Source: Anaerolineae bacterium
Lineage (GTDB): Bacteria; Chloroflexota; Anaerolineae; Aggregatilineales; Phototrophicaceae
Assembly (NCBI GenBank): GCA_026645945.1
Contig: JAPKMO010000032.1
Span: 1-40,581, forward strand
Direction of reading: 5' to 3'
Length of the DNA stretch: 40,581 nt
How positions within the stretch are numbered: the stretch's first letter is position 1; each line of letters begins with the position of its first letter. The notes beneath the pieces are model-generated. The model saw only the letters and a list, made by a program, of their open reading frames with translations. It did not search any database and was not told where the DNA came from. Made by a program: the position numbers and the translations under genes. Below are positions 1-40,581 of the stretch, piece after piece.

Positions 1-57
1 CAGACAGTGGGCTTAAGCCCACTGTTCTGCTATCAGATCAATCGGTTTATGGATAGA
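1..57 (+). repeat. 57-bp dispersed repeat, copy A
   Basis: The window opens with a unit built on the 12-bp palindrome GGGCTTAAGCCC, extended to CAGTGGGCTTAAGCCCACTG, followed by a non-palindromic tail ending in GGTTTATGGATAGA. Nearly identical copies lie at 8651-8707 (same strand) and 6865-6921 (opposite strand). It lies upstream of the gene at 120. No ORF or transposase is associated with it. The left edge may continue beyond the window. Confidence 0.85.
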
Positions 58-119
58 TACTTAACGCAAAACGTTGAATTTGTTGTTTTTCACTCAGAGC
101 TTGAAACTCGGAACTGACC

Positions 120-899
120 ATGCAGACGACCGATCATTTACACGAACATCATCACCCTCACGACCATGACCACGCGCCGGACACCCTCCGGGCGTGGCTG
201 AAAACCGCCATCCTGCTGGCGCTGGGCGGGTACTTCATTTACAACATCGCCAGCGGCAGCCTGACCAACTACATCAACCAGCGGTTCGCCTGGCTGTCCT
301 ACGTGGCCGCCGTCCTGTTTCTGGCGTTGGGCGCGGCCAGCGCGTGGGATCTGCTGCGCGGGCGAGGGCGGGTTGCCTGCGCCTGCGACCACGATCACCA
401 GCACATCACCTGGCGGGCGCTGGCGATTGTGGCGCTGCCGCTGGTGCTTGGCACGCTCATCCCGTCGCGCCCGCTTGGCTCGGCGGCGGTCAACGGGGAC
501 ATCAGCCTGAATGCCGCCGGCGCGAACCTCACCAGCTTCAGCGCCGACCCGCTTCAATGGAACGTGCTGGACTGGCTGCGTGCATTTAACAATGCCGACG
601 ATCTGGCCGGTTTTAACGGCCAGGAAGCCGACGTGATCGGCTTCGTTTACCGCGAGGCGACCTTCCCGGAAGATACCTTCATGGTGGCGCGCTTCACCAT
701 TAGCTGCTGCGTGGCCGATGCGTCGGCCATCGGCCTGCCAGTGGTGTGGCAGAACGCGGGCGATTTTCCGCAGGATACCTGGGTGCGGGTGCGCGGCGTT
801 TTTGAAGTTGGCGCGTTCCGGGGCGACACCGTGCCGGTGCTGCACGCCGCCAGCGTCGAAACCGTCCAGCAGCCGGAACACCCCTATCTGTACCCGTGA
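120..899 (+). CDS. TIGR03943-family membrane protein (putative permease subunit, YcgQ-like)
   Basis: This 259-residue protein begins with a His/Asp-rich stretch (about residues 6-19) that could bind metal. Three hydrophobic segments follow (about 29-45, 57-75 and 99-115), with a second Cys/His cluster (CACDHDHQH) near 87-95. The C-terminal soluble half carries an RFxISCCVADA-type motif near residues 192-202 and a WVRVRG strand, which I recognise from the TIGR03943/DUF1980 (YcgQ) family. In that family the partner is usually a DUF318 permease encoded immediately upstream; here that position lies outside the window. Its stop overlaps the next start (GTGA at 896-899), so the two genes are probably translationally coupled. 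The transported substrate is unknown. Confidence 0.75.
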   Translation: MQTTDHLHEHHHPHDHDHAPDTLRAWLKTAILLALGGYFIYNIASGSLTNYINQRFAWLSYVAAVLFLALGAASAWDLLRGRGRVACACDHDHQHITWRALAIVALPLVLGTLIPSRPLGSAAVNGDISLNAAGANLTSFSADPLQWNVLDWLRAFNNADDLAGFNGQEADVIGFVYREATFPEDTFMVARFTISCCVADASAIGLPVVWQNAGDFPQDTWVRVRGVFEVGAFRGDTVPVLHAASVETVQQPEHPYLYP

Positions 900-1744
900 G
901 CGAATCGAATATGCTCGAATTTTCCTGCCATACCTGGGCTTTCACCGATCTGACGCTGCCCGAAGCACTGGGGACAATCGCGCGGCTGGGCTTTCGTTAC
1001 GCCGACATCGGCAGCGGCACGAACTTTAACGCCGCCCGCGCCGCCGACAGCCCGCTGAGGGCCGCCCAGGACATCCGCGCCGATCTCGACCTGTTTAACC
1101 TGCGCGTCGGCGACCTGTACCTGATGCTGCCGCGCATTTCGCTGGCCGACGAGGCCAAACGCGGGCGCGACCTGGAGCTGTACCGGGCGCTGGTCCCGTT
1201 CGCGGTCGAACTGGGCGCGCCGGGCATCACGCTTTCGCCGGGGCTGGCGCACCCGCCCGAAGATCTGCAAGCCTTCGACCGCGTGACTGCCGCCCTGCGC
1301 GAGATGGTCGGCATCGGGCAGTCCGCCGGGCTGCGGATCAGCATCGAGCCGCACCTGGATTCGATGGCGGAGACGCCGGAAGCGGCGCTCAAACTGCTGA
1401 AGGATGTGCCGGGTTTGAGCCTGACGCTGGATTGGGCGCATCTGGTCTGCCAGGACATCTTCCACGACGAGATCATCAAGCTGCTGCCCCACGCCCGCCA
1501 CATCCAGATTCGGCAGGCGGCGCGGGCGCAGCTTCAAACGCCCTTTGACCAGGGACGTATCAATGTGCAGCGGGTGGTGGCGGATGCGCTGGCGGCGGGG
1601 TACGATGGCATCATCTGCGTGGAGTATATGAATACGCCCGGCTGGCATGGTATGATGGCCGTCAACGCGGTGCGCGAAAGCGCCCGGATGCGCGACGAAC
1701 TGCGCGCCGCCCGCGATGCGCTGGCGCAGGAAGGCTGGAAGTGA
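896..1744 (+). CDS. Sugar phosphate isomerase/epimerase-like TIM-barrel protein (AP endonuclease family 2 fold)
   Basis: The 282-residue product has the repeated beta-alpha pattern of the xylose-isomerase-like TIM barrel. Likely metal-binding positions are the Glu and His of SIEPHLDS (about 149-156), the Asp/His of LDWAHLV (about 178-184), the His of HIQIRQ and the Glu of ICVEYMN near the C-terminus. The start is GTG at 896, overlapping the upstream stop by four bases. An internal ATG at 911 is the alternative start. Members isomerise or epimerise sugars or related polyols; the substrate cannot be read from sequence. Coupling to a TIGR03943 protein is unusual and may reflect only operon position. 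Confidence 0.75.
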   Translation: MSESNMLEFSCHTWAFTDLTLPEALGTIARLGFRYADIGSGTNFNAARAADSPLRAAQDIRADLDLFNLRVGDLYLMLPRISLADEAKRGRDLELYRALVPFAVELGAPGITLSPGLAHPPEDLQAFDRVTAALREMVGIGQSAGLRISIEPHLDSMAETPEAALKLLKDVPGLSLTLDWAHLVCQDIFHDEIIKLLPHARHIQIRQAARAQLQTPFDQGRINVQRVVADALAAGYDGIICVEYMNTPGWHGMMAVNAVRESARMRDELRAARDALAQEGWK

Positions 1745-1814
1745 TACCGTGCCGGATACGAAGGCGCGTTTGGCCTTCAACCTGAAACTTATCACTCAGC
1801 ACTCGGAACTTACG

Positions 1815-2318
1815 ATGTCCAGACGATTTTTGTGGATTGGCTTTATCACCCTGGTGGCCGCCGTCGGCCTGATCGTGGTCGTCACGGCGGCGCTCGTCCC
1901 GCAGGAAACTCACCCGGCTTACGCGGCGGCGCTGCGTTTTGCCGGGGCGGTCGGCGCGGGTGACGATAAAACGGCTTTTTCGCTGCTGTCCCCGGCCATG
2001 CAGGACTACGTGACGGTCCGCTGCCCTGGCGGCAGCGTTTCCGCCTGCGTGCGGGGTTTCATCCCGCCGGAATGGGGCGGTTTTATTAGCGTGGTGTTCC
2101 GCCGCGCCGCGCCGGACGGCCCCGACGCCTTCAACGTTGACCTGATCGCCACCTATGAAAAAGACAGAGGCTTCAGCGGCGTGTGCATTTACCACCGGCT
2201 GGAACGGGACACGGCGGGCGAATGGCGTGTCGCGGGCTGGGCCGGTTATGTGTCCTGCGGTGACCCACTTTCGCGGAACATGGCCGCCAATGCCGATGCC
2301 CCCAACCGCGCGCCATGA
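1815..2318 (+). CDS. Membrane-anchored extracytoplasmic protein of unknown function
   Basis: From ATG 1815 the product is 167 residues, with one N-terminal hydrophobic segment (about residues 5-27) acting as signal anchor. The remainder is an outside domain beginning with a helix that contains FAGAVGAGDDKTAFSLLSP. That pattern resembles the NTF2-like/DUF4878 class of small exported domains, but this is only a guess. The frame stays open upstream to 1716; ATG 1815 is preferred because the preceding sequence is a non-coding leader like the one before the gene at 120, and because the hydrophobic anchor then sits at the N-terminus. Its stop overlaps the next start as ATGA (2315-2318). Confidence 0.6.
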   Translation: MSRRFLWIGFITLVAAVGLIVVVTAALVPQETHPAYAAALRFAGAVGAGDDKTAFSLLSPAMQDYVTVRCPGGSVSACVRGFIPPEWGGFISVVFRRAAPDGPDAFNVDLIATYEKDRGFSGVCIYHRLERDTAGEWRVAGWAGYVSCGDPLSRNMAANADAPNRAP

Positions 2319-2812
2319 TAAAGAAAAAGCTCAACGCAAAGACGCAAAGGAACAAAGACGCAAAAGCGCGAGGCCATCTTTGGGCTTTGCGCCTCTGCCT
2401 CTCTGCGCCTTTGCGCTATGTTTTTGCGTTTTTTCTCCTGACGGGGTGTGTGCCGGCGCGCACGCCGCCGCTGCTGAACTTCACGCCCGGCCCGCCGGCG
2501 GTCATCACCGGTGAAACCTTCAGCAACAGCGCCTTCAGCGTGCGCTACCCGACCGGCTGGCGCGTGGTTACGGGGGCGGCCGATGCGCCGCCGAGCGTGG
2601 TTTTTGTCGCGCCGGATGAAGAGTCCACCATCACGCTTCAGGTCGAACCGCCCGGCGAGCCGGAGCGCGACCCGCTGTTCCGCCTGGAAACGCGCCTGCT
2701 CTCGCGGGATGGGCTGCGTCTGTACGCCATCGCCCGCGTGCCGGTGCAGGAATGGGCGGCCTTTCAGCCCACCTTCGAGCGGCTGCTGGCTTCGGTGCGG
2801 CCCGGCAGTTAA
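2315..2812 (+). CDS. Putative lipoprotein with PsbP/DUF1795-like domain; signal region encoded by a repeat
   Basis: The 165-residue product has a hydrophobic stretch ending in a lipobox (LLTGC, Cys about residue 45), then a mature domain with FSVRYPTGWRV, a pattern seen in PsbP/DUF1795-like exported domains. ATG 2315 overlaps the upstream stop (ATGA), supporting coupling. However, the first 34 or so residues are unusually long and basic for a signal peptide and are encoded by a dispersed inverted repeat (see repeat 2330-2436). A TTG at 2387 would give a normal-length signal peptide (MRLCLSAPLRY...), so the start is uncertain. Function unknown; probably anchored on the outer face of the membrane. 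Confidence 0.6.
   Translation: MIKKKLNAKTQRNKDAKARGHLWALRLCLSAPLRYVFAFFLLTGCVPARTPPLLNFTPGPPAVITGETFSNSAFSVRYPTGWRVVTGAADAPPSVVFVAPDEESTITLQVEPPGEPERDPLFRLETRLLSRDGLRLYAIARVPVQEWAAFQPTFERLLASVRPGS
2330..2436. repeat. Inverted repeat rich in GCAAAGACGCAAAG / CTTTGCG words
   Basis: The left arm repeats AACGCAAAGACGCAAAGG-type words and the right arm has TTTGCGCCTCTGCC, CTGCGCCTTTGCG and TTTTTGCG. Together they form a long imperfect stem around the centre near 2380. Such GCAAAGACGC/GCGTCTTTGC repeats occur between genes in many bacteria. Here the repeat lies inside an open reading frame and encodes the N-terminal region of the lipoprotein at 2315. Confidence 0.65.
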
Positions 2813-2992
2813 GCCCGCGTGCCGGCGCAGGACTGTTATATCATGCTGCGGGCATGACATTTGTCATATTCCGCGTTTTCCCCGATACGCCGCCCCTTGC
2901 CACACGTATAGTCAAAAAGCGGCTTTTGCCTGAAATTCTCATCCTGGATGCAGAAGCTGCATGGATAAACGGAAAAGAATGAACCTGATAGA

Positions 2993-3059
2993 CAGTGAGG
3001 CTTTAGCCCACTGGCAGCGGGCTGAAGCCCGCTGTCCACTCAGGATGAGGCACAGTCTA
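2993..3059 (-). repeat. Palindromic repeat D, two adjacent hairpins plus arm shared with 19167-19211
   Basis: Two stem-loops follow each other: CAGTGAGGCTTTAGCCCACTG at 2993-3013 and CAGCGGGCTGAAGCCCGCTG at 3015-3034. The minus-strand reading of 3015-3059 matches 19167-19211 almost base for base (TAGACTGTGCCT, ATCCTGAGTGGAC, then the GGGCTT-AGC core). The gap 2813-3113 otherwise holds a short inverted repeat ATGACA-TT-TGTCAT (2854-2867) and a small hairpin ATGCAG-AAG-CTGCAT (2948-2962). I see no gene in it. Confidence 0.75.
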
Positions 3060-3113
3060 ATGGGTTTATCCAGCAGCCATCAGCCGGGTTGATTTTGAGA
3101 GGGATACCCTACC

Positions 3114-3578
3114 ATGAGCGTTCGGCAGCAGATTGATGATTTCCTGGCCTTGAAGCGCATCGCCATCGTCGGCATCTCGCGCACCGACGGCGACTTCACC
3201 CGCATGGTTTTCCGCGAATTTGTGAAACGCGGTTACGAAGTCGTCCCCGTTAACCCCGCCGCCGAGGAAATTGAAGGCCGGCCCTGTTTCGCCCGCGTGC
3301 AGGATATTCAGCCGCCGGTGGACGGCGTGCTGGTGATGACCGCGCCGTCCGTCACCGAACAGATTGTGCGCGACTGTGCAGAGGCGGGCGTGCGCCGCGT
3401 ATGGATGCACCGGGGCGAGGGTATCGGCGCGGTCAGCGACCGGGCGCTGGAACTGTGCCAAGAGTACGGAATCGGCGTCGTGCCAGGTTTCTGCCCGTAT
3501 ATGTTCCTGTCGGAAACCGGCTTTATCCACCGCGTTCACGGCTTCTTCAAGAAGATGGGCGGCACATACCCGAATTAA
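3114..3578 (+). CDS. CoA-binding domain protein (YccU-like Rossmann fold)
   Basis: The whole 154-residue protein is a CoA_binding_2 Rossmann domain: IAIVGISRTDGDFTR near residues 16-30 is the nucleotide-binding turn, VVPVNP (about 43-48) and GRPCF (56-60) are characteristic strands, and VWMHRGEG and VPGFCPYMF follow. Length and motif order match the stand-alone YccU-like family, which binds CoA or a related nucleotide; a catalytic role is not established. It lies alone, preceded by repeat-containing DNA and convergent with the exported protein at 3684-5006. Confidence 0.85.
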   Translation: MSVRQQIDDFLALKRIAIVGISRTDGDFTRMVFREFVKRGYEVVPVNPAAEEIEGRPCFARVQDIQPPVDGVLVMTAPSVTEQIVRDCAEAGVRRVWMHRGEGIGAVSDRALELCQEYGIGVVPGFCPYMFLSETGFIHRVHGFFKKMGGTYPN

Positions 3579-3587
3579 AACAGCCGA

Positions 3588-3669
3588 CACCTCACCCTTA
3601 AATCCCCCCTCCGTTGGGAGAGGGGACTTTTTTGCACCTCTCCACAAGGAGACGCCGGGGGGTGAGGTG
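3588..3669. repeat. Palindromic CCTCACCC-core element between convergent genes
   Basis: The 82-bp segment begins CACCTCACCC and ends GGGTGAGGTG. It contains internal inverted copies of CCCCTCC/GGGAGAGGGG. It belongs to the same core class as the elements at 8474, 18936 and 29799 but is shorter, and I find no target duplication. It fills the gap between two convergent stop codons (3578 and 3684), so its stem may also act as a bidirectional transcription terminator. Confidence 0.7.
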
Positions 3670-3683
3670 AATTTGAGTCTTTA

Positions 3684-5006
3684 TTATTCGCCCAGCAGCC
3701 GCACCGAGGCCAGCACTGCCGCCGCCGCCTCGTCGGTGATGGTATGGTTGGCGTTACACAGCAGCGGCGACACGGTGATGATGGTCGCCCGGTCGCCGAA
3801 CGGAATCAGCGTGGCCGAGCAGAAGCTCGACAGCCCCAAAAAGCGCACGCCGATCTGCCGCCCGTTCGCATCCAGCGCCGGTTCGGTTGTCAGGCCGGTT
3901 TCGCCCTGTCTGGCGAACCGCGCCAGCCCCGCCGTGACGAGCGTCTCAAAATCGTCCGCCGCCAGGTTTTCCAGCGCGCCGAGCGCGATGGGGAAGTCCT
4001 GCGCGGCTGTCTGCGCCGCCAGCGACGGATTGGGCGAAATCAGGCCGTACAGGTTGGGTTGGCGCAGCACGCGCCAGCCTTCCGGCAGCATCAGCGCGAT
4101 GCCCAGATCGTCAAAAACCTGTTCGGTCGCGTTCGCGCCCAGCGGGTCGGGTTTGGGCGCGGGCGGGAAAAATGTCAGCGACTCGATCACCGCTTCCCAC
4201 AGCGTTTCGACTTCCGCCGCGCCGGGCGAACCCGCGGCCACCGGCTGCGCCGTCAGGGTGAGCAGCCGGTCGAAAACGATCACCACTGCCCGGCGGGTAT
4301 TGGCTGTCTCGGCAGCCAGCGCGGCTTGCCCGCCGATTTCGCCTTCGGTGATAGCCGCGTCCGGGTGAACAGCCAGCAGGCCGGCCCGCGCATCATCCAG
4401 GGTGCGCCCGCCTGCCGGTTCGCTGGCGATGGTCAGCCCGGCGCGTGCTTCCGCCGCGCCGGCTAGGCTGATGATGACGCCGTTCGCGGTCTGCCGCACG
4501 TCATAACCCGCCGGGTACAGCAGGCAGAAGCCGCCTTCCCAATCGCGGAAGGCCGCGTACATCCGGTCGCCCGCCGGGCAGTCACCCACGCCGGACGCCG
4601 GCGCTTCGGGGATGCTCGCGCCTTGCCCCAGCGTCAGCGCGGCGCTCACGCCGTTGACGACTACCGTATATGTCCCCGGCGTCAGCCCGACCAGATCAAT
4701 CGCAACCGTTTCCTCGAAGGGGCGAATCACCTGGGCGCACATCCGGCGTCCGCTTGGCGGCTGGAGCTTGAGGCTGATGGAGATCGTCCGCCCCTGCACC
4801 GTCTGCACCGGCGGCGCGATGCTGTAACACGGGTTCGGCAGCGTGCCGCGCACCGTCACCATCGCCTGCGCCGGTGTGGACTCCACCACCGTAATGCTGA
4901 TGCTGCTGACCGGGGCCTCCTGTTCAGGCATCTGGGCGAAAGCCGCCGGCGCGAATACCAGCAGCGCGGCCAGACTAAAAATCAGGCTGTTTACACGATA
5001 AATCAT
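3684..5006 (-). CDS. Exported protein of unknown function with PsbP-like segments
   Basis: The 440-residue product starts with a clear signal peptide (hydrophobic residues about 8-24, cleavage after AFA-Q). The first mature third looks like a beta-rich domain with two cysteines (PNPCYSIAPP, RRMCAQVI). The middle contains CLLYPAGYDV and the last part IALMLPEGWRVLRQ. These recall the PxGWR-type PsbP/DUF1795-like domains also present in the lipoprotein at 2315 and the outside part of the kinase at 38085. No catalytic motif is seen. It is probably secreted or held in the cell envelope. It is convergent with the CoA-binding gene and separated by 70 bases from the MFS gene upstream on the same strand. 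Confidence 0.6.
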   Translation of the reverse strand: MIYRVNSLIFSLAALLVFAPAAFAQMPEQEAPVSSISITVVESTPAQAMVTVRGTLPNPCYSIAPPVQTVQGRTISISLKLQPPSGRRMCAQVIRPFEETVAIDLVGLTPGTYTVVVNGVSAALTLGQGASIPEAPASGVGDCPAGDRMYAAFRDWEGGFCLLYPAGYDVRQTANGVIISLAGAAEARAGLTIASEPAGGRTLDDARAGLLAVHPDAAITEGEIGGQAALAAETANTRRAVVIVFDRLLTLTAQPVAAGSPGAAEVETLWEAVIESLTFFPPAPKPDPLGANATEQVFDDLGIALMLPEGWRVLRQPNLYGLISPNPSLAAQTAAQDFPIALGALENLAADDFETLVTAGLARFARQGETGLTTEPALDANGRQIGVRFLGLSSFCSATLIPFGDRATIITVSPLLCNANHTITDEAAAAVLASVRLLGE

Positions 5007-5076
5007 GCGATTCCCTCCATAAGTCTTTTTGCAGTCCCCGGCGGTTTTTCGCGCCTAGAACTGCTAGTAAGACGAT

Positions 5077-6633
5077 TTAGGCCCTGCCAGAGTTCCCGCC
5101 CTTTCGTTCGACGGTCAGCGCGGCCAGCAGCGCCCCCAGCCAGCCCAGCGCCCCGGCGATCACCACCACCAGCCGGAAGGCATCCACGAACGACCAGCGG
5201 ATGGCCGTCTGCACCTCCAGCGCCAGCGCGTCCGTCAGCGCCGCCGGAGGCTGCGCGGCGGCCAGGCTGCCGGCTTCGGCGCGCAGTTCCAGGCGGGCGG
5301 CGTCCGAAAGCGGCAGATCGCGCGTCCGGTTTTCCAACGACTGCCCAAACGTCACCAGCGCCACCGCCCCCAGGATGGCGACCGCCAGCACGCCCGCCGT
5401 GCGCGCCACCGCATTGTTGATGCCGGAAGCCGTGCCGCTGCTGCCGGGCGGCGCGCTGCCCATCACGGCGGTCGAAAGCGGCGCGACCGTGATGCCCATG
5501 CCGACGCCCATCGTCACGACGGCGGGGAAGTAGCTCGCCCAGTAATCCTGCGGGCCGTTGGTCAGCCCCGGCAGCGCCAGCAGCAAAAAACCCGTCCCGG
5601 CGATGGCCGGCCCTACCGTCAGCGGCAGGCGCGCCCCCACGCGGTCGGTCAGCCCGCCTGCCCAGCGCGACATCATCATGAGCAGGATGCCGAACGGAAT
5701 CATGACGAATCCGGCGGCAGTTTCCGGGTAGCCCTGGATTTGCACCGCGTTTAAAACCAGGAAAAACGGCGCAACCCCCATCGCCGCGTACAGGAACAGC
5801 GTCAGCAGGTTCGCGCCGCTGAAGGTGCGCGAGCGGAATAACCGCAGCGGAACCATGGGGTGTGGGCTGCGCGCCTCCACCACCACGAACGCGACCAGCG
5901 CCGCCGCGCCGACCCCCAGCGCCAGCAGGATGCGCGGTTCGCCAAAGCCGGCGTCCGGCGCTTCGATAAAACCGTAGGTAATACCCGCCAGCCCCAGTGT
6001 CGCCAGCAGCGCGCCGGGAAAATCCAACCGCTTCGGCGCGTTTTCGTCCCGGCTTTCCGGCACGCGCAGCACCAGCGCGGTCAGCGCCACCACCGCCAGC
6101 GGCAGGTTGATGAAAAAAACCAGCCGCCACAACCCCTGACCGGCCAGCCAACCACCCAGCACCGGCCCCATCATGGTCGTCAGCGTGCTGAACATAGACC
6201 ACGTGCCGATGGCGCGCCCCCGGCGCTCCGGCCCAAACGAGGCCGTGATGATCGCCAGACTGCCGGGGACCATCATCGCCCCGCCGATACCCTGTACGGC
6301 GCGGGCGGCGATCAGTGTTTCGATGCCGGACGACAGACCGCACACCAGCGACGCGCCGGTAAAAACCAGGATGCCGGCCATGAAGATGCGTTTGCGCCCG
6401 TAATGGTCGCCCAGCGCCCCGCCGACCATGATGAGCGACGACAAAAACAGCGCGTAGGCGTTGACCACCCATAAAAGCTGCGCGCCGGTCACGCCCAGGT
6501 TGGCTTGCAGGGCCGGCAGCGCCACGTTGAGCGCCGTCACATCTACGAAGGCCATGCCGGACGCCAGGATAGTCGCCGTCAGCACCCACTTTTCAGACCT
6601 GGCCGGTACGGTAACGATAGAAGCCTGTGCCAT
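5077..6633 (-). CDS. MFS transporter, DHA2 (EmrB/QacA) drug-efflux family
   Basis: The 518-residue product has about 14 hydrophobic segments, as expected for the 14-TM DHA2 family. MAFVDVTALNVALPALQANL in the first helix is the typical DHA2 pattern, with GGALGDHYGRKRIF as MFS motif A and the GPVLGGWLA-type antiporter motif C in helix 5. It should export a lipophilic compound in exchange for protons; the substrate is unknown. The frame extends upstream to 6759, but ATG 6633 has a suitable AGGAA ribosome site and starts just before the first helix. A cytoplasmic tail follows the last TM. Confidence 0.85.
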   Translation of the reverse strand: MAQASIVTVPARSEKWVLTATILASGMAFVDVTALNVALPALQANLGVTGAQLLWVVNAYALFLSSLIMVGGALGDHYGRKRIFMAGILVFTGASLVCGLSSGIETLIAARAVQGIGGAMMVPGSLAIITASFGPERRGRAIGTWSMFSTLTTMMGPVLGGWLAGQGLWRLVFFINLPLAVVALTALVLRVPESRDENAPKRLDFPGALLATLGLAGITYGFIEAPDAGFGEPRILLALGVGAAALVAFVVVEARSPHPMVPLRLFRSRTFSGANLLTLFLYAAMGVAPFFLVLNAVQIQGYPETAAGFVMIPFGILLMMMSRWAGGLTDRVGARLPLTVGPAIAGTGFLLLALPGLTNGPQDYWASYFPAVVTMGVGMGITVAPLSTAVMGSAPPGSSGTASGINNAVARTAGVLAVAILGAVALVTFGQSLENRTRDLPLSDAARLELRAEAGSLAAAQPPAALTDALALEVQTAIRWSFVDAFRLVVVIAGALGWLGALLAALTVERKGGNSGRA

Positions 6634-6716
6634 GTATGGATTCCTTTTTTTCTCCCTCCACCCACAACCATAACGAATGCTTTTCGCCGTCGCAAAAAAA
6701 TCCGTCTTTAGGCGCA

Positions 6717-6746
6717 TTGACGCCGCCGCCGAAAGTATGTTATGCT
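6717..6746 (+). promoter_or_regulatory. Putative sigma-70-type promoter ahead of the 23-codon ORF
   Basis: TTGACG at 6717-6722 and TATGCT at 6741-6746 are separated by 18 bases. An AGGAGG ribosome site and ATG follow 22 and 33 bases after the -10 box. This is close to consensus in a GC-rich background. Confidence 0.5.
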
Positions 6747-6778
6747 GCCTATCGTTCATCCCGTTTCAGGAGGCGTCT

Positions 6779-6850
6779 ATGTCAGTCTTCTTCCACTCGC
6801 TGCCGGCTCGTCTGGGTGCTGCCGGCCTGTTACGGGATTCCGCGCGTTAG
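6779..6850 (+). CDS. Short ORF of 23 residues with strong ribosome-binding site; possible gene remnant
   Basis: ATG 6779 follows AGGAGG (6768-6773) with five-base spacing and has its own promoter-like sequence. The product (MSVFFHSLPARLGAAGLLRD...) ends at TAG 6848-6850. Fourteen bases later the inverted copy of the 57-bp repeat begins. Either it is a small protein or leader peptide, or it is the 5' end of a gene whose body was lost when repeats accumulated here. No homology is recognised. Nothing else coding is seen between 6851 and 7136, which holds repeat copy C, a GTAGGGCGGG palindrome (6966-6994) and a CCGGCTG/CAGCCGG hairpin (about 7075-7097). Confidence 0.35.
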   Translation: MSVFFHSLPARLGAAGLLRDSAR

Positions 6851-6864
6851 GGAAATCTCTAAGA

Positions 6865-6921
6865 ACCTATCCATAAACCGATTGATCTGATAGCAGAACA
6901 GTGGGCTTAAGCCCGCTGTCT
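6865..6921 (-). repeat. 57-bp dispersed repeat, copy C (uninterrupted, inverted)
   Basis: Read on the minus strand this matches copies A and B with one or two differences. It is preceded by AGTTTATCCGTAAACCC, also found before copy B at 8446-8462. Because nothing interrupts the sequence here, it serves as the empty-site reference for the insertion at 8474-8650. Confidence 0.85.
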
Positions 6922-6965
6922 GGTGGGTTTACGGATAAACTCTAAACGAGTTTAACGAATTCATG

Positions 6966-6994
6966 GTAGGGCGGGTTTCTAAACCCACCCCTAC
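6966..6994. repeat. Short palindromic repeat (GTAGGG-CGGGTTT / AAACCCACCCCTAC)
   Basis: A near-perfect inverted repeat of about 13 bp arms with almost no loop. The same design (TAGGGGCGGG...CCCGCCCCTA) appears at 27745-27770 and in reduced form at 30753-30780. These are dispersed small palindromes lying only between genes. Confidence 0.6.
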
Positions 6995-7136
6995 AGACCT
7001 ATCCCGCCAGTCCCCCTTCTCGCGCTCGCTCGTGGCTTGCCCCGCAGTGCCGCCTGTGTTTAACGTTCGTCACCGCCGGCTGTAACTTCGCAGCCGGGGC
7101 GCGAACACCCGCCTGAATAAACAACCTCAAGCACGA

Positions 7137-8414
7137 GTGAGTGAGAAAAACGCCATGCTGGCTTTGTTTTCCCGCAAGATGGATGCTTACCGCCTGTATC
7201 TGGTCATGATGGGCGCGTCATCCGTATTCATCACCTTCGTTTTTGCCGTGAACATGGTTTACCAGGTGGAGACGGTCGGCCTCAGCCCGCTGCAACTGGT
7301 GCTGGTCGGCACGGCGCTGGAAGCCGCTGTTTTTCTGTTTGAAGTCCCCACCGGCATCGTCGCCGATGTGTACAGCCGCCGCCTTTCCATCATCATCGGT
7401 TACGGGCTGATGGGCGGCGGTTTTCTGCTGGAAGGCGCGGTTCCATCCTTCGAGGCTATCCTGCTGGCGCAGGTGGTGTGGGGTGTAGGCTATACCTTCA
7501 CCAGCGGGGCGCATCAGGCATGGATCGCCGACGAAATCGGCGAAGATCGCGTGGGGCGCGTTTTTCTGCGCGCGGCGCAAATCGGCAGCCTGGTCGGCAT
7601 CCCCGCCACGCTGCTCGCCATCACCATCGGCAGCGTGCAGGTGAACCTGCCGATTTTGCTGGGCGGGGCGCTGCACATCATCCTGGCGCTGTTCCTGGCG
7701 CTGGTGATGCCGGAAACCGGCTTTCAGCCCGTCCCGCGCGAATCCCGCAGCGCCGCCGGGCAGATGTCCACCACGCTGCGGGCCGGTCTCCGGCTGGTGC
7801 GCCGCCGCCCGGTGCTGGTCGCCATCCTGGGCATCGGCTTTTTTTACGGCCTGTACAGCGAAGGGTTCGACCGCCTGTGGACAGCGCACCTGCTGGAAAG
7901 TTTCGCCCTGCCGGATTTCGGCGGTTTGCAGCCGGTGGCCTGGATGGGGCTGCTGAGCATGGCCGGCGGGCTGCTGGCTGCCGGCGCGGCGCAGCTTATC
8001 ATCAAACGCCTGGATATGAGCGATACGCCGGCGCTGGCGCGCGCCGCTTTTGGCCTGGCCGGGCTGCTGGCGCTGGCGCTGTTCGGCTTCGCGGCGGCGG
8101 GCAGTTTTGCCGCCGCGGTGCTGCTGCGCTGGGCTATCAGCATCCTCCGCACGCTTATCGAGCCGCTCCAGACGACTTGGATTAACCAGCACCTTGACTC
8201 CGACGTTCGGGCGACCGTTATTTCGATGAGCGGCCAGGTGGACGCCATCGGGCAGATCGCCGGCGGCCCGCCGGTCGGTTGGGTGGGCGGCGTGCTGGGG
8301 CTGCGCGCCGCCTTGTTCGCCAGCGCCGCGCTGCTGCTGCCGGTGCTGCCGCTGTACATGCGCGTGCTGCGCCGGGGACGGCCCGCCGAAGCAGAAGCCC
8401 CCGCCGGCGACTAA
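7137..8414 (+). CDS. MFS transporter, 12-TM
   Basis: The 425-residue product has about 12 hydrophobic segments. FEVPTGIVADVYSRR (about residues 68-82) fits MFS motif A between helices 2 and 3. The overall pattern resembles the macrolide/uncharacterised-efflux MFS proteins, but the substrate cannot be assigned. The start used is GTG 7137; ATG 7155 (residue 7) is equally possible because no strong ribosome site distinguishes them. It is a single gene flanked on both sides by dispersed repeats. A charged tail rich in Arg and Glu follows the last helix. Confidence 0.8.
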   Translation: MSEKNAMLALFSRKMDAYRLYLVMMGASSVFITFVFAVNMVYQVETVGLSPLQLVLVGTALEAAVFLFEVPTGIVADVYSRRLSIIIGYGLMGGGFLLEGAVPSFEAILLAQVVWGVGYTFTSGAHQAWIADEIGEDRVGRVFLRAAQIGSLVGIPATLLAITIGSVQVNLPILLGGALHIILALFLALVMPETGFQPVPRESRSAAGQMSTTLRAGLRLVRRRPVLVAILGIGFFYGLYSEGFDRLWTAHLLESFALPDFGGLQPVAWMGLLSMAGGLLAAGAAQLIIKRLDMSDTPALARAAFGLAGLLALALFGFAAAGSFAAAVLLRWAISILRTLIEPLQTTWINQHLDSDVRATVISMSGQVDAIGQIAGGPPVGWVGGVLGLRAALFASAALLLPVLPLYMRVLRRGRPAEAEAPAGD

Positions 8415-8464
8415 TTCAGCCGGAAGCGCGGGCAGGATAAACGTGAGTTTATCCGTAAACCCGC

Positions 8465-8473
8465 CAGACAGTG
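8465..8473 (+). repeat. Left 9-bp target-site duplication CAGACAGTG
   Basis: CAGACAGTG is repeated exactly at 8651-8659 on the other side of the 177-bp element. Bases immediately outside the 9 bp differ between the two sides. Confidence 0.75.
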
Positions 8474-8650
8474 ACGGTAATTGCTAGTTCTGCTCTGAAC
8501 CTTGCCCACCCCTAAATCCCCTCCCCTCAGGGGACAAACGTCCCCATTCGGGTCGCCATCAAATGGAGAGGGGACTTAAAAACCCGTAGCGATCTGTTTT
8601 GACCCCCTCTCCAAGACTTGGGGAGGGGGCAGGGGATTGGCAATTACGGT
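8474..8650. mobile_element. 177-bp MITE-like non-coding insertion element
   Basis: The ends are imperfect terminal inverted repeats, ACGGTAATTGC (8474-8484) and GCAATTACGGT (8640-8650), matching at 10 of 11 positions. The interior is the palindromic core CCCACCCCTAAATCCCCTCC...GGAGAGGGG...CCCCCTCTCC...GGAGGGGGCAGGGGATT. A 9-bp direct duplication flanks it. It splits a copy of the 57-bp repeat; the uninterrupted arrangement is seen at 6865-6938 on the other strand. There is no ORF, so movement would depend on a transposase elsewhere. Confidence 0.75.
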
Positions 8651-8707
8651 CAGACAGTGGGCTTAAGCCCGCTGTTCTGCTATCAGATCAATCGGTTTAT
8701 GGATAGG
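8651..8707 (+). repeat. 57-bp dispersed repeat, copy B (interrupted upstream by the MITE-like element)
   Basis: Differs from copy A by two bases in 57. Its natural left neighbour, GAGTTTATCCGTAAACCCGC, lies at 8445-8464, beyond the inserted element. The rest of the gap to 8813 holds a GGCGC-AATTC-GCGCC inverted repeat (8741-8755) and the start region of the acyl-CoA dehydrogenase gene. Confidence 0.85.
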
Positions 8708-8813
8708 TTCGTATATTCCACCGGTCGAAGTAAAAACAGGCGCAATTCGCGCCATAAGGATTTCGTGCTAGAATAATCAAATCCCGATTCAATTATTTTA
8801 GGAGCGTTTAAAA

Positions 8814-9980
8814 ATGGTCGAGAGCATTGCTAAACCCGGCGTATCGTTTGAACTGACCGACGAACAGAAGATGCTGCAAAAGATGGCGCGGGATTTTACC
8901 GCCAAAGAAATCATCCCTGTCGCGGCGGAATATGACGAACACGCCATCTTCCCGGAAGAAATTTTCCACAAAGCGCGCGACCTGGGCCTGGTGAATGTGA
9001 ACATTCCTGCCGAATACGGCGGCGTGGGCGCGACCATTTTTGAAGAATGCCTCGTCTCGGAGGAAGTCGGCTACGGCTGCACCGGCATCGGCACCAGCAT
9101 CAGCACTAATCACCTGGGCGCGCTGCCCATCATCCTGGCCGGCAGCGAACAGCAGAAAGCCTACTGGCTGGGCGAACGGCTGATTAACATGGGGCAGTTC
9201 GTCTCTTACGGCGTTACCGAGGCCGCCGCCGGGTCGAACGTGGTCGGCATCGAAACCCGCGCCGAAAAGAAAAACGGCAAATATATCATTAACGGCTCGA
9301 AGACCTTCATCACCAACGCCAGCCACGCCCACTTTTTCACCGTGTTCGCCAAAACCGACCCCGCCGCCGGACATCGCGGCCTGTCCTGTTTTGTGGTGGA
9401 ACGCGACATGCCGGGCGTTAAAATCGGGCGCAAGTTCGATAAACTGGGCCAGCGCGCCAGCGACACGGCGGAAATCGTGTTCGAGGACGTGGAAGTGCCG
9501 GAAGCCAACCTGATCGGCAAGGAAGGCCAGGGCTTTTATATCGCCATGAACGTTTTCGATCACAGCCGCCCCGGCGTGGCCGCCGCCGCCGTCGGTTTGC
9601 AGCGCCGCGCCCTGGAGGAAAGCGTCAAATATGCCAGAGAGCGCGTGGCCTTCGGCGCGCCGATTTACCAGCACCAGGCCATCGGCCACAAAATCGCCGA
9701 TATGGCGATCAACTACGAGGCATCGCGGCTGCTCGTCTGGCAGGCAGCCTGGGCGGTGGACGCCGGAGTCGCCAACCCCAAACTGCCAGCCTTCGCCAAA
9801 GCCTTTGCCGCCGACATGGCGACCAAAGCGGCGGTGGACGCCGTGCAGGTTTTTGGCGGTTACGGCTACATGAAGGAATACCCGGTCGAAAAACTGCTGC
9901 GCGATGTGAAAATTTTCCAGATTTACGAAGGCACCAGCGAAATCCAGCGTAATATCATCGTCCGGGAACTGTTCCGCTAG
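8814..9980 (+). CDS. Acyl-CoA dehydrogenase
   Basis: The 388-residue flavoprotein has all three acyl-CoA dehydrogenase domains. The N-terminal helical domain has AEYGGVGA (about 65-72). The middle beta-domain has VSYGVTEAAAGSN (the usual TEPxAGSD FAD/substrate signature, with Ala-Ala replacing Pro-x) and ITNASHAHFF. The C-terminal domain has RVAFGAPI, QVFGGYGYMKEYPVEKLLRD and IYEGTSEIQRNII; the Glu of YEGTSE is the expected catalytic base. It would oxidise a fatty or branched acyl-CoA and pass electrons to ETF. The start is well supported by AGGAG at 8801-8805. It stands alone, with a terminator after it. Chain-length preference cannot be read. Confidence 0.93.
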   Translation: MVESIAKPGVSFELTDEQKMLQKMARDFTAKEIIPVAAEYDEHAIFPEEIFHKARDLGLVNVNIPAEYGGVGATIFEECLVSEEVGYGCTGIGTSISTNHLGALPIILAGSEQQKAYWLGERLINMGQFVSYGVTEAAAGSNVVGIETRAEKKNGKYIINGSKTFITNASHAHFFTVFAKTDPAAGHRGLSCFVVERDMPGVKIGRKFDKLGQRASDTAEIVFEDVEVPEANLIGKEGQGFYIAMNVFDHSRPGVAAAAVGLQRRALEESVKYARERVAFGAPIYQHQAIGHKIADMAINYEASRLLVWQAAWAVDAGVANPKLPAFAKAFAADMATKAAVDAVQVFGGYGYMKEYPVEKLLRDVKIFQIYEGTSEIQRNIIVRELFR

Positions 9981-10011
9981 TCTGCGTTCAAAACATCCGG
10001 CAGCATGGTAT

Positions 10012-10037
10012 GGGCGCGCCGTCGGGCGCGTCCTTTT
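10012..10037 (+). terminator. Rho-independent terminator after acyl-CoA dehydrogenase
   Basis: GGGCGCGCC pairs with GGGCGCGTCC over nine base pairs (one G-T) around a GTCG loop, and is followed directly by TTTTCTTATCC. Confidence 0.8.
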
Positions 10038-10107
10038 CTTATCCGTTTTTCCCGGAAACTTAACCCCTTTTTCACAGCTATACTGCACCTTTTGGAAAAA
10101 ATGCTGT

Positions 10108-10113
10108 TATAAT
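10108..10113 (+). promoter_or_regulatory. TATAAT -10 box upstream of the FHA-receiver gene
   Basis: A perfect TATAAT sits in an AT-rich island about 130-155 bases before the possible starts. No strong -35 box is seen at 16-18 bp. The long leader contains a GCATTAATGC palindrome near 10193-10202. Confidence 0.4.
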
Positions 10114-10244
10114 ATTTAAAAATTTGCGTGGGTCAGCCCGCTGCCTGGGCCGGCAAAATCCATTCTGGTAGTACTGTAGACCTATTCGACGCAGCATTAA
10201 TGCGGCTTAGGATGAGTGTTGAGCTAACATAAAAAATGTAAAGT

Positions 10245-11144
10245 GTGCCTGAAGGGACGTGGTTGATGGGTAAAAAATCCGACCGGGAGACGCGCTACCT
10301 CGACCGCCCGCGTACCGAAACCCCGGCCCCGCTGCGGGCAACCGGCCCGCTGGATGAAGAACTGCCCTGGGTGATCGAATTTCGCGTGGTGGGGACGGCC
10401 TCGACCATCCAGGTCCAGGTGCAGGAAGCGATGACCATCGGGCGCAGCGACCCCCAGCGCGGCGTTTACCCGGACGTGGATTTAGGGCCGCACGGCGCGC
10501 AGCACCGGGGGGTTTCGCGCCAGCACGCGGTTATTATCGCCAGAGAAAATCGTATCGCCGTTAAAGACCTGGGCAGCGTCAACGGCACGCGCCTCAACGG
10601 CCGGGTGATGGTTCCCGACCAGGAATACCGCCTGCGGCACGGCGATGAACTGGAAGTGGGCGAGCTCAAACTACAGGTGCGGTTCGCGGTCGTGCCGACC
10701 CTCAGCGGCACGCGCGGCGAAACGCTCAATCATGCCGCCATCCCGGTGATCGGCAAAGGCCAGCATGTGCTGGTTGTAGAGGATGATGAGGATGTCGGCA
10801 AGGTGTTCAGCATCGCGCTGGAACATGCCGGTTTCCATGTTTCCGTCGCTAACTCGGTGGTGTCGGCGCTGGGGTTCGTCAGCCACCAGCTGCCGGACGC
10901 CATCGTGCTGGATTTGCTGCTGCCGGATATGAGCGGCCTGGATTTGCTGCGTTACGTGCGGAAAGAGTTCAAGCGCCATATCCCGATGATCGTCGTCTCC
11001 GGCGCGACCGGCGGTTTTCAGGCCAATCAGGCCAAAGACATCGGCGCGGACGTTTTTCTGGGCAAACCGATCAGCGTTGAAGACCTGGTGCGCGCGGTGG
11101 CATCCTTCCTGGTTGACCCGGCAGACATCACCGCCGCTCAGTGA
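10245..11144 (+). CDS. FHA domain-response regulator receiver fusion protein
   Basis: The 299-residue product joins two signalling domains. Residues about 60-147 form an FHA domain: TIGRSDP, GVSRQHAVI and LGSVNGTRLNG hold the conserved Gly-Arg, Ser-x-x-His and Asn-Gly residues that bind phosphothreonine. Residues about 172-290 form a receiver domain: acidic pocket EDD (179-181), phospho-acceptor Asp223 in VLDLLLPDMSG, Ser252 in VVSGA and Lys274 in LGKP. There is no DNA-binding or catalytic output. It could link Thr kinases, of which two are encoded here, to two-component phosphorelay. Starts GTG 10245 or ATG 10266 are possible; GAAGGG at about 10251-10256 favours the ATG. Confidence 0.9.
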   Translation: MPEGTWLMGKKSDRETRYLDRPRTETPAPLRATGPLDEELPWVIEFRVVGTASTIQVQVQEAMTIGRSDPQRGVYPDVDLGPHGAQHRGVSRQHAVIIARENRIAVKDLGSVNGTRLNGRVMVPDQEYRLRHGDELEVGELKLQVRFAVVPTLSGTRGETLNHAAIPVIGKGQHVLVVEDDEDVGKVFSIALEHAGFHVSVANSVVSALGFVSHQLPDAIVLDLLLPDMSGLDLLRYVRKEFKRHIPMIVVSGATGGFQANQAKDIGADVFLGKPISVEDLVRAVASFLVDPADITAAQ

Positions 11145-11153
11145 CCTTTCGCT

Positions 11154-11384
11154 TTATTCGGCCTTTTCGTCTTCTGCCAGCCGGATGCTGCGCGCTACGC
11201 CCGGCTGCCGGGTGATGAGTCGTTTGCCTTCCAGCCGGTCTAAATAACGATGCACATTGCCCGGTGTCATGTAACAGGCGCGGGCGATGTCGCGGATGCT
11301 GGGCGCGTAGCCCCGCTGCTGGATGTAATCCCGGATGAACGCATACATCGTCTCCAGTATTGGCTCCTGTATAGGTAGGCTCAC
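11154..11384 (-). CDS. LexA-type winged-helix DNA-binding protein without protease domain
   Basis: GTG 11384 is preceded by GGAGG at good spacing and gives 76 residues. The sequence (YAFIRDYIQQRGYAPSIRDIARA, then GNVHRYLDRLEGKRLI) is the LexA N-terminal winged helix: tail, recognition helix region and wing. The self-cleaving Ser/Lys peptidase domain of true LexA is absent. The frame runs open further upstream, but that part covers the probable promoter. Two TAGAAC words (11439-11444 and 11453-11458) overlap the putative promoter, suggesting self-regulation. It is convergent with the FHA-receiver gene, nine bases apart. It is probably a small repressor; its target is unknown. Confidence 0.75.
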   Translation of the reverse strand: MSLPIQEPILETMYAFIRDYIQQRGYAPSIRDIARACYMTPGNVHRYLDRLEGKRLITRQPGVARSIRLAEDEKAE

Positions 11385-11438
11385 CGATCCTCCGCCCGTG
11401 TAACAAGATTCTAACCAGTAGGTTATCTTATCATAGTT

Positions 11439-11458
11439 TAGAACATTTTTTCTAGAAC
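11439..11458. promoter_or_regulatory. Candidate operator of the LexA-like gene: two TAGAAC words 14 bp apart
   Basis: TAGAAC occurs at 11439-11444 and 11453-11458. A possible -10 (TATGAT on the minus strand, plus-strand 11430-11435) lies alongside, so a bound protein would block the promoter of the gene at 11154-11384. Confidence 0.35.
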
Positions 11459-11488
11459 GCAAACCGTTCGAGTTCGGGTAGAAGTCGG

Positions 11489-12322
11489 TTAAACCCGGCT
11501 GATGCGGATGGCGCGGTCGTGTCCGGCCAAGTCGCACAGGCAGTCCACAACCGCCGCCGGGAAGGCCGCCCGCGCCAGTGCCAGCGCCGCCGCGCCCTGC
11601 TCGGCGCCGATTTCCAGCAGCAGGCGCGCGCCGGGAAGGCAGGCGGCAGGAGCCTGAACCAGCAGCCGCCGGATGAGGTCGAGGCCGTCCGCGCCGCCGT
11701 CCAGCGCCAGGCGCGGCTCGTAGCGGCTGACCGCCAGGCCGGGCAGGTCGCCGGCGGCGATATACGGCAGATTGGCGACCAGCAGGTTTACTTTGATGCC
11801 GCGTTCGATCAGCGGCTGGAGCAGGTCGCCCGGCAGCAGCGTTACGCGCGCGCCGTACCGTTCAGCGTTGCGCTGCGCCACCGCCAGCGCCGCCGGGCTG
11901 ATGTCGGTGGCATATACCCGCGCCGCCGGCAGGTGCGCGGCCAGCGCCACCGCCAGCGCGCCGCTGCCCGTCCCCACGTCCACCAGCGTCAGGTTCGGCT
12001 GCGACCGGGCGAATGCCAACGCTTCCTCGACCAGTAGTTCGCTTTCGGGGCGGGGAATCAGCACATCCGGGGTGACAAAAAAATCGCGGTCGTAAAACGC
12101 CTGCCGCCCGATCAGGTACGGCAGCGGTTCGCCCGCGGCCAGGCGTTCGGCCAGCGCACCAAAACGTTCGGCCTGTTCGGGCGTCAGCGGGCGCTCCGGG
12201 TGGGCCAGCAGGGTGGCGCGGTCGATTTGCAGAACCGCGCCCAGCAGTGCCTGCGCCTCGAAGCCGGGCAAACGCCCCCGGACGGCGTTCAACATTGCGC
12301 CAACAGTCAGAGGTTTAGCCAT
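11489..12322 (-). CDS. prmC: Peptide chain release factor N5-glutamine methyltransferase
   Basis: The 277-residue product methylates the Gln of the GGQ motif in release factors RF1/RF2 using S-adenosylmethionine. The N-terminal five-helix domain is followed by the hallmark linker GEPLPYLIGRQAFYDRDFF and VTPDVLIPRPESELLVE (about 65-99). The SAM site VDVGTGSGALA lies at 114-124. The active-site motif, normally NPPY, reads NLPY at 184-187, so one residue departs from the usual motif while Asn and Tyr are kept. Length and order fit PrmC/HemK. It stands divergent from the zinc-ribbon gene. Confidence 0.9.
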   Translation of the reverse strand: MAKPLTVGAMLNAVRGRLPGFEAQALLGAVLQIDRATLLAHPERPLTPEQAERFGALAERLAAGEPLPYLIGRQAFYDRDFFVTPDVLIPRPESELLVEEALAFARSQPNLTLVDVGTGSGALAVALAAHLPAARVYATDISPAALAVAQRNAERYGARVTLLPGDLLQPLIERGIKVNLLVANLPYIAAGDLPGLAVSRYEPRLALDGGADGLDLIRRLLVQAPAACLPGARLLLEIGAEQGAAALALARAAFPAAVVDCLCDLAGHDRAIRISRV

Positions 12323-12373
12323 TATTTAATCCAGCGCTAAACAGTGTTTATCACTTTCTTACAGAAAAACGGT

Positions 12374-12379
12374 TATAAT
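12374..12379 (+). promoter_or_regulatory. TATAAT -10 box for the zinc-ribbon gene
   Basis: A perfect TATAAT in the AT-rich divergent gap, 82 bases before ATG 12461. The -35 region (TCACTT at 17 bp) is weak. Confidence 0.4.
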
Positions 12380-12460
12380 AATGTGTGGTTTGTTTAAGGT
12401 TTTCGCAAACCAAGATGTGCTATTTTTTTGAGTGTGAAAGGTTTTTGTTCTGGGGGAACT

Positions 12461-12646
12461 ATGTACCGCCACGTACCTAAACATTACGCCGAAGTGATGA
12501 AATCGAACTGCAAATACTGCCGCAAAACGCCCCCTCTGTGGCACTATGTTGGCAGCGAAAAAGTGTGCGCCCACTGCGGCACGCGCGTTTACAACTCCAC
12601 CACGCCGGTCGTCGCCGAGGCGATGAAGGTATTCAAAGATCGCTGA
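12461..12646 (+). CDS. Small zinc-ribbon protein
   Basis: From ATG 12461, with GGGGGA just upstream, the product is 61 residues. Two CxxC knuckles (CKYC about 17-20 and CAHC about 37-40) separated by a short beta segment form a likely single zinc ribbon. The rest is basic at the N-terminus and helical at the C-terminus. Length excludes an enzyme; a nucleic-acid or protein-binding role is only a guess. It is convergent with the mannosyltransferase gene. Confidence 0.7.
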   Translation: MYRHVPKHYAEVMKSNCKYCRKTPPLWHYVGSEKVCAHCGTRVYNSTTPVVAEAMKVFKDR

Positions 12647-12687
12647 CCCGGCGGCGCGCCGCTCTGCCGTACGACACGCGCCGCCTG

Positions 12688-13923
12688 TCACCCCACCCAC
12701 ATATCAAAACTGAACAGCGCCGCCAGCAGCCCCATCAACAGCAGGCTGGCAGTTGTCCATGCCCGGTCAAACGCCGGCCAGCGCCCCAGCCAGGCCGGTA
12801 AAATGTACAGCGGCGGCGCGACCAGCACATAGCGTATCATGCTTTGCGGCACGCCGCTGGTGAAGGCGATCACCAGCGTCCCCAGGCCGAACAGCGCCAG
12901 GCCGGGGTAACGCGGCAGCATCAGCAGGCAGGCCGCCAGCGCCAGCGCCATCCCGCCGAACTCGACGGCGTAATAAGCGGAAGCCTGGGGGTTCGCGCCG
13001 CCGATCAGCGCGAAAGTCGTCTGCCAAGCGCGCAGCGAGCTTTCGACCAGCAGCGTCCCGCGCCGGAAATAATACGCCTCCACGATATGGAACGGTTCGC
13101 CCAGCGCCGCGTTCCACAGGCCGTAGGCCGCCAGCGGCAGCAGCGCCGCCGCCAGCCCCGCAGCGGTGGAACGGCTGGTCAGCCCACGCGACCGGACGCG
13201 CATCAACCAGGCCAGCGCCAGCGGCAGCACCAGCGCCACGCCCACGGCGCGCGTCCAGACCGCCAGCGCCGCCAGCGCGCCGGCGATCAGCAGCCGCTCG
13301 CGTTTTATCAGCGCCAGCGCGCCGAAGGCCAGCCCCACGAACAGCCCTTCGCTGTACACCTGCGCCAGAAAAAACCCCGACGGAAATACCAGCAGGTAAA
13401 AAGCCGCGCGCTGGCCTCCCGACTCCGACAGGCGCTCGCGCACCAGCTCATAGAGCGCCAGCATGGCGGCCAGCGTCCCAGCCAGCGAGACGATCACCCC
13501 GGCCAGGGTGGCGGCGGCGGTGGGCGTCAGCCCCAAAAGCGACAGCGGGGCGGCCAGAACCCGCATCAGCAGCGGGTAGAGCGGGAAAAACGCATAGTTA
13601 AGCTGGAGCGGCGGCACCGGCGGCCCGCCCTCAGGCGAAACGATTCGGCGCGCGATGGGGTCGTCATAGCCGCCGATGGCGATGGACAGATAGTGTTCCG
13701 AGTCCCAGGATACCTGGGCATTCATGAACGGCTCGTTGAGGTAGGGTTTGTTACGCTGGCTGCCGTAGTCGGTTTCGGCGCGCGTCCATTGCAGCGCGAA
13801 ATCGGGCCGGCTGAGCGCCAGCCGGGACGTAACAAAGGCCTGGTAAACAAACAGGATGATAAACCAGGCCAGCCACATCAGGATCAACTGTCGAACAGCA
13901 GGGGATCGCGCTGTCTGCAACAT
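12688..13923 (-). CDS. PIG-V-like membrane mannosyltransferase (GT-C fold)
   Basis: The 411-residue polytopic protein has about ten hydrophobic segments. The large first outside loop holds WDSEHYLSIAIGGY, the typical acidic WD motif of GT-C mannosyltransferases of the PIG-V type, and is followed by NYAFFPLYPLLMR. FPSGFFLAQVYSEGLF is another typical PIG-V segment. It should transfer a sugar from a polyprenyl-phosphate donor on the outer face of the membrane; the acceptor is unknown. ATG 13923 is chosen over the longer frame to 14121, which would cover the divergent promoter region. The 12-bp palindrome GGGAGCGCTCCC (13924-13935) lies directly before the start and includes its ribosome site. 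Confidence 0.75.
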   Translation of the reverse strand: MLQTARSPAVRQLILMWLAWFIILFVYQAFVTSRLALSRPDFALQWTRAETDYGSQRNKPYLNEPFMNAQVSWDSEHYLSIAIGGYDDPIARRIVSPEGGPPVPPLQLNYAFFPLYPLLMRVLAAPLSLLGLTPTAAATLAGVIVSLAGTLAAMLALYELVRERLSESGGQRAAFYLLVFPSGFFLAQVYSEGLFVGLAFGALALIKRERLLIAGALAALAVWTRAVGVALVLPLALAWLMRVRSRGLTSRSTAAGLAAALLPLAAYGLWNAALGEPFHIVEAYYFRRGTLLVESSLRAWQTTFALIGGANPQASAYYAVEFGGMALALAACLLMLPRYPGLALFGLGTLVIAFTSGVPQSMIRYVLVAPPLYILPAWLGRWPAFDRAWTTASLLLMGLLAALFSFDMWVG

Positions 13924-14006
13924 GGGAGCGCTCCCAGGGTAAAAAACAGAAACCACTGCCCCTATAATACCGCAGCCGCCGAAGAAGGGGTAACGGGATT
14001 TAGAAT

Positions 14007-14033
14007 TAGACAATCTGTTCCAATCCGTATATT
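14007..14033 (+). promoter_or_regulatory. Putative promoter of the restriction-modification genes
   Basis: TAGACA (14007-14012) and TATATT (14028-14033) are separated by 15 bases, slightly short. AGGAAA precedes ATG 14066. Confidence 0.35.
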
Positions 14034-14065
14034 CTTGTGGAAAGAACGAATAGGAAAATACCGGT

Positions 14066-15145
14066 ATGCAGCAGCCCAGACAGTTATCCCTGTTTTCACC
14101 GGCCAGCGCCCTCGCATTCAATTATCCGTTCCCATCCACGCGCTACCAGGGCAGTAAACGATCTCTGGTCAATTGGATTTGGGAGCAGGTCTGCCATCTG
14201 CCATTTGATACGGTTCTGGATGTATTCGGCGGCACGGGGGCTGTCAGCCATCTGTTCAAAAATGCCGGGAAGCAGGTTATCTATAACGATTTTTTGGCCT
14301 TCAACTGGAATATCGGGCTGGCGCTTATTGAAAATCGGGAAGCAAAACTCTCCCAGGACGAAATAGACCTTGTATTAAATGTCCAGGATGGCCTTCAGTA
14401 TCCCAACTTTATCCAAAACACTTTTGGCGGCATCTATTTTACAGATGCTGAAAACGCCTGGTTAGACCATGTGGCGTACAACATAGACCATTTACTCCTC
14501 AATCGTTATAAACAGGCGTTGGCCCGGTTTGCGCTGTTTCAGGCCTGCATCATCAAGCGTCCGTACAACCTGTTTCATCGCGCTAATCTCTATATGCGAA
14601 CCGCGCAGGTGGAGCGCAGTTTTGGCAACAAGATCACCTGGGATACACCTTTTGAGATGCATTTTCGCGGTTTCGCAGCCGAAGCCAATCGAGGGGTTTT
14701 TGATAACGGGCGGGACAATCAGGCGATGTGCCTCGATGCATTAGAAACGCCAGTTGGGGCTGATCTCATATATATTGATCCCCCGTACCTTAACCGCAAA
14801 GGCACAGGCGTTGACTATCGGGATTTTTATCACTTTCTGGAAGGGCTTGCCGGTTACGATACCTGGCACGCGCGCATTGACTACAACAGCAAACATCGCC
14901 GGCTGCGGCCACAAAAATCGCTCTGGAACAGCCCGGCAACCATTATGGATGCTTTCGAGCAGTTATTTAGCCGGCATCATGAGAGTATACTCGTTATCTC
15001 ATATCGTGACGATGGCCTACCCACCAAAGCCCAACTGATAAAGCTGCTGCTTAAATATAAAAAACAGGTGTGGGAAGCTGCTCAACCCCAAAAATATGCG
15101 CTGGCGCACAAAAAATCCCACGAACTGCTGCTCATCGCTCGTTGA
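14066..15145 (+). CDS. D12-class (alpha) adenine-N6 DNA methyltransferase of a type II R-M system
   Basis: The 359-residue product carries motif X (RYQGSKR, about 26-32), the SAM-binding motif I DVFGGTGAV (52-60) and the catalytic motif IV DPPY (238-241), in the alpha-group order X-I-target-recognition-IV. The Asp of DPPY makes adenine N6 the likely target. The stretch between 90 and 230 should recognise the DNA sequence. Its job is protection against the endonuclease that starts 15 bases downstream. It is not obviously close to M.EcoRV itself. Codons use more A/T than the neighbours, suggesting acquisition by transfer. Confidence 0.88.
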   Translation: MQQPRQLSLFSPASALAFNYPFPSTRYQGSKRSLVNWIWEQVCHLPFDTVLDVFGGTGAVSHLFKNAGKQVIYNDFLAFNWNIGLALIENREAKLSQDEIDLVLNVQDGLQYPNFIQNTFGGIYFTDAENAWLDHVAYNIDHLLLNRYKQALARFALFQACIIKRPYNLFHRANLYMRTAQVERSFGNKITWDTPFEMHFRGFAAEANRGVFDNGRDNQAMCLDALETPVGADLIYIDPPYLNRKGTGVDYRDFYHFLEGLAGYDTWHARIDYNSKHRRLRPQKSLWNSPATIMDAFEQLFSRHHESILVISYRDDGLPTKAQLIKLLLKYKKQVWEAAQPQKYALAHKKSHELLLIAR

Positions 15146-15160
15146 TGAAGGAAGTTGGCA

Positions 15161-16042
15161 TTGGAACAGGATCACTTTCGAGAAGAACTGCTGCAATACT
15201 TTGATGAACTGCAAGAGCGTGTCTCCACCGAAAACGGCGATTGGACGGTCAAGGGCTTTATTGACGTTTATCGGCGCATCTACAGTATTTCGATAGATAC
15301 AAAAGTCCTTTCAAAAGTCCTCGAACTGCTGATGTTCCCGGTGATTTTGCGCTTTGCCGAAGAACGCGGATATGAAATTGTCCTGGCTAAAGCGCAAAAT
15401 CAATATCCCGATGTCAGCCTCGTATCGAAATCCAATGAAACGCTGTGTTTTGCTGTTGACATCAAGACAACTTATCGAACAGGAAAGGATAAAAATGGCC
15501 GAATGCGCGTCAGCGGCATGACGCTCGGCACTTTTGGCGGTTACTTCCGTATCCGCGACCGCCCAATGAGCAGCACATTTGCATATAACCGCTACACGAG
15601 ACATTACGTGTTGGGCGCAGTCTACAGCCGGGTTACGGGTATTGATGAGCGCAAGGTTTATGACATTACCGATCTCAGCGATATCCCCTCGGTGGCGCGA
15701 GACTTCCAGTTCTTTCTTCAGGAAAAATATCTTGTTGCCTCAGACGCTCCCGGCAGCGGTAATACCAAAAATATCGGCTCAACAAAATATCTGGATCGGC
15801 TGCTTAACGGCACAGGCGTCTTTGCAAAACTCGGTGTTGAGGTTTTTGACGATTATTGGATGAATTACCACACACGGGCTATGGCACGCGAGGAAGGTTT
15901 TGCAAAACCTCCTTATACCAATCTCAAAACGTACCAGGCTCACAAAAAACAGGGGGCTGAAATTCTGAACATCTCGGAAGATGCGGTTGAAACCGAAGCC
16001 AAAGATGGCCTTGAAACAGATATTCTTGATGTAGACGAATAA
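15161..16042 (+). CDS. EcoRV-family type II restriction endonuclease
   Basis: From TTG 15161, six bases after AAGGAAG, the product is 293 residues (TTG 15155 is the alternative). It matches EcoRV as I remember it: IDTKVLS near the start, the PD-(D/E)xK core QNQYPD...FAVDIKTTY with Asp84, Asp100 and Lys102 in the same 16- and 2-residue spacing as EcoRV Asp74, Asp90 and Lys92, and the DNA-recognition loop GSGNTKNIGS (about 198-207), which differs at one position from EcoRV GSGNTTNIGS. FFLQEKYLVASD and DDYWMNY also correspond. A C-terminal acidic extension of about 40 residues is extra. Predicted cleavage is GATATC or a close variant. It ends three bases before the ppc stop. Confidence 0.9.
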   Translation: MEQDHFREELLQYFDELQERVSTENGDWTVKGFIDVYRRIYSISIDTKVLSKVLELLMFPVILRFAEERGYEIVLAKAQNQYPDVSLVSKSNETLCFAVDIKTTYRTGKDKNGRMRVSGMTLGTFGGYFRIRDRPMSSTFAYNRYTRHYVLGAVYSRVTGIDERKVYDITDLSDIPSVARDFQFFLQEKYLVASDAPGSGNTKNIGSTKYLDRLLNGTGVFAKLGVEVFDDYWMNYHTRAMAREEGFAKPPYTNLKTYQAHKKQGAEILNISEDAVETEAKDGLETDILDVDE

Positions 16043-16045
16043 TCC

Positions 16046-18754
16046 TCACCCGGTGGTTTTAAGCCCGGCGGCGATACCGTTGATGGTCGCCAGGGTGGCG
16101 CGCAGCAGCGGTTTGTATTCCGGCGCGTCAGGGTCGAGCGCCCGCAGCCGCTTGAGCAGTTCCACCTGGATGAAGTTCAACGGGTCTACGTAGGGGTTGC
16201 GCCGTTCGATAGACCGTTTGATGACCGGCGCGTTATCCAGCAGTTCCGGCTGGCCGATCACCTGGCAGACCATCCGGCAGGCCTGCAAATATTCGGCCTT
16301 CACGTCCGCAAAAATTTTCTCGCGGATGGCGGCCTCGCTCACCAGTTCAGCATACAGCGCGGCGATGCCCATATCGGCCTTCGCCAGATCAAGCTGCACA
16401 TTTTCGATCAGCGCATTAAAAAACGGCCACTCGCGGTACATGGCGCGCAGCCGCTCCAGGCCGTCCGGCTGGCCGGCGCAGTAGGCCGCCAGCGCGTACC
16501 CCACGCCGTACCAGGACGGGATGATAGCGCGGCTCTGCATCCAGGAAAAAACCCAGGGAATGGCGCGAATCGACTCGAAGCCGCTCTGCTGCGCGCGTTT
16601 GGCCGGGCGCGAGCTGATGGGCAGGTTCGCCAGCTCATTGATCGGCGTCCCCTGCTGCCAGTAATCGAGAAAACCGGGCGTTTCGTAAACCAGGCTGCGG
16701 TAGGCCAGCCGCCCGGCCTCGGAAAGCGCATCCATCGCCGCGCGCCACTCGTGTTTGATGGCCGTCCCGGCGCGGCTTTCCTGCGGCGCGCCCATCGCCA
16801 GCAGAGCGGCGTGCATGACCTGGTGCAGGTGGCGGCGGGCGATTTCGGCGTTGCTGTAGCGGTAGGCGATCACCTCGCCCTGCTCGGTGATTTTAATGCC
16901 GCCCCGCAGCGACTCCGGCGGCTGCGACCGGATGGCGCGGTTGGTCGGGCCGCCGCCGCGCCCGATGCTGCCGCCGCGCCCATGAAACAGTTGCAGCGAT
17001 ACGCCGTAACGCGCGCAGGACTCGATGAGCCGCTGCTGCGCCGTGTATAAATTCCAGTTCGAGGCGATATAACCGCCATCCTTGCTGCTGTCGGAATAAC
17101 CAATCATGATCTGCTGCTGGAGGCCATGCCGCGCGCCGCGCGCTTCCAGGTGCGCCCGGTACATGGGGTTCTCGAACAGCGCGGCCATGATGTCCGGGGC
17201 GCGTTCCAGGTCGTCAATCGTCTCGAACAGCGGCACCAGGCTGACATCGCGGTGGATGCCGACTTCCTTCGCCAGCAGCAGCATCGCCAGCAGATCGCTG
17301 GGCTGCTGGCTCATGCTGGCGATGACCGTATCAATGACAATTTTGCCATAGCGCCGGTGCGCCTGGGCGATCATACGCCAGGTGGCGATAATACGGTTGG
17401 TGGCCTCGGAGAAGTCCGGCTCGATGGGGAAAAACGGGCGCGGGTTGGCGATCTCCAGCGTCAGCAGGGTTTGTTTATCGGCTTCCGGCAGGGCGAGGTA
17501 GCTGTCCGTCCGCCCGTAACGGCGGAAGATTTCGTCCAGCGCCGCCGCGTGCAGCCGGGCGTCCTCGCGGATGTCCAACGGCGTGAGGTGCAGGCCGAAC
17601 AGCCGCACCTTCCGAATCAAGCGCAGCAGCGAGCCGTCGGCGGCGGCGCGCCCCTGGTTGGCGCGCAGGCTGTCCTCGATTAGCAGCAAATCGGTCAGCA
17701 GTTCGCGGCTGGTCGGGTAGGCGTCCTCGGCCAGCCGCCGGTGGATGACGTTAAAAAACTGGCGGTAAATTTCGGTCGGGCAGCGGTCGTCGTGGCCGCC
17801 TGCTGCCAATACTGCCTCGCGCAGCGCCTCGGACACAGCCACTTCGTCCGCCGACTGGGTGAAGTGGTCGCGCATGAGGGCGATTTCATCCAAGTAAACG
17901 CGCCGCGCCGCCGCCCGCAGGGTCGCCAGCGTGTCCAGCGTCACTTCCGGGGTAACGTTGGGGTTGCCGTCCCGGTCGCCGCCAATCCACGAGGCGAAAC
18001 GTAAAACGCCGGGAAGCTGCATCCAATCCTGGCCGGGATAGTATTTTTGCAGGGCGGCTTGCAGGTCAACGTAAATATCTATGGTCGTGTTCATGATGAC
18101 CGAGGTGATGAAATACAGGCCGAAGTCCACCTCGTCGGCCACCGTCGCCCGCGAAGCCCGCGTCGGGCGGGTTTGCCACAGCGCTTCGATCTCCTCCGCA
18201 ATGGCATATTCGACGGCTTTCTGCTCGCGGGGCAGCAGGCGCATCAAATCCCGCCGTGCCATCATATCCGCGATGCGGCGCAGCTTAATCAGCACCTCTT
18301 TACGTTTGGCCTCGGAAGGATGCGCCGTCAGCACCAGACGGACGCGCAGATGCTCCAGCAGGGCGCGTATATCGCCGGCGCTCACTCCGGCGGCGTGCAG
18401 GTCGCGCACGGCGGCCTCGATGGTTTCGTCGTGGCGGCCTTCGGCTTCGCGCTGGCGTAAAACGCGGATGCGCTGCTGGTCTTCCGCAATATTGATGAGC
18501 TGGAAGTAGCTGCCGAAGGCTTTAACCAGAATGCGCCAGGACTCCAGGTCAAGGCTGCCGATGATACCGGTCAGGTTTTCGGCAGCGCCGGGCTGGTTGG
18601 CGCGGCGGGCTTTGGCCGCCGCCCGCACGCGCTCGACCAGATCAAGCGCCTCCTGGCCGTGCTGTTCCCAGATGACCATGCCGAGCAGATTGCCGAGCAG
18701 TCGAATGTCGGCGCTGAGGGCGCTGGGCGTTTCCGGCGGCGGCTGGCTGGTCAT
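16046..18754 (-). CDS. ppc: Phosphoenolpyruvate carboxylase
   Basis: The 902-residue enzyme carboxylates phosphoenolpyruvate to oxaloacetate, replenishing the TCA cycle. Signatures in order: VLTAHPSEAKRKE (catalytic His near residue 145), WIGGDRDGNPNVT, IGYSDSSKDGGYIASNW (catalytic Lys), FHGRGGSIGRGGGP, RAIPWVFSWMQSR, and the C-terminal end TINGIAAGLKTTG, which keeps the usual xTG terminus. Length is typical. ATG 18754 has an AGGAG ribosome site; an in-frame ATG lies eight codons upstream. The last C-terminal codon is intact despite the R-M genes abutting it. Confidence 0.96.
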   Translation of the reverse strand: MTSQPPPETPSALSADIRLLGNLLGMVIWEQHGQEALDLVERVRAAAKARRANQPGAAENLTGIIGSLDLESWRILVKAFGSYFQLINIAEDQQRIRVLRQREAEGRHDETIEAAVRDLHAAGVSAGDIRALLEHLRVRLVLTAHPSEAKRKEVLIKLRRIADMMARRDLMRLLPREQKAVEYAIAEEIEALWQTRPTRASRATVADEVDFGLYFITSVIMNTTIDIYVDLQAALQKYYPGQDWMQLPGVLRFASWIGGDRDGNPNVTPEVTLDTLATLRAAARRVYLDEIALMRDHFTQSADEVAVSEALREAVLAAGGHDDRCPTEIYRQFFNVIHRRLAEDAYPTSRELLTDLLLIEDSLRANQGRAAADGSLLRLIRKVRLFGLHLTPLDIREDARLHAAALDEIFRRYGRTDSYLALPEADKQTLLTLEIANPRPFFPIEPDFSEATNRIIATWRMIAQAHRRYGKIVIDTVIASMSQQPSDLLAMLLLAKEVGIHRDVSLVPLFETIDDLERAPDIMAALFENPMYRAHLEARGARHGLQQQIMIGYSDSSKDGGYIASNWNLYTAQQRLIESCARYGVSLQLFHGRGGSIGRGGGPTNRAIRSQPPESLRGGIKITEQGEVIAYRYSNAEIARRHLHQVMHAALLAMGAPQESRAGTAIKHEWRAAMDALSEAGRLAYRSLVYETPGFLDYWQQGTPINELANLPISSRPAKRAQQSGFESIRAIPWVFSWMQSRAIIPSWYGVGYALAAYCAGQPDGLERLRAMYREWPFFNALIENVQLDLAKADMGIAALYAELVSEAAIREKIFADVKAEYLQACRMVCQVIGQPELLDNAPVIKRSIERRNPYVDPLNFIQVELLKRLRALDPDAPEYKPLLRATLATINGIAAGLKTTG

Positions 18755-18935
18755 AAAGGCAGGCTCCTGGCGGCGCATAAGGCTTGATGATTCGCGTGAT
18801 GGTCGTAATATAACCGGTCACCCGCCTCAACACCAAAATTAGTCGGTCTGCCGGCCTTCTGTAACAAAACCGCTGCTTCCTGGCGCGCCTTGTAGGTTGC
18901 AGCCGGATGGTGGATGATACAGGTCGCCATCAGGG

Positions 18936-19125
18936 CCACTTTTTCAGCTTTGCGCTGTCAGTTTGTCCTCACCCCCTCGTTCCCCCTCTCCAAGCCACGA
19001 AGTGGCGATCGGCAGAGGGGGATGAAAAAGCGTTTGGGTGTGTTTTAGCCCCTCTCCCAACGCCGAAGGCACAGGCGGGAGAGGGGTTGGGGTGAGGGCA
19101 AAAGGCTGGCGGAAGTGAAAAGTGG
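18936..19125. mobile_element. Third MITE-like element with CCTCACCC core, about 190 bp
   Basis: Inverted ends CCACTTTTTCA (18936-18946) and TGAAAAGTGG (19116-19125) enclose the core CCTCACCCC (18966-18974) and GGGGTGAGG (19089-19097), with internal CCCCCTCTCC/GGGAGAGGGG. TCGCC is found on both sides, but I cannot define a clean 9-bp duplication. The wider gap 18755-19226 also contains the palindromic repeat at 19167-19211 and shows no gene. Confidence 0.5.
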
Positions 19126-19166
19126 TTTCATCGCCCTGCTGGGGCGGCAAAGTACATAACAGCCTC

Positions 19167-19211
19167 TAGACTGTGCCTGATCCTGAGTGGACGGTGGGCT
19201 TAAGCACACTG
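19167..19211 (+). repeat. Palindromic repeat E, matching the minus strand of 3015-3059
   Basis: Shares TAGACTGTGCCT, ATCCTGAGTGGAC and the GGGCTT-AGC core with repeat D, and the core alone with the 57-bp family (A, B, C). It lies 15 bases after the stop side of the regulator gene at 19227. Confidence 0.7.
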
Positions 19212-19226
19212 GCTGCTAACCGGACA

Positions 19227-19982
19227 TTAGTGGTTGGCTGCGAAGGGAGGCCGTTCGCCCCGGTCTTCCTCAAATGCGGTAAAACGCATAAAAGCCCGCT
19301 CCTGGGGCGTCATGTCTACCGGGTATTCGGTTTCGTCGTAGGCTTCCAGGATGCGGTAGCCCTCTTTGATGTAGCCGCGTATGGTGTGCAGGCTGATGCC
19401 CATCTCGTCGGCAGCCAGATGGGCCGGCATCCCCTCCACCACGCACAGTTTGATGGCCTGCCGGATGCGGTCGGTCAGTTCCGGGAACCTCCGCATCTCC
19501 GGCAGGATGTTGGCGTGCAGCACGCGCCGGCTGGCAAGATGCTGGCAGGCTTTAGCGATGCCGGAGGTGACGATAAAATCGTGTTTGAGGGCGTAAACAA
19601 TCGCCCAGGCGATTTGCAGGCGCGCCTCCTGCTTGAGCAGAAAACCCGCCGCGCCGGCTTCAGCAGCCGCTTCGACCAGCGCCGGGTCGGCGATCTGCGC
19701 CAGGCAGATGACCCGAACTTTCTCAATCAGATCGTGAAGCCGGCTTATCACCCGGCGGAGTTCTGCCGGCCCGCCGATATGGTCGGCTTCCACCACCACC
19801 ACGTCTGGGTGTTCGGCCAGCGGCGTGCGTTCGATGTAAGCCCACATCTGCCGCACGGTTTCGGACAAATTGGTAACGCGCGTCCGGCGGTCCCAGGCCA
19901 GGAAGCCGTTGATGGCGTGCAGGGCGTAAAAGTCCGTATCCATGACCAGGACTTTGAGGTTAATATCGGTTATGCTCGACAT
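19227..19982 (-). CDS. Response-regulator-like protein with pseudo-receiver and C-terminal HTH
   Basis: The 251-residue product looks like a NarL-type regulator. Residues 9-125 follow the receiver pattern (KVLVMDTD, PDVVVVEADH, VRVICLAQ, GAAGFLLKQE), but the phospho-acceptor Asp is Glu65 and the usual Ser/Thr is Ala95, while Lys117 is kept. It therefore probably cannot be phosphorylated normally. Residues about 186-212 (HLAADEMGISLHTIRGYIKEGYR) form a LuxR/sigma-4-like helix-turn-helix, followed by an acidic tail. The ATG is preceded by GGGGGA. No partner kinase is adjacent. It probably binds DNA constitutively or responds to another signal. Confidence 0.65.
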   Translation of the reverse strand: MSSITDINLKVLVMDTDFYALHAINGFLAWDRRTRVTNLSETVRQMWAYIERTPLAEHPDVVVVEADHIGGPAELRRVISRLHDLIEKVRVICLAQIADPALVEAAAEAGAAGFLLKQEARLQIAWAIVYALKHDFIVTSGIAKACQHLASRRVLHANILPEMRRFPELTDRIRQAIKLCVVEGMPAHLAADEMGISLHTIRGYIKEGYRILEAYDETEYPVDMTPQERAFMRFTAFEEDRGERPPFAANH

Positions 19983-20077
19983 TCCGCATCCCCCGCTTGT
20001 GCAACCCGTCTCCTCAAGTGTACGAAGATTCGCCCGAATCGTCCAGTGATGGAGACGGCGGGGCGGGGGCAGCCGCC

Positions 20078-21154
20078 TCAGCCGCCGCTGGCTGCCGCTT
20101 GCAGGCGGTTGATGGCCTCGCGGGCGGGGGTGAAGTTTTTATTCTGGTTCAGCGCCTCCTGGTAGTTCGCCAGGGCGCGGTCGCGCTCGCCCAGCCCTTC
20201 GCGGGCGACACCGGCGTAATAGTAGGTTTCCTCGATGTGCTGCGACGTGCCGGGTTCGTTGAGCAGCACGCGCGCCAGTTCGATCACGTCGCTGTAGCGC
20301 CCGACCGCGTTATAAGCCTCATACGGCCCGAACTGATACCACATCATACGCCAGGGCAGGCCGATATTGCGCGCCTGGTCGTAGGCGGCGGCGGCATACT
20401 CGTAGGCTCTGGCATCGAAGCTCGCCAGCGCCACGTAGTTTGTCCCCAGGTTAAACCAGGCGAAAGCGTCGTTCGGGTTCGCCAGCGCCCGCTGGCGGTT
20501 CAGCTCCAGGGTATTCAGGTAATTCTGGGTCTGGTCGGCGTCGTCGCCCAGCAGCGCCAGCGCATCCTGCTCGCGGGAGAAGTCGTACAGCACGATATAG
20601 GTATTGTTAAAGTGATGCCAGAACTGCTCGATATGGTCGTAGCTGTAAGTGATGTTCGGCCCCAGGTAGCTGTCCTGCGTTTTGAACGACCGCGCGCCGT
20701 CGTCATAACCCATCACCAGCAGGTAATGGCCCATCCAGCCCAGGCGCTGCGGCTCCGGGTCGTAACCGGCTTCGATGATGACCGGAAAATTGGCGGCGAT
20801 CAACTGTTTGAGCCGTTCCAGGCTGCCGCCCACACGCACCAGGGCGCGCGTGGTGCCGGGAAGCTGTGTATTCACATAGTCGGCCATCTGCCAGGGGCTG
20901 ACGTTGCCGTCCTCCGGGTTGGGCTTCAGCCAGCTGGCCGCCGGGTTCTGGTCGGCGGGGACGCCGAAGTAAGTCAGCCCCATCGTCAGGGTCGCCGGCC
21001 CGCAGTTGTTCCACTGCTGCGGGATGTGGGTGAACCCGGCCATTTCGTAAGCCGGGGGTGGGGCTTGCTGCGCCAGCGCGCCCGCCGCCGGCAGCAGCGC
21101 GATGCTCCATAAAACCAACACAACCAACCAGGCCAGATGTCGTTTTTTCATCAT
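20078..21154 (-). CDS. Exported C39-like cysteine peptidase with TPR-like repeats
   Basis: A signal peptide (about residues 1-28, cleavage after ALA) is followed by a papain-like C39_2 domain: WNNCGPATL holds the catalytic Cys (about 51), MGHYLLVMGYDD the His (about 143) and QDSYLGPN the Asp (about 161). The C-terminal 150 residues contain TPR-like helical pairs (AWFNLGTNYVALA, EETYYYAGVAREGLGERDRALANYQEAL). Such proteins may cut peptides outside the membrane, with the TPRs binding partners; the substrate is unknown. Consecutive ATGs at 21154 and 21151 are possible starts. It is divergent from the receptor kinase gene. Confidence 0.78.
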   Translation of the reverse strand: MMKKRHLAWLVVLVLWSIALLPAAGALAQQAPPPAYEMAGFTHIPQQWNNCGPATLTMGLTYFGVPADQNPAASWLKPNPEDGNVSPWQMADYVNTQLPGTTRALVRVGGSLERLKQLIAANFPVIIEAGYDPEPQRLGWMGHYLLVMGYDDGARSFKTQDSYLGPNITYSYDHIEQFWHHFNNTYIVLYDFSREQDALALLGDDADQTQNYLNTLELNRQRALANPNDAFAWFNLGTNYVALASFDARAYEYAAAAYDQARNIGLPWRMMWYQFGPYEAYNAVGRYSDVIELARVLLNEPGTSQHIEETYYYAGVAREGLGERDRALANYQEALNQNKNFTPAREAINRLQAAASGG

Positions 21155-21361
21155 CAACCTTCATCACTTGCTCGTTAGCTCGCATTATAATGGTTTGTTG
21201 TGCGTTGAACATAGACCGTTTGGCTACGAATGCCCCACGCCGGCCCAATCGTAATTTGTAATGTTATTTAATGATTTTCTGGCGATTCGGGATTGAATAG
21301 CCTATACTATAGTCGAGGATTTTATCCCCAGGCATTGCCCGCCCAACATTAAGGAACCGGT

Positions 21362-23452
21362 ATGCCAAACGATGATTTGATCGGTAGACGAATTGACGAT
21401 TTTGTAATCGAGGAGCGCCTGGGGCAGGGTGCGATGGCCGTCGTTTACCGCGCCTACCAACCGTCCATTAACCGGCATGTCGCCCTCAAGGTGATCCGCC
21501 TGAATCAGGGACAGCACGAGGAGTTCCGGCAGCGTTTTGCCCACGAAGCCGAAATCATCGCGCGCCTGGAACACATTCACATTCTGCCGATTTACGCCTA
21601 CGGCATTAACGACGAAATGGCTTATCTGGCGATGCGCTGGCTGCGCGGCGGCACGCTGGGCGATCTGATGCGCACCGAAAGGCTGAACTTCGACCGCGCG
21701 GCGGAAATTTTCAAGCAGGTGGCGCAGGGGCTGACTTTCGCCCACAGCAAAGGCATCATCCACCGCGACCTGAAGCCCAGCAACATCATGCTCGATGACG
21801 CCGGCAATGCCTACCTGACCGACTTCGGCCTCGCCAAATTGTCCGAAGGCTCGCTGGAACTGACCAAAACCGGCACCATTGTCGGCACGCCGGCCTATAT
21901 GTCGCCGGAACAGCTTCGCGGCGAAACGCTCGATCATCGCAGTGACATCTACAGCTTGGGTGTCATCCTGTACAATATGATCGTCGGGCGGCTGCCCTTC
22001 GATACGGCCAGCAGCGATCTGGTTTCGATCATCTACCAGCACCTGGAAAAAGCGCCCACGCCGCCGTCGCAGATCAACCCGGACATCCCGCTGGAAGTCG
22101 AGATGGTCATCATGGCCGCGCTGCAAAAAGACCGCGCCAAACGGTATAACAGCGCCGTCGAAATGTCGCGGGCGCTGGACATCGCGCTGGGGCGTCCGGT
22201 CGGCAGCAGCGATCATCTGCTGGCTTCCAAACCCAGTTCCAATCCTAACATCCTCGAACTCAGCCGGGCGACGCTGATCGTGCAGCGGCGGCCCGGTTTT
22301 TACCTCGCCATCGGCGCGCTGCTGCTGGTAGTGGTGGCGGTGGTGGTCGCGGTCGTCGTGCAGGGACTGCTGTCCAACAGCCAGATGGCAGCGGCGGCCA
22401 CCATGCAGGCCGAAACGGCCTCGGCGCTGGAAGCCGCGCTGACGGAAACGGCGGTGGCGGCGGCCTGGACGCCTACCCCTCTGCCGCAGCCGACAGTGCG
22501 GGTCGGCGAACACGGCTCGGCCTCGCAGGTCATCCCCAGCGGGCAGGAAATCGCCATTGTACAGCGGCGGCTGGGCGAACGCGGTTTTATGGCTTACATC
22601 GCCTGCACGCTGGACAGCGAGTTTCATGCCGGCATCGCGCGGGAAATCCGCGATCAGGCCGCGCGCTACGGCCTGGAACTGCGCGTGTACGACAGCGAAG
22701 CCGACCCCTACAAACAGATCACGCAGATCGAGCGCGCCCGCACCGATAACGCCGCCGCGCTGATTATCTGCACACTCGACCCAAACCTGCTGGTGAATAC
22801 CCTGGCTGCTGCCCAGGCGGCTAAAATCCCGATGGTCTTTTTCGCCGGCGACCAACCCAGCTATGGCGGTGTGCTGGTGGCGGGCGATAACTACGCCCTG
22901 GGCTTGGAGCCGGGCCGGCTGGCCGGCAAAATCATCCGCAGCGAGCTGGGCGGCCAGGCCAATGTCATCCTGCTGGACTTCCCCGACCTGCCGGACATCG
23001 TGCTGCGGGCGGACGGCATGGAGGACGGCCTGCTGGAGTTCGCGCCGGACGCCAACATCATCGGGCGCTTCCTGGGCGGCACGCGGGAAAACGGCCGAGA
23101 ATCGGTCGCCAAACTGCTGGAAGAAGGTGTGGATTTTGATGTGATCGTCAGCATCAACGACGCGGGGGCCTTCGGCGCGGTTGACGCGCTTAAAGCGGCG
23201 GGTGTCCCGCCGGATAAGGTTATCATCACCAGCGTGGACGGCGAACTGCTGGCGCAGCAGTACATCGCGGATGGGTATTATTTTCGCGGCACGGTGCAGT
23301 CGTCGCGCATCGAAACGGCGCGCATTCTGGTTAACGCGGCAGTGCGGCTGATGGCCGGGGGAACCCTGCCGGAATTTATCAGCGTGCCGCCCGGCAAGAT
23401 GATTACCCGCGACACCCTGCCCCGCGAGGACCCCACCCGCACCGGCAGTTAA
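21362..23452 (+). CDS. Transmembrane Ser/Thr kinase fused to an extracellular periplasmic sugar-binding-protein domain
   Basis: Residues 1-275 form an active-looking Hanks kinase: glycine loop GQGAMAVVY (21-29), Lys43, HRDLKPSN (134-141), DFG (154-156), TPAYMSPE. A membrane helix spans about 312-337. After a Ser/Thr/Pro linker, residues about 406-690 resemble a type I periplasmic binding protein of the ribose/galactose class (Peripla_BP_4): ARYGLELRVYDSEAD, LIICTLDP, AAKIPMVFFAGD, GGQANVILLDF, DVIVSINDAGAFGAVDALKAAG and ITSVDG are its repeated strand-turn elements. Topology places the binding domain outside. It likely senses a sugar and phosphorylates cytoplasmic proteins. Its stop overlaps that of the convergent GH31 gene by three bases. 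Confidence 0.88.
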   Translation: MPNDDLIGRRIDDFVIEERLGQGAMAVVYRAYQPSINRHVALKVIRLNQGQHEEFRQRFAHEAEIIARLEHIHILPIYAYGINDEMAYLAMRWLRGGTLGDLMRTERLNFDRAAEIFKQVAQGLTFAHSKGIIHRDLKPSNIMLDDAGNAYLTDFGLAKLSEGSLELTKTGTIVGTPAYMSPEQLRGETLDHRSDIYSLGVILYNMIVGRLPFDTASSDLVSIIYQHLEKAPTPPSQINPDIPLEVEMVIMAALQKDRAKRYNSAVEMSRALDIALGRPVGSSDHLLASKPSSNPNILELSRATLIVQRRPGFYLAIGALLLVVVAVVVAVVVQGLLSNSQMAAAATMQAETASALEAALTETAVAAAWTPTPLPQPTVRVGEHGSASQVIPSGQEIAIVQRRLGERGFMAYIACTLDSEFHAGIAREIRDQAARYGLELRVYDSEADPYKQITQIERARTDNAAALIICTLDPNLLVNTLAAAQAAKIPMVFFAGDQPSYGGVLVAGDNYALGLEPGRLAGKIIRSELGGQANVILLDFPDLPDIVLRADGMEDGLLEFAPDANIIGRFLGGTRENGRESVAKLLEEGVDFDVIVSINDAGAFGAVDALKAAGVPPDKVIITSVDGELLAQQYIADGYYFRGTVQSSRIETARILVNAAVRLMAGGTLPEFISVPPGKMITRDTLPREDPTRTGS

Positions 23453-25854
23453 ACGTCCGCATCCCTCAGCGATACCACCACGCCCCGGCGTCCGTCGGGG
23501 CGTTTGATTTCCGCGCCGCCCGCAGCCGGGCGTTTTTCCCCCAACGGCAGCACAAATTCGACTTCGGCATACGGCAGCGCGTACCCGCTTCGCGTCCGCC
23601 GGGCGCTGAGGGTGATACGTTCCGGTTCGGCCAGGGCTTCGAGCAGCACTTCGGTATATTGGCCGCGCCGGTAATCCAGGCTCACGCCGTCGTCCTCCAC
23701 CAGCGTAAAACTGCCCCGCCCCGCCCCCGGATGCGGGAACACGTACACCTCGCGCCGGGTGGGGTCGGCTTCACCCGCCAGCGGGATGACCGCCCCGGCG
23801 GGCGCGAGCAGCGGCAGGCGCTCCAGCGGCGCGTCGGCCTCGATGGTCTGCCCCCCGGCGAACCACGCGCCGGAATAAAAGTCGCACCAGAAATCATTCC
23901 CCGGCAGGTACACCGCCCGGCGGCGCGCGCCCGCTTCCAGCACCGGCGCGGCCAGCAGCCCCGGCCCCAGCATCAGGTCGAACGATTCGGTATGCGTGCG
24001 CGAGTCGTCCGGAAAGTGGTAGACGGTAGGCCGGATGACCGGCGTGCCCGTTTGCGCCGCCCGGAACAGCAGCGTATACAGGTAGGGAATCAGCCGGCGG
24101 CGGAAGCGGAACAGGTCGCGCACCAGCGGCAGGATGTCGGGGTACATCCAGGGTTCGGTGGCCGTGTTTAAACCGACCGAATGAATGGTGAAACGCGGGT
24201 GAACCAGCCCGCATTGAATCCAGCGCACGAACAATTCGCGGTCGGGCGGCGCGCCGAAAAAGCCGCCGACATCGTGGCCGGTGTTGGGCATCCCGGACAG
24301 GCTCAGGCTCAAACCCATCGGGATGTTAAACCGCAGCGTTTCCCAGGCGGTGCTGTTATCGCCCGACCAGGTTTGCGCGTACCGCTGAAGGCCAGGGCAG
24401 CCCGACCGGGAAATCAGATAGGGGCGTTCGTTTGGGCGCGCTTCGCGCAGCGCCTCGTAAGACGCGCGCGCCATCAGCAGCGTTTGCAGCGGGCGGCCCA
24501 GCCCGGCGCGCAGCGGCTCGCCCGCGCCGTCAAAACGCGCTTCATCGTCCGGGATTTCAAACTCGTTGTTGTCGTTCCACAGGCCGTCTATATCGTAGGC
24601 CAGCAGCGTTTCGTTGATCTGCCGCTTCCACCAGTCGAAGCCCGCGCCGGTAAAATCCAGATACGAAGCGCCGGCGCTCTGGTTTAAACCGGCGCTCCAG
24701 CTTTGATGCACCAGCGGCGCGTCCCGCTCGGTATCGTGGACGAACGCGCCCAGGGCGGCGGCCTCATCATAACGCGGGTGGGTCGCCAGCAGGTAGGGTT
24801 TGATGTTGGCCGATAGGCGAATACCCGCCCGGTGAAAACCGTCCACCATCGCCTGCGGGTCGGGGATTTTGTCCCGATTCCAGGTAAAAACGTTGCGCCG
24901 CCCCTCCGCGTCGGTGGTGTAACCGGATGACAGGTGAAACAGGTCGCAGGGGATGTCGTGCGCGCGGCATTTTTCGATAAAACCGTCAAGCTGCGCCTGG
25001 GCATCCGGCATTTCGGTATACAACATGGTCGAGCCGAGATACCCCAGCGTCCAGCGCGGCGGCAGCGCCGGGCGTCCGGTCAGCCGGGCGAACTTTTCCA
25101 CCACCTCGGCAATGGTCGGCCCGAAGATCAGGTAATAATCCAGGTCGCCGTCCTCGGCGCGGTAGTACCGGTAGCGCCCCCAGATGCCGTTGATCTCCTG
25201 CCCCAGATCGAAGACGCCCTCGGCCAGATTGTCGTAAAACAGACCGTAGGCGATTTGCTGTTCCGGCACATAGGTGATGTAAAACGGCCAGTGTTTGTAG
25301 AGCGGGTCGGTGCGGGCGGCGTCGTAACCGAGCGCATCTACAGCGGCCAGCCGCAGCCGCCGGCCGTGTTTGTCCAGCGGGCCGGCGCTCTCGCCGCAGC
25401 CATAATAGTGTTCGTCCGGGCGGCGCTCCAGATAATGCATCACCGCCCGCCCGGCCCGGTCATAGGCATAGGCGCGCCCGGACAGATCGGCGGCGAACGC
25501 CCGCCCACCGGCATCGAACCAGCGCAGCGCGAACGAGTCCGGCGCGATTTCAAGCTGAAGGTTATCGGTGCGCCGGCGTATCACCCCCGGCGGCGCTTCG
25601 ACCGGCTGCCAGCCCGGCAGCGAAAACGGCGACAGATCATCGCGGCGGCGGCCTTCGCGCGGCACGTCGCCGTCTGCCCCGACCACCAGCCACGTCCGAT
25701 TCAGGCGCGGGCGGCCTTCCGGCCAGTGGCAGATGCGAATGATGTCCGGTTCTAAGGCGGTGATCGCTAAATATTCGCCGCGCCCGCCGGCGAAGGCCAG
25801 CGTATGCGGGGCGGAGTCGGTCATAGCAGTCTGGACAAAAGTCGTGAAGCGCAT
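23449..25854 (-). CDS. Glycoside hydrolase family 31 (alpha-glucosidase-like)
   Basis: The 801-residue enzyme has the GH31 layout: N-terminal beta-sandwich (YYGCGESAGPLDKHG), catalytic TIM barrel with the nucleophile in IDGLWNDNNEFE (Asp about 428, where most members read WxDMNE), and the acid/base Asp about 499 in QTWSGDNSTAWE, then C-terminal beta domains. HDVGGFFGAPP and HSVGLNT are further GH31 markers. Family members release alpha-linked glucose or xylose from oligosaccharides. No signal peptide is seen, so it acts in the cytoplasm, probably on imported sugar. ATG 25854 (AGGGG upstream) is preferred to the frame start at 25887. The neighbours (sugar-receptor kinase, transporter genes) fit a carbohydrate locus. 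Confidence 0.9.
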   Translation of the reverse strand: MRFTTFVQTAMTDSAPHTLAFAGGRGEYLAITALEPDIIRICHWPEGRPRLNRTWLVVGADGDVPREGRRRDDLSPFSLPGWQPVEAPPGVIRRRTDNLQLEIAPDSFALRWFDAGGRAFAADLSGRAYAYDRAGRAVMHYLERRPDEHYYGCGESAGPLDKHGRRLRLAAVDALGYDAARTDPLYKHWPFYITYVPEQQIAYGLFYDNLAEGVFDLGQEINGIWGRYRYYRAEDGDLDYYLIFGPTIAEVVEKFARLTGRPALPPRWTLGYLGSTMLYTEMPDAQAQLDGFIEKCRAHDIPCDLFHLSSGYTTDAEGRRNVFTWNRDKIPDPQAMVDGFHRAGIRLSANIKPYLLATHPRYDEAAALGAFVHDTERDAPLVHQSWSAGLNQSAGASYLDFTGAGFDWWKRQINETLLAYDIDGLWNDNNEFEIPDDEARFDGAGEPLRAGLGRPLQTLLMARASYEALREARPNERPYLISRSGCPGLQRYAQTWSGDNSTAWETLRFNIPMGLSLSLSGMPNTGHDVGGFFGAPPDRELFVRWIQCGLVHPRFTIHSVGLNTATEPWMYPDILPLVRDLFRFRRRLIPYLYTLLFRAAQTGTPVIRPTVYHFPDDSRTHTESFDLMLGPGLLAAPVLEAGARRRAVYLPGNDFWCDFYSGAWFAGGQTIEADAPLERLPLLAPAGAVIPLAGEADPTRREVYVFPHPGAGRGSFTLVEDDGVSLDYRRGQYTEVLLEALAEPERITLSARRTRSGYALPYAEVEFVLPLGEKRPAAGGAEIKRPDGRRGVVVSLRDADV

Positions 25855-25931
25855 CGAAAACACCCCTGAGCGCGAAAGGGCCGTCAAACCAGATGCCCCG
25901 GCGAAGATTTGAACACAGCTTATCGCTTTTG

Positions 25932-25944
25932 TGTAATCATTACA
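25932..25944. promoter_or_regulatory. 13-bp palindrome TGTAATCATTACA in the divergent control region
   Basis: A perfect 6-1-6 inverted repeat between the GH31 gene and the transporter operon. On the minus strand it overlaps a possible -35 (TTGTAA) for GH31. It is a good candidate operator for a regulator controlling both directions; the regulator is not identified. Confidence 0.45.
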
Positions 25945-25977
25945 AGACGCGCGCCGCCTTTGCTGTGGGGTGTTTCG

Positions 25978-26006
25978 TTGCCCAGTTTGTTCATACCGGT
26001 TATCAT
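25978..26006 (+). promoter_or_regulatory. Putative promoter of the substrate-binding-protein operon
   Basis: TTGCCC (25978-25983), 17-base spacer, TATCAT (26001-26006). A GGAGG ribosome site lies further down at about 26050, with a second GAGGAA near the ATG. Confidence 0.4.
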
Positions 26007-26066
26007 ACAGGGGCGATGCGCTGTGGCGCTTTTACTTAAATCTATGTGTGGAGGAAATAAGAGGAA

Positions 26067-27695
26067 ATGAACCGAAAATATGCTTTTGTTCTGCTGGCGG
26101 CGCTGGCCTTGATGGTCGGCCTGGCTGCCCCGGCTGCCGCGCAGGGGAAAACCCTGACGGTTTCCTGGCCGCAGGAGCCGGACAGCCTGAATCCAATGTA
26201 CACCACCATGACCTTCGCCGGGTACACCTATCAGTTGTTCCTGGCGGCCACCTGGGAATTTGATGAAAACTACGAACTCGTCCCCATCCTGGTTGGCGAA
26301 ATTCCGAGCGCCGGCAACGGCGGCATCAGCGAGGACGGCACGACCTTCACGCTCAAGCTGAAAGACGGCCTCACCTGGTCGGACGGCGACCCGCTGGATT
26401 CGGCGGATTTTGTGTTCACCTACGAAATGTACATGTCCGACAAAAACACGCCCTTAACCCGCACGCCCTGGGAGGAATTCGAGAGCATCGAAGCGCCCGA
26501 CCCCACCACCGTCGTCATTAAATTTGCCGAGCCTTACGCGCCCTGGTCGGGGCAGCTCAGCCTGCGTCCCATCCCGGAACACATCCTGCGCCCGGTTTTT
26601 GAAGCCGATGGCACACTGGACAACGCCGCCTGGAACAGCAACCCGACCGTCGGCAGCGGCGCGTTCATCTTGCAGGAATGGGATCGCGGCAACTTTGCCC
26701 GCTTCGCCCCCAACCCCAACTTTGCGATGGGCGCGCCCAAAATTGAAACGCTGGTCGTCACCTTCATCCCCGACGATCAGGCTTATGTCGCCAGCCTGGA
26801 AGCCGGCGACAGCGAACTCGGCACGTTCATTGACCCGCGCGACGTGCCGCGTTTGCAGGACGCCGGCCTGGACGTGCGCCTCATCCCATCGGGCTACAAC
26901 GAAGGCTGGTTCTTGAACGCCAGCCCCGAACGCGCCCATCCGGCCATGACCGACCTGCGCGTGCGTAAGGCCATCGCCCTCGGCTTCGACCGCTTCAGCA
27001 TGGTGGAGGACCTGCTGGGCGGCGTGCTGCCGGTCGGCCACAGCTATTGGGAGCAGACCCCCTACGCCAACCCCGACCTGCCACCCGTGCCGTATGATCC
27101 CGAACAGGCCAAAGCCCTGCTGGACGAGGCCGGCTGGGTGGACACCAACGGCAACGGCATCCGCGACAAGGACGGCGTGGAACTGGAACTGCGTTTCATC
27201 TCCACCACCCGCCAGATTCGCCAGGATATGAAGGCGCTGGCGCAGCAGCAGCTTGGCGAAATCGGCATCGGCATTTCAATTGAAAACTACGAATCGAACG
27301 TCTTCTTTAACGGTTATGCCGAAGGCGGCCCGGCGGCCACCGGCCAGTACGACATCGCCACCTGGTCATCCTCGCCCGGCGGCTTCCCCGACCCCGACAC
27401 CAACCGCTTCCAGTGCGACCAGGTTCCGAGCGACGATAATCCGGTCGGCGGCAACTGGAACTACTACTGCGACCCCGCCCTGGATGAACTGTTCGCCAAA
27501 TCGCGGGTGACAACCGACTTCGACGAGCGCGTCGCTATCTATCACCAAATTGACAAGCTCATCTACGACTCCTATATCTGGATTAACACCTGGTATGATG
27601 CCGACATCTGGGTGGTCGGCAGCCGCGTCCAGAACGCCCGGCTGAACGGCACGACGCCGTTCTTCGATGTGGTCAATTGGGACGTAGCCGGGTAA
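26067..27695 (+). CDS. ABC transporter substrate-binding protein, family 5 (peptide/oligosaccharide type)
   Basis: The 542-residue product has a signal peptide (about 1-25, ending AAAAQ; no lipobox Cys). The mature protein has the SBP_bac_5 pattern: TVSWPQEPDSLNPMYT near the N-terminus, FTLKLKDGLTWSDGDPLDSADFVFTYE (family signature, about 91-117), VRKAIALGFDR in the second lobe and EQAKALLDEAGWVDTNGNG. Family 5 proteins bind di- or oligopeptides, nickel or oligosaccharides; motif reading does not decide, and the GH31 neighbour makes a saccharide conceivable. Two hairpins separate it from the permease genes, a common way to keep binding protein expressed above the membrane parts. Confidence 0.9.
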   Translation: MNRKYAFVLLAALALMVGLAAPAAAQGKTLTVSWPQEPDSLNPMYTTMTFAGYTYQLFLAATWEFDENYELVPILVGEIPSAGNGGISEDGTTFTLKLKDGLTWSDGDPLDSADFVFTYEMYMSDKNTPLTRTPWEEFESIEAPDPTTVVIKFAEPYAPWSGQLSLRPIPEHILRPVFEADGTLDNAAWNSNPTVGSGAFILQEWDRGNFARFAPNPNFAMGAPKIETLVVTFIPDDQAYVASLEAGDSELGTFIDPRDVPRLQDAGLDVRLIPSGYNEGWFLNASPERAHPAMTDLRVRKAIALGFDRFSMVEDLLGGVLPVGHSYWEQTPYANPDLPPVPYDPEQAKALLDEAGWVDTNGNGIRDKDGVELELRFISTTRQIRQDMKALAQQQLGEIGIGISIENYESNVFFNGYAEGGPAATGQYDIATWSSSPGGFPDPDTNRFQCDQVPSDDNPVGGNWNYYCDPALDELFAKSRVTTDFDERVAIYHQIDKLIYDSYIWINTWYDADIWVVGSRVQNARLNGTTPFFDVVNWDVAG

Positions 27696-27708
27696 AACGT
27701 ATCTGCGG

Positions 27709-27738
27709 GTAGAAAGGCGCTTCCAGGCGTCTTTCTAC
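27709..27738 (+). terminator. Intercistronic hairpin between binding protein and permease
   Basis: GTAGAAAGGCGC pairs with GCGTCTTTCTAC over 12 bp (one G-T) with a six-base loop. No T-run follows, so it is more likely an attenuator or mRNA-stabilising stem than a full stop. Confidence 0.55.
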
Positions 27739-27744
27739 ATCTGG

Positions 27745-27770
27745 TAGGGGCGGGTTTTGACCCGCCCCTA
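27745..27770. repeat. Short palindrome TAGGGGCGGG / CCCGCCCCTA
   Basis: Perfect 10-bp arms around TTTTGA, six bases after the preceding hairpin. A member of the dispersed palindrome class also seen at 6966 and 30753. Confidence 0.65.
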
Positions 27771-27811
27771 TGTGTACCTGGCCGGCAGCAAGTCGTTTTT
27801 GAGCAAAGCCC

Positions 27812-28831
27812 ATGTCCCGATATATTATTCGCCGCCTGATTCAGGCCGTCCCGTTATTATTTTTTATCAGCATCGTGCTGTTTTTGTTGATGCAGGCTTC
27901 CGGCGACCCGCTGGCGACCCTGGGCGGACGCCAGCCGCCCCGCGCCGAAGACCGCGAACGGCTGAAACGCCAGATGGGGCTGGATCAGCCGCCGCTGGTG
28001 CAGTATTTCATCTGGCTGGTGGGCAACGACTGGATGGTCGTCAACGACGAAACCGGCGAAACCGGCGCGCGCCGGGGCGTCATCCGGGGCGATTTTGGCA
28101 CGTCGTTCGTCACGCGCCAGCCGGTGATCGAAGTGATCTGGGAACGGATGCCGAATACGCTGATTTTGATGGGGACGGCGGAGGTGGTCATCATCATCGT
28201 TTCGCTGACCATCGGCGTCATCTCGGCGGTGCGGCAGTACAGCCTGCTGGACACGGTGGCGACCGGATTTTCGTTCGTGGCCTATTCCATCCCGGTATTC
28301 CTGATGGGGCTGATGTTGATGTATATCTTCGCCGTGCGCTTTCGCCAATGGGGGCTGCCGTACCTGCCCATTAGCGGCATGTTCGACCCGACGGTGGGGC
28401 GCACCTTCGACCAGATCGCCCGGCATCTGGTGCTGCCGGTGATGACGATTTCGCTCATCAGCATCGCCACCTACAGCCGCTACATTCGCTCCACCATGCT
28501 GGAAGTGATTAATTCGGATTACATCCGCACTGCGCGGGCAAAAGGTTTATCGGAGCGGCGGACGCTGTTCGTCCACGCCTTCAAAAACGCCTCGCTGCCG
28601 ATTGTGACGCTCATCGGCCTGGATTTGCCGTTTTTGCTGGCCGGCGCGGTGGTGACGGAAACCATCTTCGCCTGGCCGGGTATGGGGCGGCTGTTCATTG
28701 ACCACCTGACGCGCTCCGATTATCCGGTGCTGATGGGGCTGCTGATGATGATTTCGGTAGCGGTGGTCATCTTCCAACTGCTGACCGACGTTGTATATAC
28801 CTGGCTCGACCCGCGCATCCGGTACACGTAG
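27812..28831 (+). CDS. ABC transporter permease, DppB type
   Basis: The 339-residue protein opens with MSRYIIRRLIQAVPLLFFIS, the standard N-terminus of DppB/OppB permeases, and carries the periplasmic GDPLATLGG segment. The C-terminal permease domain holds YIRTARAKGLSERRTLFVHAFKNA, the EAA loop that contacts the ATPase, and DLPFLLAGAVVTETIFAWPGMG. About six TM helices are expected. It forms one half of the channel with the next gene. The ribosome site is weak. Confidence 0.92.
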   Translation: MSRYIIRRLIQAVPLLFFISIVLFLLMQASGDPLATLGGRQPPRAEDRERLKRQMGLDQPPLVQYFIWLVGNDWMVVNDETGETGARRGVIRGDFGTSFVTRQPVIEVIWERMPNTLILMGTAEVVIIIVSLTIGVISAVRQYSLLDTVATGFSFVAYSIPVFLMGLMLMYIFAVRFRQWGLPYLPISGMFDPTVGRTFDQIARHLVLPVMTISLISIATYSRYIRSTMLEVINSDYIRTARAKGLSERRTLFVHAFKNASLPIVTLIGLDLPFLLAGAVVTETIFAWPGMGRLFIDHLTRSDYPVLMGLLMMISVAVVIFQLLTDVVYTWLDPRIRYT

Positions 28832-28840
28832 GGGGCGAAG

Positions 28841-29788
28841 ATGGCAACTTCATCTCAGGCTAAACCGATCACTTTAAACGACCAGACGACCGCCAATTAT
28901 TCCCGCGTCCGGCGCACGCTCAACCGCTTTTTGCGCCACCGGGTCGCGGTGGTGGGGCTGGTGGTTTTAATCGCTATCGTGCTGTTCGTGACCCTCGGCG
29001 CGCTGTGGTATTCCGAGGCCGACGCCAACTATAACGATACCAAACGCAGCCTGTTAGCCCCCAATGCGGAGTTCCCCCTGGGGACAGACACGATTGGCCG
29101 CAACATCCTGGCGCGCATCATCTACGGCGGGCAGATTTCCATGCTCATCGGCGTCACCGCCGTGACCGTTTCGGTGCTGGTCGGCACAACGGTAGGCGTG
29201 TTTTCCGGCTATTTCGGCGGGGTGGTGGATTCGCTGCTGATGCGTTTTACCGAGGCGATGTTAAGCATCCCCTCGCTGCTGCTGCTGCTGGTGATGGCGA
29301 AGTTTTTCAGCGGGCGCATCCCCCAGCAGGAATTTTTAGGGCGCACCTTCAGCGGCAGCGTGATCGTGATCGTGGTGATTATCGGCCTGACAAGCTGGAT
29401 GTATCTGGCGCGCATTGTGCGTTCGGCGGTGCTGTCCATCCGGGAAACCGAATATGTAATGGCGGCGCAGGCGCTGGGCGCGACACACCGACGCATCATC
29501 CTGGCGCATATCCTGCCGAACACCTTAGCGCCGGTGATCGTGGCCGCCACGCTGGGGGTCGCCAGTGCCATTTTGTCGGAGGCGTACATCAGTTTTCTGG
29601 GCGTGGGGGTGCAGCCGCCGACGGCCACCTGGGGCAACATGCTGGAAGGCTCGCGCCGGTACATTGATGACGCGCCCTGGCTGTGGATTTTCCCCGGCCT
29701 GATGATCGTGCTGACGGTGATGAGCATCAACTTCGTGGGCGATGGTCTGCGCGACGCGCTCGACCCGCGCTCCGACAAAAAAGTCTGA
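28841..29788 (+). CDS. ABC transporter permease, DppC type
   Basis: The 315-residue product has the OppC_N segment (RRTLNRFLRHRVAVVGLVVL, about 24-43), HPLGTDTIGRN-like LGTDTIGRNILARIIYGG, and the EAA loop YVMAAQALGATHRRIILAHILPN followed by EAYISFLGVGVQPPTATWGNML. These define DppC/OppC. It pairs with the DppB-type protein; the two genes are nine bases apart. No ATPase gene follows: the next gene is convergent and a MITE-like element begins ten bases after the stop. Confidence 0.92.
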   Translation: MATSSQAKPITLNDQTTANYSRVRRTLNRFLRHRVAVVGLVVLIAIVLFVTLGALWYSEADANYNDTKRSLLAPNAEFPLGTDTIGRNILARIIYGGQISMLIGVTAVTVSVLVGTTVGVFSGYFGGVVDSLLMRFTEAMLSIPSLLLLLVMAKFFSGRIPQQEFLGRTFSGSVIVIVVIIGLTSWMYLARIVRSAVLSIRETEYVMAAQALGATHRRIILAHILPNTLAPVIVAATLGVASAILSEAYISFLGVGVQPPTATWGNMLEGSRRYIDDAPWLWIFPGLMIVLTVMSINFVGDGLRDALDPRSDKKV

Positions 29789-29789
29789 A

Positions 29790-29798
29790 CAACTAACT
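29790..29798 (+). repeat. Left 9-bp target-site duplication CAACTAACT
   Basis: Repeated exactly at 29971-29979. It starts one base after the DppC-type stop codon. Confidence 0.8.
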
Positions 29799-29970
29799 GA
29801 GGGCTGGTCATAAATCGTTAAAATCTCTGGTGGCCCTTTTTGCCCTCACCCGAAATCCCTCTCCCTCATGGAGAGGGACTTTAAAAGCGCATTCCTCCCC
29901 TTCGCCCTAAGGGAGAAGGGGCTGGGGGATGAGGGCCAAAGCAGCGCAAGTTTGATTTATGACCACCTCT
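29799..29970. mobile_element. 172-bp MITE-like non-coding insertion element
   Basis: Ends GAGGGCTGGTCATAAATC (29799-29816) and GATTTATGACCACCTCTC (29953-29970) form terminal inverted repeats, matching at about 15 of 18 positions. The inside has GCCCTCACCC, CCCTCTCC...GGAGAGGG, CCTCCCCTTC...GAAGGGG and GATGAGGGCC, the same class of core as the elements at 8474 and 18936 but with different ends. A 9-bp duplication flanks it. It sits between two convergent genes. Confidence 0.8.
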
Positions 29971-29979
29971 CAACTAACT
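29971..29979 (+). repeat. Right 9-bp target-site duplication CAACTAACT
   Basis: Its last two bases form part of the TAG stop codon (29978-29980, minus strand) of the methyltransferase gene. Confidence 0.8.
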
Positions 29980-30736
29980 ATCGCTGCGGCTTGCGGGCGA
30001 TGAGCAGGGTGCTGAAGTTGAACGCCCAGGGCAGCACCACGCGCAGCACGCCGCCCAGCGCGTCGGCCAGGGCGCTGGTCTGGTAATAACCGCGCCCCCG
30101 GAACGGCCCGCCCAGCCCCCACAGCGTAAAAGCGTGGCTGGTCGGCATGGCCTCAACAACCGTAAAACCGGCGGCAGCCGTGTTATCGTACAGCGCCCGG
30201 CGGGTGTAGGTGCTTTCGTAAAAAGCGTCGTCGTTTAAACGCCCGCCGCGCCGCCATTGAATCAGCCGGTGAACCACGTTCGGATAGGGGATGGTCAGCA
30301 CCAGCACCCCGCCCGGCTTGAGGACGCGGTAAGCTTCGGCCAGCGCCGCACCCATACCCTGCTCAAAATGTTCCAGTACGCCGAACGACAGGTAGGCATC
30401 CAGCGCGTTCGCCGCAAACGGCAGCGCGTGAACATCCCCAGCGGCCAGCGGCAGCGACGGGTCGTAACGGCGCGAAATGTGCAGCGCATTTTCGGCATAA
30501 TCCAGCCCGATGACCGGGTAGCCCAACCGCCGCAGCGTGATAACCGCCGCGCTGAGGCCGCTGCCGGCCTCCAAAATCGCGCCGGTTTTCGGCAGGTAGG
30601 CCGCGTAACGCGCCATCGTCTGCCGGGCGCGGGTATAGGTCATGGTCTGCAATTCGACCTCGACCGAAGCGTTATCCCAGATGTTTTCCCAGGCTTTGCG
30701 CGTGGTGTCGTAACGCGCGCCGGGCGTGTCGTGCAT
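29978..30736 (-). CDS. Class I SAM-dependent methyltransferase
   Basis: The 252-residue product has the Rossmann methyltransferase core: ILEAGSGLSAAVITL (motif I, about 54-68, Gly-x-Gly), VIGLDYAENAL (acidic loop end), LPFAANALDAYLSFGVLEHF (motif II) and EAYRVLKPGGVLVLTIPYPN (motif III). The C-terminal part is hydrophobic and may lie at the membrane. It ends the glycan gene cluster and follows the GT2 gene with a 45-base gap containing a hairpin. Acceptor unknown; probably a sugar or lipid-linked glycan. Confidence 0.85.
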   Translation of the reverse strand: MHDTPGARYDTTRKAWENIWDNASVEVELQTMTYTRARQTMARYAAYLPKTGAILEAGSGLSAAVITLRRLGYPVIGLDYAENALHISRRYDPSLPLAAGDVHALPFAANALDAYLSFGVLEHFEQGMGAALAEAYRVLKPGGVLVLTIPYPNVVHRLIQWRRGGRLNDDAFYESTYTRRALYDNTAAAGFTVVEAMPTSHAFTLWGLGGPFRGRGYYQTSALADALGGVLRVVLPWAFNFSTLLIARKPQR

Positions 30737-30752
30737 GGTTGTTCATTCTCCT

Positions 30753-30780
30753 GTAGGGGCGCACTGCATTACGCCCCTGC
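30753..30780. repeat. Short palindrome GTAGGGGCG / CGCCCCTGC
   Basis: Nine-base arms with one G-T pair, placed between the GT2 stop and the next methyltransferase start. Related to the palindromes at 6966 and 27745. Confidence 0.5.
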
Positions 30781-30781
30781 G

Positions 30782-31630
30782 TTACGATGTTTTTATTCTC
30801 CGTTTAAGCGCCATGCCCCACAGCAGCGGACGCGAAAGCAGCCACAGCAGCGCCGCCCGCCCCGCGCCGTAATGTTTGCGCGTGTAGATGAGCATATCGC
30901 GGAAATAGGTTTTTGTCGCCAGCCACGTCCGCGTGACGCTTTTTTCCCTGTGGATAATTACCGCGCTCGCCAGAAAGCGGTTTTTAGCGCCCGGCGTCCG
31001 CCGCGCCAGGTCATCTTCCGGGAAGTACAGCCGCAGGTCGCCGTCCAGCACGAAGCCGCGCCGCCGCATCAGGCACGACCCCGGCAGCACCTCCACGTCT
31101 TTGTCTGTATCCCGCGACCATTCGCCGTACCAGCGCCGCGCCGCCGCCAGCCGCCGCCAGCCAGGGAACAGCCAGCCCAGCGGTGTGTGTTCCAGCAGCA
31201 GGTCGGTATAAGTCGGCGCGCGGGAACAGGTGCGCTGAACCGTGCCATCGGGATAATGAAGCCGCGCCGTGACGCCGGTATAATCGGGGTGCGCGTCCAG
31301 AAAATCAACCATGCTTTCCAGCGCCCCCGGCTGCACCACCGTATCCGGGTTGAGCAGCAGAACATAATCGCCTGCCGCCGCCCGGATGCCGATATTGTTG
31401 CCGCCGCAGAACCAGGTGTTGCGCGTCTGCGCCAGCAGCTTCATACCGGGGAATTCGGCGCGCACCATCTCGGCGCTGCCGTCGGTCGAGGCGTTGTCCA
31501 CGACGACCATCTCCAGCGGCAGGGCGGCGGCGCGCAGCGATTCCAGACAGGCGCGCAGGTCGTCGCGGGTGTTGTAACTGACGATGACAACGGAGAGCCG
31601 GCTAACAACGCGCGACGTAGATGAGTTCAT
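30782..31630 (-). CDS. Family 2 glycosyltransferase (rhamnosyltransferase-like)
   Basis: From ATG 31630 the product is 282 residues. The GT-A core shows LSVVIVSYNTRDDLRACLESL (nucleotide-sugar binding), EMVVVDNASTDGSAEMVRAEFP, GGNNIGIRAAAGDYVLLLNPDT with the metal-binding acidic motif NPD, and VLPGSCLMRRR. The acceptor-side motif, often EDxDLxxR, reads PEDDLARR. The C-terminus holds an amphipathic region. ATG 31630 overlaps the upstream methyltransferase by 29 bases; the longer frame to 31693 lacks support. It should add a sugar to a lipid- or protein-linked glycan. Confidence 0.85.
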   Translation of the reverse strand: MNSSTSRVVSRLSVVIVSYNTRDDLRACLESLRAAALPLEMVVVDNASTDGSAEMVRAEFPGMKLLAQTRNTWFCGGNNIGIRAAAGDYVLLLNPDTVVQPGALESMVDFLDAHPDYTGVTARLHYPDGTVQRTCSRAPTYTDLLLEHTPLGWLFPGWRRLAAARRWYGEWSRDTDKDVEVLPGSCLMRRRGFVLDGDLRLYFPEDDLARRTPGAKNRFLASAVIIHREKSVTRTWLATKTYFRDMLIYTRKHYGAGRAALLWLLSRPLLWGMALKRRIKTS

Positions 31631-32285
31631 AGGCCAGCAGCCCCGGCAGAATGGGCGCCGGCAGCGGGCGATTAAAGCGCCGCGCCAGCGCATGAACGGC
31701 GTTTTGCAGGCCGCTGCCGGCGATGAACAGCGCCTGGACCGGATAACCCTGGTCTTCCAGCAGGGCGCGCCCGGTGCGGGCTGTGTACAGCCGCAGGTGG
31801 GTTCTGTCCATGACGCCGTAATCGGTGTAATCGAAGCGCCCGGCCAGCAGCATCAGCCGCAGCCGCCAGTAGGCGATATTTGGCAGCGACACGATCACCC
31901 GCGCGCCGGGCGACAGCAGCGCCCGCGCCTGCGCCAGCAGTCGTTCGGGATACTTGAGGTGTTCCAGCACCGCCGCCGCCAGCAGCACGTCATACGGCGC
32001 GCTCGACCGGGCGGCGTCCAGCGCGTCCGGGGCGTCCAGGTCTACGGTGTGAACTTCGCTGCACCGCCCCGCGGCAATCGCCGTCGCCGCCGGGTCGGCT
32101 TCTAGCCCCGTCACGCGGCAGCCGAGCGCCTGCTCCATGTAGCCGGACAGATACCCCGACGCGCAGCCCAGTTCCAGCACGCGGCTTTCGCGCGGGATGA
32201 GGCGCATCAGGACGCTGTGCGCGTCGTCCGGGTGAGCGCGCGCCGGGTCAAAAATCGAGTCCAGGTGATATTTGGGCGTGGTCAT
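31602..32285 (-). CDS. Class I SAM-dependent methyltransferase (glycan cluster)
   Basis: The 227-residue product has motif I VLELGCASGYLSGYM (about 36-50), VTGLEADPAAT, VLLAAAVLEHLKYPERLLAQ and LLSPGARVIVSLPNIAYW, the pattern of methyltransferases found in O-antigen and S-layer glycan loci. MTTPKYHLDSIF at the start is also typical of these. The start ATG 32285 overlaps the preceding stop by four bases (ATGA), showing translational coupling. Confidence 0.85.
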   Translation of the reverse strand: MTTPKYHLDSIFDPARAHPDDAHSVLMRLIPRESRVLELGCASGYLSGYMEQALGCRVTGLEADPAATAIAAGRCSEVHTVDLDAPDALDAARSSAPYDVLLAAAVLEHLKYPERLLAQARALLSPGARVIVSLPNIAYWRLRLMLLAGRFDYTDYGVMDRTHLRLYTARTGRALLEDQGYPVQALFIAGSGLQNAVHALARRFNRPLPAPILPGLLAYELIYVARC

Positions 32286-33169
32286 AACGGCTTCCGCGCA
32301 TAGATAACAAGGCTGGTATTCCGCAGCAGCCCGGCGCGCACCAGCAGCCGGTCAGCCCCGCGCAGGATTTTGAGCAGCGGCAGCGCCAGCGCATCCGGCG
32401 CTTTAAGCTGCGCGGTCACGTAGCCGGTGAAGGCCGGCAGATTCACCCGCCGCTCAATCGTAAAACGCGCCTCGACCAGCTTCAGCCAGTCCGTTTCGCG
32501 CCCCGCGCCTTCAAACGGCGACAGCCCTTCCGCTTCCATGCTGGCCTGCACCCGCGACGGCGCGCGCAGCCCGAAGCGCAGCAGGGCGCGCAGTTTTTCG
32601 CGGTAGGGCGTCTGCGTCGGCAGCAAAAAAGTCAGCGCGCCGGCGGCCAGTACGGTCGAAAATGCTTCCTCGCCGCGTGTATCGCTGATCCACAGCAGGC
32701 CGCCCGGTTTGAGCGCGCGGTGAATCTGCTCGATGGTATGTTCCAGGTTGACCAGATGGTGCAGGGTGGCTTTGACGGCGATTACGTCATAGGTTTCGGC
32801 GGGCAGGTCAAGCGCGTTCAGGTCGGCGGCGCGGTATTCGACCGTCCCCGGCACGCCGGCGCGCACCTGCTCGTAATAAGCCCGCGCCACCGCCAGCGAC
32901 TGCTCGCTGATGTCCAGCCCCACCGCCCGCGCGCCGCGCTGCGCCATCGCCAGCGTCAGCCAGCCGGACGCGCAGCCCAGTTCCAGCGCATCCATGCCGG
33001 GGCGAATGCAGGCCAGCAGGCCGTCTATATTGGCGGCGTGGATGACGGCGTTGTGCCGTAAAGACCGGTGATAGCGCCAGTCCGGCGGCATGTCCCGCGC
33101 CTGGCGCTCGGATTCCGCGCCCCACAGTTCGGCCTCGGCAGCCAGTTTTTGTTGGTAGTCGTCGGTCAT
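32282..33169 (-). CDS. Class I SAM-dependent methyltransferase with C-terminal extension
   Basis: ATG 33169 overlaps the glycosyltransferase stop as ATGA and gives 295 residues; the frame open to 33358 lies inside the upstream gene. Motif I is ALELGCASGWLTLAMAQRG (about 51-69), followed by VGLDISEQSL, YDVIAVKATLHHLVNLEHT and IHRALKPGGLLWISDTRGEE. The last 100 residues are longer than in simple methyltransferases and may bind the acceptor. Together with the gene at 31602 it suggests two methylation steps on one glycan. Confidence 0.85.
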   Translation of the reverse strand: MTDDYQQKLAAEAELWGAESERQARDMPPDWRYHRSLRHNAVIHAANIDGLLACIRPGMDALELGCASGWLTLAMAQRGARAVGLDISEQSLAVARAYYEQVRAGVPGTVEYRAADLNALDLPAETYDVIAVKATLHHLVNLEHTIEQIHRALKPGGLLWISDTRGEEAFSTVLAAGALTFLLPTQTPYREKLRALLRFGLRAPSRVQASMEAEGLSPFEGAGRETDWLKLVEARFTIERRVNLPAFTGYVTAQLKAPDALALPLLKILRGADRLLVRAGLLRNTSLVIYARKPL

Positions 33170-34278
33170 GACAGTTCCTGAATCAACTGCTCCACCCGCG
33201 CCATACGTTGGTCGTAGGTGTGGTGGGCGTAGGCGTGTTCGCGGGCGCGGCGGGCGATGGCCGCGCGTTCGGCCTCGTGCGACAGGTAATAAGCGGCTTT
33301 CTGGCGCAGGTCGCTGCCGTTCTGATAGGTGACAATCATCTCCCCCGGCGTAAACCACAGCCGCGTCCCCGGCAGATCGTCCACCACCTGCAAAACGCCC
33401 ACGCCCGCCGCCTCGAACGTCCGCATATTGCCGCCGTAGTGCATAAAATCGCCGTGTACGTTGAGCGTGATTTTGGCTGCCGAAAGCACTCGCAGCATGG
33501 TTTCGCCCAGCGCCGCGCCGCGCACGTAGGGGCGCAGACTCGGCGGCACGTCATGCACGCTCCAGATGCCCAGGTCGAAGTCGCGCAGGTTTTCCAGCGC
33601 GGCCACCCGGCGGCTGTACAGGTTATCCGGCACCAGCGTGCCGACGAAGGCCACGTCGCAGGCATAAGCGGCGCGTTCTTCCGGCGTCAGATCATAAGGA
33701 TGGTGAAAGTCCGGGTCGCAGGCGCTCATCGGCAGGCATTCCATCCGCCGCGCGCCCAGTTCCAGCCATTGAATGCCATGATAATAATCGTTGACCAGCA
33801 CCAGATCGTACAGCCGGGCGGCGCGTTTTTCGATGGGCCGGGCGAACACGATGGGCGAAACGCCGGTGGAATAAACCAGCTTGCAGCCGGTTTCGGCTTT
33901 GATGGCCGCCAGCGTTTCCGGGTAAATCACGGTGTTGTCGCCCACCAGCCACAGCGCGTCCGGCTGGAAGGCGCGCGCCTGTTCGACCAGCCGCCGGTTA
34001 CGCAGCCGGTAGTCCGGGTTGGCCTCCGGCGGCAGGTGGTTGAACGCCGCCCGCGCCAGCTTGCCGGGCGTAAGTCCCTGGGCGTGGCGCTCGGCGCGTA
34101 TCCCGCCCAGCGTCGGGCGGTTGCGGTAAAACACAGCGGTGATATGGCCGCGTTTCCTCAGCGCCCGGTCCCACCAGTGCTGCGCCATGCTGGGTGGAAA
34201 CAGCGGCGGCGGCTCACCGGGGGCGGCGGGTTTTAAGGCTTCGGGATGGTGCAGCGAGGCGATAAACAGGATACGCAT
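33166..34278 (-). CDS. CgeB-like glycosyltransferase (GT-B fold)
   Basis: The product is 370 residues from ATG 34278; GTG 34284 two codons upstream is the alternative, and neither has a strong ribosome site. The C-terminal half has CDVAFVGTLVPDN, AKITLNVHGDFMHYGGNMRTFEAAGVGVLQV and FTPGEMIVTY, resembling the CgeB/spore-maturation glycosyltransferases (Glyco_trans_1_2). FEAAGVGVLQV holds the conserved Glu of the donor site. It is the first gene of the minus-strand cluster and is ATGA-coupled to the methyltransferase behind it. Donor and acceptor are unknown. Confidence 0.75.
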   Translation of the reverse strand: MRILFIASLHHPEALKPAAPGEPPPLFPPSMAQHWWDRALRKRGHITAVFYRNRPTLGGIRAERHAQGLTPGKLARAAFNHLPPEANPDYRLRNRRLVEQARAFQPDALWLVGDNTVIYPETLAAIKAETGCKLVYSTGVSPIVFARPIEKRAARLYDLVLVNDYYHGIQWLELGARRMECLPMSACDPDFHHPYDLTPEERAAYACDVAFVGTLVPDNLYSRRVAALENLRDFDLGIWSVHDVPPSLRPYVRGAALGETMLRVLSAAKITLNVHGDFMHYGGNMRTFEAAGVGVLQVVDDLPGTRLWFTPGEMIVTYQNGSDLRQKAAYYLSHEAERAAIARRAREHAYAHHTYDQRMARVEQLIQELS

Positions 34279-34482
34279 CCACACTCACTTCACAGGCCGG
34301 GGTGGGTTTTTGCGCCGCCCCGCTTGACCGATCACGCCTGCCATTATACCGCATCGCAGCGCGTCCCCGCCGGGCCGGTTGTTCGCGCGTGGGCTTCCCC
34401 CTTCGATTTGGGGGATGAGGCGGCTGCCGGCGGCGGGTATACTTGGCCGTAAAATAAGCTTTCTTGCCCAGAGGAGGCGCAG

Positions 34483-35865
34483 TTGTCCGAGGCAAACATC
34501 AGCTTAACAATCTACAACCAGGGTACAGCATTGGTGCGCGACCGGCGCACGGTCGAACTGGCCGAAGGTCTGAATACGCTGGAGTTCCGCGACGTAACGG
34601 CCTTGATTGACGCTACCTCGGTCACGCTCCAGGCGGCGGGCGTGGCAGTGCTGGAACAGAACTTCCTGTTTGATCTGGTCGGCGCGGACGCGCTGCTGCG
34701 CCGCTATCTGGAACAGACCATCGAACTCACTACCGAGGACGGCGCGCGTTTCGTCGGCACGCTGCTCAACGCGCCGTCCAGGGGCAGCGACCCGTTTAAT
34801 AACCAGACATCCGAACTGATTTTGCAGCAGGCCGACGGACAGGTGGCGGTGGTGGCGCTGGACAAAATCCGCGATATGCGGTTTCCGGCGCTGCCGGGCG
34901 GCCTCATCACCCGCCCGACGCTGCGCTGGCTGCTGCACAGCCAGCAGGCCGGGGCGCTGCCGGTGGAACTGACCTACCTGAGCGGCGGCATCAACTGGTC
35001 GGCGGATTATAACCTGCTGCTGGCCGGCGACAGCCGCCGCTTCGACCTGAACGGCTGGGTGACGCTGACCAATACCAGCGGCACGACCTTCCACGAGGTG
35101 CAGGTGAAGCTGGTAGCCGGAGATGTCAAACGTATTGAGCAGCTAACCTGGCGGCGCGACCGTGTCATGATGGCTGCGATGGCCGCCCCGGCAGAGCCGC
35201 AGGTCGAGCAGCGCGAAATTTTTGAATACCAGCTCTACGAAATCAAACGCCCGGTGACGGTGGCGCACAACGAAACCAAACAGGTCGAGTTCATCACCGC
35301 GCGCGGCGTGGTGGCGGAGCGGTTTTACGTGTTCCGCGCTCACCCGCCCTTTACGGCCTACGGCGCGCGCCCGTATATCGAGCCGGTTACGCCGGGAGCC
35401 AGCGGCGCGGTGCAAGTGTGGCTGGAATTTTCCACCGGCGAACAAAGCGGCCTGGGCGCGGATTTGCCCGCCGGACGGCTGCGCGCCTACCAACTGGACG
35501 CCGACGGCTCGGCGGTGCTGATCGGCGAGAGCAAAATCAAACACACGCCGAAGGGCGAAAACGTCAAAATCGAACTGGGCAAAGCCTTCGATCTGGTCGG
35601 CGAGCGGCGGCAGACACACTTCCAGCAGGTGCGTAAAAACATCATCGAAGAAAGTTACGCCATCCAGCTTCGCAGCCGCAAGGACAGCGAGCCGGCGCAG
35701 ATTCGCGTGCCGGAGGCGCTGTTCCGCTGGCGGAACTGGAGGATCGTGCAGCACTCGCACCCCTACACGGTCGAGGACGCCGGCACGATTGAGTTCCGCG
35801 CCGACCTGCCGCCGGGCAGCGAGACAACCATCACCTACACGGTGCGTTACGAGTGGGCAGACTGA
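34483..35865 (+). CDS. DUF4139 domain-containing protein
   Basis: TTG 34483 is preceded by AGAGGAGG (34469-34476), a strong ribosome site, and gives 460 residues. The sequence ISLTIYNQGTALVRDRRTVEL near the N-terminus and LTYLSGGINWSADYNLLL...LNGWVTLTNTSGTTFHEVQVKLVAGDV (about 165-205) are typical of DUF4139 (MuiA-related) proteins. The rest is beta-rich with ETKQVEF and ETTITYTVRYEW at the end. No signal peptide is visible. The biochemical function of the family is not known to me. Confidence 0.8.
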   Translation: MSEANISLTIYNQGTALVRDRRTVELAEGLNTLEFRDVTALIDATSVTLQAAGVAVLEQNFLFDLVGADALLRRYLEQTIELTTEDGARFVGTLLNAPSRGSDPFNNQTSELILQQADGQVAVVALDKIRDMRFPALPGGLITRPTLRWLLHSQQAGALPVELTYLSGGINWSADYNLLLAGDSRRFDLNGWVTLTNTSGTTFHEVQVKLVAGDVKRIEQLTWRRDRVMMAAMAAPAEPQVEQREIFEYQLYEIKRPVTVAHNETKQVEFITARGVVAERFYVFRAHPPFTAYGARPYIEPVTPGASGAVQVWLEFSTGEQSGLGADLPAGRLRAYQLDADGSAVLIGESKIKHTPKGENVKIELGKAFDLVGERRQTHFQQVRKNIIEESYAIQLRSRKDSEPAQIRVPEALFRWRNWRIVQHSHPYTVEDAGTIEFRADLPPGSETTITYTVRYEWAD

Positions 35866-35971
35866 CCCGCGCCGGCAGGCCGAGCGGGCCAATCAACCCC
35901 GGTTGGTGTAAGCCTGGTGATAACCGCCTCGCCGGGCATGGCGGGGGACTGCAATCTGCCCCCGACCGGTT

Positions 35972-37207
35972 TTAGCCGGCGCCGCGTTTCGCCCAGTAGC
36001 GTTCCAGCACGTCGGCAAAACGGGCGAAACCGCTGCTGATGGTCGAGTTGAACTGGCCGGTTTTGGCGGCGGCGCGGAAACCGGCGATGATCGTGTTCAG
36101 GTCGTCGTCGCTCATCAGCTCGCCGAGCATAGTGGTCAGGCCGGCGGGCGCGGGTGGCAGTTCGGCGGGGATAGGTTCCCGGACGCCGATGGGCGCGGGT
36201 GGCGGCGTGGTCGTACCAACCGGCGCGGCGGGCGCGGGCGGCGGCGTGGGGACGGCCCCGGCTGCCGTCGCCAGCAGGTTCTGGAACTCAAACGCCTGGC
36301 TCACGTCGAACTGATCCCAGTCTTGCGACGAATGCCCCCACGAAAAAATCAACTGCGCCTCCACCGGCGAATTCTGGTAAATCGCCCGGTCGGCGTAGGC
36401 AAGCTGCTCGAACAGCGCCCGCTCCGCCGACCAGCCCAGGCCGCCAAACCAGCGCAGCCATTGGGGAACAATACTTTTCCAACCCCGGATGTTCAGGTAT
36501 CCGGCGGCGCGTTCCAGCGTTTCCGCCCAGGGTTTAATGTCGCTTACGTCATCGAAGCCGTGTTCGGTCAGGATGATGCGGGGCGGGCGAATGCCCATCT
36601 GGGCGCAGGCCTGAAGCAGAAATTTAAAGCGCCCCAGATGCCACATCGTCAGCGAGCCGGTATCCTGCGGCCAGGTGTGCGGCTCGATGAAACGCGGGCT
36701 GCCGCCGACGAAACCGGAGGTGATGATGCCGCAGGCGTATTCGTGCAGCCCCATTATCATGGTGGCGCGGTTCTGGTCGAGCAGTTCCAGCATCCGGCGG
36801 GCGCGCGGCCAGTCGTGCGGCTCCGGCGTGCCGACCGCCCAGTTGCCGACCACCAGCTTCAGCCCGCGCGGCTGGGCCAGTTCCATCACACGCACCGTCC
36901 AGTTAATCAGCGCGTCGGAAAAACCCGGTTCATTGGTGGTGTAGGCCCAAATGTCCCACCCGCCCAGTTCACCGACCTTGCGGTTGACCCACTCCTCCGG
37001 CGAAACACGCATGTGAATATCGTCGTCCGGCCAGGTGCGGTAGATGACGATTGTAGCGGGCAGCAGCGTTTTGATCTCCTGCGCCAGCGCGAAGTTATCC
37101 ATCACCAGCACGGCGCGCGGTTGGGATGCCTGCAAAAACTGGATCAGCCGGTTTTTGTCGGTAACACTGTTGCCGTGAATATTGACCGAAATGCGAGAAC
37201 CCATCAT
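35972..37207 (-). CDS. TIM-barrel glycoside-hydrolase-like protein with Pro-rich linker
   Basis: The 411-residue product has a barrel of about 300 residues with YTTNEPGF (about 89-96; Asn-Glu-Pro as in clan GH-A acid/base motifs) and IILTEHGFDD (about 216-225; Glu as likely nucleophile). A Pro/Ala-rich linker (about 320-360) leads to a helical C-terminal domain of 50 residues. There is no signal peptide. The first ATG (37207) follows GGAGGG closely; the second (37204) is better spaced. Assignment to a family is uncertain. Convergent with the DUF4139 gene; the 106-base gap has small G/C palindromes only. Confidence 0.55.
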   Translation of the reverse strand: MMGSRISVNIHGNSVTDKNRLIQFLQASQPRAVLVMDNFALAQEIKTLLPATIVIYRTWPDDDIHMRVSPEEWVNRKVGELGGWDIWAYTTNEPGFSDALINWTVRVMELAQPRGLKLVVGNWAVGTPEPHDWPRARRMLELLDQNRATMIMGLHEYACGIITSGFVGGSPRFIEPHTWPQDTGSLTMWHLGRFKFLLQACAQMGIRPPRIILTEHGFDDVSDIKPWAETLERAAGYLNIRGWKSIVPQWLRWFGGLGWSAERALFEQLAYADRAIYQNSPVEAQLIFSWGHSSQDWDQFDVSQAFEFQNLLATAAGAVPTPPPAPAAPVGTTTPPPAPIGVREPIPAELPPAPAGLTTMLGELMSDDDLNTIIAGFRAAAKTGQFNSTISSGFARFADVLERYWAKRGAG

Positions 37208-37337
37208 GCCCTCCTTCCCGACCCATAAAACTATTGTAGACGATATTTGCTATAACGGAAATTAAACTTGCTCGGCAGCGGGGAATGGCCTGTAACGAGA
37301 AGGGGTGGGGTTTCGCTATAAATAACGAGGTGAGGTG

Positions 37338-37996
37338 ATGGTTTTCCGGCTAATTGTTCTGCTTTTTCTCGGCCTGCTGCCGGCATTTTCCGCCGCCGGG
37401 TAGGAAAAGTCCAATCCGCTGCTGGAACTGCTGGCGCTGGTGCCGGATACGGCTGAGGTCTGGGATTCGGCCCCCATAACAAGCTACGCCGATTACCGCC
37501 TGCTGGAAGCGGCGCGCGGCATTTCCACGCCGACCAAAGCCGATTTTGATAACCGCACCGAAACCGCCCGTATATGGCTGGCAGCAGGCGGTGGGCTGTC
37601 CGCCGGCTTCCCAATGCAAGATCTCATGCAGTACCTCGAAGGGATGGAAGAGGCCGTTGGCTTCGGCTGGTTTGACGTAAACCGCGCGCTGTCGTTCGGC
37701 CAGCCGCCGGCGATTGGTAATGTGCTGGCGGGGGACTTTGACGCCGCCAGCATCGCCGCTGCTTTTGAAGCGCGCGGTTTCACCGGCAGCGCGGCAGGCG
37801 ATGTAACGGTATGGTGAGGGGCTGCCGGCTGCAACGAGGGGTTGGCGATCAATCTACGCAGCCGCAACCCGGCTAATCCCTTCGGGGCGAATTGGGACGG
37901 TAAGAACCGTCGGCGCTGTTGTTCCGGCTGCTGATGCAGTCCATTTATGCCCGCGATCTTTCGCTTGTCGGCCTGGGCATCAATACCGCGCCGTAA
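37338..37996 (+). pseudogene. Decayed exported-protein gene with two in-frame stops and a frameshift
   Basis: ATG 37338 (GAGGTGAGGTG upstream) begins a good signal peptide (MVFRLIVLLFLLGLLPAFSA), but TAG at 37401-37403 stops it after 21 codons. The same frame continues for 137 codons from 37404 as a plausible protein (EKSNPLLELLALVPD, ITSYADYRLLEAARG) to TGA at 37815-37817, then continues with GCNEGLAINLRSRNPANPF. After a one-base shift near 37900 the other frame reads SALLFRLLMQSIYARD, SLVGLGINTAP and ends at TAA 37994-37996. CAG to TAG and CGA to TGA single C-to-T changes would explain both stops. Family unrecognised. Confidence 0.65.
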
Positions 37997-38084
37997 AATA
38001 CTTGCCGCGCGGCGGGCGCTGGCGTAGACTTGTTGGTAGAGATGATAATTGTGATTTCACCAGCAAATAGGCCGGGTTAAACGC

Positions 38085-39782
38085 ATGAGCGAACAAAGCG
38101 AAAAACCGAAAGATGACCTGATCGGCAAAATCCTCGGCCAGTACGAGATTCTGGAGGAAATCGGGCGGGGCGGCATGGCGACCGTTTACCGCGCGCGCCA
38201 GCTTTCCATCAACCGCGTGGTGGCCGTCAAGGTGCTGCCGCGCCACCTGCTGCACGACCCCGGCTTTTTCGAGCGTTTCGAGCGCGAAGTGGATGTGGTC
38301 GCCCACCTGGAACATCCCCACATTCTGCCGATTTACGACTACGGCAAGGCCGACGACATGCCGTATATCGCCATGCGCTACCTGGCCGGGGGCAGCCTGG
38401 CGCAGATTATCCGGCGCGGCGCGCCCCGGCTGGAAGACCTGGAACGCCCGATGACCCAGGTCGGGCAGGCGCTGGATTACGCGCACCAGCAGGGCATCAT
38501 TCACCGGGACATCAAACCCGGCAATATCCTGCTGGACGAAAACGGCAACGCTTATCTGTCCGACTTCGGCATCGCCCGCGTCCTGGGCAGCAACCTGACC
38601 GGCAGCGCCATCATCGGCACACCGGCGTATATGAGTCCCGAACAGGCCAACGGCTTCCCACTGGACGCGCGCTCCGACCTGTATTCGCTGGGTATCGTGC
38701 TGTTTGAACTCATCACCGGGCGCGAGCCGTACCAGGCGGAAACGCCGATGGCGCTGCTGCTCAAACACATCAACGAGCCGATTCCGCCGGTCAGCCTGTT
38801 CCGCCAGGGCGTGCCGAGGGAGGTCGAGATGGTGATCGCCCGCGCGACGGCCAAAGACCCCAACCAGCGTTATGCTTCGGCGGGGGAAATGGCGCGCGCC
38901 TTCAGCGAGGCGTTAGGCAGGCTGCGGAACGCCTCGCCCGCCGCCGGGCCGATGGTGGTTGAAGATTCGCCCACCCTGCGGCCAGATGCACCGCCGCGCC
39001 AGACGCCTTATCCCACGCCGCCGCCGACGCCCTATTCCACCCCCTACGGCGGCCAGCCCACGCCGTACCCGCCGCAGACGCCTTACGGGACGCAAACGCC
39101 CTATCCTACGCCCTACCCGCCCGCGCCCCCCTACGGCGCGCCCACGCCGCCGCCGACCGCAGCGCCCGCCCGGCGTTCACCGCTGCCGGTCATCGCGGCG
39201 CTGGTTGCCCTGGTGGTACTCATCGGCGCGGGGACGGTGCTGGTGCTGCCATCGCTCACCGCGCAGGAAGTCCCGGTGACGCGCGTCCCGGCCACGCTGG
39301 GCGCGCCCACGCCCTTCAGCCGCGCCAACCTCGTCACCACCAACCTGTACAGCATCGCCGTACCCAGCGCGTGGCGTTATGTCGAGATGACTGCCGACCA
39401 GTTGGTGAACCACTACTGGGATGACCGGCGGGACGCCAACGCACCGACGACCGCTTATGTGTCGCTGACGATGGTGGACGCCAAACTGGAAACCACGCGG
39501 GACTTTAACGCGGCGGTGGCGGACTACGACAGCGATTATGTTGCGCCGTTTCTCAACGACAGCCTGGCGCTGATAGACGAACAAACCGCCCCGGACGGCA
39601 CGATCCGCCGCAGCTACCGCCGCGCCGCCCAGGACGGGCTGGAAGCCGGGCAGATGGACGTTTTTTACATCGCCCGCGCGCCTTATCTGGTAGTGCTGCA
39701 ATTTTTCTCCGCCGACAGCACCGGCGATTCGCTCGTGCCGACCTTCCAGGCCATCCTGGACAGCCTGCGGGTGATCGGTTAA
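38085..39782 (+). CDS. Transmembrane Ser/Thr protein kinase with Pro/Thr/Tyr-rich linker and PsbP-like outside domain
   Basis: The 565-residue product has a complete kinase domain (about 20-280): glycine loop GRGGMATVY (27-35), Lys49, HRDIKPGN (140-147), DFG (160-162), TPAYMSPE. Residues about 303-362 are a linker of repeated TPYPxP words, which may be phosphorylated or extend the chain. A TM helix lies at about 367-389, and the outside domain starts LYSIAVPSAWRYVEM, the PxxWR type also seen in the exported proteins at 2315 and 3684. It is PknB-like, without PASTA repeats. It is followed by a terminator and then the heat-shock operon. Confidence 0.9.
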   Translation: MSEQSEKPKDDLIGKILGQYEILEEIGRGGMATVYRARQLSINRVVAVKVLPRHLLHDPGFFERFEREVDVVAHLEHPHILPIYDYGKADDMPYIAMRYLAGGSLAQIIRRGAPRLEDLERPMTQVGQALDYAHQQGIIHRDIKPGNILLDENGNAYLSDFGIARVLGSNLTGSAIIGTPAYMSPEQANGFPLDARSDLYSLGIVLFELITGREPYQAETPMALLLKHINEPIPPVSLFRQGVPREVEMVIARATAKDPNQRYASAGEMARAFSEALGRLRNASPAAGPMVVEDSPTLRPDAPPRQTPYPTPPPTPYSTPYGGQPTPYPPQTPYGTQTPYPTPYPPAPPYGAPTPPPTAAPARRSPLPVIAALVALVVLIGAGTVLVLPSLTAQEVPVTRVPATLGAPTPFSRANLVTTNLYSIAVPSAWRYVEMTADQLVNHYWDDRRDANAPTTAYVSLTMVDAKLETTRDFNAAVADYDSDYVAPFLNDSLALIDEQTAPDGTIRRSYRRAAQDGLEAGQMDVFYIARAPYLVVLQFFSADSTGDSLVPTFQAILDSLRVIG

Positions 39783-39797
39783 AATACGGTTGAAATG

Positions 39798-39828
39798 GGG
39801 CGGGATATTAACCCGCCCTTCGCTTTTT
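39798..39828 (+). terminator. Rho-independent terminator after the kinase gene
   Basis: GGGCGGG (39798-39804) pairs with CCCGCCC (39812-39818), loop ATATTAA, and TTCGCTTTTT follows. The T-run overlaps the first CIRCE-like operator. Confidence 0.75.
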
Positions 39829-39853
39829 AGCACTCTGCCCCCTGGTTTGCTAA
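39827..39853. promoter_or_regulatory. Upstream CIRCE-like operator (perfect left half, 9-base spacer, imperfect right half)
   Basis: TTAGCACTC at 39827-39835, spacer TGCCCCCTG, then GTTTGCTAA at 39845-39853, matching the CIRCE right half GAGTGCTAA at seven of nine positions. Ends seven bases before the -35 box of the groES promoter. Confidence 0.6.
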
Positions 39854-39860
39854 AAACCTC

Positions 39861-39889
39861 TTGACTTAAAAACTGCAATCTGTTATATT
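39861..39889 (+). promoter_or_regulatory. groES-groEL promoter
   Basis: TTGACT (39861-39866), exactly 17 bases, TATATT (39884-39889). Near-consensus housekeeping promoter; transcription should begin around 39895-39898, just before the second CIRCE. Confidence 0.85.
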
Positions 39890-39901
39890 GTGGGCATGTC
39901 G

Positions 39902-39927
39902 TTAGCACTCTGGCTTGAGAGTGCTAA
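39902..39927. promoter_or_regulatory. CIRCE element (HrcA operator) with 8-base spacer
   Basis: Perfect half-sites TTAGCACTC (39902-39910) and GAGTGCTAA (39919-39927) are separated by eight bases, TGGCTTGA, rather than the canonical nine. HrcA bound here would block transcription of groES-groEL until heat stress. Confidence 0.93.
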
Positions 39928-39996
39928 TTTTCCGAACAAACTTGTACCCAATAAACCCGACAACCTATTCGATCAGGCAATAGGAGGAGTATTCGT

Positions 39997-40293
39997 ATGT
40001 CTCTGAACCTGCGCCCTCTGGGTGATCGCGTATTGATTGAACCCATTGAACAGGAAGAAACTTTCGCGGGCGGGCAGCTCGTCCTGCCGGAAACCGCCAA
40101 AGAAAAACCGCAGCAGGGTAACGTTCTGGCCGTCGGTGAAGGCCGCCGTGACGATGATGGCGAACGCATCGCTATGGACGTGAAGGTCGGCGACCGCGTG
40201 CTGTTTGCCAAGTACGCCGGTACGGAAATCAAGATTGACGGCAAGAAGCTGCTCATCATGAAGGAAAGCGACATCCTGGCGATCATCGGCTAA
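39997..40293 (+). CDS. groES: Co-chaperonin GroES
   Basis: The 98-residue product is a full-length Gro[15 protein letters not shown] at the start, the flexible mobile loop around [14 protein letters not shown] (about 17-30) that contacts Gro[13 protein letters not shown], the [36 protein letters not shown] end. It caps the GroEL ring during protein folding in the cytoplasm. An AGGAGGAG ribosome site lies before ATG 39997. First gene of the CIRCE-controlled operon, 75 bases before groEL. Confidence 0.98.

Positions 40294-40581
<288 letters not shown>

Follow-up and report, generated by a model that had tools for sequence, protein, structure and literature searches.

A predicted receptor Ser/Thr kinase with a sugar-binding-type ectodomain, shared within one order of Anaerolineae

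Introduction

What does a bacterial Ser/Thr kinase sense when the domain beyond its membrane helix resembles a periplasmic sugar-binding protein? The question is raised by one reading frame in the window, the whole stretch of 40,581 nucleotides analyzed here, which comes from an uncultured Anaerolineae bacterium (Chloroflexota). Few bacterial Ser/Thr receptor kinases have a known stimulus, and the fusion offers a route to what such kinases sense. Hardly any sensors are as easy to match with a ligand as type I binding proteins (by thermal shift or ITC on the soluble domain), and a kinase that carries one in cis would allow a direct measure of ligand-gated Ser/Thr signaling across one membrane helix.

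A kinase and a binding protein in one frame

The original prediction placed a kinase, one membrane helix and a C-terminal periplasmic-binding-protein (PBP) domain in a single frame, and Pfam, hydropathy and an AlphaFold2 model all bear this out. The ORF begins with ATG and encodes 696 aa with no internal stop; its Pkinase, Peripla_BP_4 and Peripla_BP_1 matches, the families proposed for a domain search, all exceed their gathering cut-offs. The protein and its parts are:

21362..23452, + strand: predicted receptor Ser/Thr kinase with type I PBP ectodomain, 696 aa (ORF, Pfam, relatives)
21404..22150, + strand: Hanks kinase domain, residues 15-263 (Pfam, alignment of 32 fusions)
21863..21871, + strand: activation-loop T168-K-T170, matching the T-x-T of the PknB loop (alignment)
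22286..22390, + strand: single transmembrane segment, residues 309-343 (hydropathy)
22391..22465, + strand: low-confidence stalk helix, residues 344-368, extending the membrane helix (full-length model)
22544..23449, + strand: predicted extracytoplasmic type I PBP domain, residues 395-696, Pfam 411-666 (Pfam, AlphaFold2, structure match)

The Pkinase match (residues 15-263, E 4.5e-53) contains the complete motif set (Gly loop, Lys, Glu, HRDxKxxN, DFG), from which the kinase is predicted to be intact. K43, E62, HRD 134-136, K138, N141 and DFG 154-156 are invariant in all 32 fusions of a full-length alignment, and G21 of the Gly loop is kept in 31 of them; this alignment left out L047 (contig end), L053 and L055 (without a kinase) and L056 (broken frame). 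T168 is likewise invariant in 32/32, and position 170 is Ser or Thr in 27/32. The closest solved kinase relatives are PknB (E about 1e-52), while the NCBIfam PknB_PASTA_kin score of 305, against a cut-off of 450, lies below the PASTA kinase equivalog level. The nine Pfam families of the protein include neither PASTA repeats nor HisKA, HATPase or receiver domains. Its genome encodes 18 Hanks kinases, and among the 12 scanned with Pfam, five of which run into the end of a locus or contig, only this product has a PBP domain.

The membrane segment is flanked by three K/R residues on its N-side and none on its C-side. Of the 32 fusions, 27 show this positive-inside signal clearly, four have the same charge on either side and one (L051b) has the signal reversed. 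Hydropathy and flanking charge together predict a cytoplasmic kinase and an extracytoplasmic PBP domain. The full-length model has a helix at residues 312-368, and its pTM of 0.45 leaves the relative arrangement of the domains unfixed.

Distribution and origin of the fusion

A genome survey, also proposed with the original prediction, finds the same fusion in other genomes of the order, on which ground an assembly artifact is rejected. A PBP match at E<=1e-40 occurs in 67 of 154 genomes of the order, in 64 of them within a frame of at least 590 aa (one of these, in G035, being a tandem-PBP frame), and kinase and PBP domain were confirmed within one ORF for 51 distinct proteins, namely 48 fusions and three more. 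One branch of a tree, supported at 100/97, separates the 48 fusions from 13 standalone binding proteins; four sequences, L003, the partial L047 and the two long-branched L108_3475 and L106_226, were omitted from it. A second tree, including L003, L108_3475 and L106_226 without the window's own row, needs two changes because the distant L003 falls outside. Given the well-supported branch between fusions and standalone proteins, a single fusion event within one Anaerolineae order fits best.

Beyond the order, a survey of the phylum found the fusion at E<=1e-45 in one of 400 genomes, the source genome itself, with at most six candidates scored per listed genome. A survey of 298 genomes of the class found seven matching genomes outside the order, with frames of 341-395 aa except in G783, where one 687-aa frame holds two PBP matches; in the three of the seven that were inspected (L135-L137), the PBP ORF contains no kinase match. 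Distant or independent fusions may exist outside the order. Plasmid records held no place covering 80% of the fusion, and a search of a viral structure library gave nothing useful.

The ectodomain and its candidate ligand

Structure prediction had been proposed for residues 400-696, and the AlphaFold2 model of residues 395-696 adopts a periplasmic-binding-protein fold with a mean pLDDT of 92.3. Its nearest solved structures are ribose-, arabinose- and galactofuranose-binding proteins (2ioy, E 2.8e-20, TM 0.80/0.87). Peripla_BP_4 (PF13407) matches residues 411-666 (E 3.5e-35, 122.2 bits against a cut-off of 35.1) and Peripla_BP_1 (PF00532) residues 418-620 (E 9.5e-8), and the best 25 of 28 NCBIfam matches of the fusion include RbsB, YtfQ, MglB, XylF and ChvE. 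By model and profile, the ectodomain belongs to the sugar class of type I periplasmic binding proteins (PF13407).

Is the cleft that of a sugar receptor? The twelve positions equivalent to RbsB sugar contacts average 0.675 bits against a domain mean of 1.082, i.e. they are more conserved, and 687 of 20000 random sets are as low. The test is modest, as 1002/20000 random sets are as low for the C-lobe positions and 3559/20000 for those of the N-lobe. For comparison we take the RbsB cleft to be N13, D89, R90, R141, N190 and D215 in the reference numbering. The fusion retains part of this aldose-type set: R549 is kept in 47 of 48 fusions, N599 in 44 and D626 in 40 (one row ends before D626). In a 21-row alignment of closer relatives, with a mean column identity of 68%, C415, H422, R549, N599, D626 and E628 are invariant. 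The other contacts differ: S419 stands in place of N13, and D89/R90 are replaced by A495/G496, positions that vary across the fusions (A in 15/48, G in 10/48). Because of these replacements, the ligand may be something other than a typical aldose.

Two cysteines occupy RbsB contact positions, as does a histidine in 37 of the 48 fusions:

22604..22606, + strand: Cys415, invariant in 48/48 fusions and 10/10 close standalone paralogs (alignment)
22769..22771, + strand: Cys470, invariant in 48/48 fusions and 10/10 close standalone paralogs (alignment)

These are the sole cysteines of the 696-aa protein and probably form a structural disulfide. A ligand or metal site is a less likely role for the pair, since it is unchanged where other cleft residues have changed, as in several tandem paralogs with altered clefts (rows of L051, L106, L107, L108 and L110).

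The same genome encodes a standalone PBP paralog with a cleft similar to that of the fusion. Beside it are genes for a SIS protein, a SorC-type regulator and the permease and ATPase of a CUT2-type transporter, and PfkB, FGGY, PTE-family and GH3 genes lie close by. The paralog has the features of a CUT2 substrate-binding protein, free, exported and beside a permease and ATPase, whereas the fusion is tethered to its kinase. In the loci compared, no permease/ATPase pair lies immediately beside the fusion (L048 has two permease-type ORFs about 7 kb away). A sugar-like ligand is better supported by this CUT2-type operon than by the neighbors of the fusion, and the transporter relative supplies ligand candidates.

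Alternatively, the ligand could lie outside the sugars, in which case the fold would be shared but not its chemistry; candidates are a nucleoside, a furanone resembling autoinducer-2 or some other metabolite. The missing Asp-Arg pair at 495/496 and the cysteines and histidine at contact positions would suit such a ligand, and excerpts of one study describe Peripla_BP_4 also as an AI-2 receptor domain (PMC12268683). In the paralog locus, the regulator, FGGY kinase and permease have further matches to models of LsrR, AI-2 kinase and LsrC/LsrD, every one of which falls far short of its cut-off; in that locus, however, the sugar models outscore the Lsr models. Furthermore, LsrB and LuxP are absent from the best 25 of 28 NCBIfam matches named above, and neither name is printed among 54 PDB sequence matches. 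We regard a non-sugar ligand as unlikely, though a serious candidate.

Genomic context

Three neighbors bear on what the fusion may do:

20078..21157, - strand: Peptidase_C39_2 (residues 44-164) with TPR-like C-terminal half, divergent neighbor (Pfam)
23449..25887, - strand: GH31 alpha-glucosidase-type hydrolase, convergent, 4-bp overlap with the kinase stop (Pfam, NCBIfam)
26067..29788, + strand: SBP_bac_5, DppB-like and DppC-like permease genes (Pfam, NCBIfam)

We compared 35 loci, 33 of which hold the kinase fusion (L053 and L055 do not); L028 ends soon after GH31, and in L035, L037, L042, L043 and L047 the sequence stops within the fusion or no more than about 1.7 kb past its downstream end. 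The C39-TPR protein, probably exported judging by its hydrophobic N-terminus, is the frequent neighbor: its gene is divergently adjacent in 19/35 loci and, by coordinates, lies beside the fusion on the same contig in at least 25 genomes of seven genera. This linkage could mean that the ectodomain is a docking platform for such an exported neighbor, a transporter subunit or a cell-wall part, and reports the state of its partner to the kinase; the nearest functional precedent, GlnH-GlnX-PknG, is proposed in excerpts of its description to act by protein-protein contacts (PMC6069109). Yet C39-TPR relatives occur in 151/154 genomes of the order and the fusion does not, so the linkage may be mere inherited gene order, and an obligate partnership is rejected. 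Conservation also reaches the cleft residues and not surface ones alone, and docking appears improbable.

The original prediction had drawn its ligand from sugar genes next door. The GH31 gene does abut the kinase with overlapping stops, and family 5 binding-protein and permease genes do lie beyond it, as in the nearest relatives; this gene order could make the fusion a locus-specific regulator of sugar utilization. The neighborhood is not lost from all relatives but nearly so: GH31 adjoins the fusion in 3/35 loci, and SBP5/Dpp genes follow in 4/35, all of them nearest relatives. Neither therefore belongs to a conserved unit, and we reject the neighborhood as conserved evidence for the ligand. 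The family 5 binding-protein gene is no evidence of sugar uptake either, since its best NCBIfam models are nickel and oligopeptide types, all below cut-offs. A role confined to these neighbors is very unlikely.

An FHA-receiver protein had been suggested as a reader of the kinase. The protein is real (10245-11144, Pfam), but its best match lies on a different contig from the fusion in the relatives listed (FHA-receiver/fusion: G005 C27/C101, G008 C18/C12, G014 C12/C34, G024 C12/C9). A weaker second match (34-39%) lies on the fusion contig about 290 kb (G008) and 150 kb (G024) away. We thus see no linkage that would mark a dedicated partner, which is only suggestive because many assemblies are fragmented. 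Among the neighbors we found no conserved substrate or phosphatase gene, the downstream families of the relatives being without Pfam names.

A model for the fusion

Of the reading originally proposed, a one-component receptor kinase, the architecture stands, since the fusion persists among relatives with its kinase residues and some of its cleft unchanged, and the predicted topology fits; the neighbor-based argument for its ligand does not. We consider it likely that the protein acts as a one-chain receptor kinase of the Venus-flytrap type with a sugar-like solute as its ligand, binding and ligand class being judged from fold and paralog. The type I domain outside the membrane would close on a small sugar-like solute, and closure would be relayed through the short stalk and single membrane helix to alter the pairing of two kinase domains, which presumably dimerize. 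Such pairing could control, in either direction, autophosphorylation of the activation loop at T168/T170, and the kinase would then phosphorylate cytoplasmic Ser/Thr substrates. That the PBP domain is instead a decayed remnant on a constitutive kinase is extremely unlikely: some tandem copies have lost cleft residues, but in the closer relatives the six residues listed above are invariant.

Comparison with known systems

The PASTA kinases PknB, PrkC and StkP share with the fusion a PknB-like cytoplasmic kinase, one membrane helix, a C-terminal sensor and a T-x-T activation loop, but the fusion has a type I sugar-binding-protein fold in place of PASTA repeats. In Actinobacteria, the GlnH-GlnX-PknG study proposes that a Ser/Thr kinase responds to nutrients under the control of a solute-binding protein (PMC6069109); there, sensor, membrane and kinase proteins are separate and the ligands are amino acids, whereas the fusion is one chain with a sugar-type fold. 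Excerpts on BT1754 of Bacteroides describe a hybrid two-component fructose sensor, a membrane kinase whose periplasmic domain directly binds the sugar, with a histidine kinase, AraC-type output, an N-terminal sensor and a linked sugar locus (PMC3404733). The fusion differs in its Ser/Thr kinase, its C-terminal sensor and the lack of a conserved sugar locus, and sugar binding, shown for BT1754, is here deduced. PDB entry 2x7x ("SENSOR PROTEIN"), which we take to be BT1754, matches the ectodomain profile (E 5.8e-9).

Other Ser/Thr kinases carry an extracytoplasmic dCache_1 sensor (PMC12268683) or, in Planctomycetota, WD40, TPR and DUF1080 sensors (PMC11032199); as far as excerpts of these two papers go, they too join a cytoplasmic Pkinase to a sensor across one membrane, differ in sensor fold, and include no named periplasmic-binding-protein sensor. 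Among the open-licence titles and abstract openings listed, we found no paper on a Ser/Thr kinase fused to a Peripla_BP_4-type domain. Streptomyces has proteins named bifunctional Ser/Thr-protein kinase/ABC transporter substrate-binding protein, which would join a kinase and a solute-binding domain in one chain. They belong to another phylum, would have other binding-protein families and enter here by name alone, a name that does not occur among the 60 of 1051 records listed; if confirmed, they would lower the novelty of the general idea.

Animal Venus kinase receptors and natriuretic-peptide-receptor cyclases also unite in a single polypeptide a type I PBP ectodomain, one membrane helix and a domain that is a kinase or resembles one, with reversed domain order and Tyr kinase or cyclase output. 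By analogy, the likeness would be one of convergent design and not of whole-protein homology. We tentatively suggest, as an idea somewhat less likely than not to hold in full, that a family of bacterial Venus-flytrap receptor kinases goes back to one fusion, within a single Chloroflexota order, that recruited the sugar-binding protein of an ABC transporter, and that tandem arrays with altered clefts in some lineages each sense a different solute. If so, they would constitute a Ser/Thr-kinase chemosensory repertoire, a bacterial counterpart of the animal Venus kinase receptors.

Domain architecture of the predicted receptor kinase

The original prediction that a Hanks-type Ser/Thr kinase, a single membrane helix and a C-terminal type I periplasmic-binding-protein (PBP) domain are joined in one frame is borne out by our domain searches.

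21362-23452, + strand, kinase/PBP fusion ORF (696 aa)

Pfam places the protein kinase domain at residues 15-263 (E 4.5e-53) and Peripla_BP_4 at residues 411-666 (E 3.5e-35), both far over cut-off, and hydropathy gives one membrane segment, residues 309-343. Because the positive flank precedes this segment (three positive residues on the N-terminal side, none on the C-terminal side), the kinase is predicted to lie inside and the binding domain outside. By manual count over 32 aligned fusions, 27 have more positive charge in the flank ahead of the main segment than in the one behind it, four have equal flanks and in one the relation is reversed; a few (at loci L038, L042, L051a, L054, L060 and L062) have split or weak extra hydrophobic segments. 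The structure predicted for the C-terminal part also agrees with the earlier proposal, as the ectodomain model adopts a PBP fold at a mean pLDDT of 92.3, and its best matches among solved structures are proteins that bind ribose, arabinose or galactofuranose. Confidence is lower for the full-length model (pLDDT 75, pTM 0.45), which contains one helix, residues 312-368, that may represent the membrane helix extending into a stalk.

Among solved kinases, the PknB entries come closest (E 1.4e-52). K43, E62, HRD, K138, N141 and DFG are invariant in all 32 aligned fusions, as is T168; 27 of them have Ser or Thr at position 170. In the alignment, these last two positions fall on the T-x-T motif of the PknB loop, whose threonines are autophosphorylation sites of PknB. 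Identity as a PASTA kinase was rejected (305 bits against a cut-off of 450, and no PASTA domain by Pfam).

In the window's own genome we found 18 Hanks kinases. Among the 12 scanned with Pfam, five of which are truncated where a locus or contig stops, only the window fusion has a PBP domain, the others carrying beta-propeller, TPR, RskA_C, Ig-like, SH3, TIR, AAA or 2TM domains, or no recognized extra domain. A second Hanks kinase in the window (38085-39782, + strand; 565 aa, Pkinase E 4e-51) combines a Pro/Thr-rich linker and one hydrophobic segment with an ectodomain that has no Pfam match. Elsewhere in this genome, one frame at locus L128 (988-3723; G000:C29) runs from TIR through kinase and membrane segment to SH3_3, and continues past the locus end.

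Origin and distribution of the fusion

A total of 51 distinct proteins, 48 tabulated and three more, combine kinase and binding domain in a single ORF; the parts of the fusion, their order and their conservation are directly observed. The final tree holds 48 fusions (three added to, and three left out of, the tabulated set) and 13 standalone relatives, that is, PBP proteins without a kinase. One branch, with support 100/97, has all 48 fusions on one side, and with three standalone proteins of other orders as the outgroup the fusions form one clade. An earlier tree in which a distant row (L003) was kept required two changes. The simplest reading of these sequences is that a kinase gene captured a transporter-type binding protein once, with losses and duplications afterwards.

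In the genomes sampled, the fusion is characteristic of a single order. A binding-domain match at E<=1e-40 is present in 67 of the order's 154 genomes, in 64 of them within a frame of at least 590 aa and in three (G029, G464, G546) within a short frame only (manual count). One of the 64, G035, has a tandem binding-domain frame and a broken kinase frame; at L055 9070-10872 (G035:C23), a 601-aa frame holds two tandem binding-domain copies with no kinase match. The phylum draw gave one match in 400 genomes at E<=1e-45, the window's own genome. The class draw gave 15 in 298 at E<=1e-25, seven of them outside the order, and the frames of these seven are 341-395 aa long, apart from a 687-aa frame with two PBP matches in G783. 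Six short peptide patterns, a query that detects close relatives only, were run against 84,980 species genomes and returned 21 loci, 20 titled as Chloroflexota groups; the remaining one (L041), titled Bacteroidetes yet 57% identical, is probably a mislabeled bin. Aggregatilineales is the order given in the title of one of these loci.

Ligand cleft and candidate ligand

The cleft was mapped by alignment to the ribose-binding protein 2ioy, with RbsB numbers for the contact residues. In the window protein, the counterparts of the C-lobe contacts R141, N190 and D215 are R549, N599 and D626; of 48 fusions, 47, 44 and 40, respectively, retain them (one row is truncated ahead of D626), as do all 10 standalone relatives. 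The N-lobe differs, S9, N64, N13, F16, D89 and R90 being replaced by C415, C470, S419, H422, A495 and G496. All 10 standalone relatives have C415, C470, H422, A495 and G496; among the 48 fusions, C415 and C470 occur in 48, H422 in 37, A495 in 15 and G496 in 10, so that positions 495 and 496 are variable. Fusion and standalone relative thus have part of an unusual site in common, unlike a plain aldose site. Over 21 rows, conservation at the twelve contact positions exceeds the mean for the domain, a level matched by 687 of 20000 random sets, with 1002 of 20000 for the C-lobe set, 3559 of 20000 for the N-lobe set and 381 of 20000 for eight positions chosen post hoc. Cys415 and Cys470, the sole cysteines of the window protein, are retained even where other cleft residues of a copy have changed, and probably form a structural disulfide.

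Some genomes carry the fusion in tandem, with three copies at L106 (G472:C522) and L107 (G536:C201, one cut by the contig end) and two each at L110 (G481:C52) and L051 (G020:C339). Copies in these arrays vary at cleft positions 422, 473, 599 or 626; they may respond to other solutes or be in decay.

The best clue to the ligand comes from a standalone paralogue in the window's own genome and points to a sugar or sugar derivative.

L049 1367-13880 (G000:C232), sugar-type locus with the standalone paralogue

This exported-type protein of 343 aa (L049 8975-10003) is 40-41% identical to the ectodomain. Ahead of it lies a SorC/DeoR-type regulator with a sugar-binding domain; past it lie genes for a permease of CUT2 type, an ATPase of ribose/arabinose type and a SIS-domain protein, and nearby genes on the opposite strand encode an FGGY kinase, a ribokinase, a PTE-family protein and a GH3 hydrolase. 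Most NCBIfam scores here are below equivalog cut-offs, the ribokinase model TIGR02152 being above. Gene order and protein starts indicate a similar gene set around standalone relatives in G008, G016, G464 and G480.

Genomic neighborhood

We compared 35 loci (the window, 21 from the pattern scan and 13 of a further set of 16), of which 33 have a kinase fusion, one of them broken. The original prediction placed the kinase among carbohydrate genes, and GH31 and SBP5/Dpp genes do lie beside the window fusion; however, GH31 adjoins the fusion in only 3/35 loci (window, L028, L031), and in only 4/35 (window, L029, L030, L031) are SBP5/Dpp genes found downstream of it, at most a few genes away. At L060 and L062, several genes separate the fusion from a GH31 of 33-35% identity. 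Since the kinase and GH31 ORFs do not overlap in the nearest relative (L031), the 4-bp overlap in the window is probably incidental.

The commonest neighbor, at 19/35 loci, is a divergent C39-peptidase-like gene with a TPR-like half (window 20078-21157, - strand). By coordinates and manual count, it lies divergently beside the fusion in at least 25 genomes from seven genera of family f1. As 151 of the order's 154 genomes have relatives of this gene, the linkage may reflect inherited gene order. For the FHA-receiver protein, suggested as a possible reader of the kinase, we saw no linkage in the relatives, whose assemblies are partly fragmented: its gene is 10 kb from the fusion in the window, and in the relatives listed its best match is on a different contig from the fusion, with a weaker second match on the fusion's contig, far off, in G008 and G024. 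The window also holds a compact restriction-modification pair (14066-16042, + strand), in which the gene for a D12-class adenine methyltransferase (E 1.2e-18) precedes that for a restriction endonuclease of the EcoRV family (PF09233, E 1.4e-89).

Proposed mechanism and comparison with known systems

Signalling, every step of which we infer, most likely runs from flytrap closure to a kinase dimer. Ligand would close the flytrap domain of the ectodomain, and closure would pass via stalk and membrane helix to the kinase dimer, turning on or off its autophosphorylation and the phosphorylation of cytoplasmic targets that would follow.

Some Streptomyces kinases appear to be annotated as fusions to substrate-binding domains of other families. 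Sensor domains described for Ser/Thr kinases include dCache_1 (PMC12268683) and TPR, WD40 or DUF1080 (PMC11032199), and a 2018 review of bacterial Hanks kinases mentions PASTA and beta-propeller sensors and lacks the words "periplasmic" and "sugar" (PMC6213207). According to a survey of 15,297 genomes, the Peripla_BP_4 AI-2 receptors LsrB and LuxP "contain only the sensor domain" (PMC12268683). In GlnH-GlnX-PknG, a nutrient-binding protein is proposed to control a Ser/Thr kinase in trans (PMC6069109), whereas the window protein has kinase and binding domain in one chain. BT1754 carries its sugar-binding sensor in cis, but on a histidine kinase (PMC3404733), where the window protein has a Ser/Thr kinase.
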